DNA of 64,000 nucleotides. Origin: an uncultured Lachnospiraceae bacterium. GTDB taxonomy: Bacteria; Bacillota; Clostridia; Lachnospirales; Lachnospiraceae. Numbering within the stretch: position 1 is the stretch's first letter; every line of letters begins with the position of its first letter. A program made the position numbers and the translations under genes. The stretch covers positions 1 through 64,000 of the forward strand of contig CAMUYQ010000009.1 in the NCBI GenBank assembly GCA_947165025.1, in the 5' to 3' direction. A model generated the notes under the pieces. It was not told where the DNA came from. It did not search any database and saw only the letters and a program-made list of their open reading frames with translations. This document shows positions 1-64,000 of the stretch, piece after piece.

Positions 1-57
1 ATCGGTCCTTTCGGAAAACACCATATTTATAAAACAAAAGAATTATACTACAAAATA

Positions 58-75
58 TGGTAGAATTGGTAGAGT
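58..75 (+). promoter_or_regulatory. Candidate extended -10 promoter of ptsI
   Basis: Two nearly identical 9-base units sit side by side, TGGTAGAAT at 58-66 and TGGTAGAGT at 67-75. Each reads as an extended -10 (TGN followed by a TATAAT-like hexamer). No convincing -35 lies 16-18 bases upstream. The ribosome binding site GGAGG follows at 102-106. Similar TGN-type -10 elements recur before other genes in the window, which is the main support. Confidence 0.35.
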
Positions 76-111
76 AAAGTTACAAAGTTACAAAACGGTA
101 CGGAGGATCAG

Positions 112-1734
112 ATGGTCGTATTAAAAGGGATCGGAGTTGTATCCGGGATCGCCATAGGAAAGCTTGTCGTGTATATGCATCCCGATAAGCATATTTCAAG
201 GGCAACGACGGAAGATACGGAAGGCGAGATCGCCCTGTTCAATGAGGCAAGAAGCAAGGCGATAGTACAGCTTGAAGATTTGTATGAATCGTCGGTCGAA
301 GATCTCGGTGAGGTCAATGCATCGATATTTGTTGCTCAGGAAATGCTTCTTGAGGACAGTCAGTACATCGAATACGTGGAGGATAAGATCAGGGAGTCGC
401 ACTATAATGCCGGCTATGCCGTTGTGCTTGCATCCGACGAGTTTTCGAGACTGTTCACAACAATAGAAGACAAATACATGCAGAGTCATGTTGCCGATGT
501 CAGGGATGTTTCGGAAAGACTCCTTCGGATACTGTGCGGAAGTGAGATTGAGATGGCAGAGCCGGGGGAACCCTGTATACTTGCATCCGATGATTTTAGC
601 GCAGGCGATATCGTTCAGTTCAACAGAGAAAGAGTTCTCGGGATAGCGACCATGTTCGGATCACCGGCAAGTCACGCATCGATCCTTGCGGGAACAATGA
701 ACCTTCCTTCGGTTGTCGGACTCGGACAGGAGATGCTGTCAATATATGAGGGAAGATGTGCGATCCTTAACGGGATAAAAGGAGAACTGATAATAGATCC
801 CGACAAGAAGACGCTCGACAGGATGAAGAGAAAGCAGAAGGAGTATGAGGAACAGCAGAAGATGCTCCTGCTTCTCAAGGGAAAGAACAATGTTACGAAG
901 AGCGGGGCATATATAAACGTATATGCAAACATCAGCAGTACGGAAGGTGTTGATACGGCACTTTTGTATGATGCCGGCGGAATAGGGCTGTTAAGAAGTG
1001 AATTCATCTACATCGAGTCACAGACATATCCTTCGGAGGAAGACCAGTTTAATGTTTACAGACAAGTGCTCGAGAGAATGCGCGGACGTAAGGTCATAAT
1101 AAGAACACTTGATCTTGGTACCGACAAACAGGCGGCGTATTTCAGACCTGAGAAGGAGAACAATCCTGCGTTGGGATTTCGTGCGATCAGGATATCACTT
1201 GCCCAGCCCGCCATATTTAAGACTCAGCTGAGAGCACTTTACAGGGCATCAGTATACGGAAATCTTGATATTCTGTTCCCTCTGATCATTTCAAAGGACG
1301 AGGTTCTTCAGATCAAGAAGATCATCAAAGAGGTTAAAAAGGAGCTGGACAGCGAGGGTGTGCCGTACAGAAAAGATACCCGGATCGGAATAATGATAGA
1401 GACACCGGCGGCGGTTCTGATAAGCGATGAGCTTGCAAAGGAAGTAGATTTCTTCAGTATAGGAACAAACGATCTTACACAGTATACGCTTGCCATCGAC
1501 AGACAGAACCCGAAGCTGGAATCTTATTTTAATGCACTTCATCCCGCGGTATATAAGATGATAGAGATGACTGCACAAAACGCCCACAAGGCAGGGATAC
1601 AGGTTGATATATGCGGTGAAGCTGCGGCGGATCCCGAGTATACACAGAGTTTCATCGACATGGGTATTGATGCGCTGTCGGTATCGCCCAATATGGTATT
1701 GCCGCTTCGAAAAAAGATCAGGGAGTGCGAGTAA
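112..1734 (+). CDS. ptsI: PTS enzyme I (phosphoenolpyruvate-protein phosphotransferase)
   Basis: Cytosolic enzyme that takes phosphate from phosphoenolpyruvate and passes it to the HPr His at the head of the sugar phosphotransferase system. The 540 residues match the usual length of about 570. The phosphohistidine motif GSPASHASILAG is present with His188, and the PEP-binding barrel carries the active-site Cys501 in DICGEAAADP. TGGTDLTQY-type sequence is also there (GTNDLTQY, about 451-458). The start follows a GGAGG site. No ptsH lies next to it in the window, and the HPr-like gene at 31082 lacks the catalytic His, so its true HPr partner must be elsewhere. The next gene begins 47 bases later with its own putative promoter. 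Confidence 0.95.
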   Translation: MVVLKGIGVVSGIAIGKLVVYMHPDKHISRATTEDTEGEIALFNEARSKAIVQLEDLYESSVEDLGEVNASIFVAQEMLLEDSQYIEYVEDKIRESHYNAGYAVVLASDEFSRLFTTIEDKYMQSHVADVRDVSERLLRILCGSEIEMAEPGEPCILASDDFSAGDIVQFNRERVLGIATMFGSPASHASILAGTMNLPSVVGLGQEMLSIYEGRCAILNGIKGELIIDPDKKTLDRMKRKQKEYEEQQKMLLLLKGKNNVTKSGAYINVYANISSTEGVDTALLYDAGGIGLLRSEFIYIESQTYPSEEDQFNVYRQVLERMRGRKVIIRTLDLGTDKQAAYFRPEKENNPALGFRAIRISLAQPAIFKTQLRALYRASVYGNLDILFPLIISKDEVLQIKKIIKEVKKELDSEGVPYRKDTRIGIMIETPAAVLISDELAKEVDFFSIGTNDLTQYTLAIDRQNPKLESYFNALHPAVYKMIEMTAQNAHKAGIQVDICGEAAADPEYTQSFIDMGIDALSVSPNMVLPLRKKIRECE

Positions 1735-1739
1735 AAAAG

Positions 1740-1748
1740 TGATATAAT
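1740..1748 (+). promoter_or_regulatory. Extended -10 element before the propeller/HD-GYP sensor
   Basis: TGATATAAT is a perfect TATAAT hexamer with the TGN extension, straddling the region just after the ptsI stop. No good -35 is visible. The Shine-Dalgarno AAGGAG at 1766-1771 and the ATG at 1782 follow at sensible distances, so the sensor gene probably has a promoter of its own besides any read-through from ptsI. Confidence 0.5.
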
Positions 1749-1781
1749 TTACCTGCATTGCGTGCAAGGAGTTAAAGATAT

Positions 1782-4700
1782 ATGAAAAACTGGAAAACCT
1801 GGAAGATCATTCTGTTTTTTGCAATGTGTATCTGCATGAACATCGGAGGGAAAGTGATAGCTACCTGGCTGGAGGCACCTATCTGGGCGGATTCATTCGG
1901 TACGGCTCTTTCTGCTTATGTCGCGGGGCCCATATGCGGAGCGCTTGTCGGCGTGACCGGTAATCTGGCATACTTCGCGGTCAATCAGATGTCGGCAGCT
2001 TATTCGATCACGAGCATAGCCCTCGGACTCATCATAGGATTTGCCGCACGGCGGAACTGGTTTGACAGATTCTACGGATTCATGAAGGCAGCTTCTCTTG
2101 CGATGCTTGCCTCACTTGTTGTTTCCGTTCCGGTAGACATTTTTCTCGATAACGGTTACACGGGAAACAAGTGGGGTAACGGAGTTGTCGATTACCTTCT
2201 CGACAAAGGTTGGCCGGGTTTTGTATGTACGATCCTCGGACAGTTGGCACTTGAGTTTGCTGACAAGGTCCTTACGGTCGCAGCTGTTTATGTGCTGATA
2301 CTTATACGCCGGTGGAACCGGAAACAAAGTGAAGACATGACAATACAACAGAGCGGCAAAAGTGCTGCACTGATCTTTTTCATTTCTCTCGGGCTTTGCC
2401 TGACTGTGCCCGATACGGTAAACGCCGCTTACCGCCCTTCTGTAGAAGCTCCCGATTACAATGATTACGTCCAGAGTGTGTACAGCAGTAACAACGGACT
2501 TCCGTGCGGTGAGGCAAATGATATCGCACAGACAAACGACGGTGTTCTGTGGATAGGAACTTATGCCGGACTGTACCGCTATAACGGAAAAGAATTCAGA
2601 TGGGTTGACGATTATGACTCGGTCAAGAACGTCAACTGTCTTTATGTTGACGAAGAAGGTCGTATGTGGATCGGAACTAATGATAACGGACTGTCCATAG
2701 TGATCCGCGAAAAGGTTGTAAATGTACTTGATCAGGAAAGCGGTCTTCCTTCCAATTCAGTGCGCAGCATAATCCGTGCAACGGACGGATATTACTATAT
2801 TGGTACAACAAGCAGTATGCAGATCATCGTGATGAACAACGGTCTGAAGGCAACAAATACACTCAGTGAAGTAAATTATGCCGACAGTGTCACTGCCGAT
2901 GAGAACGGACATGTCGCTGCGGTAGCATCAGACGGCCGTCTGTTCCTGATGAAGAAAGGAGCAGTCCTTGCTTCCATCCAGCTTCCCACCGACCATGAAC
3001 TGTTCAACTGCTGTGCTTTTGCACCGGACGGAACACTGATGGTAGGTTCCTCTACCAACCATATATATGCATATGACGTTTCTTCGGACAAATTTAAACA
3101 GATCGACAGCATGACATGTGAAGATGTGAACAATATCAACAATCTCAATTTTTTAAATGACGGAACACTTTTTGTATCAGCTGACACCGGGGTATCATAC
3201 ATAGACAAGACCGGAGATCATAAGCTGAACACAAATGATTTTAACAACTCCATAGATAATATGCTGTATGACTATCAGGGAAATCTCTGGTTCACGTCAT
3301 CAAGGCTCGGACTGTTAAGGCTTGCAAAATCACCGTTCAAGGATGTTTACGGATCGCTCGGAATGGACAGAAGAGTTGTCAACACGATCGTTTTCTGGCA
3401 GGACGAATATTATATCGGAACCGATACGGGGCTCGATATTGTGGACAAAGCATGCCACGGACGTGTTGAAAATGAGCTGACGGACGAACTTAAAGGGAAA
3501 CGTATCAGATGCATGTACGTGGATGGGAATGATCATCTGTGGGTATGTACATACGGGAACGGTCTTATGGAATATTCCGCTGACGGTGAGAGCTGGATGT
3601 ACAATGCTGAAAGCGGCAGTTTCGGAAACCGTGCGAGGATAGTAACATCACTGTCGGATGGGACGATACTTGCTGCCGGAGACACGGGTATCAGTTACAT
3701 TACGGATCATAAGATAACAAAAACCATCCGCAATGAAGACGGCCTTATCAACTCCATGATACTGACCGTGATCGAGAGAAGTGACGGAACAATACTTGCA
3801 GGAACTGACGGAGACGGTATCGCGATTCTTAAAGACGGAAAAGTGACGGATATGCTTACCAGGGATGAAGGTCTCAGCAGCGGCGTCATACTGCGTATGG
3901 TCAAGGATCCCAAATCAGAAGGAGTGTTCATAGTTACGAGTAACAGCCTCTGTTATCTTGATACGAAAGGCAAGATAAAGGTGCTTGAAAAGTTCCCTTA
4001 TTTTAACAACTATGATATATGGGTCAAAGACAAGGACACACTGTTTGTCATGTCGAGTGCCGGAATATATGTTGTTGAAAGAGACGAACTTGTGGCAGGC
4101 GGTGAGATCGCCTGGGAACTTCTTGATGCAAGGAGGGGCCTCGGAACATCGCTTACCGCCAACTCCTGGAACTACTATAACGGAAAGGGTGAACTGTTCC
4201 TGCCGTGTGATACGGGTGTTTATATCATTGACGTAGACAAATACAACAGTGATGTCAGATCTTATCGTATGCAGCTCGCATCCATATGGATGGACGGTGT
4301 TCTTCAGCCGTTCTCCAGAGGCGAACCGATAACGGTCGGACAGGGTATCAGCCGTGTGGAACTGTCACCGGAGATACTGAACTACACCATTCAGGAACCG
4401 ACAGTCGGTTATTTTCTTGAAGGGTATGATAAACAGTGGACGATCGTTCCGCAGAACAGTCTGAACAATATCATATATGTAAATATTCCGGCGGGAAATT
4501 ATACTTTTCATCTTGCCATCTTTGACACTGCCGGTGAGAAGGTTCTTGAGGAGCGGAAATTTGAACTTGTCAAAGTGGGTGAGCTGTATGAACAGCCGGG
4601 ATTTCTGGTCTACATGCTGATACTCCTCTCGCTTATAATTATCTGGTTCACATGGCTCATCGTACAACGTCAGCTTAACAGGCAGCAGATCAAACTGAAC

Positions 4701-5447
4701 ATGGCAAACCAGACGGTCATGGCAATAGCAAACGCAGTCGATGCCAAGGATGTCAGGACTCATCAGCATTCTCTCCGTGTGGCCGAGTATTCGGTCATGA
4801 TCGCAAAGGAGATGAACTGCTTCAAGTGGTGGCGAAGGAACAAAGAACTGAACAGCTTAAGAGGAGCAGCCCAGCTTCATGACATAGGAAAGATCGGAGT
4901 TCCCGACAGTGTTCTGAACAAGGTCGGAAGACTGTCCGATGAAGAATACGTTCAGATGAAATCGCATGTGGACAGGGGCGCGGATATCCTGAAGGATTTC
5001 ACACTTGTAGAGCATGTTGAGGATGGAACAAGATTCCACCATGAACGGTTTGACGGACGCGGATATCCGAAAGGACTTGCGGGTGAGAACATACCTCTCA
5101 TCGGCCGTATCATCGGAGTGGCCGATGCGTTTGATGCAATGACTTCAAACCGTGTCTACAGGAATCATATGGATACGGATTATGTGATCAATGAGATGAA
5201 GAGGGGACGCGGAACACAGTTCGATCCGAACGTTCTGGATGCGTTCTTCCGTCTGGTTGATAAGGGTATCATTGATCCTGACAAGATCTACTCACAGAAG
5301 CAGGAGGAGATACGTCAGGCAGGTCAGGAAGCTCAGGAAGAGCTTGCACGACGCGTTGAGGAGGACAAGAAGATACAGGCCGCCCAGATGGAGGAAGACA
5401 AAAAAGAAAAAGAAGTGTCTGATGATGGGAAAGGAGCAGAAGTATGA
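1782..5447 (+). CDS. Membrane sensor: S-component-like domain + beta-propeller + Y_Y_Y + HD-GYP
   Basis: A 1221-residue multidomain signalling protein. Residues 1-180 form several membrane segments resembling an ECF-transporter S component (GPICGALVGVTGNL, about 49-62). Residues 190-215 are another membrane segment. Then come two-component-regulator propeller repeats (for example GVLWIGTYAGLYRYNG and GRMWIGTNDNGL), a Y_Y_Y domain at about 861-915, a membrane helix at about 936-960, and an HD-GYP domain at about 985-1145. The HD pair is His1033-Asp1034 in LHDIGKIG, and the GYP signature HHERFDGRGYPKG has Gly1094-Tyr1095-Pro1096. The C-terminal 45 residues are charged and coiled-coil-like. HD-GYP domains usually hydrolyse cyclic-di-GMP; here the propeller would be extracellular and the HD-GYP cytosolic. 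The 4-base ATGA overlap with the following binding-protein gene suggests the two products work together. The ligand is unknown. Confidence 0.85.
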   Translation: MKNWKTWKIILFFAMCICMNIGGKVIATWLEAPIWADSFGTALSAYVAGPICGALVGVTGNLAYFAVNQMSAAYSITSIALGLIIGFAARRNWFDRFYGFMKAASLAMLASLVVSVPVDIFLDNGYTGNKWGNGVVDYLLDKGWPGFVCTILGQLALEFADKVLTVAAVYVLILIRRWNRKQSEDMTIQQSGKSAALIFFISLGLCLTVPDTVNAAYRPSVEAPDYNDYVQSVYSSNNGLPCGEANDIAQTNDGVLWIGTYAGLYRYNGKEFRWVDDYDSVKNVNCLYVDEEGRMWIGTNDNGLSIVIREKVVNVLDQESGLPSNSVRSIIRATDGYYYIGTTSSMQIIVMNNGLKATNTLSEVNYADSVTADENGHVAAVASDGRLFLMKKGAVLASIQLPTDHELFNCCAFAPDGTLMVGSSTNHIYAYDVSSDKFKQIDSMTCEDVNNINNLNFLNDGTLFVSADTGVSYIDKTGDHKLNTNDFNNSIDNMLYDYQGNLWFTSSRLGLLRLAKSPFKDVYGSLGMDRRVVNTIVFWQDEYYIGTDTGLDIVDKACHGRVENELTDELKGKRIRCMYVDGNDHLWVCTYGNGLMEYSADGESWMYNAESGSFGNRARIVTSLSDGTILAAGDTGISYITDHKITKTIRNEDGLINSMILTVIERSDGTILAGTDGDGIAILKDGKVTDMLTRDEGLSSGVILRMVKDPKSEGVFIVTSNSLCYLDTKGKIKVLEKFPYFNNYDIWVKDKDTLFVMSSAGIYVVERDELVAGGEIAWELLDARRGLGTSLTANSWNYYNGKGELFLPCDTGVYIIDVDKYNSDVRSYRMQLASIWMDGVLQPFSRGEPITVGQGISRVELSPEILNYTIQEPTVGYFLEGYDKQWTIVPQNSLNNIIYVNIPAGNYTFHLAIFDTAGEKVLEERKFELVKVGELYEQPGFLVYMLILLSLIIIWFTWLIVQRQLNRQQIKLNMANQTVMAIANAVDAKDVRTHQHSLRVAEYSVMIAKEMNCFKWWRRNKELNSLRGAAQLHDIGKIGVPDSVLNKVGRLSDEEYVQMKSHVDRGADILKDFTLVEHVEDGTRFHHERFDGRGYPKGLAGENIPLIGRIIGVADAFDAMTSNRVYRNHMDTDYVINEMKRGRGTQFDPNVLDAFFRLVDKGIIDPDKIYSQKQEEIRQAGQEAQEELARRVEEDKKIQAAQMEEDKKEKEVSDDGKGAEV

Positions 5448-6637
5448 AGAGGATATACATAGCATGCGTACTGACATGCCTGGCAATACTGGCTGCATTC
5501 CTGTACCTGTTCAGGCTGATGAACCTGTCGGGACAAAGAGAGCATCTGACGGTCGGATTTATCTATGACAATGACGAGAGTACACCGTATACATACAACT
5601 TCTCTCTTGCAAAAGATGCGGTGGAAAAGAAATACGGAGACAGGGTTGATATAATCACGAGAAGCAACGCGCTTGATGATGAGATGGAAGAGCCTCTGAA
5701 AGAGCTTGCTGATGGCGGGTGTGACATAATCTTCCTTAACGGATACAGCGATCTTGTGATGAAACTTGCACCTGAGTATCCTGACATACAGTTCTGCCAG
5801 ACGTCGTATATGGACATGAGCGATAAAACGGTTCCCGATAACTATCATACGTTTAAGGGCGAAGCATATCAGGGACGTTACGTGAGCGGGATCGCTGCGG
5901 GAATGAAGATCGAGCAGATGATCTCCGAGGAAGTCATAACAAAGGACCAGGCATTGGTCGGGTTCGTGGCTGCGTTTCCGACTTCGGAGGTAATATCGGG
6001 ATACACGGCATTTCTGCTTGGTGTCCGTTCGGTAGTTCCGACGGCAAATATGCATGTGATCTATACCCATACATGGAGCGGTTACGCACAGGAAAAGAGT
6101 GCGGCACAGAAGCTGATCGATGAAGGCTGTGTGATCATTTCCCAGCATACCGATACGATAGGTCCTGCAATTGCATGTGAGGAAGCAAACGATGATCGAC
6201 AGGTTTATTTTGTGGGTTACAACCAGAGCATGTCGGAAGTGGCTCCCGGAGCTTCTCTCGTAACATCAAGAATATGCTGGGATCCTTATGTTGTTGCTGC
6301 CGTGGATGCGGTGATGGCAAACAAGGAGATAGAGTCGGTCGTTGCGGGAAACATTCACGGACATGATGTATCCGCAGGATTTATGAACGGATGGATTGAA
6401 ATGGAAGACCTGAATGTTCAGGTTGCCGCATTCGGTACACAAAGAGCGATGGATCTTGCAATAGAAAAGTTCAAACGTCAGGATATTGATTTTGTGTTCA
6501 AGGGAGATTATACGGGAGTCGATCCCGACGATCCGTCCGATACATGTGACCTTAAATACGGTTACGTGGAGAACCGGCATACATCCTATCCGACATTCCA
6601 CTATATCCTTAAGGATATCATTACGATCGATGAGTGA
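5444..6637 (+). CDS. BMP/PnrA-family periplasmic-type binding protein, membrane-anchored
   Basis: A 397-residue protein of the basic-membrane-protein (PnrA-like) family, whose known members bind purine nucleosides for ABC import. It begins with one hydrophobic segment (about residues 5-27). Cys8 and Cys12 lie inside the hydrophobic stretch and do not form a normal lipobox, so it looks anchored by an uncleaved helix. Typical family blocks include GEAYQGRYVSGIAAG and the YNQSM segment. No ABC ATPase or permease genes follow. The start codon overlaps the end of the S-component/propeller/HD-GYP gene (ATGA), so I infer it presents a ligand to that sensor rather than serving transport. The nucleoside specificity is a family-level guess. 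Confidence 0.75.
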   Translation: MKRIYIACVLTCLAILAAFLYLFRLMNLSGQREHLTVGFIYDNDESTPYTYNFSLAKDAVEKKYGDRVDIITRSNALDDEMEEPLKELADGGCDIIFLNGYSDLVMKLAPEYPDIQFCQTSYMDMSDKTVPDNYHTFKGEAYQGRYVSGIAAGMKIEQMISEEVITKDQALVGFVAAFPTSEVISGYTAFLLGVRSVVPTANMHVIYTHTWSGYAQEKSAAQKLIDEGCVIISQHTDTIGPAIACEEANDDRQVYFVGYNQSMSEVAPGASLVTSRICWDPYVVAAVDAVMANKEIESVVAGNIHGHDVSAGFMNGWIEMEDLNVQVAAFGTQRAMDLAIEKFKRQDIDFVFKGDYTGVDPDDPSDTCDLKYGYVENRHTSYPTFHYILKDIITIDE

Positions 6638-6640
6638 TAC

Positions 6641-6670
6641 TTGATAAGAAAACGCAAAATGTGGTATCAT
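6641..6670 (+). promoter_or_regulatory. Promoter of the DUF1846 gene
   Basis: TTGATA (6641-6646) and TATCAT (6665-6670) are separated by 18 bases, and the -10 is preceded by TGG (extended -10). It lies immediately after the stop of the preceding gene and 45 bases before the chosen start of the DUF1846 gene. Confidence 0.6.
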
Positions 6671-6714
6671 TACCGGGTTGTTTGTACAATGATCACACAA
6701 TATGTGGGGGCAAT

Positions 6715-8178
6715 ATGAAGGCAGGATTTGATAACGAAAAATACTTGAAAACCCAGTCCGAACATATCCGAGAGAGGATCGGTGAGTTCGGGGATAAGCT
6801 TTATCTGGAGTTCGGAGGAAAGCTTTACGATGACTATCACGCATCAAGAGTCCTTCCCGGATTCGAACCGGACAGTAAACTGCAGATGCTCATGCAGCTG
6901 GCAGATCAGGCAGAGATAGTCATTGTCATCTCGGCAAAGGATATCGACCGCAAAAAGGTCAGAGGCGATCTGGGAATAACGTATGACGAAGATGTCCTGA
7001 GACTCAAACAGCTATTTGAAGACAAGGGACTGTATGTTTCATCCGTTGTCATCACACATTTTACCGGTCAGGAATCCGCGAAGAAGTTCAAAGAGCGCAT
7101 GACGAGAAGAAACATCAATGTGTACATGCACTATTTTATCGAAGGATACCCCTCAAACATTCCGCTCATCGTAAGTGACGAAGGCTTCGGAAAGAATGAC
7201 TACATCAAGACAACAAGGCCTCTTGTTGTTGTTACCGCACCGGGTCCCGGAAGCGGCAAGATGGCTACGTGCCTGTCCCAGCTGTATCATGAGAACAAGC
7301 GTGGAGTAAAGGCCGGATATGCCAAGTTCGAAACATTCCCCATCTGGAACATCCCCTTAAAGCATCCGATCAATCTGGCATATGAGGCTGCAACTGCCGA
7401 TCTTGATGACGTGAACATGATTGATCCGTTCCATCTGGAAGCTTACGGCAAGACGACGGTCAATTACAACAGGGATATTGAGATATTCCCGGTACTCAAT
7501 GCGATGTTTGAGGAGATATACGGAAAGAGTCCGTACAAATCACCCACGGACATGGGTGTAAATATGGCCGGGAACTGTATAATCGACGATGATGTATGCT
7601 GCGAGGCATCAAAGCAGGAAATAATCAGAAGATACTATACGACGCTTACGAGAGTCGTTGAGGAAAAAGCGAGTGAAAGTGAAGTTCTGAAGATAGAACT
7701 TCTCATGAAGCAGGCAGGGATCAATACCGATGACAGAAAGGTAACCGTTGCGGCGAATACACGTGCCGAAAAGCTCGGCGTTCCGACGGCGGCGATAGAG
7801 CTCGAGTCGGGTGAAGTGATCACGAGTAAGACCACTGATCTGCTCGGAGCATCAGCGGCACTTCTTCTTAATGCACTGAAATATCTCGGAGGCGTGGATC
7901 ATGATACGCATCTGATCTCGCCCGAGGCTATTGAGCCTATAGCACAGCTTAAGGTCAAGTATCTCGGAGGTAAGAACCCGAGGCTTCATACTGATGAAGT
8001 CCTGATAGCTCTTTCCATTGCATCGATATCGGATGACAACGCAAAGGTATCGCTTGCCCAGATACCGAAGCTTAAAGGACTTCAGGCACATACTTCGGTG
8101 ATGCTGTCACCGGCCGATATCCGAACATTCAAGAGACTCGGAGTTGACGTGACAAGTGAGCCGGTCAGAGCCTTATGA
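6715..8178 (+). CDS. DUF1846 family protein
   Basis: A 487-residue cytosolic protein of the conserved DUF1846 family, found in many Firmicutes; its biochemical function is not established to my knowledge. An in-frame ATG exists 81 bases earlier, overlapping the previous gene, but I chose 6715. A GGGGG stretch precedes it, the putative promoter lies between the two ATGs, and the N-terminus MKAGFDNEKYLK matches how I recall family members starting. A glycine-rich loop PGPGSGK (residues 176-182) looks like a nucleotide-binding loop. A sugar nucleotidyltransferase follows after 36 bases. Confidence 0.85.
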   Translation: MKAGFDNEKYLKTQSEHIRERIGEFGDKLYLEFGGKLYDDYHASRVLPGFEPDSKLQMLMQLADQAEIVIVISAKDIDRKKVRGDLGITYDEDVLRLKQLFEDKGLYVSSVVITHFTGQESAKKFKERMTRRNINVYMHYFIEGYPSNIPLIVSDEGFGKNDYIKTTRPLVVVTAPGPGSGKMATCLSQLYHENKRGVKAGYAKFETFPIWNIPLKHPINLAYEAATADLDDVNMIDPFHLEAYGKTTVNYNRDIEIFPVLNAMFEEIYGKSPYKSPTDMGVNMAGNCIIDDDVCCEASKQEIIRRYYTTLTRVVEEKASESEVLKIELLMKQAGINTDDRKVTVAANTRAEKLGVPTAAIELESGEVITSKTTDLLGASAALLLNALKYLGGVDHDTHLISPEAIEPIAQLKVKYLGGKNPRLHTDEVLIALSIASISDDNAKVSLAQIPKLKGLQAHTSVMLSPADIRTFKRLGVDVTSEPVRAL

Positions 8179-8214
8179 AGAAAAAAGATAAAGAATGAAC
8201 ATGGAGAGGGACAT

Positions 8215-9123
8215 ATGAAACCTGTACTTGTGATAATGGCAGCGGGCATGGGCTCGAGATACGGAGGACTCAAGCAGATAGATACCGTTGATGATGAGAA
8301 TGACAAGATCATAGATTTTTCCGTGTTTGACGCAAAACGTGCCGGATTTGAAAAGGTGATATTCATCATAAAGAGAGAGAATCTCGATCTCTTTAAAGAA
8401 GCTGTCGGTGATTCTGTTTCAAAGAGTATTGAGGTTGAATATGTTTTCCAGGAGCTTACCGATATCCCGGAGGGTGAGACGGTCTATCCGGAAAGGACCA
8501 AACCATACGGGACCGCACATGCGGTAAGAAGTGCCAGAAATGTCGTGAGCGGACCGTTTGCGGTTATCAATGCGGATGATTTTTACGGAAAGGAAGCTTT
8601 TCAGAAGATATACGATTATCTGGAAAGCGTTAAAGACGAGCACGGAAAATACTGCATGGTCGGATACAGTCTCGGCAACACGCTGACACTGAACGGTTCG
8701 GTCAGCAGGGGAATATGCAGTGTCGACAATGCCGGAAATCTTACGGATATAACCGAGAGAACAAAGATTATCAAAACCGATGACGGTGCGGCATATACAG
8801 AAAACGGAACAGACTATATCCCTATATCCGAGACGAGTGTTACCAGTATGAACATGTGGGGATTTACGGCTGATTTTCTCGAAGAGATAGACAGCGCTTT
8901 CACAAGATTCTACAAGGAAGAACTGCCGCATAATGTTGAGAAGGCCGAGTGCTTTCTGCCTTTTGTCGTTGATGAGATGATAAGGTCCGGCAAAGCAACG
9001 GTAAAGGTCCTGACTTCTTCCGACAGATGGTTTGGGGTTACATACAAAGAAGATAAGCAGTATGTAAAGGAGCAGATAGCAGCGCTTAAGGACAGCGGTG
9101 TTTATCCGAAAAAACTCTTTTAA
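8215..9123 (+). CDS. Sugar-phosphate nucleotidyltransferase
   Basis: A 302-residue cytosolic member of the nucleotidyltransferase superfamily that joins an NTP to a sugar 1-phosphate. The N-terminal nucleotide-binding loop is MAAGMGSRYGGLKQ (about residues 8-21), and the metal-binding region FAVINADDFYGK holds the paired Asp residues. GTAHAV and VINADD are typical. The exact sugar and nucleotide cannot be read from the sequence. It follows the DUF1846 gene with a GGAGAG ribosome binding site. Its stop TAA at 9121-9123 overlaps the stop of the convergent gene at 9120-9122. Confidence 0.8.
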   Translation: MKPVLVIMAAGMGSRYGGLKQIDTVDDENDKIIDFSVFDAKRAGFEKVIFIIKRENLDLFKEAVGDSVSKSIEVEYVFQELTDIPEGETVYPERTKPYGTAHAVRSARNVVSGPFAVINADDFYGKEAFQKIYDYLESVKDEHGKYCMVGYSLGNTLTLNGSVSRGICSVDNAGNLTDITERTKIIKTDDGAAYTENGTDYIPISETSVTSMNMWGFTADFLEEIDSAFTRFYKEELPHNVEKAECFLPFVVDEMIRSGKATVKVLTSSDRWFGVTYKEDKQYVKEQIAALKDSGVYPKKLF

Positions 9124-10166
9124 TGGAATGACTGTTCGTGGTCATATGCAGCCACATCTTCGGAAAACTTCAGAAGCGTATTAAATGACGTATCTTCGTT
9201 CACTTCGAATCTTCCGTCACGCATGCATTCATAGATGTAATGACTGATCTCCTTGCTGTAGTGGGAGTAGTCTTTATAGTTGTCCAGATCCGTGATAGTA
9301 TCCCAGTCATCCTGAAAATAGAACATCCGCACATTTTTGTATCCGAGAAGCTTTTTGTACACTTCGTTCAGCGCACATATCTCGGCTGTAAGTCTTCCTC
9401 TCATGATACAGTCATCCCAGTAAAGAATGCTGTAAGGCGGTGAATAGAATATGAAATTAACGTCCGGTCTTGCCTCGATATATGGGGTTATTCCTTCAAG
9501 GAATCTGTCGACATTTCCATAGTATGTATCAAAGCTTTCCTCATCTTTCTGTTGCATCACGCGGAAAGGAAGATAAGATGCTCTTGCAACATACTTGTCG
9601 AATCTGTATCTTCCGGCCCAGCAGTATGCCGTATCGGACGAAAATCCCTCGGTGAAGTTGTTGATCAGAAACTGCGGAAGGAACACAAACGACACCGATT
9701 TGTTCCAGAGATAATAAATGTCATCCGACGGATCATCGTTTTCAAGATAATCAGGTATCGTTGTCGGGTATTCATCCGGGTTGTGAAGAAGCAGATAGTT
9801 ATCGAGTGAGATGATGACTGTCTTCGTCTCAGGTTTTGAAAGGGCAACGTTCAGAAGTCTGGAATAATCGTCAAAATGAGCTCCCTGCATGGACAGTTTG
9901 ACAGTTTTGTTTCCGATGATACCGTCGTCAAACCAGCCGGCCTCAAAATTCTCACTCATTGATGATCCGACTATCGCGGTATCGTAATCCGCATGTTTTG
10001 CAACGCCTATCTGCTGGCCACGTTCCTCGGTCTCTGTCGCGGCTAGGCCAAACCATGGTCTGTGATAATGAACGAAAGGATCGATCACGATATTGAGTGC
10101 GGCAATGATCACAAGCACCAGCACGGAGTATGCGATTGTCTTAGTAAAAAACTGTCTGTTTGTCAT
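9120..10166 (-). CDS. SGNH-hydrolase-like (DltD/AlgX-type) membrane-anchored protein
   Basis: A 348-residue protein with one N-terminal membrane anchor (about residues 10-30) and an outside domain. A Gly-Ser-Ser block (GSSMSEN, Gly67-Ser69) and an Asp299-x-x-His302 pair (DYSH) fit the nucleophile and catalytic pair of SGNH hydrolases and DltD-like O-acyl transfer partners. The MBOAT gene lies 6 bases upstream on the same strand. MBOAT plus SGNH pairs add acetyl or other acyl groups to cell-surface polymers. The polymer modified here is not apparent; no dltA or dltC lies nearby. Confidence 0.65.
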   Translation of the reverse strand: MTNRQFFTKTIAYSVLVLVIIAALNIVIDPFVHYHRPWFGLAATETEERGQQIGVAKHADYDTAIVGSSMSENFEAGWFDDGIIGNKTVKLSMQGAHFDDYSRLLNVALSKPETKTVIISLDNYLLLHNPDEYPTTIPDYLENDDPSDDIYYLWNKSVSFVFLPQFLINNFTEGFSSDTAYCWAGRYRFDKYVARASYLPFRVMQQKDEESFDTYYGNVDRFLEGITPYIEARPDVNFIFYSPPYSILYWDDCIMRGRLTAEICALNEVYKKLLGYKNVRMFYFQDDWDTITDLDNYKDYSHYSKEISHYIYECMRDGRFEVNEDTSFNTLLKFSEDVAAYDHEQSFH

Positions 10167-10172
10167 ATCGTT

Positions 10173-11651
10173 CTAAAAATTCACGTATATAAATTCCGCC
10201 ACTTGGGAAAGCGACAGCACTGACCAGGTAAAGAGGATGACGGTTGTAACTATCCTTTTGCGCGAGGCGATAAAAGCATCGCACCGCTCTTTGACCGTTT
10301 TTGCAAAAGCGGCAAGATAAAGGGCAAGCGCCACAAGAGCGATCCAGATCGCACAACCGCTGTAGTAAGTAAGATCGGGTGCGATCTTCAGAATGATCCA
10401 CTGAAGAAGCTGGCATTCAGTCGGGGTGCACGTTGCAACAAGCTCGGCGTTGAGAGGTATGAAACCTCCTGTAAAGAGCTGTCTGAAGACAGAAACAGCA
10501 ACCGGTGTGTCATCCGCGCGGAAGAACACCCACGCAAGACTTACAAAGGAAAAGGTTAGAATGCCGCGGATGATCTTCGGAAGTTTCTTTGTTACGGGAG
10601 AGATCAGTTTGCTTACGATGATACCGGCACCATGAATGCCGCCCCACAGAACAAAGTGTGTTGCAGCTCCGTGCCAGAGTCCGCTCACAAGGAAAATGAA
10701 CAAGTTGTTGAAGTAGGTTCTGAACTTTCCCTTTCTGTTACCGCCCATCGGGATGTACAGATAATTTCTGAAAAACCGTGTGAGTGAGATGTGCCATCTC
10801 TTCCAGAATTCGTTTATCGAAAGGCTGTGGTAAGGCCCGTCAAAGTTCTCGCAAAGATCAAATCCGAGCATCAGACAGATACCCGATGCAAGATCGCAGT
10901 AACCCGAAAAATCAAAATATATCTGAAGTGTATATGAAAGAACAACGAGAAGTGCGTTGCTGCTTCCGAGATTTGCTATATTGGCATAACCGATGTCAAC
11001 ATATTTGCCGAGATTATCCGCAAGAAGAAGTTTTTTGGAAAGACCCAGAGTAAAGCGGTAAAGCCCCAGTGCCATATTGTCATAGCTTAGTACCTTCTTT
11101 GAGGGATCATTAAACTGGGGGATCATCTCACTTGTAAGAGCTATGGGGCCGACGGATATCTTAGGGAAAAAGCTTACAAAAAGTGCGTAATCGATAAGAG
11201 AATATTTAAGATCCGGATCTCTGTATGAATCGACAAGATATGCGATCTGTGAAAACGTGAAATAGCTTATACCGACAGGCACGACGAGAGCTTCAAAGGT
11301 AAGCTTTCCGGCACCTGCCTGTTCAAGCAGTTTTCCTATGTAGGACAGATATCTGCAGTAAACAAGAAGAGCGATGTTTACGATCACTCCGGATGCAAGT
11401 ATGAGTTTTCGAACAGATTGGGATCTGCCCGGGGAAAGACCGTATGTTGCGATCGTATGGCAGAAAACTATCGAAATGAGAAGCGCAGCAAGCCCTTTGA
11501 TACCGGGGGTAAGAAGGGCATAAAAAAAGAGTGATGATGCAAGAAGTATGATTTTGCCGAGTGTATAACGACCGCGGCTGTTCGCGATCCAATACAGTAC
11601 GATCACTGCAGGCAGAAATATGAATATGAACGAATATGATGGAAGGGTCAT
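10173..11651 (-). CDS. MBOAT-family O-acyltransferase (AlgI/DltB-like)
   Basis: A 492-residue polytopic membrane protein of the membrane-bound O-acyltransferase family, which passes acyl groups across the membrane to surface glycans. Family blocks are EFWKRWHISLTRFF (His287) and GLWHGAATHFVLWGGIHG, with the invariant-type His327 and a second His340. Length and about ten membrane spans fit AlgI/DltB-like proteins. It is the first gene of a two-gene operon with the SGNH partner and is divergent from ftsH. A GGAG site precedes the ATG. Confidence 0.85.
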   Translation of the reverse strand: MTLPSYSFIFIFLPAVIVLYWIANSRGRYTLGKIILLASSLFFYALLTPGIKGLAALLISIVFCHTIATYGLSPGRSQSVRKLILASGVIVNIALLVYCRYLSYIGKLLEQAGAGKLTFEALVVPVGISYFTFSQIAYLVDSYRDPDLKYSLIDYALFVSFFPKISVGPIALTSEMIPQFNDPSKKVLSYDNMALGLYRFTLGLSKKLLLADNLGKYVDIGYANIANLGSSNALLVVLSYTLQIYFDFSGYCDLASGICLMLGFDLCENFDGPYHSLSINEFWKRWHISLTRFFRNYLYIPMGGNRKGKFRTYFNNLFIFLVSGLWHGAATHFVLWGGIHGAGIIVSKLISPVTKKLPKIIRGILTFSFVSLAWVFFRADDTPVAVSVFRQLFTGGFIPLNAELVATCTPTECQLLQWIILKIAPDLTYYSGCAIWIALVALALYLAAFAKTVKERCDAFIASRKRIVTTVILFTWSVLSLSQVAEFIYVNF

Positions 11652-11683
11652 GTTACGTCTCCGCGCGCTGACATCTGTTTTGA

Positions 11684-11692
11684 ATTATATCA
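11684..11692 (-). promoter_or_regulatory. Extended -10 of the MBOAT/SGNH operon
   Basis: On the minus strand the sequence reads TGATATAAT, an extended -10 with a perfect hexamer, 33 bases before the MBOAT start. No strong -35 is visible. It forms half of a divergent promoter region with the ftsH promoter. Confidence 0.5.
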
Positions 11693-11735
11693 TAAAACAA
11701 ACAACTTCAAAACACAGAAAGTTCACACCATTTGG

Positions 11736-11764
11736 TTGATTTTATGCGATTTTATAACTATAAT
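11736..11764 (+). promoter_or_regulatory. Vegetative promoter of ftsH
   Basis: TTGATT (11736-11741) and TATAAT (11759-11764) with a 17-base spacer match the sigma-A consensus closely. The AGGAG site at 11783-11787 and the ATG at 11794 follow. Confidence 0.8.
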
Positions 11765-11793
11765 TAGACAATGCACTTTGATAGGAGCCGCTA

Positions 11794-13737
11794 ATGGAAA
11801 ACAACGAAAACAATCAGGACAATAACAATAACAAGAACAGAAAGCATAACCAGCAGACACTTCTGATAATAATCGTCGTATCGGTAGTGCTGTTTGTGAT
11901 GCTCTCATATATGAGAACGTTCTTCTCAAATGCAACGAACCAGAAGATCACATACGATGAGTTCATAGCAAAGGTAAAGAGCGGAGAGGTTGAGAGTGTT
12001 ACGATAGGGGCAGATGAGATAACGATCATCCCCAAAGGTCAGGAAAAGGCATATGTTCCCGTAAAGTACTACACGATCCCGGTTTATGACGATGCGCTTC
12101 CCGACAGACTTCTTGAGGCGGGAGTCAAGTTTGAACAGAAGGAATCGGATTCATCTTCGATGATCCTCTCTTTTGTGATCTCATATATACTTCCCATACT
12201 CATATTCTGGCTGATCATCAGTTTCTTCATGAGAAGAATGGGCGGCGGCGGAATAATGGGTGTCGGAAAGAGCAATGCCAAGATGTATGTCCAGAAGGAG
12301 ACCGGGGTTACGTTCAAGGATGTTGCCGGTCAGGATGAGGCAAAAGAGTCGCTTCAGGAGGTTGTTGATTTTCTGCACAATCCCGGAAAGTATGTCAAGA
12401 TCGGTGCCAAGCTTCCGAAGGGTGCGCTTCTCGTAGGACCTCCCGGAACCGGTAAGACACTTCTGGCAAAGGCGGTTGCGGGCGAAGCACATGTTCCGTT
12501 CTTTTCGCTTGCGGGGTCCGACTTTGTGGAAATGTATGTCGGTGTCGGTGCATCGAGAGTAAGGGATCTGTTCAAGGATGCCCAGAAGAATGCACCGTGT
12601 ATCATATTCATAGATGAGATCGATGCCATCGGAAAATCAAGGGACAACCGTTACGGCGGCGGCAATGATGAACGTGAGCAGACACTCAACCAGCTTCTTT
12701 CGGAGATGGACGGCTTCGACAGTGCCAAAGGTATAATGATACTTGCCGCAACGAACAGACCTGAGATACTGGATAAAGCTCTGTTAAGACCGGGAAGGTT
12801 TGACCGAAGGATCATCGTTGACAAGCCTGATCTGAAGGGAAGAAAAGAAACACTCAGAGTACATTCGAAGGATGTTCTTCTTGACGATTCGGTTGATTTT
12901 GATGAGATAGCACTTGCAACGGCGGGAGCTGTCGGATCGGATCTTGCAAATATGGTAAACGAGGCTGCCATCAATGCCGTTAAGAGTAAACGAGAGGCGG
13001 TCAACCAGAAAGATCTTCTTGAAGCGATCGAAGTAGTCATGATGGGTAAGGAGAAGAAGGACCGCATCATGACGAAGAAGGAGCGCAGGATCGTTGCGTA
13101 TCATGAGATAGGTCACGCACTTGCATCGGCTCTCCAGAAGAATACCGATCCGATACAGAAGATCACGATTGTACCGAGGACGATGGGCGCGCTCGGATAT
13201 GCGTGGTATGTTCCCGAAGAGGAAAAACATCTTGAGTCCAAGGATGAACTGTATGAACAGATAGTAACCGCGCTTGCCGGAAGAGCGGCTGAGGAACTGA
13301 TATTTGAGTCCGTTACAAACGGTGCAAGCAATGATATAGAAAAGGCTACGTCGATAGCTCGCGCTATGGTTACAAGATTCGGTATGTCAGACAGGTTCGG
13401 GCTTATGAAGCTTGAGAGCGTCGAAGACAGATATCTGAGCGGACGCATGGTAATGGAGTGCGCCGATGAGACTGCAGCGGGCGTTGATGAGGAAGTCAAG
13501 GCTCTTCTTGCAAAAGCATACGAGGAAGCGAAGAGACTTCTTATTGAAAACAGGGATCTTCTAGACAGACTTGCCGAATATCTTCTTGAGAAGGAGAGCA
13601 TAACCGGCAAACAGTTCATGGAGATATTCAGGGAGAAGTATCCCGAAGCTGAGAAGGATCCGGAGGAAGAAGGATCCGACGAAGAAACCGAGGAAGAAGC
13701 CCCGACAAAGGGTACTGTGGTCGATACAACAGTATGA
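11794..13737 (+). CDS. ftsH: ATP-dependent zinc metalloprotease FtsH
   Basis: A 647-residue membrane AAA+ protease that degrades damaged membrane proteins and short-lived regulators. An Asn-rich N-terminus is followed by a membrane helix (about residues 22-40), an extracytosolic FtsH domain, and a second helix (about 125-147). The AAA domain has Walker A GPPGTGKT (215-222) and Walker B IIFIDEID. The zinc site is HEIGH (His437-Glu438-His441). The C-terminal tail is acidic. The next gene, an anchored sugar-binding protein, overlaps its stop by four bases, so a housekeeping protease and a sugar-sensing operon share a transcript. Confidence 0.97.
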
Positions 13738-14798
13738 AAAAATCCTCTTCTGAAAAACAGTTTTCAAACAAATCTTACGCGTTCATGATCGTCGGTACGG
13801 CGATCATGATCGTTGCCGCCGTGGTCACGGGGATCATTTTCAGTACCATAACAAGAACAATGCAGAGCGTCGAGCAGGAGACGGCGACGGATTATGACAA
13901 GCATTATGCGTTCATCGCCGAAGACTCGGAAAGCGATTTCTGGCAGGAGGTTTTTGCCGCCGCAAACGAACAGGCAAAGGAATACAATGCGTATCTTGAG
14001 GATATCGGAACCGAACTGGGGAGGGATTACTCAGAGGAAGAACTTCTGAGGATAGCGGTCAATTCCAAGCTTGACGGCATAGTTTATTCAGGCGGGTCAA
14101 ACGACAGGGTACGAAAACTTATAGACAGAGCATCGGATGCCGGTATAGGTGTAGTGATCCTTCAGAACGATGTTGAAACGTCAAGAAGACAGTGTTACGT
14201 CGGACTTAACTATTATGAGCTCGGTCAGATGTATGCTCTTCAGGTTGAAAAGATCGTTGCCGAAGGTCAGATGCAGCAGACAAAGGTTGATATACTTGTT
14301 GACGGTGACATGTCAGAGGGTGCATCAAATCTCATAGTTATGGCGATGGAGGATCATATCCGCGAGAGTCTGGGTGAGGATATGATACCGGAGATCGTTG
14401 TGACAAGGATCGACGCTGAAGATATATTCAGTGCCGAGGAAAAGATCAGAAACATATTCCTGGAAAAAGAAAACCTTCCGAACATCATGCTCTGCGCAAA
14501 CAGTGTTTATACACGATGTGCATACCAGGCGGTTGTTGATTACAACCTGGTCGGACAGATACAGATCGTCGGATATTTTGCGAACGACACGATACTTGAT
14601 GCGGTCGACAAGCAGGTCATATTCTCAACGATCTCAGTCGATACACAGGAGATGGGAAAATCATGTATCCAGGCACTTTTCGAATATAACAATATGGGTT
14701 ACACCAACTCGTATCTTCCTGTTGGTATAGAGGTTGTGGATCAGGCAAAAGCCCATCAGATGATTTTTGAAAAAGAGAATAAGGTGACCGAACAATGA
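13734..14798 (+). CDS. Membrane-anchored sugar-binding sensor protein (Peripla_BP_4 type)
   Basis: A 354-residue protein with an N-terminal membrane segment (about residues 17-39), no lipobox, and a periplasmic-binding-protein fold like the ribose/galactose-binding family (SKLDGIVYSGGSND and the later IQIVGYFANDTILDAV region). It overlaps ftsH and the next kinase gene by ATGA. Binding proteins encoded directly before a YesM-type kinase act as the ligand-sensing subunit of three-component systems; I infer that role here. The ligand is probably a monosaccharide, given the ChvE-type importer downstream. Confidence 0.75.
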   Translation: MKKSSSEKQFSNKSYAFMIVGTAIMIVAAVVTGIIFSTITRTMQSVEQETATDYDKHYAFIAEDSESDFWQEVFAAANEQAKEYNAYLEDIGTELGRDYSEEELLRIAVNSKLDGIVYSGGSNDRVRKLIDRASDAGIGVVILQNDVETSRRQCYVGLNYYELGQMYALQVEKIVAEGQMQQTKVDILVDGDMSEGASNLIVMAMEDHIRESLGEDMIPEIVVTRIDAEDIFSAEEKIRNIFLEKENLPNIMLCANSVYTRCAYQAVVDYNLVGQIQIVGYFANDTILDAVDKQVIFSTISVDTQEMGKSCIQALFEYNNMGYTNSYLPVGIEVVDQAKAHQMIFEKENKVTEQ

Positions 14799-16288
14799 CC
14801 GGAGCGATAAGATCAAAATGGAATAATGCTTCGGTCAGGTCGAAGATGCTTCTCGCATTCATCATACCTGTCATACTGATACTGATCGTTAACGTATACA
14901 TGTACATCAGCATCAACACGATGATAGAACGGGTCGACGAGATATATGTTGCCAATGTCACCCTTAATGATCTGTCGGATGACCTTACATTTCTTCAGAA
15001 TTCCATGAGGGAATACCTTGAGAGTAAAGGTACGGCTGCCCTTAACGATTACTATACGGCGGAGCAGGATTACAGAAACGGACTTGCATCACTTGATCTG
15101 AAAAATTCGGGCACGGCAGTTTATGCGATGCAGGAAAACATCATAAACCAGTCCGAGAATTATCTTGGGATCGCGGGCGATACGATCACGGCAAAGCGCG
15201 GACGAAACGTCGAAAAATACAAGGCATCGTATGAGGAAACGGTTGAACTGTATTCGGATCTTCAGAACTGTATATATGCCCTGAACAGCAAACAGTTTAA
15301 AAAGAACACGGGAGACTACAGTATACTTCTGTCATCCCTTCGTAACATGGAGATCATCACGATACTTATCCTCGTGTTCATCGGTATCGTCAACATAGTA
15401 GTAGTATATCTGATGACAAAGAGCATGACGCTTCCTCTTGTGGATCTGGCAAGAGCCGCAAATGAAGTTGCGGATGGAAACTTTGATGTTGATATTGCAA
15501 CCGGTGAGGGCAAAGACGAGATAAACGTCGTTTCAAAAGCGTTCAAACAGATGGTTGAAAGTATCCAGAGATACATCGCCCAGATCAGGGACAGCGTTAT
15601 GCGTGAAAGTATGCTGAAAGAGCATGAACTTGTCATGGAAAACAGGATGAAGGAAGTGCAGCTTCGTTCTCTTCAGGCGCAGATAAATCCGCATTTTCTG
15701 TTTAACACGCTTAATGCCGGAGAGCAGCTTGCGATGATGGAGGGTGCTGACAAGACTACGGAATTTATCGAGAACATGGCGGACTTCTTCAGGTATAATA
15801 TCAAGAAGATAGACAATGATGCTTCCATCGCCGAGGAGATCGCTCTCGTTGACAAATACGTTTATATCCTGAACGTGAGATTTACCGGCGAGATCCATTA
15901 TTCAAAAGATATAGATGAAGAAGTAACCGAGGTAAGAGTTCCCAGTATGATACTTCAGCCGATCGTGGAAAACGCGGTAAACTATGGTATAAGGGATATC
16001 GACTGGGAAGGACATATTGATCTTAAGATATATAAAGATAACGGATATGTATTCCTGTCGATCAGGGATAACGGTGTCGGAATGAGCAGGGAACAGATAG
16101 ACAGGATACTGTCGGGAGAAGCGTTCGGCGAGGTGTCTGCCGATCATGCGGCATCAAACGGCATAGGGCTTGGAAACGTTATCGAACGTCTTCAGATATT
16201 TACGGGCCAAAGGGATGTTATGGAAATACACAGCGAAGGAGAAGGCAAAGGGACCGAGTTTGTGATAAAGGTTCCGATGCACGTATGA
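14795..16288 (+). CDS. YesM-type sensor histidine kinase
   Basis: A 497-residue membrane kinase. Helices at about 18-40 and 186-208 flank an extracellular helical domain. A HAMP domain follows (about 209-262), then the His_kinase domain with LQAQINPHFLFNTLN (phospho-acceptor His300) and a HATPase domain with QPIVENAVNYG as the N box. It should phosphorylate the response regulator encoded 2 bases downstream. Its start overlaps the binding-protein gene (ATGA), so the two are translationally coupled. Confidence 0.9.
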   Translation: MTGAIRSKWNNASVRSKMLLAFIIPVILILIVNVYMYISINTMIERVDEIYVANVTLNDLSDDLTFLQNSMREYLESKGTAALNDYYTAEQDYRNGLASLDLKNSGTAVYAMQENIINQSENYLGIAGDTITAKRGRNVEKYKASYEETVELYSDLQNCIYALNSKQFKKNTGDYSILLSSLRNMEIITILILVFIGIVNIVVVYLMTKSMTLPLVDLARAANEVADGNFDVDIATGEGKDEINVVSKAFKQMVESIQRYIAQIRDSVMRESMLKEHELVMENRMKEVQLRSLQAQINPHFLFNTLNAGEQLAMMEGADKTTEFIENMADFFRYNIKKIDNDASIAEEIALVDKYVYILNVRFTGEIHYSKDIDEEVTEVRVPSMILQPIVENAVNYGIRDIDWEGHIDLKIYKDNGYVFLSIRDNGVGMSREQIDRILSGEAFGEVSADHAASNGIGLGNVIERLQIFTGQRDVMEIHSEGEGKGTEFVIKVPMHV

Positions 16289-16289
16289 T

Positions 16290-17900
16290 ATGTATCGTAT
16301 TATGCTGGCGGATGACGAGGGCATCGTCATCAATTCATTATCAATGATAATAGATAAGAACTTTGAAGGTCAGTTTGAGATCGAGAGTGCCAAGTCCGGA
16401 AGGATGGCGATCGAAGTGGCCGAGAGGTTCAGACCCGATGTTATCTTCATGGATATTCAGATGCCGGGGATCAATGGTATCGAAGCAATGAAAGAGATCA
16501 AGGCCATACTGCCTTCGGTCATATTTATCGTTCTTACCGCGTATGACAAGTTTGACTATGCAAAAGAGGCGATCGGACTCGGTGTCATTGATTACCTGAA
16601 CAAGCCGTACAATCAGAAGTCTATAGTCGCGGCGATCGACAGGGTCATTGAGGAACTGAACATCCGCAGGGAAAAAAGAAGGCAGGATCTTCAGACAAAA
16701 GAGAGACTTGAAACGGTCATTCCTATAATCGAGAACGGATTTGTAACGAGCATCATATTCCAGGATTCTTTTGATGAAGATATAGAGAACTACAGAAACC
16801 TTCTCGGGCTTGAAGTTGATTACGGATATATGGCGGCGGTAATGTTCGGTGAGATGCAGAAAGGGAACTATCTGACCAATGCCGTCGGATCTGCCGTAAG
16901 AGCACAGACCGTATACTATACGAAGGTAAGGGATATCATAAGGGATACATTCCCGGATGCGGTAGTTGGATCGATCAGTTCAAACAAGATACCCATCTTT
17001 GTTCCCAGAGGCGATATGCATATGGACTATTCGGAAAGAAGTGATCTGATCGAAAAGTCCAGGGTAGCAGTAAGGGAAATGAGAAACGCCACCGACATCC
17101 AGTACAGGATCGGTATCGGCGGTATCAAGAAACTGAAAAGCTGTCATGAATCTTATGAAGAAGCGATAAAGGCGCTATATTCGACAAAAGGCAGTGTGGC
17201 TCACGTGGATGATCTTCCGATAGCTGTTTCGTATGAGGAAAGTTATCCGGCAGATATAGAGAATGAGATATTCGAAAAACTTGAGGATGCCGATGTCGAT
17301 GCCTGCCTTCTTGCGAGTAACAGATTTTTTGACTGGATGAGCGAAAAGTATTCCGATGATATGATGAGCATTAAGCTCAAGGCACTGGAGTTCGTTCTTC
17401 GCGCTGAGAGCGAGATGTACAGAAGCGGAGGACACCTGTATGAGTTTGAGAGCCGCAAGGACTATCTTGCGGATATTATAAACATCAGCTCGATGGAAAA
17501 ATGCAGGACGTGGTTTATCGACAAGATGAGAAATGCGGCTTCCAATATGACGACCGGCTCTTCGGATCACACGCATTATCTTGTCAAACAGGCGCTTGAA
17601 TATATTGAGGACAATGTTGGAAAGGATATCTCGCTTAATGAGATATCGGAAAGACTCAACATCAGTTCCTATTATTTCAGTAAGCTTTTCAAGGAAGAGA
17701 CCAATGAAGGATTTATCGAATACCTGACGAAGAGAAGAGTCGAACGGGCAAAGGAAATGCTCAGGGATCCGAAAAAGAGCATCAAGGAGGTCGGAAGTGA
17801 CTGCGGTTATTCTGATCCGAACTATTTCTCAAGGATATTTAAAAAATCAACGGGGATGACACCAACCGAGTACAAGGAGAGAGCCGGAAGTGGTTTATAA
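16290..17900 (+). CDS. YesN-type response regulator with AraC DNA-binding domain
   Basis: A 536-residue transcription regulator. The receiver domain spans about 1-125 (phospho-acceptor Asp55 in FMDIQMPG, conserved Lys in YLNKPYN). A long middle region of about 300 residues follows, and a C-terminal AraC helix-turn-helix pair covers about 430-530 (ISLNEISERLNIS and IKEVGSDCGYSDPNYFSRIF). No Shine-Dalgarno is obvious before the ATG, which lies one base past the kinase stop; translation is probably coupled. Likely target: the sugar transport operon that starts at about 19.1 kb. Confidence 0.9.
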   Translation: MYRIMLADDEGIVINSLSMIIDKNFEGQFEIESAKSGRMAIEVAERFRPDVIFMDIQMPGINGIEAMKEIKAILPSVIFIVLTAYDKFDYAKEAIGLGVIDYLNKPYNQKSIVAAIDRVIEELNIRREKRRQDLQTKERLETVIPIIENGFVTSIIFQDSFDEDIENYRNLLGLEVDYGYMAAVMFGEMQKGNYLTNAVGSAVRAQTVYYTKVRDIIRDTFPDAVVGSISSNKIPIFVPRGDMHMDYSERSDLIEKSRVAVREMRNATDIQYRIGIGGIKKLKSCHESYEEAIKALYSTKGSVAHVDDLPIAVSYEESYPADIENEIFEKLEDADVDACLLASNRFFDWMSEKYSDDMMSIKLKALEFVLRAESEMYRSGGHLYEFESRKDYLADIINISSMEKCRTWFIDKMRNAASNMTTGSSDHTHYLVKQALEYIEDNVGKDISLNEISERLNISSYYFSKLFKEETNEGFIEYLTKRRVERAKEMLRDPKKSIKEVGSDCGYSDPNYFSRIFKKSTGMTPTEYKERAGSGL

Positions 17901-18924
17901 GAAGATCATAGCTTCAATATTAACAATAGCGCTGACGTTCACACTGGTGGGATGCGGTTCCGCAGATCCCGGCAATGTGGAAAAGCCTGCCGAGAAGAAC
18001 GACAAGATCCAGATAGGTCTGTCGATAGATTCTCTTCTTATAGAAAGATGGTCAAGAGAGAGGGATCTGTTTGTCAGTAAGGCTCAGGAACTAGGAGCTG
18101 AGGTCAACGTACAGAATGCAAACGGCATAGTTGAAGAACAGATCAAACAGATCGGGTATTTCATCGACAAGAAAATGGATGTCATTGTCGTGATAGCGAT
18201 AGATGATATAGCGATCAAGGACACGATAGCGGCAGCCAAAAAAGAGGGAATAAAGGTCATCGCATATGACAGACCAATAAGAAATACGAACGTTGATCTG
18301 TATCTTTCCGTTGACAATGAGAAGGTCGGAGAACTGATGGCCGAGTATATTAAAGAGTACATAGGAAACGAGGGAACGATAATCCAGGTAAAAGGATCTC
18401 CTACAGATTATAATGTCCAGATGGTCCAGGAGGGGTTTGAACGCATCCTGTCTACTACAAAGATAAAAGTGGATTATGCAAAGTTTTCGGACGGATGGGT
18501 TGCGGAGAACGGGTTTGCGATAACGGATGAATACCTGAACATGGGAAAGAGACCCGATGCGATAATGTGCGGAAACGATAACCTCGCAGCCCATGCGATA
18601 AGGGCGCTGATCGAGCACCGGCTTGGAGGAAAGGTCTGCGTAGTCGGACAGGACGCTGATCTTGAAGCCTGTCAGAGGATCGTTGAGGGAACACAGTATA
18701 TGACCGTATACAAGCCGGTAGAGAAACTGGCTATCAAAGCCGCAGAGCGCGCTGTTGACATGGCAAACGGGATCCCGCTCGGACTTAAAGATACGTTTGA
18801 TGACGGAACATATGAGGTTCCGTACGAAAAGCTTGAGCCCATAGCGGTCACAAAGAAGAATATGGATGAAGTCATAACCGGTAAATATCACCAGAAAAAC
18901 GAGATATACCTTAATGTTCCGTAG
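17890..18924 (+). CDS. Lipoprotein sugar-binding protein of the sensor operon
   Basis: A 344-residue lipoprotein: signal peptide with lipobox LVGC and lipidated Cys22, then a ribose/xylose-type binding fold (VIVVIAIDDIAIKDTIAAAK, KVIAYDRPIRN, DAIMCGNDNLAAHAIRA). It starts with GTG at 17890, overlapping the regulator gene by 11 bases, with AGGAG ten bases ahead. It resembles the larger ChvE-type protein at 19137 but is encoded before the terminator, with the regulators. It may deliver sugar to the sensor, or be a second binding protein of the same importer. Confidence 0.85.
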   Translation: MVYKKIIASILTIALTFTLVGCGSADPGNVEKPAEKNDKIQIGLSIDSLLIERWSRERDLFVSKAQELGAEVNVQNANGIVEEQIKQIGYFIDKKMDVIVVIAIDDIAIKDTIAAAKKEGIKVIAYDRPIRNTNVDLYLSVDNEKVGELMAEYIKEYIGNEGTIIQVKGSPTDYNVQMVQEGFERILSTTKIKVDYAKFSDGWVAENGFAITDEYLNMGKRPDAIMCGNDNLAAHAIRALIEHRLGGKVCVVGQDADLEACQRIVEGTQYMTVYKPVEKLAIKAAERAVDMANGIPLGLKDTFDDGTYEVPYEKLEPIAVTKKNMDEVITGKYHQKNEIYLNVP

Positions 18925-18960
18925 GTTTGCGGCATAGTTTCAAAAAACGGTCAAAAAACG

Positions 18961-19009
18961 AACTAGCACAAAATTGTCATAGTAAGGACAAGATTGTGCT
19001 AGTTTTTTT
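18961..19009 (+). terminator. Rho-independent terminator of the sugar-sensor operon
   Basis: AACTAGCACAA (18961-18971) pairs perfectly with TTGTGCTAGTT (18994-19004). An inner TTGTC (18974-18978)/GACAA (18987-18991) stem extends it. Seven T residues end the structure at 19003-19009. It separates the regulatory operon from the transporter operon. Confidence 0.9.
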
Positions 19010-19039
19010 GATGTCAAAATGATCATCGTAAAATTTTGA

Positions 19040-19111
19040 AGAAAGAAACAAGTCTTTCTAGATTACGAAGTGATAATGTGTTAAGCGTAGTCGGGTGACA
19101 TGGTGTCGCCC
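19040..19111 (+). promoter_or_regulatory. Control region of the ChvE-type transporter operon
   Basis: Three elements precede the binding-protein gene: a perfect inverted repeat AGAAAG-8-CTTTCT (19040-19059), a GATAAT -10-like hexamer (19072-19077), and a leader hairpin GGGTGAC-5-GTCGCCC (19093-19111) ending 12 bases before the ribosome binding site GGGAGGA at 19124. No good -35 accompanies the -10, as expected of a promoter that needs an activator such as the AraC-type regulator encoded upstream. The operator assignment is inference. Confidence 0.4.
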
Positions 19112-19136
19112 GGGAAAATTTAAGGGAGGACAAAAA

Positions 19137-20309
19137 ATGTCTAGAAAAGTATTATCAGTATTACTTGCAACAGCAATGACAGCTTCTCTTCTCGTTGGTT
19201 GTGGTGGTTCAGCAGCTCCCGCAGCAGATGCAGCAGCACCTGCAGCAACAGAAGAAGCAGCACCTGCAGCAACAGAAGAAGCAGCACCTGCAGCAACAGA
19301 AGAAGCAGCACCCGCTTCTGACGAAGGCGCAGGCATGAAGGTTGGTGTAGCAATGCCTACAAAGGATCTTCAGAGATGGAACCAGGATGGTGCCAACATG
19401 GAAGAGCAGCTTAAGGCAGCTGGTTACGAAGTTGACCTTCAGTATGCATCAAACGACGTTCAGACTCAGGTTTCTCAGATCGAGAACATGATCAACGGTG
19501 GATGCAACGTTCTCGTTATCGCTTCTATCGATGGTGAGTCACTTGGTACAGTTCTTGAGACAGCTAAGGCAGCTAACATTCCTGTTATCGCTTATGACCG
19601 TCTTATCATGGGAACAGACGCAGTTTCTTACTACGCAACATTCGATAACTACATGGTAGGTACAAAGCAGGGACAGTATATCATCGATACACTTGACCTC
19701 AACAATGCAGCAGGTCCTTTCACAATGGAAGTTACAACTGGTGATCCCGGTGACAACAATGCTAAGTTCTTCTACAACGGTGCTATGGATCTTCTTAAGC
19801 CCTTCATCGACGAAGGTAAGATCGTAGTTAAGTCCGGTAAGTATGACTTCGATAGCGTTGCTACACAGTCATGGGCAACAGAGAACGCTCAGTCAAGAGC
19901 AGAGAACATCCTTTCATCTTTCTATGCTGATGGAACAGATCTTGATATCTGGCTTTGCTCAAACGACTCAACAGCACTTGGTGTTGAGAACGCACTTGCA
20001 GCTAACTACAAGGGCAAATACCCCATCATCACTGGTCAGGACTGTGACGTTGCAAACGTTAAGAACATGATCGATGGTAAGCAGTCAATGTCAATCTTCA
20101 AGGATACACGTACTCTTGCAGCTCAGGTTGTTAAGATGGTTGGTCAGATCCTTAAGGGCGAGACAGTAGAAGTTAACGATACAGAGACTTACGACAATGG
20201 TAAGGGCGTTGTTCCTTCATACCTTTGCGAGCCTGTATTCGCAGACATCAACAACTACAAAGAGATTCTTCTTGACAGCGGATACTACACAGAGGCAGAC
20301 CTTCAGTAA
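19137..20309 (+). CDS. chvE: ChvE-type multiple-monosaccharide-binding lipoprotein
   Basis: A 390-residue extracytosolic receptor of a sugar ABC importer. The signal peptide has lipobox LVGC with Cys22. A flexible linker of three AAPAATEE repeats ends at about residue 60, and then the binding domain begins (GVAMPTKDLQRWNQDG). The start at 19137 follows GGGAGGA, and an earlier in-frame start at 19095 is rejected. Codon use is strongly biased and unlike its neighbours, as expected of a very abundant protein. A hairpin separates it from the ATPase gene, so the receptor can be made in excess. Confidence 0.88.
   Translation: MSRKVLSVLLATAMTASLLVGCGGSAAPAADAAAPAATEEAAPAATEEAAPAATEEAAPASDEGAGMKVGVAMPTKDLQRWNQDGANMEEQLKAAGYEVDLQYASNDVQTQVSQIENMINGGCNVLVIASIDGESLGTVLETAKAANIPVIAYDRLIMGTDAVSYYATFDNYMVGTKQGQYIIDTLDLNNAAGPFTMEVTTGDPGDNNAKFFYNGAMDLLKPFIDEGKIVVKSGKYDFDSVATQSWATENAQSRAENILSSFYADGTDLDIWLCSNDSTALGVENALAANYKGKYPIITGQDCDVANVKNMIDGKQSMSIFKDTRTLAAQVVKMVGQILKGETVEVNDTETYDNGKGVVPSYLCEPVFADINNYKEILLDSGYYTEADLQ
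19233..19304 (+). repeat. Three tandem 24-bp repeats encoding the Ala/Pro/Glu linker
   Basis: Three identical 24-base units (19233-19256, 19257-19280, 19281-19304) encode AAPAATEE, followed by a partial fourth. The units are exact even at third codon positions, so the array is young or kept uniform and copy number may vary between strains. Confidence 0.9.
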
Positions 20310-20340
20310 TAATCGCTTAAAGAGCAATCTAGGTTAATAG

Positions 20341-20364
20341 ACAGGCGGGCAAAGACCCGCCTGT
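20341..20364 (+). promoter_or_regulatory. Intercistronic hairpin between binding protein and ATPase
   Basis: ACAGGCGGG and CCCGCCTGT form a perfect nine-base stem with a six-base loop, followed only by TTGTTA. The short T run suggests partial termination or mRNA-end protection, the usual way an importer operon makes much more receptor than ATPase and permease. Confidence 0.65.
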
Positions 20365-20410
20365 TTGTTAAGTAAGGTATCATAATAATGGGTTTTAGGA
20401 GGGATACATT

Positions 20411-21952
20411 TTGGCTAAAGTTATTCTTGAAATGAAAAATATAACCAAAACCTTCCCCGGCGTAAAGGCACTTGATAACGTAAATTTACAGGTAGAGGAA
20501 GGAGAGATCCATGCACTTGTCGGAGAGAACGGTGCAGGGAAATCGACCCTTATGAATGTTCTGAGTGGCATTTATCCGTTTGGAACATACGAAGGGGATA
20601 TCATTTACAACGGTGAAGTTTGTAAATTCAACAAGATAAAAGATTCCGAAGAAAAAGGAATAGTTATCATACATCAGGAGCTGGCACTTATTCCTTATAT
20701 GTCGATAGGTGAGAATATGTTCCTCGGCAATGAGAGAGGAAAAGCGGCAGCGATCGACTGGAATGAGACATACGGTGAAGCCGACAAGTACCTGAAGATG
20801 GTCGGACTTGCCGACAGTTCCAGAACACTTGTCAAGGAACTCGGAACAGGTAAGCAGCAGCTTGTAGAGATCGCAAAGGCTCTTGCAAAGCATGCAAAGC
20901 TTCTTATCCTTGATGAGCCCACATCATCTCTTAACGAGAAGGATTCAAAAGCGCTTCTTGATCTTCTTCTCAAGTTCAAAAAAGAGAACGGGTTAACATC
21001 GATAATCATATCTCATAAGCTTAACGAGGTTTCATACGTTGCCGACAAGATCACGGTAGTACGTGACGGTTCTACGATCGAGACACTCGATAAGGCTACA
21101 ACGGAGATTTCAGAAGATAGAATCATAAAGGGTATGGTAGGCCGTGAGATCACGGACCGTTTCCCGAAGAGACACGATGTACAGATCGGTGACATCAATC
21201 TCGAAGTTAAGGACTGGTGCGTATATCATCCTCTCTATCCCGAAAAGAAGGTCGTTGACAATGTATCGTTCAACGTACGTAAGGGCGAGGTTGTAGGTAT
21301 ATATGGTCTGATGGGAGCCGGCCGTACAGAGCTTGCCATGAGTATATTCGGAAAATCATACGGTACAGGTATTACCGGTACGATGACACTTAACGGCAAG
21401 GAGATCAACCTCAAGAACGTTAAGGAAGCCATCAAGAACAAGATCGCATATGTTACCGAGGATCGTAAAGGTAACGGACTCGTGCTCAACAATCCGATCA
21501 AGATCAACACGACACTTGCAAATCTTGATGCTGTCAGTGAGAGAAGCATCATAGATAAGGATAAAGAGTATCAGGTAGCTGTTGAATATAAGGACAAGCT
21601 TAAGACAAAGACGCCTTCTGTTGAACAGAACGTAGGTAATCTGTCGGGTGGTAACCAGCAGAAAGTGCTCCTTGCAAAATGGATGTTTGCAGAGCCCGAT
21701 GTGCTGCTCCTTGACGAGCCTACACGTGGTATCGATGTCGGTGCAAAGTACGAGATCTACTGTATCATCAATGATCTTGTAAAGGCCGGCAAGTCAGTAG
21801 TCATGATCTCTTCAGAGCTTCCCGAGACTATCGGTATGAGTGACAGGATATATGTCATGAATGAAGGAAAGTTTGTCGGAGAGCTTAAGCAGGAAGACGC
21901 AAGTCAGGAATCTATCATGGCATGCATCATGAGATCGGGAAGGGGTGAGTAA
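20411..21952 (+). CDS. mmsA: Sugar ABC importer ATPase, duplicated nucleotide-binding domains
   Basis: A 513-residue cytosolic ATPase of the XylG/MglA/GguA type with two ATPase halves. The first has Walker [10 protein letters not shown] (38-46) and [11 protein letters not shown]. The second has the family's degenerate GLMGAGRTE loop, LSGGNQQKV signature, and [13 protein letters not shown]. Start is TTG at 20411, supported by AGGAGGG at 20397-20403. It powers uptake with the two permeases that follow. The ChvE-GguAB (multiple monosaccharide) identity rests on the whole operon; xylose- or galactose-type specificity is also possible. Confidence 0.9.
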
Positions 21953-21954
21953 CG

Positions 21955-23136
21955 ATGGCAACAACTAATTTTTCTGCAGTGATAAAAAAATATGCAATGG
22001 CGATCGTACTTGTCCTGGTTATCATCCTGTTCTATTTCCTGACAAATAAGGCGATCCTTTTGCCTCAGAACGTTAACAATCTTCTTTCACAGAACGCATA
22101 CGTTTTTGTTCTTGCAACAGGTATGCTTCTCTGCATACTGACCGGTGGTAACATCGACCTTGCAGTCGGTTCGGTTGTCTGCTTTGTCGGTGCAATCGGT
22201 GGTGTTGTTCTTGATAAGAACATGAACTTTATCGTTGCTTTTGCGATAATGATGCTCATCGGTCTTGCGATCGGTATGTGGCAGGGATTCTGGATAGCGT
22301 TTGTTAATGTACCTCCGTTCATTGCAACTCTTGCAGGTATGTACGCATTCAGAGGTCTTTCAAATGTAGTTCTCGGTGGACAGGCACTTAACCTTTCCAA
22401 GAAGGACGGATTCCTTAATACGTTCGGTGGTGGAGCAAACTGCTACATTCCCGGACCTACAATGTCGATCGCTGGCACAGAGCTTAATATCATATGTATG
22501 ATAGCCGGTATAGCCGGAGTTGTGATCTTCCTTGCAATGACGATCAGAGGACGTATCAATACGAAGAAGCGTGGCTATGAGACAGCACCTCTTGCAGGAG
22601 CTGTTGTAAAGATGGTGATCATCTCAGCCGTTGTTCTCTATCTCACATTTAAGCTTTCGGCATACCAGGGAATCCCTACATCACTTATCTGGGTTCTCGT
22701 TGTTGTAATAGCATTCGGTTATGTTACACAGAAGACCACTATCGGTCGTGACCTGTACGCTGTCGGCGGTAACAAGAAGGCTGCACAGCTTTCGGGTGTC
22801 AATATCAAGAAAGTTTACTTCTTTGCATATTCATTCATGGGACTTCTGTCAGGTCTTGCAGGAACTCTTACTATCGCAAGAGCTGCTTCCGCCCAGCCTA
22901 CATACGGCCAGGGTTATGAAATGGATGCCATCGGTGCTTGTTTCATCGGTGGAGCATCAGCATACGGCGGTATCGGTACTGTTCCCGGAGTTATCATCGG
23001 TGCCCTTCTTATGGGTGTCATCAACCAGGGTATGTCGATATGCGGCGTTGACGCTAACCTTCAGAAGGTCGTCAAGGGTCTGGTCCTTCTCGGAGCTGTC
23101 ATCTTTGACGTAGTGTCCAAGAAAGAAAAAAAATAA
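21955..23136 (+). CDS. mmsB: Sugar ABC importer permease 1
   Basis: A 393-residue polytopic permease of the ribose/xylose branch. The N-terminal half has LSQNAYVFVLATGMLL and GGNIDLAVGSVVCF. The C-terminal half has TTIGRDLYAVGGNKKAAQLSG, the loop that contacts the ATPase, and FIGGASAYGGIGTVPGVIIGA. It begins 2 bases after the ATPase stop. A second, diverged permease follows, so the membrane channel may be a heterodimer. Confidence 0.88.
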   Translation: MATTNFSAVIKKYAMAIVLVLVIILFYFLTNKAILLPQNVNNLLSQNAYVFVLATGMLLCILTGGNIDLAVGSVVCFVGAIGGVVLDKNMNFIVAFAIMMLIGLAIGMWQGFWIAFVNVPPFIATLAGMYAFRGLSNVVLGGQALNLSKKDGFLNTFGGGANCYIPGPTMSIAGTELNIICMIAGIAGVVIFLAMTIRGRINTKKRGYETAPLAGAVVKMVIISAVVLYLTFKLSAYQGIPTSLIWVLVVVIAFGYVTQKTTIGRDLYAVGGNKKAAQLSGVNIKKVYFFAYSFMGLLSGLAGTLTIARAASAQPTYGQGYEMDAIGACFIGGASAYGGIGTVPGVIIGALLMGVINQGMSICGVDANLQKVVKGLVLLGAVIFDVVSKKEKK

Positions 23137-23154
23137 CACAGAAAGGATATAGAA

Positions 23155-24405
23155 ATGGAAAAAGTAGGTAAGATATTTAAAGAACATACTATGCAGATCA
23201 TTCTGTTCCTCGTTGTTATTTTTTTCGCGATCACAACAAAAGGACAGATCCTTTCTGCAATGAATTTCGAAGCTCTTATCACACAGAACGCCTATGTATT
23301 CATTCTTGCAACAGGTATGTTCATGTGTATGCTCATCAAAGGTAACATCGACCTTTCGGTCGGAGCAACGGTCTGCCTCATTGATGCGATCGGTGCTTAT
23401 ATGATGATCAATATGGGTATTTCGGTTCCCGTGGCAATGATCTCCATGGTAGTTATCGGATGCCTTATCGGTGCGGTTCTAGGATGGCTTATAGCTTATC
23501 TTAACATCCCACCCTGGATCGCAACGCTTGGCGGATTCCTCGCATTCAGAGGACTCGGAACAAAGATAGTTGCAACGGCATCATCGACATCATCGATCTC
23601 AGTCAATGACATAAAAGGATTCACAAACCTGTTCATCAGCCACGTTCCGAAGGAGTACTGTCTCTGGATCGGTATCGTATGCTGTGCTCTCTTTGTTATC
23701 CTTCAGGTAAGGGCAAGAGCAACAAAGATCAAAAAAGGTTATGAGGCAGAGTCAAAGGGTTCTCTTATTACAAGATGTGTGATCATATGTCTGATCATTA
23801 TGCTGTTTGCCATTAAGTATGCCGGCGGTATCATAGATGTTAAGAGCTTTTCGGATGCAACAGGTTTTGCAGGATTCTTTGTTGGCAAGAAGGGCATAGG
23901 TGCCATTCTTCTTGCAAAGCAGACATCACTCGGTCTTCCTGCGGTTCTGATCTGGGTTGCGGTTGTTCTGCTCATTTATGATTTTATAGCAAGTAAGACT
24001 GTTCTCGGCCGTTACTTCTACGCAATGGGCGGTAACATGGAAGCAACAAGACTGTCGGGTATCGACACAAAGCTTGTTCTCTTCTTCGCTTACCTTAACA
24101 TGCAGTTCCTGTCGGTCATCGCGGGCTGGGCAAGCCTTGCAAAGCTTTCGACAGCAAACGCTTTCATCGGTCAGAACTATGAGCTTGATGCCATCTCGGC
24201 ATGTATCGTCGGTGGTGTCAGTGCATACGGTGGATCCGGTAGCGTATTCGGAATGGTTGTCGGTGCTGCACTTATCGGTGTCATCAACCTCGGTATGTCG
24301 ATCATGAGTATCGATCCCAACTGGCAGAAGGTCATCAAGGGTGTCGTTCTTCTGGCAGCGGTCGTATTCGAGATCGTAAACAACAGGCCCAAGACAAAAG
24401 CCTGA
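23155..24405 (+). CDS. mmsB: Sugar ABC importer permease 2 (paralogue)
   Basis: A 416-residue polytopic protein aligned with the preceding permease along its length: ITQNAYVFILATGMFM, KGNIDLSVGATVCL, TVLGRYFYAMGGNMEATRLSG, and IVGGVSAYGGSGSVFG. It differs most in the central loop (about residues 130-215) and ends VVFEIVNNRP. AGAAAGG precedes its ATG. Ribose-type importers usually use a homodimer; two permeases in one operon suggest a heterodimer or alternative channels. Confidence 0.88.
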   Translation: MEKVGKIFKEHTMQIILFLVVIFFAITTKGQILSAMNFEALITQNAYVFILATGMFMCMLIKGNIDLSVGATVCLIDAIGAYMMINMGISVPVAMISMVVIGCLIGAVLGWLIAYLNIPPWIATLGGFLAFRGLGTKIVATASSTSSISVNDIKGFTNLFISHVPKEYCLWIGIVCCALFVILQVRARATKIKKGYEAESKGSLITRCVIICLIIMLFAIKYAGGIIDVKSFSDATGFAGFFVGKKGIGAILLAKQTSLGLPAVLIWVAVVLLIYDFIASKTVLGRYFYAMGGNMEATRLSGIDTKLVLFFAYLNMQFLSVIAGWASLAKLSTANAFIGQNYELDAISACIVGGVSAYGGSGSVFGMVVGAALIGVINLGMSIMSIDPNWQKVIKGVVLLAAVVFEIVNNRPKTKA

Positions 24406-24441
24406 GAGATAAGCCCTTAATAAATCCATTATTATAAAGGG

Positions 24442-24484
24442 GAACCCTCCATTTCGCGCAAGCGGGATCGGGGGGTTCTTTTTA
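24442..24484 (+). terminator. Terminator of the sugar importer operon
   Basis: GAACCCTCC (24442-24450) pairs with GGGGGGTTC (24470-24478), with one G-T pair, followed by a run of T to 24483. The loop itself can form a small GCGC-containing stem. Confidence 0.8.
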
Positions 24485-24490
24485 TGTCAG

Positions 24491-24532
24491 GATCGCAAAG
24501 CGATCGCGACAGGCGGAGCGCCGCTTGAGCGG
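24491..24532. repeat. Cluster of three short GC-rich palindromes before uvrC
   Basis: GATCGC-AAA-GCGATC (24491-24505), GGCG-GAG-CGCC (24512-24522) and CCGCT-TG-AGCGG (24521-24532) stand in a row between a terminator and uvrC. The last contains the putative -35 of uvrC. Possible roles are a repressor operator, a REP-like intergenic repeat, or a transcript structure; the sequence alone does not decide. Confidence 0.5.
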
Positions 24533-24553
24533 GGACGGTAACTGATGTATCAT
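24525..24553 (+). promoter_or_regulatory. Promoter of uvrC, placed for a leaderless transcript
   Basis: TTGAGC (24525-24530) and TATCAT (24548-24553) have a 17-base spacer. Only seven bases separate the -10 from the ATG at 24561, so transcription would start at or within a base of the start codon. This fits the absence of a ribosome binding site before uvrC. Confidence 0.6.
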
Positions 24554-24560
24554 ATTGGAT

Positions 24561-26420
24561 ATGGAAAAAGGAGTCTTCAATATCGAGGAAGAACTGAATA
24601 AGCTGCCCAAGCGTCCCGGAGTGTATATCATGCACGACAGTGACGACACGATAATATATGTCGGCAAAGCCGTGGTGCTCAGAAACCGAGTCAGATCGTA
24701 TTTCAGGGAGAGTACGAAGAAGACCGCCAAGATAGAGCAGATGGTAAAGCATATCGCGTGGTTTGAATATGTCGTTACCGATTCCGAACTGGAGGCACTC
24801 GTTCTCGAGAATAATCTCATCAAAGAAAATCAGCCGAAATACAACACAATGCTCAAGGATGACAAAACGTATCCTTACATTAAGGTTACTGTTGCGGATG
24901 ATTTTCCGAGGATCGTGGTTAGTCGTAAAGTCATAAAGGACAATGCCCGCTACTTCGGCCCGTTCACTTCGGCGGAAGCAATCAGGGAGACTGCGGATCT
25001 TCTCAGGAAGGCTTACAGGATAAGAAACTGCAGGCTTACTATCGGTGAAAACGAGAAAGGAACGAACGAAAGGAAATGTCTGTATTATCATATGGGCCAG
25101 TGCGATGCACCTTGTGACGGGATGATATCAAAGGATGCATATAGGGAAAACGTTTCGAAGGTTCTTGATTTTCTGTCGGGTGATCACAGGCAGGTGATAA
25201 ACGATCTGACACGGAAGATGAATGAGGCATCGGATGAGCTTCAGTATGAGAAAGCGATGGAGTACCGCGATCTCATAACGAGTGTCAGAAAGGTTTCGGA
25301 AAAACAGAAGATCACGGATACCGGAAATGAAAACAGGGACGTGATCGCATTCGTACGTGACGAGGAATCGGTTATTGTCCAGATGTTCTTTGTAAGAGAC
25401 GGAAAGATAGTCGGCAGGGAGCATTATTACATGAAGCATACGGCGGATGAGACCGAGGAGGATATCCTGTCCGCATTCATGATGCAGTTTTATACGGGTG
25501 CTGCATTTATACCGAAAGAGATACTGCTTCCGATACTTCCTGCGCAGGCTGATCTTATCACCGAGTGGATGACTTCCCAGAAAGGTTCAAAGGTTGAACT
25601 TGTCGTCCCGCAGAAAGGGACGAAGGAAAAACTTGTAAACCTTGCCCGGGAGAATGCGCAGATAAAGCTTAACCAGGATATTGAAAAGCTGAAGAAAAAC
25701 AGGGAAAGAACGATGGGTGCCGTATCCCAGATCGCTCAGCTTCTTGATCTTCCCGATATAAGAAGGATGGAGGCTTATGACATATCAAATATAAGCGGTT
25801 TTGAATCGGTCGGATCCATGGTCGTTTATGAAGACGGAAAACCGAAACCGAATGAATACAGAAAATTTAAGATCAGATCGGTGGAAGGCCCCAATGATTA
25901 TGCAAGCATGGAAGAGGTTCTCACAAGACGTTTTGAGCATGGGATATATGAAAAGGAAACCGGTGAAGCCGCGCCGCGATTTTCGAAGTTCCCGGATCTG
26001 ATCCTCATGGACGGAGGACGTGGACAGGTAAATATCTGTGAGGAGGTTCTTGATAAGCTCGGTCTTGATATACCCGTGTGCGGGATGGTCAAGGATGACA
26101 ACCACAGGACAAGAGGACTGTATTACAACAATAAGGAGCTGCCGATCTCGCGCTCATCTGAAGGATTTCACCTGATCACGAGGATTCAGGATGAGGCTCA
26201 CAGGTTTGCGATAACCTTCCACAGAAAGCTCAGGAGTAGGGAGCAGGTCCATTCAATTCTGGATGATATTCCGGGCATCGGGCCGAAGCGCAGAAGGGCA
26301 CTTATGAAAAACTTTGAATCGCTTGAAGACATTAAGAAAGCGACGGAAGAGGAACTGCAGAAAGTGGAAGGGTTCAATGCATCTTCGGCAAAAAGCGTGT
26401 ATGACTTTTTCCATAATTGA
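24561..26420 (+). CDS. uvrC: UvrABC system protein C (excinuclease)
   Basis: A 619-residue nuclease that makes the two incisions in nucleotide-excision repair. The N-terminal GIY-YIG domain has RPGVYIMHDSDD and IIYVGKA. A UVR motif (NEASDELQYEKAMEYRDLI) lies mid-protein, then the RNase H-like C nuclease (MEAYDISNISG, VEGPNDYASMEEVL), and a C-terminal helix-hairpin-helix pair (IPGIGPKRRRALMKNF). I chose ATG 24561 over TTG 24555: the promoter at 24525-24553 would start transcription at about 24560. No Shine-Dalgarno precedes either codon. Confidence 0.95.
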   Translation: MEKGVFNIEEELNKLPKRPGVYIMHDSDDTIIYVGKAVVLRNRVRSYFRESTKKTAKIEQMVKHIAWFEYVVTDSELEALVLENNLIKENQPKYNTMLKDDKTYPYIKVTVADDFPRIVVSRKVIKDNARYFGPFTSAEAIRETADLLRKAYRIRNCRLTIGENEKGTNERKCLYYHMGQCDAPCDGMISKDAYRENVSKVLDFLSGDHRQVINDLTRKMNEASDELQYEKAMEYRDLITSVRKVSEKQKITDTGNENRDVIAFVRDEESVIVQMFFVRDGKIVGREHYYMKHTADETEEDILSAFMMQFYTGAAFIPKEILLPILPAQADLITEWMTSQKGSKVELVVPQKGTKEKLVNLARENAQIKLNQDIEKLKKNRERTMGAVSQIAQLLDLPDIRRMEAYDISNISGFESVGSMVVYEDGKPKPNEYRKFKIRSVEGPNDYASMEEVLTRRFEHGIYEKETGEAAPRFSKFPDLILMDGGRGQVNICEEVLDKLGLDIPVCGMVKDDNHRTRGLYYNNKELPISRSSEGFHLITRIQDEAHRFAITFHRKLRSREQVHSILDDIPGIGPKRRRALMKNFESLEDIKKATEEELQKVEGFNASSAKSVYDFFHN

Positions 26421-26425
26421 GTTTA

Positions 26426-26434
26426 TGCTATACT
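26426..26434 (+). promoter_or_regulatory. Extended -10 before hprK
   Basis: TGCTATACT is a TGN-extended -10 located 32 bases before the hprK start; no clear -35 accompanies it. GGAGG precedes the ATG. It would drive the hprK to HPr-like cluster. Confidence 0.5.
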
Positions 26435-26465
26435 TACTTAAAATGTATTTACAACGGAGGTTGCT

Positions 26466-27401
26466 ATGGGATCGGTATCTGTTAGTGAATTGATCGAAAA
26501 AATGAAGCTTGTCAATCTGACGCCGGAGATCGATGTGGAGAACATCAGGATCACACAGCCCGACATCAATCGTCCCGCTCTTCAGATGGCGGGATTTCTG
26601 GAGCACTTTGAGACAGCCAGAGTCCAGATCATAGGTTTTGTTGAATACACATATATGGAAAAGCTCGGTCCCAAGATCAAGAAAGAAAGATACGGACACA
26701 TTCTGTGCGATGATACACCGTGCTATGTTTTCTGCCGTGATCTTCAGCCGGACGATCTGTTCCTTCAGATCGCAAGGGCACATAACGTTGCCGTGCTCAT
26801 GTCGCATAAGAGCACGTCAAACCTTATGGCGGAAATAATCAGATGGCTCAATGTCAAGCTTGCGCCCTGCATTTCCGTTCACGGAGTTCTCGTTGATGTT
26901 TACGGTGAAGGTGTTCTGATCACCGGTGAAAGCGGTATCGGAAAATCAGAGGCCGCACTTGAACTTGTAAAAAGAGGACACCGGCTTGTCAGCGATGACG
27001 TTGTTGAGATCAGAAAGGTCAGTGACGATACGCTTATTGGAACAGCTCCGGATATAACAAGACATCTTATCGAACTTCGCGGTATCGGTATAGTGGATGT
27101 TAAGATGCTGTTCGGTGTTTCATCCGTAAGAGAAACGCAGAGCATCGACCTTGTTATCAGACTCGAGGAGTGGGACAGGGACAAGGATTACGACAGGATC
27201 GGACTCGAAGAGGAATACACGGAGTATCTCGGAAACAAAGTCGTATGCCACAGCATTCCGATCAGGCCCGGAAGAAATCTGGCCATCATATGTGAATCCG
27301 CGGCCGTCAACTTCAGACAGAAGAAGATGGGATACAATGCCGCACAGGAACTGTATTCAAGATTCCAGAATTCACTGAAGACAAGAGAAGAAGAGGAATA
27401 G
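26466..27401 (+). CDS. hprK: HPr kinase/phosphorylase
   Basis: A 311-residue bifunctional enzyme that phosphorylates Ser46 of HPr or Crh with ATP and removes the phosphate again, setting carbon catabolite control. The P-loop GESGIGKS lies at 154-161, and the HprK signature LIELRGIGIVDVK at 201-213. Length is normal. It heads a tight cluster (ROK kinase, murB, rapZ, whiA, HPr-like). The likely protein substrate is encoded at the end of this cluster. Confidence 0.96.
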   Translation: MGSVSVSELIEKMKLVNLTPEIDVENIRITQPDINRPALQMAGFLEHFETARVQIIGFVEYTYMEKLGPKIKKERYGHILCDDTPCYVFCRDLQPDDLFLQIARAHNVAVLMSHKSTSNLMAEIIRWLNVKLAPCISVHGVLVDVYGEGVLITGESGIGKSEAALELVKRGHRLVSDDVVEIRKVSDDTLIGTAPDITRHLIELRGIGIVDVKMLFGVSSVRETQSIDLVIRLEEWDRDKDYDRIGLEEEYTEYLGNKVVCHSIPIRPGRNLAIICESAAVNFRQKKMGYNAAQELYSRFQNSLKTREEEE

Positions 27402-27403
27402 AG

Positions 27404-28357
27404 ATGAGCGAAAGAGTATTCGGAGTAGACATCGGCGGAACAACCGTGAAGATGGGCATGTTCACAAGGCAGGGAGACCTCATGGAAAAATGGGAGATCC
27501 CGACGAGGACGGAAGACAAAGGAAAGAACATTCTTCCCGATATAGCTTCGTCAATAAAAGAGAAGATGGAAAAAGACGGTATCAGCACCCTCGATGTTGT
27601 CGGGATCGGTATCAGTGTTCCGGGACCCGTTGATGATAGCGGAACGGTCCACAGATGTGTAAATCTCGGATGGGATGTTTTTGATATCGATGAGGAAATG
27701 AAGAAGTATATCGATGTTCCTGTTTTTGCGGGTAACGATGCAAATGCAGCGGCGCTCGGAGAAGCATGGAAGGGTGGCGGAAAAGGATGCAGAAACGTTG
27801 TTGTCGTAACACTCGGTACAGGAGTCGGCGGTGGGATCATCGTGAACGGTAAGATACTGTCGGGCCATATGGGAGCCGGCGGTGAGATCGGTCATATACA
27901 TATCGATGACAGTGAGACCGAGAAATGCGGTTGCGGAAACTGCGGCTGCCTGGAGCAGTATGCATCGGCAACCGGTATCGCAAGACTTGCAAACAGAAGA
28001 CTTGCCAAGGATGATACACCTTCATCGATCAGAGGTGTACAGCATATGAATGCGAAGGTGGTATTTGATGCGGTCAAGGCCGGTGATGCGCTCGCAAAGG
28101 AAGTGGCTGAACAGTTCGGTGACATACTCGGAAAAGGTCTTGCAAATGTTGCTGATGTGACCAATCCCGAAATGTTCGTTATCGGCGGAGGAGTCAGCAA
28201 AGCAGGCCAGGTAGTGATAGATTATATTCAGAAGAACTATGTGAAGTATGTATTCCACGGAAGCCGCGACAGCAAATTCACGCTGGCGACTCTCGGAAAC
28301 GATGCGGGAATATTCGGTTCCGCAAAGCTTGTTCTTGACGGAGTGGCGGCATCTTGA
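27404..28357 (+). CDS. glcK: ROK-family glucokinase
   Basis: A 317-residue sugar kinase that phosphorylates glucose with ATP in the cytosol. The N-terminal phosphate loop is FGVDIGGTTVKMG. The ROK zinc site is CGCGNCGCLEQYAS, and VVTLGTGVGGGIIVNGK is the second signature. There is no DNA-binding N-terminal domain, so it is an enzyme rather than a NagC-type repressor. It lies 2 bases after hprK and overlaps murB by TTGA. Placement beside hprK fits entry of non-PTS glucose from ABC import or oligosaccharide breakdown. Confidence 0.9.
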   Translation: MSERVFGVDIGGTTVKMGMFTRQGDLMEKWEIPTRTEDKGKNILPDIASSIKEKMEKDGISTLDVVGIGISVPGPVDDSGTVHRCVNLGWDVFDIDEEMKKYIDVPVFAGNDANAAALGEAWKGGGKGCRNVVVVTLGTGVGGGIIVNGKILSGHMGAGGEIGHIHIDDSETEKCGCGNCGCLEQYASATGIARLANRRLAKDDTPSSIRGVQHMNAKVVFDAVKAGDALAKEVAEQFGDILGKGLANVADVTNPEMFVIGGGVSKAGQVVIDYIQKNYVKYVFHGSRDSKFTLATLGNDAGIFGSAKLVLDGVAAS

Positions 28358-29283
28358 AAGAGAATCTGACTGAACAGTTAAAGAAAATCACGGATCCGTC
28401 AAATATTCTTACTGATGAGGATATGAGTGCTCACACGACATTCAGGGTCGGAGGGCGTGCGGATGTTTTTGTTAAACCGGCAGATCTTAAGGAGGCGACA
28501 GAAATTGTCCGCCTTCTTTTGATGAATGATCATCCTTTCTGCGTGATAGGAAACGGAAGCAATATCATCGTGACCGACGGCGGTTACAGAGGATGCATAG
28601 TATGTATGACGGACGGCACCGATACGATAAGCGTTAACGGCAATAAGATCACTGCCGGTGCAGGTGCTCTTCTGTCAAAAGTTGCAAGAACTGCATATGA
28701 GAATTCGCTTACCGGTCTTGAATTTGCCTCCGGGATCCCCGGCTCTGTCGGTGGTGCAGTAGTTATGAACGCAGGAGCGTACGGCGGTGAGATGAAGGAT
28801 GTGATCACTTCGGTCACGCTTTTTGATACGGTATCGTATGAAACGGTGACTCTTGGTGCTGATGAGATGAAGTTCGGATACAGAACGAGTATAGTCAAGC
28901 AGCATCCTTATGTTGTCCTTGAGGCAGAGTTTATGCTGCAAAACGGTAAAAGTGAAGAAATAAAAGCGGTAATGGATGATCTTGCGCAGAAGAGACGTGA
29001 TAAGCAGCCGCTGGAGTATCCCAGTGCGGGAAGTACGTTCAAACGTCCGGAAGGATATTTTGCCGCAAAGCTTATCGAAGATGCCGGCCTTAAAGGATTT
29101 TCCGTAGGGGGAGCAAGGGTATCGGAAAAGCACAGCGGATTTGTGATAAATGCGGGTGGCGCGACGGCAACGGATGTGCTGGATGTGATAAAGGAAGTTT
29201 CCGACAGGGTATTTGAATCGTCCGGTGTACGTCTTGAGAGAGAAGTTGTGATACTCGGTGAAGGTGTTGAGGAGCTGTCATGA
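28354..29283 (+). CDS. murB: UDP-N-acetylenolpyruvoylglucosamine reductase
   Basis: A 309-residue FAD enzyme that reduces the enolpyruvyl group to make UDP-N-acetylmuramate in peptidoglycan synthesis. FAD-binding blocks are FCVIGNGSNIIVTDGG and GIPGSVGGAVVMNAGAYGGEM. The catalytic-loop region is YPSAGSTFKRP, typical of type II-like MurB. The start is TTG, overlapping the ROK kinase stop (TTGA), so it relies on coupled translation. MurA, the preceding step, is at 47769. Confidence 0.95.
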   Translation: MKENLTEQLKKITDPSNILTDEDMSAHTTFRVGGRADVFVKPADLKEATEIVRLLLMNDHPFCVIGNGSNIIVTDGGYRGCIVCMTDGTDTISVNGNKITAGAGALLSKVARTAYENSLTGLEFASGIPGSVGGAVVMNAGAYGGEMKDVITSVTLFDTVSYETVTLGADEMKFGYRTSIVKQHPYVVLEAEFMLQNGKSEEIKAVMDDLAQKRRDKQPLEYPSAGSTFKRPEGYFAAKLIEDAGLKGFSVGGARVSEKHSGFVINAGGATATDVLDVIKEVSDRVFESSGVRLEREVVILGEGVEELS

Positions 29284-30152
29284 GATTTGTCGTAGTTACC
29301 GGCCTGAGCGGTGCCGGAAAAAGCACAACCTTAAACTATCTTGAGGATGCGGGTTATTACTGTGTTGATAATCTTCCGGTCCAGCTTATCTCCGAATTTG
29401 CAAAGCTTCTGAACGAAAACGATGAGATAGAAAGAGCCGCTCTCGGGATCGACGTGAGGACGGGATCGGCTTTTGACGAGCTTGAGTCCGCGCTTGAGAA
29501 CATAGGCAGTATGGGTATAGATTATGAGATCCTGTTCCTTGAATCGGACGACAGTGTGCTCGTAAAAAGATATAAGGAAACGAGAAGGCTTCATCCGCTG
29601 GCGTTCGGAGACAGGATTGAAGTCGGTATCGAAAGGGAGAGAAAGAGACTTTCCAACATCAAAAAAAGAGCGGGTCATATAATCGATACATCCCGCATGC
29701 TGACAAGGGAACTGAAAGCCGAGATCGACAGGATATTTGTCAATGACCTCGAATTCAAAAACCTTTACGTTACGATACTGTCATTCGGATTTAAATACGG
29801 GATCCCTTCGGATGCGGATCTTGTATTTGATGTAAGGTTCCTTCCCAATCCGTATTATCATGACGAACTCCGTCCGCTTACCGGAAAGGATAAGGCGGTA
29901 TCGGATTTTGTTCTCGGATTTGATGAGGCACACGCGTTTCTTGATAAGCTTGAGGACATGCTTGCTTTTCTGATACCCAACTATATTGCCGAAGGCAAAA
30001 ATCAGCTCGTTGTCGCTATCGGCTGCACGGGAGGAAAGCACAGGAGCATCACTCTTGCAGAGGCGCTGTATGAGAGAATGGGCAAATACGATGATTACGG
30101 GTTCAGACTGGAGCACAGGGATTTCGGTAAAGATGCTCTTCGGGGAAAATAA
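29280..30152 (+). CDS. rapZ: RapZ/YvcJ nucleotide-binding protein
   Basis: A 290-residue P-loop protein (GLSGAGKS, residues 8-15) of the RapZ/YvcJ family. The Enterobacteria version controls glucosamine-6-phosphate synthase through small RNAs; in Firmicutes the role is less clear. The C-terminal block VAIGCTGGKHRSITLAEAL is well conserved. It overlaps murB by ATGA and is followed 2 bases later by whiA. In Bacillus a yvcK gene lies between these two; here it is missing. Confidence 0.93.
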   Translation: MRFVVVTGLSGAGKSTTLNYLEDAGYYCVDNLPVQLISEFAKLLNENDEIERAALGIDVRTGSAFDELESALENIGSMGIDYEILFLESDDSVLVKRYKETRRLHPLAFGDRIEVGIERERKRLSNIKKRAGHIIDTSRMLTRELKAEIDRIFVNDLEFKNLYVTILSFGFKYGIPSDADLVFDVRFLPNPYYHDELRPLTGKDKAVSDFVLGFDEAHAFLDKLEDMLAFLIPNYIAEGKNQLVVAIGCTGGKHRSITLAEALYERMGKYDDYGFRLEHRDFGKDALRGK

Positions 30153-30154
30153 AC

Positions 30155-31069
30155 ATGTCATTTTCCGGAAATATCAAAGAAGAACTTGAGCGGCTGATCG
30201 CGCCGTCGAGACACTGCCAGCTGGCGGAGCTTGCTGCGATTTATGATTTTTGCGGTAAAGAAACGGAAGAAAGAGACGGTAAAATGGTCATTTCTTCCGA
30301 AAATGAGCTTGCGGTCAGAAAATGCTTTACTTTGCTTAAGAAAACATTTAATATGAATAAGGATTACAGGCAGAATGAGCCGTTATACCGCAAAATCGGG
30401 GCTCAGTACCGTCTTGAGATCGAAGATGCCAAAGATGCCGACAGGATCCGTTCGGCCGTGAAGGTCACGGAAGATGTCATGAGATCCTGCTGCAGAAGGG
30501 CATATATCAGAGGTGCATTTCTTGCCGCCGGTTCGGTCAGTGATCCTGAAAAATCGTATCATTTGGAAATAGTGTGCCAGGATGAGAGACGGGCACATTT
30601 TTTGGCGGGACTGCTCGAGAGCTTTGAAATACAGGCCAAGATCATCCTGCGGAAGAAATATCATGTTCTGTACGTTAAGGACGGAACAAAGATCGTTGAG
30701 ACGCTCAATGTCATGGGAGCGCATATCGCACTGATGGATTTCGAGAACATGAGGATCCTGAAGGAAATGCGCAACACCGTCAACCGTAAGGTTAACTGCG
30801 AGACGGCAAATATCCAGAAGACGGTAACTGCCGCCCAGAGACAGATCGATGACATAAGGCATCTCATGAGCATCGATGCATATAAGGAGCTCAGTGCGGA
30901 ACTGAAGGAGATGGCTGAACTTCGTATAGCGCATCCGGAAGCATCATTGAAAGAGCTGGGAGAACTCAGTACGCCGGCACTCGGCAAATCGGGAGTCAAT
31001 CACAGACTCCGCAAACTGTCCCGGATAGCTCAGGAAACTTTACATCCAAAGACAACAGGTCTTAGGTGA
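30155..31069 (+). CDS. whiA: WhiA-family DNA-binding protein
   Basis: A 304-residue protein with a degenerate homing-endonuclease-like (LAGLIDADG) N-terminal part (RRAYIRGAFLAAGSVSDP) and a C-terminal helix-turn-helix domain (SLKELGELSTPALGKSGVNH). WhiA proteins affect cell division and chromosome segregation in Firmicutes and sporulation in Streptomyces. It is 2 bases downstream of rapZ and 12 upstream of the HPr-like gene. Confidence 0.94.
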   Translation: MSFSGNIKEELERLIAPSRHCQLAELAAIYDFCGKETEERDGKMVISSENELAVRKCFTLLKKTFNMNKDYRQNEPLYRKIGAQYRLEIEDAKDADRIRSAVKVTEDVMRSCCRRAYIRGAFLAAGSVSDPEKSYHLEIVCQDERRAHFLAGLLESFEIQAKIILRKKYHVLYVKDGTKIVETLNVMGAHIALMDFENMRILKEMRNTVNRKVNCETANIQKTVTAAQRQIDDIRHLMSIDAYKELSAELKEMAELRIAHPEASLKELGELSTPALGKSGVNHRLRKLSRIAQETLHPKTTGLR

Positions 31070-31081
31070 AGGAGGAGAATT

Positions 31082-31336
31082 ATGACAAAAAAGGAAACGG
31101 TTATCCGTCTGGAGAATGGATTGGAGGCAAGACCGATCGCCCTGCTCGTTCAGGTGGCAAGCCAGTATGACAGTTCGATCTATCTTGAGTACGGAGATAA
31201 AAGAGTTAATGCCAAGAGTATAATGGGAATGATGACGCTGGTACTCGTTGCCGGAGATACCGTTACCGTAACGGCGGACGGTTCTGACGAGGAAACGGCG
31301 GTTGATGCGATCGTTACATATCTTGCGGGAGAATAA
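31082..31336 (+). CDS. Crh-like HPr paralogue lacking the catalytic His
   Basis: An 84-residue HPr-fold protein with standard length and sequence. The PTS phosphorylation site that normally reads GLHARP is NGLEARP, with Glu15 in place of His15. Ser46 and its surroundings (VNAKSIMGMM) are intact. It therefore should not accept phosphate from enzyme I but should be a substrate of HPr kinase, like Bacillus Crh, which has Gln15. It is the last gene of the hprK cluster, and Crh follows whiA in Bacillus too. GGAGG precedes the ATG. Expected role: a Ser46-P corepressor of CcpA or a metabolic regulator. Confidence 0.85.
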   Translation: MTKKETVIRLENGLEARPIALLVQVASQYDSSIYLEYGDKRVNAKSIMGMMTLVLVAGDTVTVTADGSDEETAVDAIVTYLAGE

Positions 31337-31350
31337 AAACCCTAAAAAAA

Positions 31351-31427
31351 GGGAGGATGCCAAGTAGCTGGGCTACTTGGCATTTATTATGAAAAAGTAT
31401 TTGCAATGTATTGTCTCGTCTTTATGA
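31351..31427 (+). other. Hairpin-bridged start site and MKKY mini reading frame, copy A
   Basis: GGGAGG (31351-31356) is directly followed by a perfect 12-base hairpin (ATGCCAAGTAGC 31357-31368, loop TGG, GCTACTTGGCAT 31372-31383), then TTATT and an ATG at 31389. The frame encodes MKKYLQCIVSSL and stops at 31427. Folding would place the Shine-Dalgarno next to the ATG. The same arrangement with the same five-base gap occurs at 44775. The hairpin may also end the hprK cluster transcript, though its T tract is poor. Confidence 0.55.
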
Positions 31428-31439
31428 TGTTAGTATAGT
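31411..31439 (+). promoter_or_regulatory. Promoter upstream of the GNAT gene
   Basis: TTGTCT (31411-31416) and TATAGT (31434-31439) with a 17-base spacer resemble a sigma-A promoter, overlapping the end of the mini reading frame. Transcripts would carry a leader of about 120 bases holding the TATGAACA repeats. Confidence 0.5.
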
Positions 31440-31490
31440 TCACATAAATGTCTAAAAAATGTTCCACAAATGAAAAGTTTTTAAATTAAA

Positions 31491-31509
31491 TATGAACAAA
31501 TTATGAACA
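31491..31509 (+). repeat. TATGAACA direct repeat block, copy A
   Basis: TATGAACAAATTATGAACA contains two TATGAACA units with an 11-base period. The identical 19 bases occur at 44883-44901 downstream of the second hairpin element. An 11-base period suits a protein binding one face of the helix. Confidence 0.6.
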
Positions 31510-31569
31510 GTAGTTTTCGTAATCTTGCATTAAATCAGGCTCACCAAATAGTAAAAAAAGACAATAAAA

Positions 31570-32475
31570 ATGGATGACAGAAAAACAGTACCGTCACATA
31601 TAATACTTTTTGTTGACAAAACGGTCTCCCGGGATGACATCTCGGCATTTTGCACAAACATAAAAAAAGAAAATCCACTTACAGAGATCACTTTCCGTAG
31701 TTATGACAACCTGTCCGGAGATACCGCTCCGGTATCGCTTTGCGATATTACCGGCGGCGCGTCCGAAAACAGGGATGACCTGTTTGTGATAACCGATCAG
31801 CAGTCTGCAGTATCGGCCCTTGCCGGCACGGGGACAGCATGTGCCGGACTTGCTTCGGGAAAAGAAGGGGACAGCGGACCGTCAGGTGTTCTGTACGTTA
31901 TAGAAGACCTGGAATTCATGACCCTTTCCAGGATCGGAAGGATGTGGCAGAGATTTCACGGGATCCCGTGGACCATCACCGAAACGGAACGTCTTATCAT
32001 AAGGGAACAGACACCGGAAGATCTTGACAGGCTGTATGAGATATATGACGACGATGAAGTCCGTAAATTCGTGGAGCCGCTCTATGAAGACAGAAAGGCG
32101 GAGGAGGAATATCTTCGAAAATACATAGACAACCAGTACCGCTTTTATGAATACGGACAATGGGCCCTCGTTCTGAAAGAAACGTCAGAAGTCATAGGAA
32201 GAGCCGGGATATCCTTAAGGGAAGGCTATGATGATCCGGAACTGGGGTATGTTATAGATAAAAGGTACCGAAGGCTCGGATATGCCAAAGAAGCGCTGTC
32301 TGCCATTATCGGTTACGGCTCTGACGAGCTTGATATGATCAGGTTTATGGCGTTTACGAAAAATTCCAACAGATCATCCGTCAGGCTGCTTGAAAGTCTC
32401 GGATTCGAAAGGGCCGGAAGCGATATGATAATGGGCACCGTTCACGACATGTATCTTTTGACCTTACAGCAATAA
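31570..32475 (+). CDS. GNAT acetyltransferase with degenerate N-terminal domain
   Basis: A 301-residue protein. The C-terminal part (about 140-300) is a RimJ-type GNAT acetyltransferase (ETERLIIREQTPEDLDRLY, ELGYVIDKRYRRLGYAKEAL with the acetyl-CoA loop). The N-terminal part of about 115 residues looks like the remnant of a HAD-like domain (DLFVITDQQSAVSALAGTGTA) that often precedes this GNAT type in Lachnospiraceae. The substrate is unknown. No Shine-Dalgarno is visible before the ATG, so the start is less certain. Confidence 0.75.
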   Translation: MDDRKTVPSHIILFVDKTVSRDDISAFCTNIKKENPLTEITFRSYDNLSGDTAPVSLCDITGGASENRDDLFVITDQQSAVSALAGTGTACAGLASGKEGDSGPSGVLYVIEDLEFMTLSRIGRMWQRFHGIPWTITETERLIIREQTPEDLDRLYEIYDDDEVRKFVEPLYEDRKAEEEYLRKYIDNQYRFYEYGQWALVLKETSEVIGRAGISLREGYDDPELGYVIDKRYRRLGYAKEALSAIIGYGSDELDMIRFMAFTKNSNRSSVRLLESLGFERAGSDMIMGTVHDMYLLTLQQ

Positions 32476-32477
32476 AA

Positions 32478-32486
32478 TGGTAAAAT
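32478..32486 (+). promoter_or_regulatory. Extended -10 before the GGDEF-like gene
   Basis: TGGTAAAAT lies just after the GNAT stop codon; it is a TGN-extended -10 without an obvious -35, 36 bases before the start chosen for the next gene. Confidence 0.35.
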
Positions 32487-32521
32487 AGTGAAGTGTTTTG
32501 TGCACGTGAATGGAGAAGATA

Positions 32522-33406
32522 ATGGACGAAGAACAGAGAAGATCAGCAGCCAAAGGTGATGGAAAGATTGTTTCATATATAGGGATAGGAATGATGCTTC
32601 TGGCATTCATTCTTGCGGTTGTTATAACAGCATCGACAGGTTCCGATTACATGGCACAGAACATTGTCATGACTGTAGCCCTTGCCATAGCCGTAGTGGT
32701 GACGATAGCCGGATATCTTACGATAGCCATAATCGTTGCAGCGGTTTCCACAGTTATCTTTGCGGGACTTAAGATCTATTCGCTCATTGCGCTTCAGAAG
32801 GCTTTTCCGCCGATATCTTTTTTGTGGATAATACTTCCCGCAGTCTGCGTTGTGGGCATTGCACTTTATATCAGAAGATACAACCCGCTCACGCTTGAAA
32901 ACGCACTTCTCAAAAAGCAGATCGCCGAACTTGTAATGATCGATCCGATCACGGGCCTTTATAATCTCAGAAGCCTGTTCATGGATATACAGACGCAGAT
33001 CTCATACGCGGAAAGAAATGACAGTCCGATCTCACTCATGATAATCAGACTGCGCTACCCCGCCGAGATGCGCAAAGTCCTTAAGACTTCCCAGTATGAA
33101 AAAGTCATAAAGCAGTTGTCACTTCTTCTTGTCGATACCGTAAGACTTGAGGACAGGGTTTATTCGATCGACGAGAACGGCGGATTCGGAATAATCCTTA
33201 CCTGTGACAGGGACGGTACGAAGATAGTCGAGAACCGTCTTCGTGAAAAGCTTGCGGATCCCAAGTGGTTTGAGGGAATATCCGACAAGCAGCAGATACG
33301 CACCGAAGTCAAGATAGGATATCTTCAGTACGAGAAAGAGAAGTACAACCGTAACGCGAACGAATTCAAAGACGACGTTGAAGAAGAAGTTAACTACGAC
33401 GTCTGA
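32522..33406 (+). CDS. Membrane protein with degenerate GGDEF domain
   Basis: A 294-residue protein: four membrane helices in the first 120 residues, then a GGDEF-like domain starting DPITGLYNLRSL. The catalytic GGDEF is replaced by ENGGFG, so diguanylate cyclase activity is unlikely. ATG 32522 is preferred over 32510 because GGAG at 32512-32515 sits six bases before it. The next gene follows after 14 bases. It may bind GTP or cyclic-di-GMP as a sensor; two HD-GYP proteins in the window show that cyclic-di-GMP signalling is probably present. Confidence 0.7.
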   Translation: MDEEQRRSAAKGDGKIVSYIGIGMMLLAFILAVVITASTGSDYMAQNIVMTVALAIAVVVTIAGYLTIAIIVAAVSTVIFAGLKIYSLIALQKAFPPISFLWIILPAVCVVGIALYIRRYNPLTLENALLKKQIAELVMIDPITGLYNLRSLFMDIQTQISYAERNDSPISLMIIRLRYPAEMRKVLKTSQYEKVIKQLSLLLVDTVRLEDRVYSIDENGGFGIILTCDRDGTKIVENRLREKLADPKWFEGISDKQQIRTEVKIGYLQYEKEKYNRNANEFKDDVEEEVNYDV

Positions 33407-33420
33407 TAAGGAGGTAATAA

Positions 33421-34380
33421 ATGAAGTATTTCATAACCGGCGGTGCCGGATTCATCGGATCCAACATGGCGGACAGACTTTTGTCTGAGCCCGAGAATGA
33501 AGTTGTTGTTTACGACAATTTCTCAACAGGCAGACGGGAGTTTCTTGAAGACGCATTAAAGAATGACAGGTTCACTCTTGTTGAAGGAGACACGCTCGAT
33601 CTTCCCGCGATCACAAAAGCGATGGAGGGATGTGAGTTCGTATTCCATTTTGCTGCAAATGCCGATGTCAGGATGGGATGCGAGCATCCGAGAAAAGATC
33701 TTGAGCAGAACACAATAGCAACGTATAACGTGCTTGAAGCAATGAGAGCAAACGGGATAAAGAGGATAGGTTTTTCTTCAACGGGAAGTGTATACGGAGA
33801 GGCGGAAGTGATCCCGACCCCCGAGAATGCACCGTTCCCGATCCAGACTTCTCTTTACGGTGCGTCAAAGCTCGCATGCGAAGGACTTCTTGCGGCATAT
33901 GCCGAAGGATTCGGATTCACGGCTTATATTTTCAGATTCGTTTCGATCCTCGGTGAACGCTATACACACGGTCATGTGTTTGATTTTTGCAAAAAGCTTT
34001 CCGACGACCCGACGAAGCTTCACATACTCGGAGACGGACATCAGAAAAAATCATATCTGTACGTTAAGGACTGTATGGAAGCTATTCTCACCGTTGTCAG
34101 GAACGCAAAGGAAAAGGTCAACATTTACAATCTTGGGACGGATGAGTATGTTGAGGTTAACGACTCCGTCAGATTCATATGCGGCAAGCTCGGTGTAACT
34201 CCGCAGTTTACGTATGAAGGCGGTGAGCGCGGATGGATCGGCGATAATCCGTTCATATATCTTGATACGAAGAAAGTAAGATCACTTGGATGGAAGCCGA
34301 AGGCAACCATCGAAGACGGAGTCATCAAAACAGTCGAATACCTGCAGGCAAATCCGTGGGTATTTAAGGCAAGAGACTGA
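33421..34380 (+). CDS. NAD-dependent nucleotide-sugar epimerase/dehydratase
   Basis: A 319-residue short-chain dehydrogenase of the extended family. The Rossmann motif GGAGFIGS is at the N-terminus, and the catalytic Tyr146-x-x-x-Lys150 is in YGASK after the FSSTGSVYG strand. It resembles UDP-glucose or GDP-sugar 4-epimerases. It starts a run of sugar-nucleotide genes (GHMP kinase, nucleotidyltransferase-phosphatase fusion, isomerase, transaldolase), so it probably edits a heptose or hexose nucleotide sugar for a surface glycan. Exact activity not readable. Confidence 0.8.
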   Translation: MKYFITGGAGFIGSNMADRLLSEPENEVVVYDNFSTGRREFLEDALKNDRFTLVEGDTLDLPAITKAMEGCEFVFHFAANADVRMGCEHPRKDLEQNTIATYNVLEAMRANGIKRIGFSSTGSVYGEAEVIPTPENAPFPIQTSLYGASKLACEGLLAAYAEGFGFTAYIFRFVSILGERYTHGHVFDFCKKLSDDPTKLHILGDGHQKKSYLYVKDCMEAILTVVRNAKEKVNIYNLGTDEYVEVNDSVRFICGKLGVTPQFTYEGGERGWIGDNPFIYLDTKKVRSLGWKPKATIEDGVIKTVEYLQANPWVFKARD

Positions 34381-34409
34381 TAAACGGATCACAACGTTAG
34401 GAGAAACAT

Positions 34410-35384
34410 ATGATAATTGCACGCAGTCCCTTAAGAATAACACTCGGAGGAGGCGGAACGGATCTTCCTTCATATTATGAGGAAAGAGAAGGCTTTCTTA
34501 TTTCAGCTGCCATAGACAAGTATGTCTACATCACGCTTCATGAGACATTTGAAAAAGGATATCTGATCAAGTATTCCAAGTATGAAAAGTGCAGTGAGAT
34601 AGATGAGATACAGCACCCGATAATACGTGAAGCCCTGAAAATGCTTGAATGGGACAAACCGTGTCTGGAGCTGTGCTCCATGGCGGACATACCCGCGGGA
34701 ACGGGTCTCGGATCATCAAGTTCGTTCACGACGGCACTTCTTCGTGCACTTCATACGATGCAGGGTAACATCGTTTCGACAAGGACACTTGCGGAAGAGG
34801 CTTGTGAGATTGAGATGAACAGACTGAAAGAGCCGATCGGAAAGCAGGACCAGTATATCGCAAGCTACGGCGGTATCACATGTATGAACTTCCACAAGGA
34901 CGGTTACGTATGGGTAGATCCGCTGAGAATGTCCGATGAGACTCTCTATAATCTTGAAGACAATCTGATACTTTTCTTCACGGGATTTTCGCGTTCTGCA
35001 GGTAACATATTGAAAGAGCAGAATGACAAGAGTAAAGAGCATAACGAGGATATGCTGAAGAATCTTGATTTTGTAAAGGACCTCGGATACCAGAGCAAGA
35101 AAGCTCTTGAAAAGGGAGACCTTGATACGTTCGCTGATATCATGAATGTTCACTGGGAATACAAGAAGAAGAGAAGCGGCGGAATGAGTAATCCGCAGAT
35201 CGATGAATGGTACAGCCTTGCGCTTGAAAACGGTGCACAGGGCGGCAAGATGATCGGTGCCGGCGGCGGCGGATTCCTGATGTTCTATGCAAAGGACAAG
35301 GTACGGCTTCGTAATGCCATGAAAGATACAGGCATGAGTGAAGTAAGGTTCAGGTTTGAGAAAGAGGGATCAAGGATCTTATGA
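34410..35384 (+). CDS. hddA: GHMP kinase, heptose-7-phosphate kinase-like
   Basis: A 324-residue kinase of the galactokinase/mevalonate kinase superfamily. It begins RSPLRITLGGGGTDLPSYY, the signature of D-glycero-D-manno-heptose 7-phosphate kinases (HddA type). The ATP loop is PAGTGLGSSSSFTTAL (about 95-108), and the C-terminal GKMIGAGGGGFLMF is present. Neighbours supply the other steps: isomerase, guanylyltransferase and phosphatase. Fucokinase-type activity is an alternative. The next gene overlaps it by four bases. Confidence 0.75.
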   Translation: MIIARSPLRITLGGGGTDLPSYYEEREGFLISAAIDKYVYITLHETFEKGYLIKYSKYEKCSEIDEIQHPIIREALKMLEWDKPCLELCSMADIPAGTGLGSSSSFTTALLRALHTMQGNIVSTRTLAEEACEIEMNRLKEPIGKQDQYIASYGGITCMNFHKDGYVWVDPLRMSDETLYNLEDNLILFFTGFSRSAGNILKEQNDKSKEHNEDMLKNLDFVKDLGYQSKKALEKGDLDTFADIMNVHWEYKKKRSGGMSNPQIDEWYSLALENGAQGGKMIGAGGGGFLMFYAKDKVRLRNAMKDTGMSEVRFRFEKEGSRIL

Positions 35385-36697
35385 TGAATCCGGCCGACGT
35401 CCAGGTCGTGGTACTTATGGGAGGCCTTGGTACCAGACTTAAAAACTTTACCAAAGAATGTCCCAAGTCACTTGTTGAGGTGAACGGAAAACCTTTCTTT
35501 GATCACCAGCTTGAACTTCTGTGTGCCTGGGGTTTTAAGAAGTTTGTATTTCTTGTCGGATACCGTGCGCAGATGGTTGAGGACAGATACGGTGACGGGA
35601 GCAGCAGGGGTATATCCATACGATACAGTTATGACGGAGAAAAGCTTCTCGGAACGGGCGGAGCAGTAAGGCGTGCACTCTCGTTTCTCGAGGATGATTT
35701 TCTCCTTATTTATGGTGATTCGTTTATGGATATAGATTATGCCGAAACGCTGTACCGTTATGAGAGAGGAAAGAAGGAAGGATACAGGGCGCTGATGAGT
35801 GTCCTTTGCAACAATAACCGTTTTGACAAGAGCAATGTAGTCATGGACGGCGGAAGACTGGTGCTTTATGACAAGCACAACCCTGTGCCGGGAATGGATT
35901 ATATAGACTACGGCGCATGCATGTATGAAAGATCACTGTTTGATGACCGCGCCGAAGATGAGGCATTTGATATCGCAGAGATCCTTCATGATCTGTCGGT
36001 CGAGGGAAAGCTTGCGGCACAGATAGTAACGAAACGTTTTTATGAGATAGGCAATCCCGATTCGCTTGCCGAGTTTACTTCGTATGTCAAACACCGTTTT
36101 GATGAAGAACATCCCGCTGTTTTTGTTGACCGGGACGGAGTGATAAATGAGATCGTATGGAACGATGACATCGAGCAGCTCGACAGTCCGATGAAGGTGT
36201 CGGAATTTAAGTTCCTGCCGGGTGCAGTTGAAGCTCTTAAGAAGATAAAGGAAAAAGGTTATTACGTTTTCATCGTGACCAACCAGCCCGGTGCGGCAAA
36301 AGGGAAGACGGATCTTGCTACACTCTATGATATCAACACATATATGATAGGGTGTCTTGCAAAAGAAGGTGTTGAGATAGACGATCTGTTCATGTGTCCG
36401 CATTACCCGAAGGAACTGCCGCTTACAAAAGAGAAGTTCCTGATTAAAAAATGTAACTGCAGAAAACCCGAGCCGGGCCTTATTTACAGGGCAATGAGAA
36501 AGTACGGGATCGACATGCAAAGGTCGTTCATGATAGGTGATTCGTGTACCGATGTCACTGCAGGTGCGGCGGTCGGACTGTCCACGGTTTTCATCGGAGA
36601 TCTTAAATGTGATCTGTGCAAAAAGCTTGCCGACCTGTCACCGGATTTCATCGCAAAGGATCTTGCGGATGCCGCAGAAGATCTTCCGGAGGTTTGA
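35381..36697 (+). CDS. Fused nucleotidyltransferase (HddC-like) + HAD phosphatase (GmhB-like)
   Basis: A 438-residue two-domain enzyme. Residues 1-235 are a sugar-1-phosphate nucleotidyltransferase (VVLMGGLGTRLKNFT, LLIYGDSFMDID). Residues about 245-425 are a HAD phosphatase like GmhB/HisB-N, with VDRDGVINE (Asp250, Asp252), FIVTNQPGAAKG, and the zinc-loop cysteines in CPHYP and KKCNCRKP. Together these remove the C7 phosphate of a heptose bisphosphate and add a nucleotide (probably GDP) to C1. The two activities are separate proteins in the classical pathway. Overlaps the kinase gene by ATGA. Confidence 0.8.
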   Translation: MMNPADVQVVVLMGGLGTRLKNFTKECPKSLVEVNGKPFFDHQLELLCAWGFKKFVFLVGYRAQMVEDRYGDGSSRGISIRYSYDGEKLLGTGGAVRRALSFLEDDFLLIYGDSFMDIDYAETLYRYERGKKEGYRALMSVLCNNNRFDKSNVVMDGGRLVLYDKHNPVPGMDYIDYGACMYERSLFDDRAEDEAFDIAEILHDLSVEGKLAAQIVTKRFYEIGNPDSLAEFTSYVKHRFDEEHPAVFVDRDGVINEIVWNDDIEQLDSPMKVSEFKFLPGAVEALKKIKEKGYYVFIVTNQPGAAKGKTDLATLYDINTYMIGCLAKEGVEIDDLFMCPHYPKELPLTKEKFLIKKCNCRKPEPGLIYRAMRKYGIDMQRSFMIGDSCTDVTAGAAVGLSTVFIGDLKCDLCKKLADLSPDFIAKDLADAAEDLPEV

Positions 36698-36771
36698 TGA
36701 TATCCCGAAAGGGTTTCATATAAAGTCATATTGTTGGGAAACAAGTAATTAGGGAAAAGGAGGAAACAATT

Positions 36772-37338
36772 ATGACTAAAGATTACATCAGACAGTATCT
36801 TGAGGAAACTGTCACAATCGCAAACACGGTCTCACAGGAAGAGATCGAAAAGGGAGTGGACATTCTTCGCGAAACGAAGAAGAACGAAGGAAGACTGTTC
36901 ATACTCGGAGTCGGAGGAAGCGCAGCAAACGCTTCGCATGCGGTCAATGATTTCAGAAAGATCGGAGGTATTGAAACTTATGCACCCACCGATAATGTTT
37001 CTGAACTGACGGCAAGAACAAATGACGAAGGCTGGGAAACAACATTTGCGGAATGGCTGAAGACAAGCCGTTTGAACGGGAAGGACTGCATTATGGTGTT
37101 CTCTGTCGGTGGAGGAAGCGAAACAACATCACTTAACATCGTCAATGCTCTTAAGCTTGCAAAAGAGCGTGGCGCAAAGATCATATCCATCGTTTCAAGG
37201 ACCGGAGGTTATTCAAAACAGGTCAGCGATTCATGCGTTCTGATACCTGTTGTTGATGATGCAAGGATCACTCCTCATGCCGAAGGATGGCAGGGAGTTA
37301 TATGGCATCTAATGGTCAACGCATTAGTTAAATGTTAA
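36772..37338 (+). CDS. SIS-domain sugar phosphate isomerase (GmhA-like)
   Basis: A 188-residue SIS-domain protein with FILGVGGSAANASHAVNDF and VFSVGGGSETT, matching phosphoheptose isomerases that turn sedoheptulose 7-phosphate into D-glycero-D-manno-heptose 7-phosphate. Length fits GmhA. A GGAGG site precedes the ATG. The transaldolase that follows 13 bases later can produce sedoheptulose 7-phosphate, supporting the assignment. A different ketose phosphate cannot be excluded. Confidence 0.75.
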   Translation: MTKDYIRQYLEETVTIANTVSQEEIEKGVDILRETKKNEGRLFILGVGGSAANASHAVNDFRKIGGIETYAPTDNVSELTARTNDEGWETTFAEWLKTSRLNGKDCIMVFSVGGGSETTSLNIVNALKLAKERGAKIISIVSRTGGYSKQVSDSCVLIPVVDDARITPHAEGWQGVIWHLMVNALVKC

Positions 37339-37351
37339 GGGGGAAAAAGAT

Positions 37352-38071
37352 ATGAAGGCAAGTGATCTTACAATTACAATATACGCTGACGGTGCTGACA
37401 TCGAAGCGATGAAAGAGGAATACAAAAAGGGGTATGTAAAAGGGTTTACGACCAACCCGACACTGATGAAAAAAGCAGGTGTAAAAGACTATGTTACATT
37501 TGCAAAAGAGTGTGTAAAAGAGATACCGGATCTTCCGCTTTCGCTCGAAGTTTTTGCGGATGATTTTGAAGGAATGGAAGAGGAGGCAAGGATAATCTGC
37601 GGACTCGGAAAAAATGTTTTCGTCAAGATCCCTATCACGAATTCAAAAGGTGAGTCAAGCATTCCTCTTATAAAAAAACTTTCTGCTGAAGGACTCAGGT
37701 TAAATGTTACCGCGATACTTACGATGGAGCAGATCGAAGAGACTGTTGATGCGTTTGCAGACGGAACCGAAAATATCGTTTCGATATTTGCCGGAAGGAT
37801 AATGGACACCGGAGTTGATGCAGTTCCGATGATGAAAAAAGCAAAAGAGATCGCATCAAAAAAACCGGGAACGTTTACACTGTGGGCAAGCTGCAGAGAG
37901 GTTTACAACATCGTTCAGGCACAGGAATCAGGTACTGATATCATTACTGTTACGAACGCTATTCTCGCCAAACTTCCTAACTTTGGAAAGGATCTTAAGC
38001 AGCTTTCTCTTGAGACAGTTCAGATGTTTGTTAATGATGGAAAGAGTCTCGGATTTAGTATTCGTGCGTGA
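37352..38071 (+). CDS. Transaldolase family protein
   Basis: A 239-residue small-subfamily transaldolase (or fructose-6-phosphate aldolase-like). The Schiff-base Lys92 is in NVFVKIPITNSKG; FTTNPTLMKKAG and FAGRIMDTGVDAV are the other family blocks. It swaps a dihydroxyacetone unit between sugar phosphates and could yield sedoheptulose 7-phosphate for the heptose genes just upstream. It is the last gene before a strong new promoter at 38088. Confidence 0.85.
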   Translation: MKASDLTITIYADGADIEAMKEEYKKGYVKGFTTNPTLMKKAGVKDYVTFAKECVKEIPDLPLSLEVFADDFEGMEEEARIICGLGKNVFVKIPITNSKGESSIPLIKKLSAEGLRLNVTAILTMEQIEETVDAFADGTENIVSIFAGRIMDTGVDAVPMMKKAKEIASKKPGTFTLWASCREVYNIVQAQESGTDIITVTNAILAKLPNFGKDLKQLSLETVQMFVNDGKSLGFSIRA

Positions 38072-38087
38072 TTTCTGAATAAATGTG

Positions 38088-38116
38088 TTGACAAAACCGC
38101 ATAACTGCGCTATATT
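38088..38116 (+). promoter_or_regulatory. Strong promoter of the H1-like gene
   Basis: A perfect TTGACA (38088-38093), a 17-base spacer, and TATATT (38111-38116). The gene start is at 38197 after AAGGAG at 38181-38186, leaving a leader of about 75 bases. Confidence 0.85.
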
Positions 38117-38196
38117 TTTTTATGCGCTTAGAAAATTGTCTTAATTTTAAAGCATTTTTGTGATGATAAAGAGAGCTTGAAAGGAGAATCATTATC

Positions 38197-38796
38197 ATGG
38201 CTGATGTTAAGAAACCCACAGTAACAGTAAAGAAAGCTGTTGTTACGGAGCCTGAGAAGGCAAAGGAAGCTATCAAGGCAGCAGTTGCAGAGAAGAAGGC
38301 AGCAGCTCCCGCAAAGGCAGCAGCTCCCGCTAAGAAAGCACCTGCAAAGAAGGCACCTGCAAAGAAAGCACCTGCTAAGAAAGTAGCAGCTGCAAAGAAG
38401 GCAGCAGCACCTGCAAAGAAGGCAGCTCCCGCAAAGAAGGCAGCTCCCGCAAAGAAGGCAGCACCTGCAAAGAAGGCAGCAGCTCCTGCAAAGAAGGCAG
38501 CTCCCGCAAAGAAGGCAGCACCTGCTAAGAAGTCACCTGCAAAGAAGACAGCAAAGAAGAAAGTTGTTGTTAAGACAAGTGCAGTATTCTCACTTAGCGA
38601 TGTTAAGAATGTAACAGCAGATGCACTCTTCAAACAGTATCTCAAGACAGCTAAGGATCGTGCTAAATATGATCTCGGTATCAAGGTTTCAGAGATCAAG
38701 AGCATTGATATCTATGTAAATGTTGCTGAGCAGAAGGTTTACAGTGTTATCAACGGAGACGTTAACGATTCCTTTGATATGTACTTCGACTTCTAA
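38197..38796 (+). CDS. Histone H1-like Lys/Ala/Pro-rich protein
   Basis: A 199-residue protein with a very basic disordered region at about 28-126 made of PAKKA-type repeats, followed by a folded C-terminal part of about 70 residues (from VFSLSDVKNV to the end) resembling DUF6465 domains of Lachnospiraceae. The basic tail resembles eukaryotic histone H1 and bacterial HctB/AlgR3-type DNA compaction proteins. It is monocistronic, with a near-consensus promoter and a strong terminator, and has biased codon use, so it is probably abundant. Role inferred: nucleoid-associated DNA or RNA binding. Confidence 0.75.
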   Translation: MADVKKPTVTVKKAVVTEPEKAKEAIKAAVAEKKAAAPAKAAAPAKKAPAKKAPAKKAPAKKVAAAKKAAAPAKKAAPAKKAAPAKKAAPAKKAAAPAKKAAPAKKAAPAKKSPAKKTAKKKVVVKTSAVFSLSDVKNVTADALFKQYLKTAKDRAKYDLGIKVSEIKSIDIYVNVAEQKVYSVINGDVNDSFDMYFDF

Positions 38797-38824
38797 GAGG
38801 TTTCGGCATATAGAACGATGAACC

Positions 38825-38853
38825 AAAGGGGACTAGAAATAGTCCCCTTTTTT
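38825..38853 (+). terminator. Terminator of the H1-like gene
   Basis: AAAGGGGACTA (38825-38835), GAAA tetraloop, TAGTCCCCTTT (38840-38850), then T to 38853. A perfect 11-base stem. Confidence 0.95.
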
Positions 38854-38878
38854 ACTAATTATCACGGAGGTCAGTTCA

Positions 38879-41155
38879 ATGATCAGACTACATAATGAAG
38901 GTGTCTTTCTTGTTGACGCAAGGACGGTCATTTCCGAGAAAAGCCCTGAAGCGGCAAGTGTCGGTTGTCCGAAAGATGATGCCGAAAAAAACACTATAGC
39001 TTATGGGATTTTGTCAGAACACAATACATCGGACAGTATGGAGAAGCTTAAGATCAAATTCGACAAGCTTACTTCCCATGACATTACTTATGTCGGTATC
39101 ATCCAGACAGCAAGGGCGTCAGGTCTTGAAAAGTTTCCGATCCCTTATGTTCTGACAAACTGTCATAACAGCCTTTGTGCGGTAGGCGGAACGATCAACG
39201 AAGATGACCACATGTTTGGACTGACGTGTGCGAAGAAATTCGGCGGTGTCTATGTGCCTCCTCATCAGGCTGTCATCCATCAGTTTGCACGTGAGATGCT
39301 CACGGGCGGAGGAAAGATGATACTCGGTTCCGATTCGCATACAAGGTACGGAGCGCTCGGTACGATGGCGATGGGAGAAGGCGGACCGGAACTTGTCAAA
39401 CAGCTTCTCGGACGTACTTATGATATAAACCGTCCGGAGGTTGTTGCGGTATACATGACGGGTTCACCCAGACCCGGAGTAGGCCCGCAGGACGTTGCCC
39501 TTGCTATAATCGGAGCCGTATTTGAAAAGGGATACGTTAAGAATAAAGTGATGGAATTTGTCGGTCCGGGTGTATCAAACCTGAGTGCTGATTTTCGTAT
39601 CGGTGTGGATGTAATGACGACGGAAACAACATGCCTGTCATCCATCTGGAAGACCGATGAAAAGATAAAAGAGTTCTATGACATTCACGGAAGAAGTGAA
39701 GAATACAAAGAACTGAATCCGAAAGGAACGGCATATTATGACGGCATGATAGAGGTTGAACTTGATAAGATCGATCCGATGATCGCGATGCCTTTCCATC
39801 CGAGCAATACATATACTATCGATGAAGTGAATGCAAATCTTGAAGACATTCTCCGCGATGTTGAAAAGAAAGCACTTGTATCACTTGACGGAGCTGTGGA
39901 CTATAAACTGACCGACAAGATCAGGGACGGAAAGTTCTATGTTGAGCAGGGTATTGTTGCCGGATGTGCTGGCGGCGGATTTGAAAACATATGCGCCGTT
40001 GCGGATATACTTGACGGTAAGAATATAGGTGCGGATGAGTTCACACTCAGTGTTTATCCTGCATCAATGCCGATATACATGGAACTGATCAAAAACGGAT
40101 GTGCGGCAAAGATACTTGAAACGGGAGCAGTACTTAAGACTGCATTCTGCGGACCGTGTTTCGGTGCAGGAGATACACCCGCAAACAATGCATTTTCGAT
40201 CAGACACTCGACAAGAAATTTCCCGAACCGCGAAGGAAGCAAACTGCAGAGCGGACAGATATCATCAGTTGCTCTCATGGATGCAAGATCGATTGCGGCA
40301 ACAGCTGCAAACAGGGGATTCCTTACAAGTGCGGCAAAACAGATCGAAGCGGATACACTCAAAAAATACAGGTACTCATTCGACAGTGCCATCTATGCAA
40401 ACAGAGTGTTTGATTCAAAGGGTGTTGCGGATCCGAAACAGGAGATCCACTTCGGACCGAACATCAAAGACTGGCCTTCGATGGAAGCGCTTACTGATAA
40501 CCTTCTGTTAAAGGTTGTATCCGAGATTCATGATCCGGTAACGACGACCGATGAACTGATTCCTTCGGGAGAAACTTCTTCATACAGATCCAATCCTCTC
40601 GGACTTGCGGAATTTGCGCTTTCGCGTAAAGATCCGATGTACGTTGGACGCGCAAAAGAAGTCAGGTCTGCGGAGGAGTGTCGCGTTAAAGGTTCATCTC
40701 CCTGCGAGGCTTTATCTGAGATCAAGCCTGTTATGGAGGCAGTTAAGAAACAGTTCCCCGGCGCCGACAGAACGAACACCGGAATAGGATCAACGATATT
40801 TGCGGTCAAGCCCGGCGACGGTTCTGCAAGAGAGCAGGCTGCAAGCTGCCAGAAGGTTCTCGGCGGATGGGCAAACATCGCTAATGAGTATGCGACGAAG
40901 AGATACAGAAGCAACCTTATCAACTGGGGCATGCTTCCGTTTATCATCGATGAAGGAGATCTTCCGTTTGCAAATCTTGACTATCTGTTCGTACCGGACA
41001 TCAGAAAAGCGATCGAGGAGGAAAAGACTGACATAGATGCTTTTGTTGTAAAGGACGGCACGCTTAAGCCTTTCACGCTTCATATGGGAGCACTTACGGA
41101 TGACGAGAGAACGATAATCCTTAAAGGATGTCTGATAAATTATTATGCAGGATGA
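38879..41155 (+). CDS. Aconitase-family hydratase (YbhJ-like)
   Basis: A 758-residue cytosolic 4Fe-4S enzyme of the aconitase superfamily. Cluster ligands appear in [13 protein letters not shown] and [41 protein letters not shown] is the substrate-binding block. The overall sequence is closer to the hydratase subfamily around E. coli YbhJ than to TCA-cycle AcnA or AcnB, so the substrate is uncertain. Starts at ATG after GGAGG. It lies 25 bases past a strong terminator with no clear promoter of its own, so either read-through or a promoter I missed feeds it. Confidence 0.8.
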
Positions 41156-41178
41156 GTTTAATAAAGGGAGTAGAGATC

Positions 41179-42402
41179 GTGAGAAAAATCATAACAGTAG
41201 CATTAACGGCTGCGATCATAACATCCTCTTTATGCGGATGTAACAGCGGTGCGGGAGCCGAACAGAAGCCGGCAGAGACAGCGCAGCAGAGCGAAGCGGC
41301 AGAGCAGAAAACTGAAGAGACGGGTTCGGCAGAGCAGGGAGAAAAGGAACTGAAGGAGTGCCCTGCTGAAGCAGCAGATGATGTGATATTATCTGCGGGC
41401 GAAGGCGTGGCACCGACGATCGATATTTCGGGATGCGATACATTTACACAGATAGTTGATACGAAACTTTCGGACGGAATGGGGTATGCAAACGTTACGA
41501 TAGGGGAGACGGACGCTCTTCTTGTTTCGAGCGGTACATTTGATGACCTTAACGGAAGTAAGGCAGCGATCGATGCAACAGTCTTTATGTATGATAATGA
41601 AAAACCGGTCGAGGTCGGAAAACTTGCCTGCGGCGGGACAGCGTATCCTCTTTCGATAAAGGATAATGCTCTTTATGTCGGAAGCAATCACTGGATGGCA
41701 AAGGTTACGATCGATCAGGGAAAGCTTTCCGTAATCGACAAAAACGCGCTTGAGTTTGATAAGGACGGAAATGAGAGCGTTTACCGGATGACGGGTGCGG
41801 ATCTGTTTGCGGACCTCGAAAATACAAAGGTCATTAATTTTGATCCGGTAGGAGGTAAAGTTTCCTCTCTTCCCAAGTATGAATACTCCGGACCGGAACT
41901 GTTTTATACGGTGATCTACAAATATCTCGTCGATGAGCTGGGAAGCCGCTATTCGCAAGGCGATGTTACGATACCGTGTCCGATCATCGTTGCAGAGGAT
42001 GAAAGCAATAAAGAGGATATAAAGGTCTGGGGTGCATTCTGGGTCTTCAATTATAAGCTGAACGGAGATGTGCTGGAATGTGTTTCCGGAGGATCACATC
42101 CGGGATGCCTTCATGTAAAGGATGTTCTTGATGATCCTGAAGGATATGTTGTGACAGAATTCGAGCAGGTCGGAGACGGTTCGGATTTTGATCCTACGGC
42201 AAAGAAGATATTCGGAAAATACTATGAAGATTTTATTAAGGCATCATCTGACGAAAAGAAAAGAGAGGAATTAAGAGCGCAGATAATTGCAAATTATGCG
42301 TATGATAATGACCTTAAGATAAAGTCGTATCAGGATTACGGATGGGATCCCGTGCCACTTCCGACGGAAATAGTTGACGGGTTTTACGGCTTTGATGACT
42401 GA
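41179..42402 (+). CDS. Predicted lipoprotein of unknown function
   Basis: A 407-residue secreted lipoprotein: signal peptide RKIITVALTAAIITSS, lipobox LCGC with Cys21, then an acidic Gln/Glu/Ala linker to about residue 65. The mature domain has no signature I recognise. GTG 41179 is chosen over an upstream in-frame ATG (41128) because AAAGGGAG lies eight bases before it and the signal peptide begins there; the longer form would overlap the hydratase. A terminator follows at 42486. Confidence 0.65.
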   Translation: MRKIITVALTAAIITSSLCGCNSGAGAEQKPAETAQQSEAAEQKTEETGSAEQGEKELKECPAEAADDVILSAGEGVAPTIDISGCDTFTQIVDTKLSDGMGYANVTIGETDALLVSSGTFDDLNGSKAAIDATVFMYDNEKPVEVGKLACGGTAYPLSIKDNALYVGSNHWMAKVTIDQGKLSVIDKNALEFDKDGNESVYRMTGADLFADLENTKVINFDPVGGKVSSLPKYEYSGPELFYTVIYKYLVDELGSRYSQGDVTIPCPIIVAEDESNKEDIKVWGAFWVFNYKLNGDVLECVSGGSHPGCLHVKDVLDDPEGYVVTEFEQVGDGSDFDPTAKKIFGKYYEDFIKASSDEKKREELRAQIIANYAYDNDLKIKSYQDYGWDPVPLPTEIVDGFYGFDD

Positions 42403-42485
42403 TACAGGGTATTAACAAATCAAACGATCTGTCCGATATATATTATGCAATATAATCATGACTTCACGGACGGACACGATACTAC

Positions 42486-42518
42486 GGAACGGATTCATTT
42501 ATGGATCCGTTCTTTTTT
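42486..42518 (+). terminator. Terminator after the lipoprotein gene
   Basis: GGAACGGATTC (42486-42496) pairs with GGATCCGTTCT (42503-42513), allowing two G-T pairs, and is followed by six T. A TATAAT hexamer lies upstream at 42451-42456 without a good -35; if active, this hairpin would act as an attenuator for the next gene. Confidence 0.75.
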
Positions 42519-42565
42519 ATCCGCTCCGAGAGGTTTAATAATCATATTTATGAAGGAGGGATTGT

Positions 42566-43639
42566 TTGATTATCAAAGACAGCAGTATAGGAATGGAATC
42601 CGCCAGAACTTATACTTCTGTTAGTGCCAAAAGCCATCAGATATCCGGAAACATAATGGCGTTTCCGCAGATTCTTGATGCTGCTTACGGTAACAAAGGG
42701 AAACAGGAAGTTTCAAAACCCGAGGGGGAGGAAAACGGTTCTTCGGAGGGTGTGGATTCGCAGGATCCGAAGAATGATTTTGACAGCATCTTCAGCAGAA
42801 TGCGTGCGTTTGCCACGAGTGATGCCTATGAAGCGAAGCTTGAAAGAGATGCCATGAACCGCATAAGAATGGAGTGCATACAGTTCCTGCTGTATCTTCT
42901 GTTCGGTGCAAAAGGAAATTCCGAGGATATCGCCCCGGTAACGGGAGGATCTTCGCATGGCATCCCGGTGGTGGCCGAAGTGAACGAGACCATACAGTAT
43001 TTTCACTCGGAAACGGAGGAGACAAGCTTTACGACAAACGGAAAGGTTGTGACCTCTGACGGACGCGAGATCGATTTTAATCTGGAACTGTCAATGAGCA
43101 GGAGTTTTACCGAGTATTACGAGCAGAATGTATCTTCGCTGCGCGTCTTTACGGATCCGCTCGTGATCAACATCGATTCTCCGATCGCAGATGTATCGGA
43201 CGTTAAGATACGTTTTGATCTTGACTGTGACGGAAAAGAGGATGAGATCGCAACACTTGGTTCGGGAAGCGGTTATCTTGCACTTGATCTTAATGAGGAC
43301 GGAGTGATCAATGACGGAAGTGAACTGTTCGGAACTGCTTCCGGGAACGGATTTGCGGATCTGTCAAAGTATGATCTCGACGGCAACGGGTGGATCGATG
43401 AGGCCGATGAGATATTTGACCGGCTTGTGATCGCTTACATCAAAGAGGATGGTACGCAGGAACTTGTGAAGCTTAAGGACAAAGATGTCGGAGCGATCTA
43501 TACGGGAAGTGCTTCGACCGAGTTCTCTCTTAACAATCAGGCTACGAATGAGGAGAAAGCAAGAATAAGGCAGACGGGGATATTTTTGTATGAAAGCGGA
43601 ATGATGGGGACAGTGCAGCATCTTGATCTTGCACAGTGA
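42566..43639 (+). CDS. EF-hand-like calcium-binding protein of unknown function
   Basis: A 357-residue protein with no signal peptide. The C-terminal half carries Asp-rich loops of the EF-hand/dockerin type: DLDCDGKEDE, DLNEDGVINDGSELFG and DLDGNGWIDEADEIFD. These suggest two or three calcium sites. The middle (about 165-235) looks like a beta-rich domain. The start is TTG 42566, backed by GAAGGAGGG. Proteins with this tail occur in Lachnospiraceae and in bacteria with VCBS/hemolysin-like repeats; the function is unknown. Confidence 0.65.
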   Translation: MIIKDSSIGMESARTYTSVSAKSHQISGNIMAFPQILDAAYGNKGKQEVSKPEGEENGSSEGVDSQDPKNDFDSIFSRMRAFATSDAYEAKLERDAMNRIRMECIQFLLYLLFGAKGNSEDIAPVTGGSSHGIPVVAEVNETIQYFHSETEETSFTTNGKVVTSDGREIDFNLELSMSRSFTEYYEQNVSSLRVFTDPLVINIDSPIADVSDVKIRFDLDCDGKEDEIATLGSGSGYLALDLNEDGVINDGSELFGTASGNGFADLSKYDLDGNGWIDEADEIFDRLVIAYIKEDGTQELVKLKDKDVGAIYTGSASTEFSLNNQATNEEKARIRQTGIFLYESGMMGTVQHLDLAQ

Positions 43640-43652
43640 TACCTGTCATTCA

Positions 43653-43685
43653 TAAAAAAAGAAGGCGGCTTTTGCCGTCTTCTTT
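43653..43685. terminator. Bidirectional terminator
   Basis: AAAGAAGGCGGC (43658-43669), loop TTTT, GCCGTCTTCTTT (43674-43685), with one G-T pair and an A tract upstream at 43653. It serves the plus gene ending at 43639 and the minus gene ending at 43694. Confidence 0.85.
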
Positions 43686-43693
43686 AATGTCTG

Positions 43694-43957
43694 TCAGTCT
43701 TCTTCAAGTACCGAGAATTCAAGGTAATCAAAAGGGATCTCTTCGATGAAACTGTCCTGATAAAACCGCACTTTGGAGTATTTCTTAAAATCCGAGATGT
43801 TGCTGTCCAGCCAGATCGGACGCTGAATGTCAAAATCATAACTGATCTTTTCTATCGCCCGGAACACTTTGTGAGTCCGCGTATCGTTATCGGTATCCTC
43901 GACAACGGTATCGTTCAGCATTCGATTTTCTTTGAATAATCTGGCCCAGAATCTCAT
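43694..43957 (-). CDS. Conserved small protein of unknown function
   Basis: An 87-residue soluble protein, MRFWARLFKEN at the start and an acidic C-terminus. The segment PIWLDSNISDFKKYSKVRF is of a kind I recall as conserved in Lachnospiraceae, which supports a real gene. It has its own terminator, and is divergent from the alarmone synthetase gene. Function unknown. Confidence 0.7.
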   Translation of the reverse strand: MRFWARLFKENRMLNDTVVEDTDNDTRTHKVFRAIEKISYDFDIQRPIWLDSNISDFKKYSKVRFYQDSFIEEIPFDYLEFSVLEED

Positions 43958-43987
43958 GGTCTGATTATATTATAAAATACGATTTTA

Positions 43988-43996
43988 TGGTATAAT
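43988..43996 (+). promoter_or_regulatory. Extended -10 of the alarmone synthetase gene
   Basis: TGGTATAAT, a perfect extended -10, lies 31 bases before the TTG start; no -35 is recognisable. The divergent minus-strand gene must start transcription within the same 70 bases. Confidence 0.55.
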
Positions 43997-44026
43997 AATT
44001 ACAGTGTTACACGGGGGTGTACTTAT

Positions 44027-44683
44027 TTGGAAATAGATTTCAACAACAAAGAGCAGGACATTACATGGGAGGAGATAATCCTTCTTCATAATTCTGCACT
44101 TAAAGAGATAGGGACAAAGCTGGAAATACTCAACGATGAGTTCCAGCATATCCATCAGTATAATCCGATCGAGCATATCAAATCGCGTATCAAATCTCCC
44201 GAGTCTATCGTCAGGAAGCTCAAGAAAAAGGGATATGAGGTAACGCTTGAGAATATGGTCAAATATGTGAATGATATTGCGGGTATACGCATTATCTGTT
44301 CATTTTCGTCGGATATTTACCGTATAGCGGATATGCTCAGAAAGCAGAGTGATATCAAGGTCCTGTCCACAAAGGATTATATTGAGACCCCGAAGCCAAG
44401 CGGTTACAAGAGTTATCATATGCTTGTGTCTGTTCCGATCTTTCTGTCGGATTCGGTGGTAGAAACGAAGGTCGAGATACAGATCAGGACGATCGCGATG
44501 GATTTCTGGGCAAGCCTTGAGCACAAGATGAACTACAAGTTCGACAGCGATGCGCCGGAAGAGATCAGAAAAGAGCTGTTTGAATGTGCCGTGATGGTGG
44601 AACAGCTTGATGACAGGATGCTGATCATAAACGATAAGATACAGAGGGCGAAGAAAGAAGAAGCTATCTGGAAGATTGATTGA
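44027..44683 (+). CDS. Small alarmone synthetase (RelQ/YjbM type)
   Basis: A 218-residue protein with a RelA/SpoT synthetase domain alone, which makes (p)ppGpp from GTP/GDP and ATP. Motifs: SIVRKLKKKGY, YVNDIAGIRIICSF, the GYKSYHMLV block, and VEIQIRTIAMDFWASLEHKMNY. There is no hydrolase or regulatory domain. Start is TTG at 44027 with GGGGGTG ahead. A terminator follows. Confidence 0.92.
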   Translation: MEIDFNNKEQDITWEEIILLHNSALKEIGTKLEILNDEFQHIHQYNPIEHIKSRIKSPESIVRKLKKKGYEVTLENMVKYVNDIAGIRIICSFSSDIYRIADMLRKQSDIKVLSTKDYIETPKPSGYKSYHMLVSVPIFLSDSVVETKVEIQIRTIAMDFWASLEHKMNYKFDSDAPEEIRKELFECAVMVEQLDDRMLIINDKIQRAKKEEAIWKID

Positions 44684-44709
44684 CTTCCTCATTCTTGTTA
44701 ATATTTCAA

Positions 44710-44750
44710 AATAAGAGCGTGATACATGCAGGCATGATCACGCTCTTATT
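44710..44750 (+). terminator. Terminator after the alarmone synthetase gene
   Basis: AATAAGAGCGTGAT (44710-44723) and ATCACGCTCTTATT (44737-44750) form a perfect 14-base stem; the 3' side is T-rich but interrupted. Confidence 0.8.
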
Positions 44751-44774
44751 CTTAAACTTTTTATCATTAAAAAT

Positions 44775-44868
44775 GAGGAGTGGCCAGGTGGATGAGAGTC
44801 ACCTGGCCAATATTATGAAAAAATATATCTGGTTGTTTGGAGAATGCACTCCAATGGAGATGATGTAA
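44775..44868 (+). other. Hairpin-bridged start site and MKKY mini reading frame, copy B
   Basis: GAGGAG (44775-44780) runs directly into a perfect ten-base hairpin (TGGCCAGGTG 44781-44790, nine-base loop, CACCTGGCCA 44800-44809). Five bases (ATATT) later comes ATG at 44815, encoding MKKYIWLFGECTPMEMM and stopping at 44868. Order and spacing match copy A at 31351, while the stem sequences differ, as expected when structure is kept. The terminator of the upstream gene is a separate hairpin, so this one need not be a terminator. Confidence 0.55.
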
Positions 44869-44882
44869 ATATACCACCGATG

Positions 44883-44915
44883 TATGAACAAATTATGAAC
44901 AAACTATGAATATAT
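44883..44915 (+). repeat. TATGAACA direct repeat block, copy B
   Basis: Three TATGAA-starting units with an exact 11-base period (44883, 44894, 44905). The first 19 bases are identical to 31491-31509. It lies about 15 bases after the mini reading frame and about 90 bases before the candidate promoter of the next gene. The intergenic stretch 44684-45071 otherwise holds the terminator, copy B and that promoter. Confidence 0.6.
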
Positions 44916-45003
44916 AGTAAATGTTTCCAAAGGAAGTAAAAATCAGGAGCGTTTTATTGTATATTATGCACAATGCTCTTTTTGCTATATTGAAGCATAT
45001 ATA

Positions 45004-45032
45004 TTGTGTTTTAACATAATAAATGATAGAAT
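45004..45032 (+). promoter_or_regulatory. Candidate promoter of the tail-anchored protein gene
   Basis: TTGTGT (45004-45009) and TAGAAT (45027-45032) are 17 bases apart in an AT-rich region, 40 bases before the start codon. GGGAGG precedes the ATG at 45072. Confidence 0.5.
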
Positions 45033-45071
45033 ATTGACGATATATGGTATTTTACTGATCGGGAGGTAAAT

Positions 45072-46076
45072 ATGGACGGTTTCAGAGAAAGATTAGGCGG
45101 AAGATTTGATCGTTCCGGAATGAGGGGAAGCGGCTATGATCGCATGAATCAGGAGGAGAGATACGAAGGCGACAGATACGAGAGAAGTCCGAGAAGGGGC
45201 GGCGGTGACGGTATCTCCCAGGAAGCGATAAATGAAGCGGTAACCGAAGCTGTTAACAAATCAAACAGGGAACAGCTCGATGTCATAGCAGACTTCTTTG
45301 ATGAAGCAAAGGCTGACAGGATGGAGTCCGAGAGAGCGATAATCGATGCGCTTTCGCACAGCATGAACGAAGTGTCGGCAAATGCAAGAGCAGCAGCACC
45401 TGCGCCTGCTCCCGCACCTGTAGCACCCCCTACACCGATCGCGGTAGTAGATGAGCAGAATGCAGAGACTCTTTCGAGGATCGAGCGTATTGCCGGACAG
45501 AATGCCGAAGCACTCAATGAGAGTAATGAAATGCTTGAGAGAAATGTTGATTCTCTCAGGTCTAATTCGGAAATATTAAATGAGATCAAAAGCTCAATTG
45601 GCGGACTTGTTTCTTCGACCGAGGAAATGAAACGTGAGATCGGCGCAAATGCAGCAGCCCCTTCACCCCTTCAGGAACTTACAGTTGATTTTACGGGCGA
45701 GAAGAATGAAATACTCGGCGCCGTAGGTGATAACAGAGCTATCCTGAACATGATCAGGCAGGATGTTCTGAACGGATTTGCCAGAAGCCAGAGCGAGGAA
45801 GAGGATCCCGAAGATAAGGTGACCCCGCTTTCGGCTGATGATGCGAGCAGATATTACAAGGAACTTGAGGATCATGTTCATAAAGAGTGCGTTAAGTGCT
45901 ACAGGAATGTTCAGTCGGCGCTGACCGAAGCTAATGCCGAGGCAAACACGGGACTTGAAAAGTCGATCGCCGGAACGAGGATAATGGTCCTTGTATCCCT
46001 GATACTTAACGGACTGATGTTCGTACTCCTGCTTGTTTATATTTTAAATGATATCTTCAATCTTCTGCCGTTCTGA
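45072..46076 (+). CDS. Tail-anchored coiled-coil protein of unknown function
   Basis: A 334-residue protein: an Arg/Gly/Tyr-rich N-terminus (to about residue 45), helical coiled-coil stretches, an Ala/Pro linker (AAAPAPAPAPVAPP, about 112-125), further Asn/Glu-rich coils (about 128-195), and one C-terminal membrane helix (IMVLVSLILNGLMFVLLLVY). No signal peptide, so the bulk should be cytosolic. The M23 peptidase gene follows in 11 bases, which suggests an envelope or division role. No family recognised. Confidence 0.6.
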   Translation: MDGFRERLGGRFDRSGMRGSGYDRMNQEERYEGDRYERSPRRGGGDGISQEAINEAVTEAVNKSNREQLDVIADFFDEAKADRMESERAIIDALSHSMNEVSANARAAAPAPAPAPVAPPTPIAVVDEQNAETLSRIERIAGQNAEALNESNEMLERNVDSLRSNSEILNEIKSSIGGLVSSTEEMKREIGANAAAPSPLQELTVDFTGEKNEILGAVGDNRAILNMIRQDVLNGFARSQSEEEDPEDKVTPLSADDASRYYKELEDHVHKECVKCYRNVQSALTEANAEANTGLEKSIAGTRIMVLVSLILNGLMFVLLLVYILNDIFNLLPF

Positions 46077-46087
46077 TCTGAATTGAC

Positions 46088-47665
46088 ATGAGTTTTTTTA
46101 CCAAATACGTAAACATTGTCAAATATTCACATTACTTAGCAATGCTGGGCACAGCATTGCTAATTTTTGTGTGTGCACCGGGTCTTCAGAAGCTTGAAGA
46201 CAAGAGCAGCAACAAGGTCAGCGTATTTGTTAACGGAACGCAGGTGGGAACAGTAAAGGACGCCTCAGAGGTAAGCGGGATGATCCTTGAGGCGAGACGA
46301 CGTATTGCGTCCGAGAGCAGTAATCTTGTGCTTGTTGATTCCGAAGTTGTTCTTTCCGGATCTACGGATGTGGTCGGCCAGGTGGACGAGAGGGAAACTA
46401 TCGTCAACAACATCTACAATGTTATGCACGATAACGTCATGAAGACCAAGCAGCCCGCTTTTGAGGTAAAGATCAATGAATTCACGGTAAACCTAAAGAG
46501 CATAGACGATGTTATAGCACTTCTGAACGCTTCAAAAGAGGAATACGATCCCGATTCGGAGTGGAAGGTGTGGCTCGTTACGGATAATACCCGTGAGCTT
46601 AATGTTTTAACGACCAAGATAGAAAAGGTTTCCGACCAGAAGGAGCCGGTAATAGACAAACCGATAGTATTCCCGAAGGGCGGAGCACTCCTCAGGATGG
46701 AGGAGATATATGATGCCGCTTTTTCACAGAAGCCGGATAACGCGTTTGAGTTTGGAGTCAGGAGCATTGATTTTGATGAAAACGTGGAGGTCGTACAGGC
46801 ATACGTTGACGGTGATAAGATAAGCACCCTCGAGGATGCGATAGAGGCCGTTACGAAGACAAGCCAGAAGAGCAAGAAATATGAGGTCGTAGCGGGAGAT
46901 ACGCTCGGAGGGATAGCCCAGAAGAACGATATGTCGATAGATGAGATAATAAAGCTCAATTCCGCGAGCATTCCGAATGAAAAAGCGATGCTCCGTGTAG
47001 GAGACGAGATAACAATAGCTTCTCCCGAACCCGAGCTTTCCGTTGTAAGGACAGAGAGAAGATACTATGAGGAAAACTATGACGCCGAAGTCATTTACAT
47101 CGATAACGATGAATGGTATACGAACCATACCGAGGTACGCCAGCAGCCCGTGACGGGATACCGTAAGGTTGTTGCGGATGTTACATACAGAAACGCGGAG
47201 CTTGTTAAAACGGACATACTTAATGAAGACATCACGGTTCAGGCTGTGGCAAAGATAGTAGAGCGCGGTACAAAGATCCCGCCCACATATGTATATCCCG
47301 TATGGGGAAGGATATCATCCGGATTCGGACGAAGAAAGGCACCGAAGAAGGGCGCGAGCACATATCATAAGGGAGTTGATTTTGCGGTTCCGATTGGGAC
47401 CGCGGTCATGGCGTCGTGCGGTGGAACGGTCACTAGGGCCGGATGGGGAAGCGGATACGGATACTGCGTATATATCCAGCATCCTGACGGAAGGAGCACG
47501 AGATACGGCCATCTGAGCAAGGTTCTCGTTAAGGCGGGACAGACTGTATCACAGGGCCAGAAGATCGCGCTTAGCGGTAATACCGGCGTTTCCACGGGGC
47601 CGCATCTGCATTTTGAGATCCTTATAGGCGGTGGTCAAGTAAATCCGCTCAAATATTTGCAATGA
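46088..47665 (+). CDS. M23 peptidase with LysM and G5 domains
   Basis: A 525-residue membrane-anchored murein endopeptidase. One helix (about 17-33), then a long region, LysM (YEVVAGDTLGGIAQKNDMS, about 258-305), a G5-like domain (about 320-400), and the LytM/M23 catalytic domain with HKGVDFAVP (His427, Asp431) and HLHFEIL (His506, His508), giving a complete zinc site. It should cut peptidoglycan cross-links outside the membrane. The following murA gene continues the wall theme. Confidence 0.9.
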   Translation: MSFFTKYVNIVKYSHYLAMLGTALLIFVCAPGLQKLEDKSSNKVSVFVNGTQVGTVKDASEVSGMILEARRRIASESSNLVLVDSEVVLSGSTDVVGQVDERETIVNNIYNVMHDNVMKTKQPAFEVKINEFTVNLKSIDDVIALLNASKEEYDPDSEWKVWLVTDNTRELNVLTTKIEKVSDQKEPVIDKPIVFPKGGALLRMEEIYDAAFSQKPDNAFEFGVRSIDFDENVEVVQAYVDGDKISTLEDAIEAVTKTSQKSKKYEVVAGDTLGGIAQKNDMSIDEIIKLNSASIPNEKAMLRVGDEITIASPEPELSVVRTERRYYEENYDAEVIYIDNDEWYTNHTEVRQQPVTGYRKVVADVTYRNAELVKTDILNEDITVQAVAKIVERGTKIPPTYVYPVWGRISSGFGRRKAPKKGASTYHKGVDFAVPIGTAVMASCGGTVTRAGWGSGYGYCVYIQHPDGRSTRYGHLSKVLVKAGQTVSQGQKIALSGNTGVSTGPHLHFEILIGGGQVNPLKYLQ

Positions 47666-47708
47666 TAATTGGTTAATTTGTTACATTCACCAAAAAAATG
47701 CTTTGATA

Positions 47709-47737
47709 TTGCAAGCCATTTTTTCGGGTATTATAAT
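47709..47737 (+). promoter_or_regulatory. Promoter of murA
   Basis: TTGCAA (47709-47714), 17 bases, TATAAT (47732-47737). The GTG start is at 47769. Confidence 0.75.
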
Positions 47738-47768
47738 TATTCTGTTTGATAATTCAGAGGTGTGACAA

Positions 47769-49061
47769 GTGGAGCAGTACATAATAAAGGGTGGCAATCC
47801 TTTAGTGGGAGAAGTTGAGATCGGCGGTGCCAAGAATGCGGCTTTGGGCATTCTTGCTGCTTCGGTCATGACGAGCGAACCCGTTATAATTGAAAATCTG
47901 CCTGACGTCAGAGATACAGCCGTGCTTATCCAGGCAATGGAAAGCGTAGGAACGATAGTTGAGCGCATTGACAGGCATACGGTCAGGATCAATGCCGCAG
48001 GTATCAACGGTTACACGATCGATGACGGATATATCAAGAAGATCAGGGCTTCATACTATATGCTCGGAGCACTGCTCGGCCGTTTTAATAAGGCGGAAGT
48101 GGCGCTTCCCGGCGGATGCAATATCGGAAGCAGGCCCATCGACCAGCACCTGAAGGGATTCAGAGCTCTCGGAGCAAAGGTCGAAGTATCAAGAGGTATG
48201 ATAGGTGCGTCGGCCGATAACCTTACGGGCAGCCATATCTATATGGACGTCGTAACGGTAGGTGCGACTATAAACGTAATGCTCGCGGCAACGCTTGCAT
48301 CGGGCAAGACGATAATAGAGAATGCAGCAAAGGAACCCCATGTCGTTGATGTGGCCAACTTCCTCAACAGTATGGGCGCCAACATAAAGGGTGCGGGTAC
48401 TGACGTCATCAGGATCAAAGGTGTTGAGAAGCTACACGGCACTACGTATTCGATCATCCCTGACCAGATCGAAGCCGGAACATTCATGTTCGCGGCGGCG
48501 ATAACAAAAGGGGATATAATGATCAAGAACGTGATCCCCAAGCATCTTGAGTCGATAAGTGCAAAGCTTATCGAGATAGGATGTCAGATAGAGGAGTTTG
48601 ATGACTGCCTGAGAGTTGTGGCAACGAAGAGACTCTCAAACACGCAGGTCAAGACGCTGCCTTATCCCGGTTTTCCGACCGATATGCAGCCTCAGATAGC
48701 AACAACACTTGCTCTGTCCGAAGGAACGAGTATAGTTACGGAGAGCATTTTTGAGAACAGGTTCAAATATGTCGGTGAGCTCCAGAGAATGGGCGCCAAT
48801 ATCAAGGTAGAAGGTAATACCGCTATAATCGAAGGCGTTGATTCGTTCTCGGGTGCCGGTATTTCGGCCCCGGACCTTCGTGCGGGAGCAGCCCTTGTTC
48901 TTGCAGCTCTTGTTGCCGACGGAATATCCACGATAGACGATATCAAGTATATCGAAAGAGGATATGAAGACTTCCCCGAGAAGCTCTCGGCACTCGGTGC
49001 TGTCATGGAGAAGGTCGAGACAGACAGAGACATACAGAAATTCAAGTTAAAGGTCGGTTGA
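47769..49061 (+). CDS. murA: UDP-N-acetylglucosamine 1-carboxyvinyltransferase
   Basis: A 430-residue cytosolic enzyme that transfers enolpyruvate from PEP to UDP-GlcNAc, the first committed step of peptidoglycan synthesis. N-terminal GGAKNAALGILAAS and the active-site loop PGGCNIGSRPIDQH with Cys117, the residue attacked by fosfomycin in this family. The start is GTG 47769 with a weak GAGGTG ahead. Firmicutes often have a second copy (murA2/murZ); which of the two this is cannot be told here. Confidence 0.95.
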   Translation: MEQYIIKGGNPLVGEVEIGGAKNAALGILAASVMTSEPVIIENLPDVRDTAVLIQAMESVGTIVERIDRHTVRINAAGINGYTIDDGYIKKIRASYYMLGALLGRFNKAEVALPGGCNIGSRPIDQHLKGFRALGAKVEVSRGMIGASADNLTGSHIYMDVVTVGATINVMLAATLASGKTIIENAAKEPHVVDVANFLNSMGANIKGAGTDVIRIKGVEKLHGTTYSIIPDQIEAGTFMFAAAITKGDIMIKNVIPKHLESISAKLIEIGCQIEEFDDCLRVVATKRLSNTQVKTLPYPGFPTDMQPQIATTLALSEGTSIVTESIFENRFKYVGELQRMGANIKVEGNTAIIEGVDSFSGAGISAPDLRAGAALVLAALVADGISTIDDIKYIERGYEDFPEKLSALGAVMEKVETDRDIQKFKLKVG

Positions 49062-49077
49062 TCCGATCTTTTCTTAT

Positions 49078-49107
49078 TTGACATATCATATGCTCATTCT
49101 TTATAAT
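49078..49107 (+). promoter_or_regulatory. Promoter of the HD-GYP gene
   Basis: Perfect TTGACA (49078-49083) and perfect TATAAT (49102-49107) with an 18-base spacer. Confidence 0.85.
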
Positions 49108-49143
49108 TATTCTGGATTTGTATGTTAATTAAGGAGATTCTCT

Positions 49144-50247
49144 GTGAAAAGAGTACGGATCACGGAACTTCGGCCGGGCATGAAAACGGCGGAGGATGTA
49201 TTTTCATATAACAATCAGATGATAGTGCCCAAGGGCTCTGTCCTTGATGATAAGATGATAACCCGTCTTGAATTCTATTCGGTTCTTGCCGTCCGTATCG
49301 TGGATGAGGAGGACGGATCCGAATCCGAACAGGCTCCCGAGCCTCTCAGTGATGGTGAGATAAGCGATAATTCATCATATTCCCAGAAGATCAAGAACAG
49401 TAAACAGTTCAAGAAGTTTGAGGAATCGTTCCTTGAGAATACCGAGTCCTTCAAGGAAAATCTTAAAAACATAGCTGAAGGCGGCGCCGAGATAGACAGC
49501 CGTGCGATGATCGACAGTATCACGAGTCTCATCGAAGGAGATATGACGGGCATCAGCGTGTTTGATATGCTGCATAACATGCGTCAGTATGATGATTTTA
49601 CATATATGCATTCGATGAACGTGTCGCTCATATGTAACGTTTTCGGTAAATGGCTTGGTATGAGTACCGCGGATATCGATATCATAACGCTCGGAGGACT
49701 GTTGCATGATATCGGAAAGCTGAAGATACCGGACAATATAATCAGGAAGCCGGATAAGCTCTCGCCGGCCGAATACAACATAATCAAGACACATTCGCTT
49801 CAGGGATACAATATCCTCAAGGATAAGAACATAGATGATAATGTTAAGCAGTGCGCCCTGATGCATCATGAGCGTTGCGACGGATCGGGATATCCGCTCG
49901 GACTGATGGGCGATAAGATCAATATGTATGCCAAGATAGTTGCGATCGCCGATGTTTACGATGCGATGACGGCAGCGAGGATATACCGCGGACCGCTGTG
50001 TCCGTTCAAGGTGATCAGCATATTCGAATCAGAGGGACTGCAGAAATATGACGGACACTATATTCTCACGTTCCTTGAGCATGTAGCGACAACATACATG
50101 AATAACAGAGTCAGGCTTAACAACGGTATGGAAGGTGATGTCATTTTCATGAACAGAAACCAGTATTCCAGACCGATGATCCAATGCTCCGACAAGTTTG
50201 TCGATCTTTCAAGGGAGCCGGATCTCTATATTGAGACGTTTGTTTGA
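49144..50247 (+). CDS. HD-GYP cyclic-di-GMP phosphodiesterase
   Basis: A 367-residue cytosolic protein. The N-terminal part (about 1-120) is a DUF3391-like/linker region. The HD-GYP domain has LLHDIGKLKIP (His188-Asp189) and MHHERCDGSGYPLG with Gly249-Tyr250-Pro251. It should hydrolyse cyclic-di-GMP. A short beta-rich C-terminal extension follows (NRVRLNNGMEGDV). GTG start after AAGGAG. The LicD fusion gene starts at the stop codon (TGATG), linking cyclic-di-GMP turnover to a surface-polymer gene. Confidence 0.88.
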   Translation: MKRVRITELRPGMKTAEDVFSYNNQMIVPKGSVLDDKMITRLEFYSVLAVRIVDEEDGSESEQAPEPLSDGEISDNSSYSQKIKNSKQFKKFEESFLENTESFKENLKNIAEGGAEIDSRAMIDSITSLIEGDMTGISVFDMLHNMRQYDDFTYMHSMNVSLICNVFGKWLGMSTADIDIITLGGLLHDIGKLKIPDNIIRKPDKLSPAEYNIIKTHSLQGYNILKDKNIDDNVKQCALMHHERCDGSGYPLGLMGDKINMYAKIVAIADVYDAMTAARIYRGPLCPFKVISIFESEGLQKYDGHYILTFLEHVATTYMNNRVRLNNGMEGDVIFMNRNQYSRPMIQCSDKFVDLSREPDLYIETFV

Positions 50248-52439
50248 TGAACAATGAGTTTTATGAAGACGAAGTATCAGAGGGATTTTATGTTCCGTCC
50301 ATGATCAAAAAGGCATGGGGAGCGCAGCTGGATGTCCTTAATGAAACGGACAGGATCTGCAGGAGGCATAATATCCCTTATTTTGCGGACTGGGGCTCAC
50401 TTTTGGCTGCCATCCGCCATAACGGTTACATCCCGTGGGATGATGACCTGGATATTTCAATGCGCCGAAGGGATTATGAGCGATTTTTGCGCCATGCGGA
50501 AGATGAACTTCCCGAAGGCTTCAAGGTAATGCATTTCAAAAATCATCCGCAGCATCATTTCTTTGTTGCCAGGATAGTCGGCAAACCCAGGATATGTTTT
50601 GAGGAAGAACACCTTACACGTTTTCACGGCTTTCCGTACATAGCCGGGATCGATCTTTTTGTGCTCGATAACGTGTATCGTGACCGCAAAAAAGAGAAGC
50701 TCAGATCAAAGAGAGCGGAGTATGTGCTCGCGGTTGCAGACAATATCGCGGACGGTAAAACGAATGCGAAAGAGACAGAAGAGTTGTTGAAACAGTGTGA
50801 ACAGTATACGGGAAAGAAGATAAACAGAAAGCTTTCGGGCGAGGAGCTTCGTATATTCATGTACGGTCTTGTTGAGGAAATCTTTGCTTCCGTTCCCGAT
50901 GAGGAATCTGATGAACTTGTACAGATGATGCCTTTCGGGATGTATGAAAGAAAACTGTACATTCCGAAAGAGTATTACAGTGATACCGTCAGGCTGCCGT
51001 ATATGAACACAACGATCCAGGTCCCCATATGTTATGATGCCGTGATGCGTCGCAAGTTCGGAAATTACATGAAGATCCAGAGAAAATGGGACGGTCATGA
51101 ATATCCTTTCTTCTACGGCCAGCATGAACAGCTGATAAAGACTCTTGATTTTGAGTATCCCGCATATAAAGCTTCGGCAGGTGATATTACCGCAAAACCG
51201 GTAAGATCTGACGGAGTCAGGGATGTGGCAGAAGAATATGCAAAGCGGATAAGATCATATGCGGAGGATGCACAGCTTCTGCAGCAGACGTCAATAGAGT
51301 TCGGGACGCTGATAGAGTCGGCATACGGAGAAGGATACAGGACAGTAACGATACTTGAGCAGCTGTGTGAGGCAGCCTATCAGTACAGTATCAAAGAGGG
51401 CACGAAAGAAGAGATCGAAGCGGTCATAGATGCTCTTGAAGAGAGCATATCAGAGGATATTCTGTCAAGACATGATATCGTGTTCATGCCTTTTGCCGCA
51501 AAACACTGGCAATATATGGAAAAACTGTACAGATACTATGAATCTGACGACAGGTATAATGTTTCCGTAATGCCCGTTCCGTATTATTACAAAGGCTGGG
51601 ACGGAGCGTTTACGGAAGAAGTATTTGATAGGGATGCGTACCCTTCGGATCTTCCGTTCATCGACTGTACCAAAGTAAATCTTGAGGCGATGCATCCGGA
51701 AAAGATCATAATACAGAATCCGTTTGATGAGTGGAATCCGGTTATGAGTGTTCCGCCCGAAATGTTTTCACCGGCCCTGAGAAAGTATACCGACGAGCTT
51801 GTTTACATCCCGTTTTTTGTGACGGATGATCTTACGAAAGAGAACGGACCGGAGTATGTCAACATGGATCATTACGTCTGTGTTCCCGGAGTGATCAATT
51901 CCGACAGGATAATACTTCCGACTGAAACATTAAAGAACACATATATGGATAAGATTACCGGATTTGTTAATACGACGGACCGGGAAGTGCTGAAGGCTCT
52001 TGATGAGAAGATCGAAGTGGCACCGCAGTTTGTATTTAACCCCAAAAAAGAGGACTGTGAGTATGTCTGTGATAAAGGCGGCAGAAAGACTCTTGTGTAT
52101 TTTACCACTGTAAGTTTTCTGGCAGAGAGGGGCAGCAAGGGGATCGAAAAGATCAACTCCGTCATTGATATTCTCATGCAGAACAAAGATAAGATGGATG
52201 TTATCTGGGTATTTCAGTGTATAAAGGACAATATAGAAAAGATCGATAATGGCGTGGCGGATGATTTTCGAAAGGCTGTTAAGCGTTTTGAAAATGCAAA
52301 GATCGGCCGACGCATGGACGATATCCCCAAGGCGGAACACAAACGCATCGCAAAGATGTGCGATGCGTATTACGGAGATCCGTCGGCTCTTGCCCTGGAG
52401 TTTTATTATGAGCACAAACCGGTGATGATAATCGGTTAG
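50247..52439 (+). CDS. LicD-family protein fused to a glycerophosphotransferase-like domain
   Basis: A 730-residue protein. Residues about 25-280 are a LicD nucleotidyltransferase-fold domain (ADWGSLLAAIRHNGYIPWDDDLDI), the type that attaches phosphocholine or other phospho-substituents to teichoic acids and glycans. From about residue 410 the sequence (DIVFMPFAAKHWQYMEKLYRY and VMPVPYYYKGWDG) resembles the N-terminal half of CDP-glycerol glycerophosphotransferase-like proteins of Lachnospiraceae. ATG 50247 is preferred over the TTG at 50244. Probable role: substituting a cell-surface polymer with a phosphodiester-linked group. Confidence 0.75.
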   Translation: MNNEFYEDEVSEGFYVPSMIKKAWGAQLDVLNETDRICRRHNIPYFADWGSLLAAIRHNGYIPWDDDLDISMRRRDYERFLRHAEDELPEGFKVMHFKNHPQHHFFVARIVGKPRICFEEEHLTRFHGFPYIAGIDLFVLDNVYRDRKKEKLRSKRAEYVLAVADNIADGKTNAKETEELLKQCEQYTGKKINRKLSGEELRIFMYGLVEEIFASVPDEESDELVQMMPFGMYERKLYIPKEYYSDTVRLPYMNTTIQVPICYDAVMRRKFGNYMKIQRKWDGHEYPFFYGQHEQLIKTLDFEYPAYKASAGDITAKPVRSDGVRDVAEEYAKRIRSYAEDAQLLQQTSIEFGTLIESAYGEGYRTVTILEQLCEAAYQYSIKEGTKEEIEAVIDALEESISEDILSRHDIVFMPFAAKHWQYMEKLYRYYESDDRYNVSVMPVPYYYKGWDGAFTEEVFDRDAYPSDLPFIDCTKVNLEAMHPEKIIIQNPFDEWNPVMSVPPEMFSPALRKYTDELVYIPFFVTDDLTKENGPEYVNMDHYVCVPGVINSDRIILPTETLKNTYMDKITGFVNTTDREVLKALDEKIEVAPQFVFNPKKEDCEYVCDKGGRKTLVYFTTVSFLAERGSKGIEKINSVIDILMQNKDKMDVIWVFQCIKDNIEKIDNGVADDFRKAVKRFENAKIGRRMDDIPKAEHKRIAKMCDAYYGDPSALALEFYYEHKPVMIIG

Positions 52440-52454
52440 TCTTCGAAAGATTCT

Positions 52455-53255
52455 TTAAAGAGAAGGACAGACACAGTCCTGTTCTTTTTCCTCTGAGCTT
52501 ATTTTCTTCCGATCATACAAATAGAAGATCACAGATGCCGTGACCATTAACACGGCTATCCATTGCGAAGTCGAGAGGCCGAAGTAAAGGCCTCTGTCCG
52601 TATCTCCCCTGAACCTTTCCAGAAAGAATCTGCATATGCCATACAGGAACACATACAGTTCAAGAGAATATCTGAATGAAACCGTAAGCTGTAATATCAG
52701 TATTATCGCCGATATGATAAAAAGGCATACGGATTCGGCCGGTTGACTCGGAAACAGGCTGATACCGGACGGTGCAAACGAATCTTCGGGAAAGGTTACC
52801 GCAAAGCGCCCGTCATAAGGCACTCCGTAACAGCATCCTGCCATAAAACAGCCTATCCTTCCGAAAGCGTGTGCAAACGGGAGAAGAAACGTATACTCCC
52901 TGAAATATCTCATGGCGTCGATCTTATGAAAATGTGCGGCTGCAAATACGGCAATGATCGCAAGTATCAGGCCGCCATAGAATACGAAACCGCCACGCAT
53001 CACGCCGGAGAAGTATTCTTTTTCGAATATCCTTGACCAGTCGATCTTTTGTATATTCACAAGAAGAAACAAAAGTTTTGCGCCGAGAAAAGCGCCGCCA
53101 AGACCGTATGCTTCAAGAAGGATCAGATCAAGCCAGTCTTCACCTCGTTTCCTGATCATCAGGGCAGCTATCACATTAGCCAGTACAGCGCCAAAAGTGA
53201 TCGACAGTCCGTATCCGGGAAGAGAAAGACTTCCAAAATGAATGAAAGGATGCAT
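52455..53255 (-). CDS. lgt: Prolipoprotein diacylglyceryl transferase
   Basis: A 266-residue membrane enzyme with seven helices that moves diacylglycerol from phosphatidylglycerol to the lipobox Cys of prolipoproteins. The core HAFGRIGCFMAGCCYG (His129, Arg133) corresponds to the Lgt signature with the essential Arg. The several lipoproteins in this window are its likely substrates. It lies past the terminator of the small membrane-protein gene and has no obvious separate promoter. Confidence 0.88.
   Translation of the reverse strand: MHPFIHFGSLSLPGYGLSITFGAVLANVIAALMIRKRGEDWLDLILLEAYGLGGAFLGAKLLFLLVNIQKIDWSRIFEKEYFSGVMRGGFVFYGGLILAIIAVFAAAHFHKIDAMRYFREYTFLLPFAHAFGRIGCFMAGCCYGVPYDGRFAVTFPEDSFAPSGISLFPSQPAESVCLFIISAIILILQLTVSFRYSLELYVFLYGICRFFLERFRGDTDRGLYFGLSTSQWIAVLMVTASVIFYLYDRKKISSEEKEQDCVCPSL
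52464..52489 (+). terminator. Candidate terminator of the LicD gene
   Basis: AGGAC (52464-52468) and GTCCT (52476-52480) form a short stem, followed by GTTCTTTTT. It lies inside the 3' end of convergent lgt. The stem is only five bases, so the call is weak. Confidence 0.35.
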
Positions 53256-53281
53256 AATGAGTTGACACCTGTAAAAGAAAA

Positions 53282-53305
53282 AAACCCCTGCAAATGCAGG
53301 GGTTT
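53282..53305 (-). terminator. Terminator of the small membrane-protein genes
   Basis: AAACCCCTGC (53282-53291), loop AAAT, GCAGGGGTTT (53296-53305). On the minus strand it is followed by a T-rich run (53284 down to 53271). It lies between the two-helix protein gene and lgt. Confidence 0.85.
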
Positions 53306-53314
53306 AAATTGTTG

Positions 53315-53554
53315 TTAATTAAATGCACCGGCTGCGCTGGCGCAAGCTATACATGCAATATAAAGGATAGAACTGAGAACAAGTGCGATGATCGAGATCA
53401 CAAGACCGGCAGTTGCACAAGACATACCCTTTTTCTTACCAATAGCGCCAAGAATGATACCTGGGATTGAAAGGATGATGCCGATCCAGTCAACTACAGG
53501 AATTAAACCGAAAACCAACGCAATAATACCAAGAACTAATGAAGCTACACCCAT
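53315..53554 (-). CDS. Small two-helix membrane protein (DUF4190-like)
   Basis: A 79-residue hydrophobic protein: MGVASLVLGIIALVFG, a Gly/Lys turn (GAIGKKKGMS), and ATAGLVISIIALVLSSI, the pattern of DUF4190-type proteins. It ends with a CxxC motif (ACIACAS). It has its own promoter candidate and terminator, unlike its paralogue at 53662, with which it shares layout and C-terminal CxxC. Function unknown. Confidence 0.7.
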   Translation of the reverse strand: MGVASLVLGIIALVFGLIPVVDWIGIILSIPGIILGAIGKKKGMSCATAGLVISIIALVLSSILYIACIACASAAGAFN

Positions 53555-53601
53555 TTTTAATCCTCCTCATAATGGTAGTTAGTTGTGACACATCATAAAA
53601 T

Positions 53602-53630
53602 ATTTTCGCATCTAGGGTATTCTTTGTCAA
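53602..53630 (-). promoter_or_regulatory. Promoter of the 53315 small membrane-protein gene
   Basis: On the minus strand TTGACA (53625-53630) is 17 bases from GAAAAT (53602-53607), which is preceded by TGC, an extended -10. GGAGG precedes the start codon. Confidence 0.55.
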
Positions 53631-53661
53631 GAAAACACCGAAACAGAATGGGTCTTGATCA

Positions 53662-53928
53662 TTAATGTGCCGCAATACCGACACATGCCACACATGCAAC
53701 GGTAATGACGATCCCCCAGTAAACCGTAAAGACAATACCAACAATGAGACCTACCATTGAAAGGATGCTTCCGGTCTTAACCTGGCCTGTCGTAAATCCG
53801 TTGTAATCAACATATGCTGCAGCTCTCTTTCTTCCGAGGACACCGAGAACGATCCCGGGGATACCGAGCCATGAAAGTGCTGCCGATAAGATACCGAATG
53901 TCAGACAGCTTGATGGTGTGATGTTCAT
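53662..53928 (-). CDS. Small two-helix membrane protein (DUF4190-like), paralogue
   Basis: An 88-residue protein with two membrane segments (ILSAALSWLGIPGIVLGVLG and ILSMVGLIVGIVFTVYWGI), a GRKRAAAYVDYNG loop between them, and a C-terminal CxxC (ACVACVG). AAAGGAG precedes its start. It lies 21 bases after the hydrolase gene, so it may be the last gene of the lipid operon. Function unknown. Confidence 0.65.
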   Translation of the reverse strand: MNITPSSCLTFGILSAALSWLGIPGIVLGVLGRKRAAAYVDYNGFTTGQVKTGSILSMVGLIVGIVFTVYWGIVITVACVACVGIAAH

Positions 53929-53949
53929 TGAACACTCCTTTCTGCGTTT

Positions 53950-54903
53950 TCACGCATACAATTGTTTTATAAAATCAACTACCGTGCAGTCATATTCTTC
54001 ACGGCTGTTATAGCGGATCCGTGAATGCGCTCCCCTGTCAAAGAAGTGCATTTTTTTAACGGGGCTTATACATTTATTATATAATGATTCTGCCTTTTCG
54101 GGCAAAGAAAATGTATCTTCGCGGCTGTGAAGGAAAAGAATGGGACGCGTCATCAGGCCGATGCGCTTTACGGGGCCGTCCGATATCGGGCGGGCACCTG
54201 TTTTCATCCAAATTCTCATCATGATCTCGTATGCGACCGGGAATACAGGGTGATGATCTTCGTGCATGTGACATACGAAGGAATCAAAAAAAGTCGTATA
54301 CATTCCGTCCGCAACCATCGCCGACATATAGTCGGGGCATGTACTGTCGGTAAGCGCAAACAGTGCCGCTGACGCTCCTATGCATATCCCGTGAAGCATA
54401 ACGGTCTCTATACCGAAGTCATCGTGAAGCATCCTGCCCCATGCGAGTAAGTCCCTGTATTCGGAAAAACCGAGAGTGGGGTAAGTCCCTTCGGAATGCC
54501 CGTGTGCACGGTTGTCTATCGTAAGGATATTGAAGCCGGCTTCTTTGTAGGGCGGGGCAAAAAAGCATGAATAATAACAGGATTCCGTTCTGCCGGGGAT
54601 GATGATAACGGCTCTTTTGTAACCCAGATCGTAATATTCTCCGCACAGCTTCAGAGCGTCGCTCGTAACGGAAACATCTTTACGATATGATGCGTGCTCA
54701 TCTCTCCACGAAAGTGCCTGTCTGTACATACCGCTGTATTCCACATCATCGGGGAAGCTGCACGTTCTGTCCCATTTATCGCGTGTTTCGCGCATCAGAA
54801 GAAACCGGAATATCTTACCCGACAGATTCCAGGTGTATATGACCCCGCCTGCGGTTGCCGCTATGAGAATAAATACTGTCAGCCATATTGCTGTGTGCAT
54901 CAT
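53950..54903 (-). CDS. Membrane-anchored alpha/beta hydrolase with a Cys nucleophile
   Basis: A 317-residue protein with an N-terminal membrane helix (about 5-25) and an alpha/beta-hydrolase fold: IIIPGRTESCYYS oxyanion region, TIDNRAHGHSEG, nucleophile elbow HGICIGAS, Asp263 in SREDTFSLP, and His293 in RGAHSR. The elbow normally reads GxSxG; here the nucleophile position is Cys174. Cys nucleophiles occur in dienelactone hydrolases. It sits at the downstream end of the lipid operon, 10 bases after the FakA gene, so an acyl-ester or acyl-thioester substrate is plausible. Confidence 0.7.
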   Translation of the reverse strand: MMHTAIWLTVFILIAATAGGVIYTWNLSGKIFRFLLMRETRDKWDRTCSFPDDVEYSGMYRQALSWRDEHASYRKDVSVTSDALKLCGEYYDLGYKRAVIIIPGRTESCYYSCFFAPPYKEAGFNILTIDNRAHGHSEGTYPTLGFSEYRDLLAWGRMLHDDFGIETVMLHGICIGASAALFALTDSTCPDYMSAMVADGMYTTFFDSFVCHMHEDHHPVFPVAYEIMMRIWMKTGARPISDGPVKRIGLMTRPILFLHSREDTFSLPEKAESLYNKCISPVKKMHFFDRGAHSRIRYNSREEYDCTVVDFIKQLYA

Positions 54904-54913
54904 TATCTCCGAT

Positions 54914-56560
54914 CTATGTAAGGCCTATCAGCCAGCCGTAAAGCTGCTGTCCGCCATTCTCACACGTTACTTCAAGAAGAGGCCATTTTTCATTTATGGC
55001 TTCGATCAGTTCCTCTTCGGAAAGATCAGTTTCGTTTCCTTTAAACAGGATACAGCTTTCCTTTTCGTTCATGTCGGGCAGGCAGTCAAAAGCAGCAATG
55101 ATGGCAGATACGGCATTATCCCCTTTTGCAATGACCTCATCCCTGATAACAACTATGTTGTCACCACAGCTGCACATAATACCCTGTCCCGAACAGTCTC
55201 TTGTCGCCACGGTCTGTCCCATTGTAAGGACGTCTTTGATACCCGATTTCATTTGCCTGAGACGGTACTCGGTATCGGTACTGTCGGCAACATCCATGGC
55301 AAGGGCGAAGTATCCCTCGACCATGCTCCGGCTGTACAGGATCTCTATACGTGCACTCCCGTTAAAGAGCTTTGCAGCCTGCTCTGCTGCAAGGATCGCA
55401 TTGGCATTATCCGGAAGAACGGCTATTGTCTGCGAACCGCATTTTTTAAACGCTTCGAGAAAATCCTCCGCGGAGGGATTCATAGTCGTTCCGCCTTCTA
55501 TCAGGACGGCACATCCGAGATTTTCGAAGCACTGTCTCATTCCCGCACCGTTCACGACAGCTACGGTTGACAGCAGCTGCTGGGATTTTGTGAGCGACAC
55601 AGCCTGAGCATGTTCGTTATGCTGAAGCTGCATGTTCTCAAGTTTGAAATTGATGAACTCTCCGAACTCCTGCGAGAGTGAAATGACCTTGGCCGGTTTT
55701 TTTGTATGGATATGGACTTTGATCTTCATCCCTTCCTGAATGACTACAAGAGAATTACCGTAGATCCTGAGGTCATCAATATAAGAGGGAAGGTGGAAAC
55801 GCTGATTGTACGATCCCGTTGCCATAAGCTGCAGGACATATTCCATACAGTAACCGTCTTCGAAAACGCTGTTCTCATCAAAGACTGCGGTCATAGGATT
55901 GACCGTCGCCAAGGATCGTTCATAACGGGCAGTATCCTGTGAGATAACATCTCCGTACAGATATTTGAGCATTCCTTCGCATATCAGTATATAGCCGAGA
56001 GCACCGCTGTCGATGACACCGGATTCCTTGAGAACATCGAGCATCTCGGGAGTATAAGCAAGAGTTTTTCTCATTTCGGCAATGTACATCGAAAGAAGCG
56101 TGTCGATACCCGTGTTATGTCTTATCTGTGAGCGGATATGTTCTATACCTTCTCTTGCAACGGTCAGTATAGTTCCCTCAACAGGTGTGACGACGGCTTC
56201 GTAGGCGACACGGTATGCCCTTATCAGACAGTTTCTCATTTCGCCGGGACCGATGATGGGATGCCTTGAAAGCTCCAGCCACATGCCGCGGAAGAGCTGT
56301 GAAAGTATGACTCCGGAATTACCTCTTGCACCGAGGAGCATTCCTTCACTCAGTTCTTTGAGGAAGTGACATGCTTCCTTGTGGCTTTTCGAGGAATTCA
56401 GTCCGTTGGCAAGGGTTAAGCACATGTTAGTCCCTGTATCCCCGTCGGCGACAGGGAACACGTTCAGACGGTTGACTTCCGTTTCGGATGCCTCAAGATT
56501 GGCAAGTCCGTTACGGATCATTTTTTCAAGTTGTATACCGTTAATCCTTCTGGTACTCAT
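54914..56560 (-). CDS. fakA: Fatty acid kinase subunit A (DhaL/DAK2 domain, YloV family)
   Basis: A 548-residue cytosolic kinase of the YloV/FakA family. The N-terminal DhaL domain has NVFPVADGDTGTNM (Mg-ATP Asp39 and Asp41) and GARGNSGVILSQLF. A middle and a C-terminal domain (from about 200) complete the usual length. FakA phosphorylates a fatty acid held by a DegV-type FakB, giving acyl-phosphate. The DegV gene is two genes upstream in the same operon. Overlaps the transporter gene by four bases. Confidence 0.85.
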   Translation of the reverse strand: MSTRRINGIQLEKMIRNGLANLEASETEVNRLNVFPVADGDTGTNMCLTLANGLNSSKSHKEACHFLKELSEGMLLGARGNSGVILSQLFRGMWLELSRHPIIGPGEMRNCLIRAYRVAYEAVVTPVEGTILTVAREGIEHIRSQIRHNTGIDTLLSMYIAEMRKTLAYTPEMLDVLKESGVIDSGALGYILICEGMLKYLYGDVISQDTARYERSLATVNPMTAVFDENSVFEDGYCMEYVLQLMATGSYNQRFHLPSYIDDLRIYGNSLVVIQEGMKIKVHIHTKKPAKVISLSQEFGEFINFKLENMQLQHNEHAQAVSLTKSQQLLSTVAVVNGAGMRQCFENLGCAVLIEGGTTMNPSAEDFLEAFKKCGSQTIAVLPDNANAILAAEQAAKLFNGSARIEILYSRSMVEGYFALAMDVADSTDTEYRLRQMKSGIKDVLTMGQTVATRDCSGQGIMCSCGDNIVVIRDEVIAKGDNAVSAIIAAFDCLPDMNEKESCILFKGNETDLSEEELIEAINEKWPLLEVTCENGGQQLYGWLIGLT

Positions 56561-57921
56561 TGTGCCTGTTTTGAAACCTCATGTTCTTTCTTTCCGATAC
56601 TTGTAACGGTTTCGGGAAGTATGTGACTGAGCATATATGATACAAATGTTCCGGCCGCGCATATCAGAGTGAGATAGCGGATAGCTCCGGATCCGGAACT
56701 CTGTGAGCCTTTAAGCGCGGTAAGGACAACACCGCTTCCGATTCCCGTCGCAACACCTGCGAACAGTCCCTGTACGGCGAAATACATTGCTGAGTTGGAA
56801 ACGCCGGTTTTTTCCTCTTCATCGGATGCCAGCTGGGAGGGTATCGAGTAGGCGACCGCAAAGAGTGATCCGATCGCAAACGAACTGATGATACCTGCAA
56901 CCGCAGACAGAACCGTCTTTAACGTTCCCTGGTCGAGAAGCGCTACAAGGAAAAGACTGAGCATGCCGGCGGTATATGTCAGCACCGAATAACGGAATGC
57001 AAATCCGAACCCGCGTTTTCTCAGAAAATGATTATACAGCATCAGCGTGAACGGAACGGGTGCGAACGAACACATCATGACGATTATCATGCTCATACCT
57101 ACAAACGAGAAATATTCGTTGATACCGCTCAGGAACAGCTGCACGCTGAATGTCATGATCGAATAAACAAACATCCAGACAATGAAAGACCTGTTACGGA
57201 ATGTATATTTCAGGGAAGATGCCAGATTGACTATATGCGAATCGGAAGTGTTCCCTGCGTGACCGTCAACGGATGAAGGCTCTTTGATCATGAAGATCGG
57301 TATCAGCATCGTGAGCGATAACGGAAGTATCATAAGTGAAACGGGCCTTATGTTCGTTCCGTTGAGCATCATCCTGACACCTACATAACCGAGTATAAAA
57401 TATGCGATATCATAGATCGATTTGGCATTAGACATAAGAGTCCGGTCTTCCTGTGTGTCAACGATCTCGGTAAACGTCGCATAGTATGTTACCATCGTGA
57501 GCGTATATGAACAGTAGAAAACGCATAGTATCACGCCGTAGTAAACGGTATTCAGAACACCTGCACCAAGAGGATCCGGAATAACGAGGAACAGAAGAAA
57601 TGCGATGATCATAGGGATCATTCCGAACAGTATGGAAGGCCGGCGTCTTCCGAACCGTGATCTTAACGAATCGGTAAAAGCAGCCATCGGAACGTCGATC
57701 ACCCCGTCAAGGATCTTCGCGACAAGCGCAAAGACAGCCCATACTCCGGGTATGATCAGATCGCGACCGACATATGTCTGAAAAGGTATTGCCTCTTCTC
57801 CGAATCCGCCCACGAGAAGGGCGCTGCACAGATATGAATTCATCATCAGGTTAAGCATGTTAACACCAAGACCCGATGCCGCGTAGATTATTATCTGCGA
57901 TCTTTTTGTAAGCTTTTTCAT
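56557..57921 (-). CDS. GPH-type MFS transporter (MelB-like)
   Basis: A 454-residue carrier with about 12 membrane helices. It matches the glycoside-pentoside-hexuronide:cation family: AKILDGVIDVPMAAFTDSLRSRFGRRRP is the hallmark region near helices 2-3. Family members move sugars, but a relative in animals, MFSD2A, moves lysophospholipids. Its position between fakA and fakB, overlapping both by four bases, points to a lipid or fatty-acid substrate rather than sugar. That is inference. Confidence 0.75.
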   Translation of the reverse strand: MKKLTKRSQIIIYAASGLGVNMLNLMMNSYLCSALLVGGFGEEAIPFQTYVGRDLIIPGVWAVFALVAKILDGVIDVPMAAFTDSLRSRFGRRRPSILFGMIPMIIAFLLFLVIPDPLGAGVLNTVYYGVILCVFYCSYTLTMVTYYATFTEIVDTQEDRTLMSNAKSIYDIAYFILGYVGVRMMLNGTNIRPVSLMILPLSLTMLIPIFMIKEPSSVDGHAGNTSDSHIVNLASSLKYTFRNRSFIVWMFVYSIMTFSVQLFLSGINEYFSFVGMSMIIVMMCSFAPVPFTLMLYNHFLRKRGFGFAFRYSVLTYTAGMLSLFLVALLDQGTLKTVLSAVAGIISSFAIGSLFAVAYSIPSQLASDEEEKTGVSNSAMYFAVQGLFAGVATGIGSGVVLTALKGSQSSGSGAIRYLTLICAAGTFVSYMLSHILPETVTSIGKKEHEVSKQAQ

Positions 57922-58856
57922 GAATTGACCTCCGCGACAGCCTTTTCAAATATACCGCGCTCGACCGACAGATCGGATGAAATCGGCTTTCCGACATAGT
58001 AGGCCGCCATGAGCCCGGGCCCGACATTAACTCCGCAAAGAGGATGAACGTCGTGTATCACAACCTCCTTCGGAGAAAATCGCTGCTCTATCATTTTTTT
58101 ATATTCCTCTGCCTGCGGCAGTCTGTTTGTCTGGGCTATGTATATGGTCTGCTCTTCGGGATTTTCTATCGTTTCCTCGATATAGCGCATCAGAACGGAA
58201 TAGGTTGTTTTGGTCCCTTTGACTTTTCCGAGAACGGTCGTAAGACCGTTGTAATCAAATTCCCCTATCGGCTTGACACCGGCCAGCATACCGAGAAAAG
58301 CTTTCGGGTGCGTGATACGTCCTTTCTTTGCTACAAATGACAGATCATCAAGCCATCCCGCCTGATGATAACGGTTTTTATTCTCGTTAAGATATGTCTC
58401 GACAGAGAGCAGATCCTTTCCGTCGTTTCGAAGCTGTGCTGCATGTATCGTCATGAGACCGTGTCCCGGACCGAAACGGAGCGAATCAACAACACAGATC
58501 TTCCTGCCGGGGTATTTTTCCATCACCTGTTTTGCCGCAGTGGTCGCGAATCCGAATGCTCCGCTTATACCACTTGAAATGGTCAGAAGAAGAAGATCCT
58601 TACCGTTCTTTAATACTTCCTCAAATGCGCGCGAGAATTCCTCGACGTTTGCCGGGCTGGTACTGAATTCGTTGGGATGCTTTTTCAGATCCGTATAAAA
58701 CTGTTCACGTGTAAAGAGATCCCACGTGGGATAGGACAGGTGCTCTGTCTTGTCAGGCAGTCTGATGTGACCGGGAATAAGTTGTATGTCGTATTTCTTA
58801 AGCAGTTCCTCGGTCAGATCGCATGATGCATCTGCCATGATCACAAATGATTTCAT
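57918..58856 (-). CDS. fakB: DegV-family fatty-acid-binding protein (FakB)
   Basis: A 312-residue DegV-fold protein that binds a fatty acid and presents it to FakA. The start is MKSFVIMADASCDLTEELL; STSPAN and LTISSGISGAFGF are the fatty-acid-carboxylate-binding blocks. The C-terminal loop NVGPGLMAAYYVGK lacks the usual His of HxGPG. AAGGAG precedes the start. The FakA partner is in the same operon, which supports FakB function over an orphan DegV protein. Overlaps the transporter gene by four bases. Confidence 0.85.
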   Translation of the reverse strand: MKSFVIMADASCDLTEELLKKYDIQLIPGHIRLPDKTEHLSYPTWDLFTREQFYTDLKKHPNEFSTSPANVEEFSRAFEEVLKNGKDLLLLTISSGISGAFGFATTAAKQVMEKYPGRKICVVDSLRFGPGHGLMTIHAAQLRNDGKDLLSVETYLNENKNRYHQAGWLDDLSFVAKKGRITHPKAFLGMLAGVKPIGEFDYNGLTTVLGKVKGTKTTYSVLMRYIEETIENPEEQTIYIAQTNRLPQAEEYKKMIEQRFSPKEVVIHDVHPLCGVNVGPGLMAAYYVGKPISSDLSVERGIFEKAVAEVNS

Positions 58857-58875
58857 AATAATCTCCTTCTATGAT

Positions 58876-59124
58876 TTATAAATGATCTTCAAGATAATCG
58901 ATAACATCTTTCATAGTCGAAAAATCACTCATTCCGACGTCCTCGAATTCCATGCCGAAAGTCTCTTCTATAACTATCATCAGATAGAGCATTCCGACGG
59001 AATTGAGAGAAAGATCCGTTCGAAGGTCTGAAGATTCACTGCACTTTTTTATCAGTTCAGCGTTGCCGTTATCAGCCCCCATAAGGATCTTTTTCAGTTT
59101 TTCCAGTATTTCTTCTCTGCTCAT
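58876..59124 (-). CDS. Acyl carrier protein
   Basis: An 82-residue acidic four-helix carrier. The phosphopantetheine Ser42 lies in LNSVGML, where most fatty-acid-synthesis ACPs have DSL, so this is a specialised carrier. It overlaps the upstream ligase gene by four bases and is probably loaded by that ligase. A 4'-phosphopantetheinyl transferase must act from elsewhere. Confidence 0.82.
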   Translation of the reverse strand: MSREEILEKLKKILMGADNGNAELIKKCSESSDLRTDLSLNSVGMLYLMIVIEETFGMEFEDVGMSDFSTMKDVIDYLEDHL

Positions 59125-60611
59125 TTTTTGTATCTCACTATCTTCATGCTCGGTGATCTTTCAAAGTCCTGATCGCGGATCACGATCTTATTGACCTGAC
59201 AGAATCCGGGGAGTGAACGATTGACCTTCTCGAGCTCGTCCATCATATATGCTTTTGTATCGGAAAGCTCTTTTTTTGCAAGAACTGTTGCACGCGGAAC
59301 TATCTCTAAGCTGAGTATCGCATTTTGGCTTTCGTTCTTATCTTCAAACACCTGTGAGTCCTGTACAAAATCAAGCGCGTTGAAATGTGCTTCCACCTCG
59401 GCGGGAGATATATTCTCACCGCTCGGAAGAACGATGATCTCCTTGATCCTGCCGGTGATATACAGATATCCGTTTTCATCAACGCGGGCAAGATCCCCGG
59501 TTCTGAACCATCCGTCAGAAAAGCTTTCCTCATCCGGCGCTCCGATGTATCCGTCAAGCATGTTTCTTCCTTTAAGCCAGAGTTCGCCGTTTTCAATACG
59601 GTATTCCTGGTTGGGGAACATCAGGCCGACAGAATCGCTGTGATCTATGCTGTCGGGATTTCCGGACACAAGGTTTGCGGATTCAGTAAGGCCGTATCCG
59701 GGATGAAGGGTGATACCTTTTTTGTGGTATTCCTCGACAAGATAAGGAGCTACGGGAGCGGCACCGCATATTATGGAACGAAGATCGTCGCCGAGCATGT
59801 TGCGCTTAAACTTTGCGGAAAGATTGAGAGCGATCTCGGCAAGAGCCGGGACCATAACAAGTATGGTCGGACGAAACGCAGCACAGTCTTTGAACATATC
59901 TTTATTGTCCCGGCATATACACATATTGCTGCCGGTGTACAGCGAAGTCATGAGATTCCGGATCAGGCCGAACACGTGACTGAGAGGAAGGATCAGAAGA
60001 TATCTCTGTTCAAAGACATTTTCATATCCGTAACAGCCGTTGACCGTTCCCTGCATGACAGCGGCATTTGACAGAAGTACACCTTTGCTCTTTCCGGTCG
60101 TTCCTCCGGTGAACATGATCACACACGGATCGGATCCCGAGACCGTTGCCGGCGGGATATGATTTTCCGGAAGGTCATCTGAAGATACAATCGGGACAGA
60201 GACCCTGGAAGCTTTCTCCTTAAGAGCAGGTGAACATACGAGTGATTTTACACCGAACTGCATGCAGCATCCGAACACGGCTTCCTCCGGAAGCATCGCG
60301 GGAAGTATTACCGCGGTAAGGCCGAGCGTTGTAACGGCAAGATATGCATGCACGAATGAAACACTGTTTTCGATCAGCAGGGCAACCCTGTCGCCTTTAT
60401 CAAGTCCGGAGAAATGTGATCGGAACCTTGCGACCTCTTCTTCAAGTTGTTTGTATGAATATTCGCATCCGTTATCCGTGATCGCGATATTATCCGAGTA
60501 TTCATCCTGACATCTTTTCCACATTTCGGAAACACTGTTCATATCGATTATACGGCGGAATGTTTCTTCGCTTGTGTATTTACGCCATATTTCAGATGAT
60601 CCGGTTTTCAT
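59121..60611 (-). CDS. Acyl-AMP ligase (acyl-ACP or acyl-CoA synthetase type)
   Basis: A 496-residue adenylate-forming enzyme. P-loop FTGGTTGKSKG (168-178 from this start), YGLTESAN, GWFRTGDLARVDENGYLYITGR and GENISPAEVE are the ANL-superfamily cores, and the C-terminal catalytic Lys region is near RSPSMKI. The start at 60611 follows GGAGGAG and overlaps the upstream acyltransferase stop (ATGA); a longer frame to 60671 is rejected. It most likely loads a fatty acid onto the adjacent ACP. Confidence 0.88.
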   Translation of the reverse strand: MKTGSSEIWRKYTSEETFRRIIDMNSVSEMWKRCQDEYSDNIAITDNGCEYSYKQLEEEVARFRSHFSGLDKGDRVALLIENSVSFVHAYLAVTTLGLTAVILPAMLPEEAVFGCCMQFGVKSLVCSPALKEKASRVSVPIVSSDDLPENHIPPATVSGSDPCVIMFTGGTTGKSKGVLLSNAAVMQGTVNGCYGYENVFEQRYLLILPLSHVFGLIRNLMTSLYTGSNMCICRDNKDMFKDCAAFRPTILVMVPALAEIALNLSAKFKRNMLGDDLRSIICGAAPVAPYLVEEYHKKGITLHPGYGLTESANLVSGNPDSIDHSDSVGLMFPNQEYRIENGELWLKGRNMLDGYIGAPDEESFSDGWFRTGDLARVDENGYLYITGRIKEIIVLPSGENISPAEVEAHFNALDFVQDSQVFEDKNESQNAILSLEIVPRATVLAKKELSDTKAYMMDELEKVNRSLPGFCQVNKIVIRDQDFERSPSMKIVRYKK

Positions 60612-61219
60612 TTTATCTCCTCCGCAATTTTCTGAAGTTCTTCTTCTTTTGTCCGAAGCAGGCGTGAGCATTCCTCGATCGCCGGGATCCCTCCGCTGCA
60701 GTTTTCTTTGACGTCGAATTTCTCACCGATAACAAGGACAAGACGTTCCAGTTTGTTACGGCGAGGTCTGATATAGACGGGAACGATCGGACTGTTTCCC
60801 TTAAGTGCCATGAGGACAGCTCCCGATTTAAATGTATCGAGTGTTTCGGGGGATACATTTATGTGTCCTTCAGGGAACATCGCAACAACCTTACCGTTTT
60901 TCAGGCATCCTGTCACTTCCCGTATCGTTTCCATTTCGATCCTGTCGCGGTCGACGGGTATACAGTGGACAGCCTTAAACACCCATCTGAACCTGCCATC
61001 AAAAAAGTGCTTCAGGCATACGAAGTGCATCCGTCTGTACCAGAGTGAATACTGAAGATACACCGGGTCAAAAAAACCGAAATGGTTTGCGACAACAAGC
61101 GCGCCGCCGCGAACCCGTTTTTTTGCTTTATCGTTTTCATATACGAGCTTTGGGCGAAACGCGATCAGTCCGGGAATGGCGGCTGTCGCTTTTGCAATAT
61201 CAAAAAACAGATAACTCAT
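60608..61219 (-). CDS. PlsC-type acyltransferase 2
   Basis: A 203-residue membrane-associated acyltransferase of the glycerolipid family: NHFGFFD (His46, Asp51) as the HX4D motif and FPEGH at 115-119. It acylates a lysophospholipid or glycerol phosphate from acyl-ACP or acyl-CoA. The start at 61219 is chosen because AAAAGGA precedes it; a longer frame is rejected. It overlaps the previous gene by 20 bases. Confidence 0.85.
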   Translation of the reverse strand: MSYLFFDIAKATAAIPGLIAFRPKLVYENDKAKKRVRGGALVVANHFGFFDPVYLQYSLWYRRMHFVCLKHFFDGRFRWVFKAVHCIPVDRDRIEMETIREVTGCLKNGKVVAMFPEGHINVSPETLDTFKSGAVLMALKGNSPIVPVYIRPRRNKLERLVLVIGEKFDVKENCSGGIPAIEECSRLLRTKEEELQKIAEEIK

Positions 61220-61844
61220 TATATTCCTTTTCAAGTTCAATGATGCGCTGGCGCATCGCATCATTTACAAGAGATATATTTTCTTTTTCGGAAAGAGCTG
61301 GATCGGTCAGATCTTTTGCATAGAATTTCTTTCCGATCAGAACGACTGCACGCTTTTTGCAAAAGTAGCTCCCGTTTGTATAGACCGGAATCACCGGAGC
61401 TTTTGAGAGCATTGCAAGATAAGCTCCGCTCGGTCTGAAAGGAAGGGGGCGCTCTTCACCCGCTCTTGGCAGCCTTCCTTCAGGAAAGATCCCGACAACA
61501 CCGCCCTCATCAAGTATGGACTGTGACTGTGCCATGAAAGAAAAATCATATATATTCCGGTCCACCCTGATCCCACCGAGAGTTCTGAGAAAAGGTCCGA
61601 GAAACTTTTTGTTAAAGAGTACTTCAGCCATCTGATAGCGGAGAGTCCTTCCGAAGAAAACGAACATCATCACGGCATAATCAAATACGGAAGTATGATT
61701 GGAGATCACGATGGCTTTGCCTTTTATGCGCCGGCTCTGCGCTTCTTTGTCTTCGTACAGGATCTTAGTCCTGAAGCAGACAAACTGCACGGGCCAACCC
61801 GTGATCTTAACAAACAGATTTACAAAATGTATCAGCATTTTCAT
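61200..61844 (-). CDS. PlsC-type acyltransferase 1
   Basis: A 214-residue acyltransferase with NHTSVFD (His50, Asp55) and FPEGR (120-124), the HX4D and FPEG motifs, and a hydrophobic N-terminus. It is related to but clearly different from the one that follows, so the two may act at different positions or on different acceptors. Its start lies 38 bases inside the preceding ligase gene and has no clear Shine-Dalgarno; the ATG at 61838 is an alternative. Confidence 0.85.
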   Translation of the reverse strand: MKMLIHFVNLFVKITGWPVQFVCFRTKILYEDKEAQSRRIKGKAIVISNHTSVFDYAVMMFVFFGRTLRYQMAEVLFNKKFLGPFLRTLGGIRVDRNIYDFSFMAQSQSILDEGGVVGIFPEGRLPRAGEERPLPFRPSGAYLAMLSKAPVIPVYTNGSYFCKKRAVVLIGKKFYAKDLTDPALSEKENISLVNDAMRQRIIELEKEYNELSVF

Positions 61845-63765
61845 CGTACGTGCTTATATGTGTGTAAAGCGCTTTTACCGTATTAAGAGTGGATCCTTCG
61901 GTCACGGGGAACGATGTTTTGAACTGCTCATGCAGATCCGTGATCAGCGCAAAGTAGTCAAGGCTTGTACCGCCAAGATCGAGAAAGAAATCAGCGTTAA
62001 GAGATATCTCTTTGATGTCTTTGTTAAGAGCCTTTGCAAACGCTGATGCAATCTTAACGTACAGATCGTCATCGGGAATGTCGGATCTTTCAAAAGATTT
62101 TTCCGAGAATTCGGTAAAGTTGCCTGATAAGTATCTCTCTCTTATCTTTCTGCGGTTCAGTTTAAAATCATCCGGGCCGATAAGTTCGTCTTTTGTAAAG
62201 AAAAGACGGGAGATCTTTCCTGCAAGAAAACCGGAAGAGATCGTGTCCCTGACAGATCCGCGGGCCTCTGACAGATCCTCAAGAGAACAGTCTTTTGATA
62301 CCGAACATATGAGGAGCGGTCCCGAATCATCGATGAGCGCTACACCGTTAAGAACAGGAAGATCAAACAGCCCTTCTATAAGGTTCGGGTTAAGGTTCTC
62401 ACCGTTTGATCCGATCACAAGATCGTCTTTTCTGCCGAGTATGGTAAAATGCCCGTTTTGAAGCTGTGCAAGATCGTGTGTGTTGAACCTGTCGGGACGC
62501 TCGGTCCGTCTGCCGCCTTCGAGTATATAAGAGGCCATTGTTCTTCCCGATACAATTAGCTCCCCATCGGGGCTGATCTCATATTTGAGTGAAGACATTG
62601 GCTTTCCGACAAAGCCTCGGTTAATATATTTTCCGCGTCCGGACAGCTCCACGGAGCTGATGCCGATCTCACTCATTCCATAGCCGTTTGCAAGACGGTA
62701 CCCGATCCCGTTAAAAAATGACAGGACTTCGGGGCGGATATTACTGCCGCCTGTTATCATGAACTGTATGCTCTCGCCGAACAGATTGTCCCGTACTTCC
62801 CTGAACGCAAAATGTGAAAAAGCTTCCGACAGAGGAGGTATGGCGGACAGCTTATTGCTGAGCCGGAGTGCGCGTGTGAACTTTTTGCAGGTATCATCCC
62901 CACGTTCTTTGATCTTTGCCGTTGCCCGGTCATAGATCTTTTCCCAGAACATCGGTACGGCAAATATATGGGTCACCTCATGGTTTCGTATCGTTCTCAG
63001 TATCGTATCGGGAGACAGGTCATCAAGATGTACGAACGTTCTTGAAAAGAAAGAAAACCAGATATACAGAGCTGTCAGACCGAATACGTGATAAAAAGGA
63101 AGAAGGTCAAGCTGTTTTAACTGACCGTGATAAAAGCCTTTAAGCTTTGAGCATTTTTTGATGATCTTATAGCTGTCCCGGATCTGATGATAGATCTCTT
63201 CGGCGGTATAAGCGCATATCTTGACCGAAGAAGAAGTTCCCGAAGACATGACGAGAATGTTCGTCCCGTATTTTTCGGGGGTATATTCCTCTTGTTTGGA
63301 CATAAGGGAATCGGAACCGATAGTCCTTACCGTAAACTGCCTGCCGTCAGATATTACGGCAACTGCGTTAAGGTCCGAAAGTGCTTCGCTTAAGACGTCC
63401 TCTCCGAGATTTTCATTCAGAAGAAGCGGACTGTACCCCGCACAAAGAATTGCCCAGAATGATTCTATCCATTCCGGACCGTTTTTCATACACAGGCCTA
63501 CAACGGAACCTTTACCGGTGTCCGACAGCGCATCTGAAAGGGCTTTCGCGCGGATCAGAGAGTTCTTTTTGGCCGTTCCGTATGTGATCTTTTCAGTTTC
63601 TCCGTTTATATCACGTTCATACAGTATGAGGTCTTTCTCGGAAAACATCAGTAAAAACAAAGATGCGAAGGTATGATCCATACTGTCAAACTGTTTGAGT
63701 TTGTTCCTTACGAACGCGTTGATACTGTATGTTCCGCGTTCGGTTTTGATCTTCACCCGATTCAT
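61807..63765 (-). CDS. Acyl-AMP ligase fused to a C-terminal acyl carrier domain
   Basis: A 652-residue protein. The adenylation domain has a degenerate P-loop (MSSGTSSSVKI), NGYGMSEIG, and a C-terminal Lys region (DDFKLNRRKIRERYLSG). The last 85 residues are an ACP/peptidyl carrier domain with DLGGTSLD (phosphopantetheine Ser601). It thus activates an acyl group and loads its own carrier. The start at 63765 (MNRVKIK) is chosen; an extra 40 hydrophobic residues encoded further upstream overlap the divergent promoter and are rejected. It heads the lipid operon. Confidence 0.82.
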   Translation of the reverse strand: MNRVKIKTERGTYSINAFVRNKLKQFDSMDHTFASLFLLMFSEKDLILYERDINGETEKITYGTAKKNSLIRAKALSDALSDTGKGSVVGLCMKNGPEWIESFWAILCAGYSPLLLNENLGEDVLSEALSDLNAVAVISDGRQFTVRTIGSDSLMSKQEEYTPEKYGTNILVMSSGTSSSVKICAYTAEEIYHQIRDSYKIIKKCSKLKGFYHGQLKQLDLLPFYHVFGLTALYIWFSFFSRTFVHLDDLSPDTILRTIRNHEVTHIFAVPMFWEKIYDRATAKIKERGDDTCKKFTRALRLSNKLSAIPPLSEAFSHFAFREVRDNLFGESIQFMITGGSNIRPEVLSFFNGIGYRLANGYGMSEIGISSVELSGRGKYINRGFVGKPMSSLKYEISPDGELIVSGRTMASYILEGGRRTERPDRFNTHDLAQLQNGHFTILGRKDDLVIGSNGENLNPNLIEGLFDLPVLNGVALIDDSGPLLICSVSKDCSLEDLSEARGSVRDTISSGFLAGKISRLFFTKDELIGPDDFKLNRRKIRERYLSGNFTEFSEKSFERSDIPDDDLYVKIASAFAKALNKDIKEISLNADFFLDLGGTSLDYFALITDLHEQFKTSFPVTEGSTLNTVKALYTHISTYDENADTFCKSVC

Positions 63766-63866
63766 GATTATCCATATTACCACATCACACCAAAAAATAC
63801 ATCTTTTAACCCACCCCGGCGGTATCGGTGGTATAATAGAAAACAGCAGTAAAAAAAGGAGGCCAT
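63766..63866. promoter_or_regulatory. Divergent promoter region: lipid operon / beta-glucosidase
   Basis: This 101-base gap separates the start of the minus-strand lipid operon from the plus-strand GH3 gene. The plus promoter is annotated separately. For the minus strand a TGGTAATAT extended -10-like sequence lies near 63771-63779; no -35 is clear. Confidence 0.4.
63829..63837 (+). promoter_or_regulatory. Extended -10 of the GH3 gene
   Basis: TGGTATAAT is the same perfect extended -10 seen at 43988. AGGAGG at 63857-63862 and ATG at 63867 follow. Confidence 0.6.
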
Positions 63867-64000
63867 ATGGATTCAAAGATAAGATCATTACTTAAGGAAC
63901 TCACACTTGAGGAGAAAGTCAGTCTCTGTTCGGGGTACGATTTCTGGCATACGAAAGAGATAAAAAGACTTAACATACCGTCGGTCATGGTCAGCGACGG
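63867..64000 (+). CDS. GH3 family beta-glucosidase, N-terminal part (runs off the window)
   Basis: The frame opens at ATG 63867 after AGGAGG and stays open to the end, giving about 44 residues. LTLEEKVSLCSGYDFWHTK and LNIPSVMVSDG match the N-terminus of glycoside hydrolase family 3 beta-glucosidases/xylosidases of Lachnospiraceae. No signal peptide, so it is probably cytosolic, cutting imported cello- or xylo-oligosaccharides. Confidence 0.85.
   Translation, partial: MDSKIRSLLKELTLEEKVSLCSGYDFWHTKEIKRLNIPSVMVSD

Follow-up and report, generated by a model that had tools for sequence, protein, structure and literature searches.

A gene cluster of Clostridia that may re-activate free fatty acids and re-acylate a lipid

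Introduction

What does a bacterium gain from an operon in which two acyl-AMP ligases, two acyl carriers, two PlsC-type acyltransferases, the fatty acid kinase pair FakAB, a membrane carrier and an alpha/beta-hydrolase are encoded together? Such an operon lies in the stretch of 64,000 nucleotides analysed here (the window), which comes from an uncultured Lachnospiraceae bacterium of gut or rumen type. In E. coli, LplT-Aas likewise unites an acyl-ACP ligase, a PlsC-type acyltransferase and an MFS carrier in one operon, but Aas is fused there, whereas the window has separate genes, two of each enzyme, carriers of its own, and an MFS carrier from another family. LplT-Aas is reported as identified only in Gram-negatives, and use of lyso-PC is reported for streptococci, both in passages of PMC11416262. 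The FakAB pair of Gram-positives, which acts with PlsX, has the same FakA Asp pair and Cys-His-His and the same FakB GR arginine as the proteins of the window; here, however, the operon that encodes FakAB also encodes ligases, carriers, two PlsC enzymes and a Cys hydrolase, and FakA is a second full-length copy beside a housekeeping FakA. In Enterococcus an extra ACP (AcpB-PlsX) or a hydrolase (TesE-Fak) feeds the Fak route, according to passages of PMC6509188 and PMC12288450, but acpB goes with plsX, whereas the parts in the window are clustered with ligases and acyltransferases and the ACP does not adjoin PlsX. No description of such a cluster was found among the matches listed for open-access full text, judged by titles and abstract openings, with subscription papers and preprints outside this scope.

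In this paper we describe the operon and its relatives and weigh what they may do. Judged from the encoded proteins, there is about an even chance that the operon is a dedicated module for bringing free fatty acids back into an activated form and re-acylating a lipid with them. Rather doubtful, although worth stating, is the fuller version, an undescribed re-acylation pathway of Gram-positive Clostridia in which acyl-phosphate and acyl-adenylate would lead to two private carriers and a PlsC pair, with a conserved Cys hydrolase adjoining FakA as membrane transacylase and a lysolipid flippase in the GPH lineage. If true, it would be a functional counterpart of LplT-Aas outside the Gram-negatives. 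Whether it serves re-acylation or makes an unfamiliar acylated lipid from recycled fatty acids, this conserved Clostridial cluster is a named and testable gene set.

Methods

The 29 loci compared include three with a weak match to the signature ligase LigACP (L100, L101, L102). Left out were the additional LigACP-like genes found in three genomes (L181, L183, L190), each of which stands alone; weak matches from the same genus or order, of which the four inspected (L044-L047) were ligase-like genes without the cluster; eight of 17 loci (L057-L064, 22-26% identity), taken as generic ligases in a scan with two peptide patterns only; and matches weaker than about 1e-46, of which the three inspected (L103-L105) lacked the cluster. 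Two genes seen on inspection, PlsCb in L051 and LRAT in L053, escaped the domain count over the 29 loci, and the protein counted there as Lig2 in L191-L193 has 841 aa and a different build. Contig ends cut L048, L050, L055, L098, L101 and L194, and gene absences in these six loci therefore mean little.

Junction lengths were computed with the listed ORF starts, 63765 being taken as the start of the first gene. The FakA triad was read in the best 30 loci returned, two of which gave no FakA frame. Nineteen further FakA genes were read, 18 of them from same-genus genomes other than G010; one of 20 gave no frame. The sequence of ABH2, a hydrolase of relatives, was read in six of seven loci. Comparisons with E. 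coli Aas were two-sequence searches.

Results

All nine minus-strand genes that an earlier note had listed are present (Table 1). In gene order their Pfam domains are AMP-binding plus PP-binding (LigACP), Acyltransferase (PlsCa), Acyltransferase (PlsCb) and AMP-binding (Lig2), and, for the later genes, DegV (FakB), MFS_2 (GPH), DAK2 with the FakA-like middle and C-terminal domains (FakA) and Hydrolase_4/Abhydrolase_1 (ABH1); no Pfam match at E<=0.001 was found for the free ACP. The junctions had been described as mostly 4-base overlaps, which is exact for only three of the eight (Lig2/ACP, FakB/GPH and GPH/FakA), the remainder being three longer overlaps (38-65 bases), whose extent varies with the start chosen, and two gaps of 10 and 19 bases. 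No tRNAs were found in the window.

Table 1. Features of the operon and its downstream side in the window
Feature	Position	Strand	Basis and remarks
Operon	63765-53950	minus	Nine genes; ORF list, Pfam, NCBIfam
LigACP, acyl-AMP ligase with C-terminal carrier domain	61807..63765	minus	PF00501 + PF00550; frame open to 63888
PlsCa, acyltransferase with NHx4D + FPEGR	61200..61844	minus	PF01553; 12-row alignment
PlsCb, acyltransferase with NHx4D + FPEGH	60608..61264	minus	PF01553; 11-row alignment
Lig2, second acyl-AMP ligase, no carrier domain	59121..60671	minus	PF00501
Free ACP	58876..59124	minus	NCBIfam ACP models below cut-off; 11-row alignment
FakB, DegV-family fatty-acid-binding protein	57918..58856	minus	PF02645 above cut-off; NF038249 FakB1 below
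GPH/MFS_2 carrier	56557..57921	minus	PF13347
FakA, three-domain fatty acid kinase (predicted)	54914..56560	minus	TIGR03599 above cut-off; three FakA/DAK2 Pfam domains
ABH1, alpha/beta-hydrolase, Cys nucleophile (HGICIG)	53950..54903	minus	PF12146/PF00561
Small membrane-type protein	53662..53928	minus	Weak DUF4190 / CCC-motif match; 21-base gap from ABH1; likely same transcript
Second small DUF4190-like protein	53315..53554	minus	PF13828 below cut-off
Terminator-like hairpin	53282..53305	minus	10 pairs + T-run; probable transcript end

LigACP is rare, being present in 13 of 391 genomes of the class and in two of 36 same-genus relatives. Conservation of gene order, which the earlier note had named as a check, is borne out among relatives: other Clostridia have the genes in this order too, between differing flanks, and the pairwise identities of seven gene families correlate (r = 0.75-0.94; 8 or 9 loci). 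The association of these genes is more than chance, since the order is kept in differing flanks and the identities are correlated, and together with the domain calls it favours a fatty-acid re-use module.

The ligase motifs of LigACP, named A3 to A10, were compared over the 29 loci. Glu at A5, Asp at A7 and Arg at A8 are present in all 29, the A3 Lys in 22 and the A10-like Lys in 25 (three have Gly and one is truncated), and the carrier Ser in 28, with one truncated; an early three-row reading in which LigACP lacked the A10 lysine was overturned by an 11-row alignment. Orthologues of Lig2 begin about 19 codons downstream of its listed start. The free ACP was aligned with ten other cluster ACPs, and its attachment serine is invariant, in the motif NSV where DSL is usual.

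The earlier proposal of an Aas split over several genes holds for part of the operon. Lig2 matches E. coli Aas in its synthetase half (28% identity, E=1e-22), and PlsCb (E=9e-9) and PlsCa (E=3e-4) match Aas as well, PlsCa sharing FPEGR with it, whereas for LigACP the comparison yielded nothing useful (E=0.30). The NCBIfam models that PlsCa and PlsCb match, in every case below cut-off, include Aas-type acyl-ACP:phospholipid acyltransferases, which with the Aas matches speaks for re-use, and TIGR00530 AGP acyltransferase. The closest solved structure to either PlsC family is a lysophosphatidic acid acyltransferase, so that ordinary LPA may still be the acceptor, a point against the re-use module. 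A PlsC-type gene is present in 25 of the 29 LigACP loci and two PlsC domains in at least 19 (separate genes in 16, L051, and fused or two-domain proteins in L056, a PlsCa-PlsCb fusion, and L192); L100-L102 have the ligase and no PlsC.

For FakA and FakB, the pair proposed earlier stands as a prediction, since both keep the published catalytic residues. The FakA of the window has all three domains (N-terminal, middle and C-terminal) and keeps both the Asp pair that binds metal and Cys-His-His, although it scores 336 bits against the NCBIfam equivalog model NF038248 FakA_VfrB, below the cut-off of 975 bits. The GR arginine of FakB is invariant in 12 of 12 aligned proteins, one of them a DegV protein from outside the cluster, and by hand mapping on the 6mh9 alignment it is the position published as R173, whose role is given in a passage of PMC9136124. 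The Cys-His-His triad is kept in 18 of 19 cluster FakAs, and the cluster FakA of G371 has no catalytic middle domain. The full-length housekeeping FakA of the genome, on contig C1, lacks the triad, and the operon copy is therefore not merely a spare. We rejected the idea that it replaces a broken housekeeping enzyme; among the 19 further FakA genes, 17 also lack the triad, so its loss is not linked to the cluster. In a tree, nine cluster FakAs separated from two housekeeping FakAs with 100/100 support, under a long-branch warning from the tool.

FakB is found in 21 of the 29 loci, and FakA and ABH1 co-occur in an identical set of 19. This co-occurrence, like the kept FakA triad, the split from housekeeping FakAs and the Cys, Asp and His of ABH1 (19 of 19), argues for fatty-acid re-use. 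To our knowledge, co-occurrence of FakA with a cysteine hydrolase has not been described earlier. The N-terminus of ABH1 is hydrophobic as judged by eye; a Cys nucleophile is uncommon for a lipase, which counts against the module. Further genes that suit it stand near the core in some relatives: PlsX adjoins FakA in four of the 29 loci, LRAT, the domain of PLAAT/LRAT phospholipid acyltransferases, is found in seven and, by eye, in L053 (its NCEHF motif is invariant in the four aligned), and a PPTase domain or gene is found in five. No LRAT match, PPTase or PlsX was found in the window, a point on the other side; one PlsX was found in the genome on contig C1, the operon being on C9. PlsX is the known link from acyl-phosphate to acyl-ACP (a passage of PMC11586512).

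The membrane carrier had been likened to LplT, a parallel that fails at the level of family: it does not match E. coli LplT significantly (best E 0.53) and belongs to GPH/MFS_2, the group of MFSD2A and MelB. As in these, the cation site is kept (D55, D59 and T121 in 12 of 12 carriers), but the galactoside ligands of MelB (K18, D19, D124, W128 and R149) are replaced in all 12. UidB and YicJ, two sugar carriers of E. coli, keep Lys377, which is replaced in all 11 GPH carriers that reach the column. MFSD2A was the sole PDB match of the carrier profile at E<=0.01 in a filtered search (26.9 bits), which missed MelB although it is in the PDB set; with filters off, UidB (32.6 bits) and YicJ (32.0) exceeded MFSD2A, and MelB reached 15.0. 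With UidB as PDB query, MelB came first and MFSD2A next. Kinship with MFSD2A was therefore set aside as evidence of lysolipid transport, as was the lack of the MelB residues as an argument against sugar transport; UidB and YicJ also lack all five, so the protein may still be a sugar carrier. An LplT-like import of lysolipids is possible for it. GPH is present in 12 loci and absent from 17 (at least six of the 29 being cut by contig ends), which places a lysolipid importer outside the core.

Discussion

From the gene content we infer the following scheme. ABH1, and in relatives also ABH2 and LRAT, would free or move acyl chains at the membrane; FakB would extract the free acid and FakA convert it to acyl-phosphate. 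In a parallel branch LigACP and Lig2 would activate free acids as adenylates and transfer them to two dedicated carriers, one being the ACP domain within LigACP and the other the free ACP; each PlsC-type enzyme probably draws its donor from one of these. The PlsC pair would add two chains to hydroxyls of a polar, glycerolipid-like acceptor, which may be a lysolipid carried across the membrane by GPH or a (glyco)lipid head group. Such a scheme would be Aas-like in its acid activation and lysolipid acylation, but with these functions on separate genes and joined to the FakAB route of Gram-positives. FakAB looks like an add-on, because the four-gene core of L099 (LigACP, PlsCa, PlsCb and ACP) stands without it. 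The PPTase found in five of the loci is what dedicated carriers would lead one to expect. The loci departing from this scheme weigh against it, namely the L099 core, L100-L102 without PlsC, the FakA of G371 with its middle domain missing, and the LigACPs that lack the A3 Lys (seven) or have replaced the A10-like Lys (three).

The main rival takes up the option of an unusual acylated lipid or glycolipid already raised in the earlier note, and supposes that the ligase and carrier pairs and PlsC use recycled fatty acids to make a special surface lipid, a di-acylated glycolipid or some other, its sugar part imported by GPH in one lineage and synthesised by GT2 in another. This is conceivable, though we think it will probably prove wrong. 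In its favour, a GT2 glycosyltransferase lies close to the core in eight of the 29 loci, never together with GPH, a pattern that, like the absence of GPH from most loci, tells against re-use, and the L182 locus has a polysaccharide deacetylase. The scores of UidB and YicJ above MFSD2A point the same way, and dedicated carriers with their own PPTase are usual in specialised biosynthesis. However, no GT2 match was found in the window between 44001 and 64000, the exclusion of GPH and GT2 may merely mirror two lineages, and ABH1, LRAT and FakAB suit recycling more than building.

That the cluster merely takes up or detoxifies environmental fatty acids, passing them into ordinary phospholipid through housekeeping PlsX, PlsY and PlsC with the extra ligases and carriers as capacity only, seems improbable. 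Enterococcus does so with FakAB, PlsX and the auxiliary AcpB, according to passages of PMC6509188 and PMC11586512, and rumen, omasum, colon or faeces are the sources of several related MAGs; but the dedicated PlsC domains, LRAT, GPH and the Cys hydrolase would be left unexplained, and the triad missing from the housekeeping FakA is present in the operon copy. Very unlikely indeed is a pathway that acylates lipoproteins or an envelope polymer with a neighbouring Lgt paralogue. Lgt lies near the cluster in three of the 29 loci (the window, L052 and L098), yet none was found in the other 26, some of which stop short at a contig end or at the limit of the fetched flank, and in the window the terminator-like hairpin separates it from the operon; we therefore do not count Lgt among the operon genes.

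The genome has two Lgt genes, and it is the divergent second one that adjoins the operon side (52455-53255). A relative of the small membrane-type protein beyond ABH1 is found in five of the 29 loci. Terminator-like sites number 29 on both strands of the stretch, against 9.9 in shuffles, and the operon transcript could extend through one or two of the DUF4190-like genes as far as the hairpin at 53305-53282.

Gene content and transcript of the cluster

All nine genes that the earlier note had listed are found on one strand of the window, in the order LigACP (an acyl-AMP ligase with a C-terminal carrier domain), PlsCa and PlsCb (PlsC-type acyltransferases), Lig2 (a second acyl-AMP ligase), a free acyl carrier protein (ACP), FakB, a GPH/MFS_2 carrier (GPH), FakA and the alpha/beta-hydrolase ABH1, with families backed by Pfam and NCBIfam. 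Most junctions had been described as 4-base overlaps, which is exact in only three of the eight; at three more the genes overlap further, by a length set by the choice of start, and short gaps separate them at the other two. Two small DUF4190-like genes come before a terminator-like hairpin, so ten or eleven genes may share one transcript. The divergent Lgt paralogue beyond the hairpin, second in the genome (119.6 bits; the other copy scores 184.5), probably forms a unit of its own. Convergent to it is a gene whose 731-aa product carries a LicD domain at its N-terminus.

Coordinates of the cluster and of other features discussed
Feature	Location	Strand
Nine-gene cluster	window, 63765 to 53950	minus
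Terminator-like hairpin	window, 53305-53282	
Lgt paralogue	window, 52455-53255	minus
LicD-domain protein	window, 50244-52439	plus
Housekeeping FakA/YloV (L106)	G000:C1:203983-205662	
TIM barrel-ligase protein	L192:16161-18686	
Extended GPH carrier	L055:5635-7590	
Isolated LigACP-like protein	L181:10738-12507	
Isolated LigACP-like protein	L183:9078-10823	
Isolated LigACP-like protein	L190:9315-11150	

Distribution and gene order

The window genome comprises 2.70 Mb in 20 contigs and is 99% complete. Of 36 relatives searched within the genus, two carry a LigACP orthologue (54-60% identity). Counting the window genome each time, the wider profile A2 found the ligase in 5/397 family genomes (E<=1e-190), 13/391 class genomes (E<=1e-60) and 2/398 phylum genomes (E<=1e-100), the other phylum genome having no cluster genes around it; the narrower profile A1 found it in 2/392 order genomes (E<=1e-30). 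A second LigACP-like protein of 581-611 aa lies isolated, without the cluster, in three genomes.

Conservation of gene order, put forward in the earlier note as a check, was borne out: as far as contigs or fetched flanks extend, the order from LigACP to ABH1 is kept in nine named loci of MAGs labelled Lachnospiraceae, Oscillospiraceae or Clostridia. Extra genes are inserted between ACP and FakB in L051-L054, L055 and L056 are variants, and the flanking genes vary among loci. The GPH carrier of L055 has a C-terminal extension of ~150 aa and no Pfam match beyond MFS.

We gathered 29 LigACP loci, the window included, with LigACP identity between any two <=88%; at least six end at contig ends. PlsC-type genes are present in 25, FakB in 21, FakA and ABH1 in the same 19, free ACP in 16, GPH in 12, GT2 in eight, LRAT and the second hydrolase ABH2 in seven each, PPTase in five, PlsX in four and Lgt in three (window, L052, L098). 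Lig2-like genes occur in 12, three of them encoding an 841-aa protein of different build; that of L192 is a fusion of an AMP-binding ligase with a TIM barrel resembling xylose isomerase, and those of L191 and L193 are similar. Both LRAT and ABH2 lie between ACP and FakB in several relatives. In L051, L054 and L097 the LRAT protein carries a fused 4'-phosphopantetheinyl transferase domain, and in L056 it stands alone; His23 and an NCEHF motif are common to the four LRAT sequences aligned.

Three broad layouts were distinguished, the first being the window type. The GT2/PlsX layout (L070, L182, L184, L186) has two FakBs and a gene of the PlsX family (in L070, PF02504 at E=2e-69), whose product would pass the acyl-phosphate of FakA on to an ACP, a link described for Enterococcus (PMC11586512). 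L185 resembles this layout, but its fetched 19 kb contain neither FakAB nor PlsX. The third, FakB-FakA-GPH-LigACP-PlsCa-ABH1 with a single PlsC, occurs in L187, L188 and L189. Since L099 holds LigACP-PlsCa-PlsCb-ACP and nothing else of the cluster, these four genes are taken as the core. No locus among the 29 holds both GPH and GT2, and GT2 accompanies PlsX in each of its four loci; the exclusion and the pairing may reflect lineages. Pairwise identities of seven families correlate (r = 0.75-0.94, values inflated by relatedness), as inheritance as one unit would predict.

Comparison with known systems

In two-sequence searches against E. coli Aas, Lig2 (E=1e-22), PlsCb (9e-9) and PlsCa (3e-4) gave matches and LigACP gave no useful one, nor did GPH against LplT. 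PlsCa shares the motif FPEGR with Aas, whereas PlsCb has FPEGH. At E<=0.01 the PlsC profiles hit a single solved structure, 5kym, a 1-acylglycerol-3-phosphate acyltransferase. The likeness to Aas-LplT drawn in the earlier note therefore extends to Aas and stops short of LplT: judged by these matches, the cluster would work like an Aas split in parts, yet does not belong to the LplT-Aas family.

The component parts are of already known kinds, and we found no description of this combination in our searches of open-access text. The most likely role of the cluster, held at even chances, is re-activation of free fatty acids and re-acylation of a membrane lipid; the main rival, that the cluster builds a glycolipid, appears less likely. 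For the carrier, MFSD2A, a lysophosphatidylcholine carrier, was the sole PDB match of the profile at E<=0.01 (26.9 bits). With filters off, the same profile scored the E. coli sugar carriers UidB (32.6 bits) and YicJ (32.0 bits) higher, and these likewise lack the MelB sugar ligands, so the MFSD2A match was dropped as evidence and does not fix the substrate. All 12 GPH carriers keep MelB Asp55, Asp59 and Thr121 and lack Lys18, Asp19, Asp124, Trp128 and Arg149 (residue roles as in PMC8329300). MelB, UidB and YicJ retain Lys377, but each of the 11 cluster carriers covering that column has Gly, Ala or Ser instead, so the GPH pocket differs from those of the three sugar carriers.

Residues of LigACP, FakA and ABH1

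In LigACP, the residues of motifs A5, A7 and A8 are kept in all 29 loci, the A3 lysine in 22 and an A10-like lysine in 25 (the rest being three Gly and one truncated); the carrier serine is present in 28, the remaining one being truncated.

Of 19 cluster FakAs, 18 keep the Cys-His-His triad reported for the S. aureus enzyme (PMC9136124) and read as a metal site in a later paper (PMC11617999); the exception, from genome G371, lacks the middle domain. The housekeeping FakA/YloV of the window genome is without it, leaving the operon copy as the only triad-bearing full-length FakA found there. Since 17 of 19 further FakA genes read also lack the triad, its loss elsewhere is not linked to the cluster; of 26 FakAs outside the cluster that were read at the best-scoring loci, 24 keep it. 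The housekeeping gene adjoins a RecG-like gene, recognised by eye.

The nucleophile position of ABH1 is Cys, with Asp and His, in 19/19, and that of ABH2 is Ser in the six read; the best solved relative of ABH1, esterase entry 5g59, has serine there.
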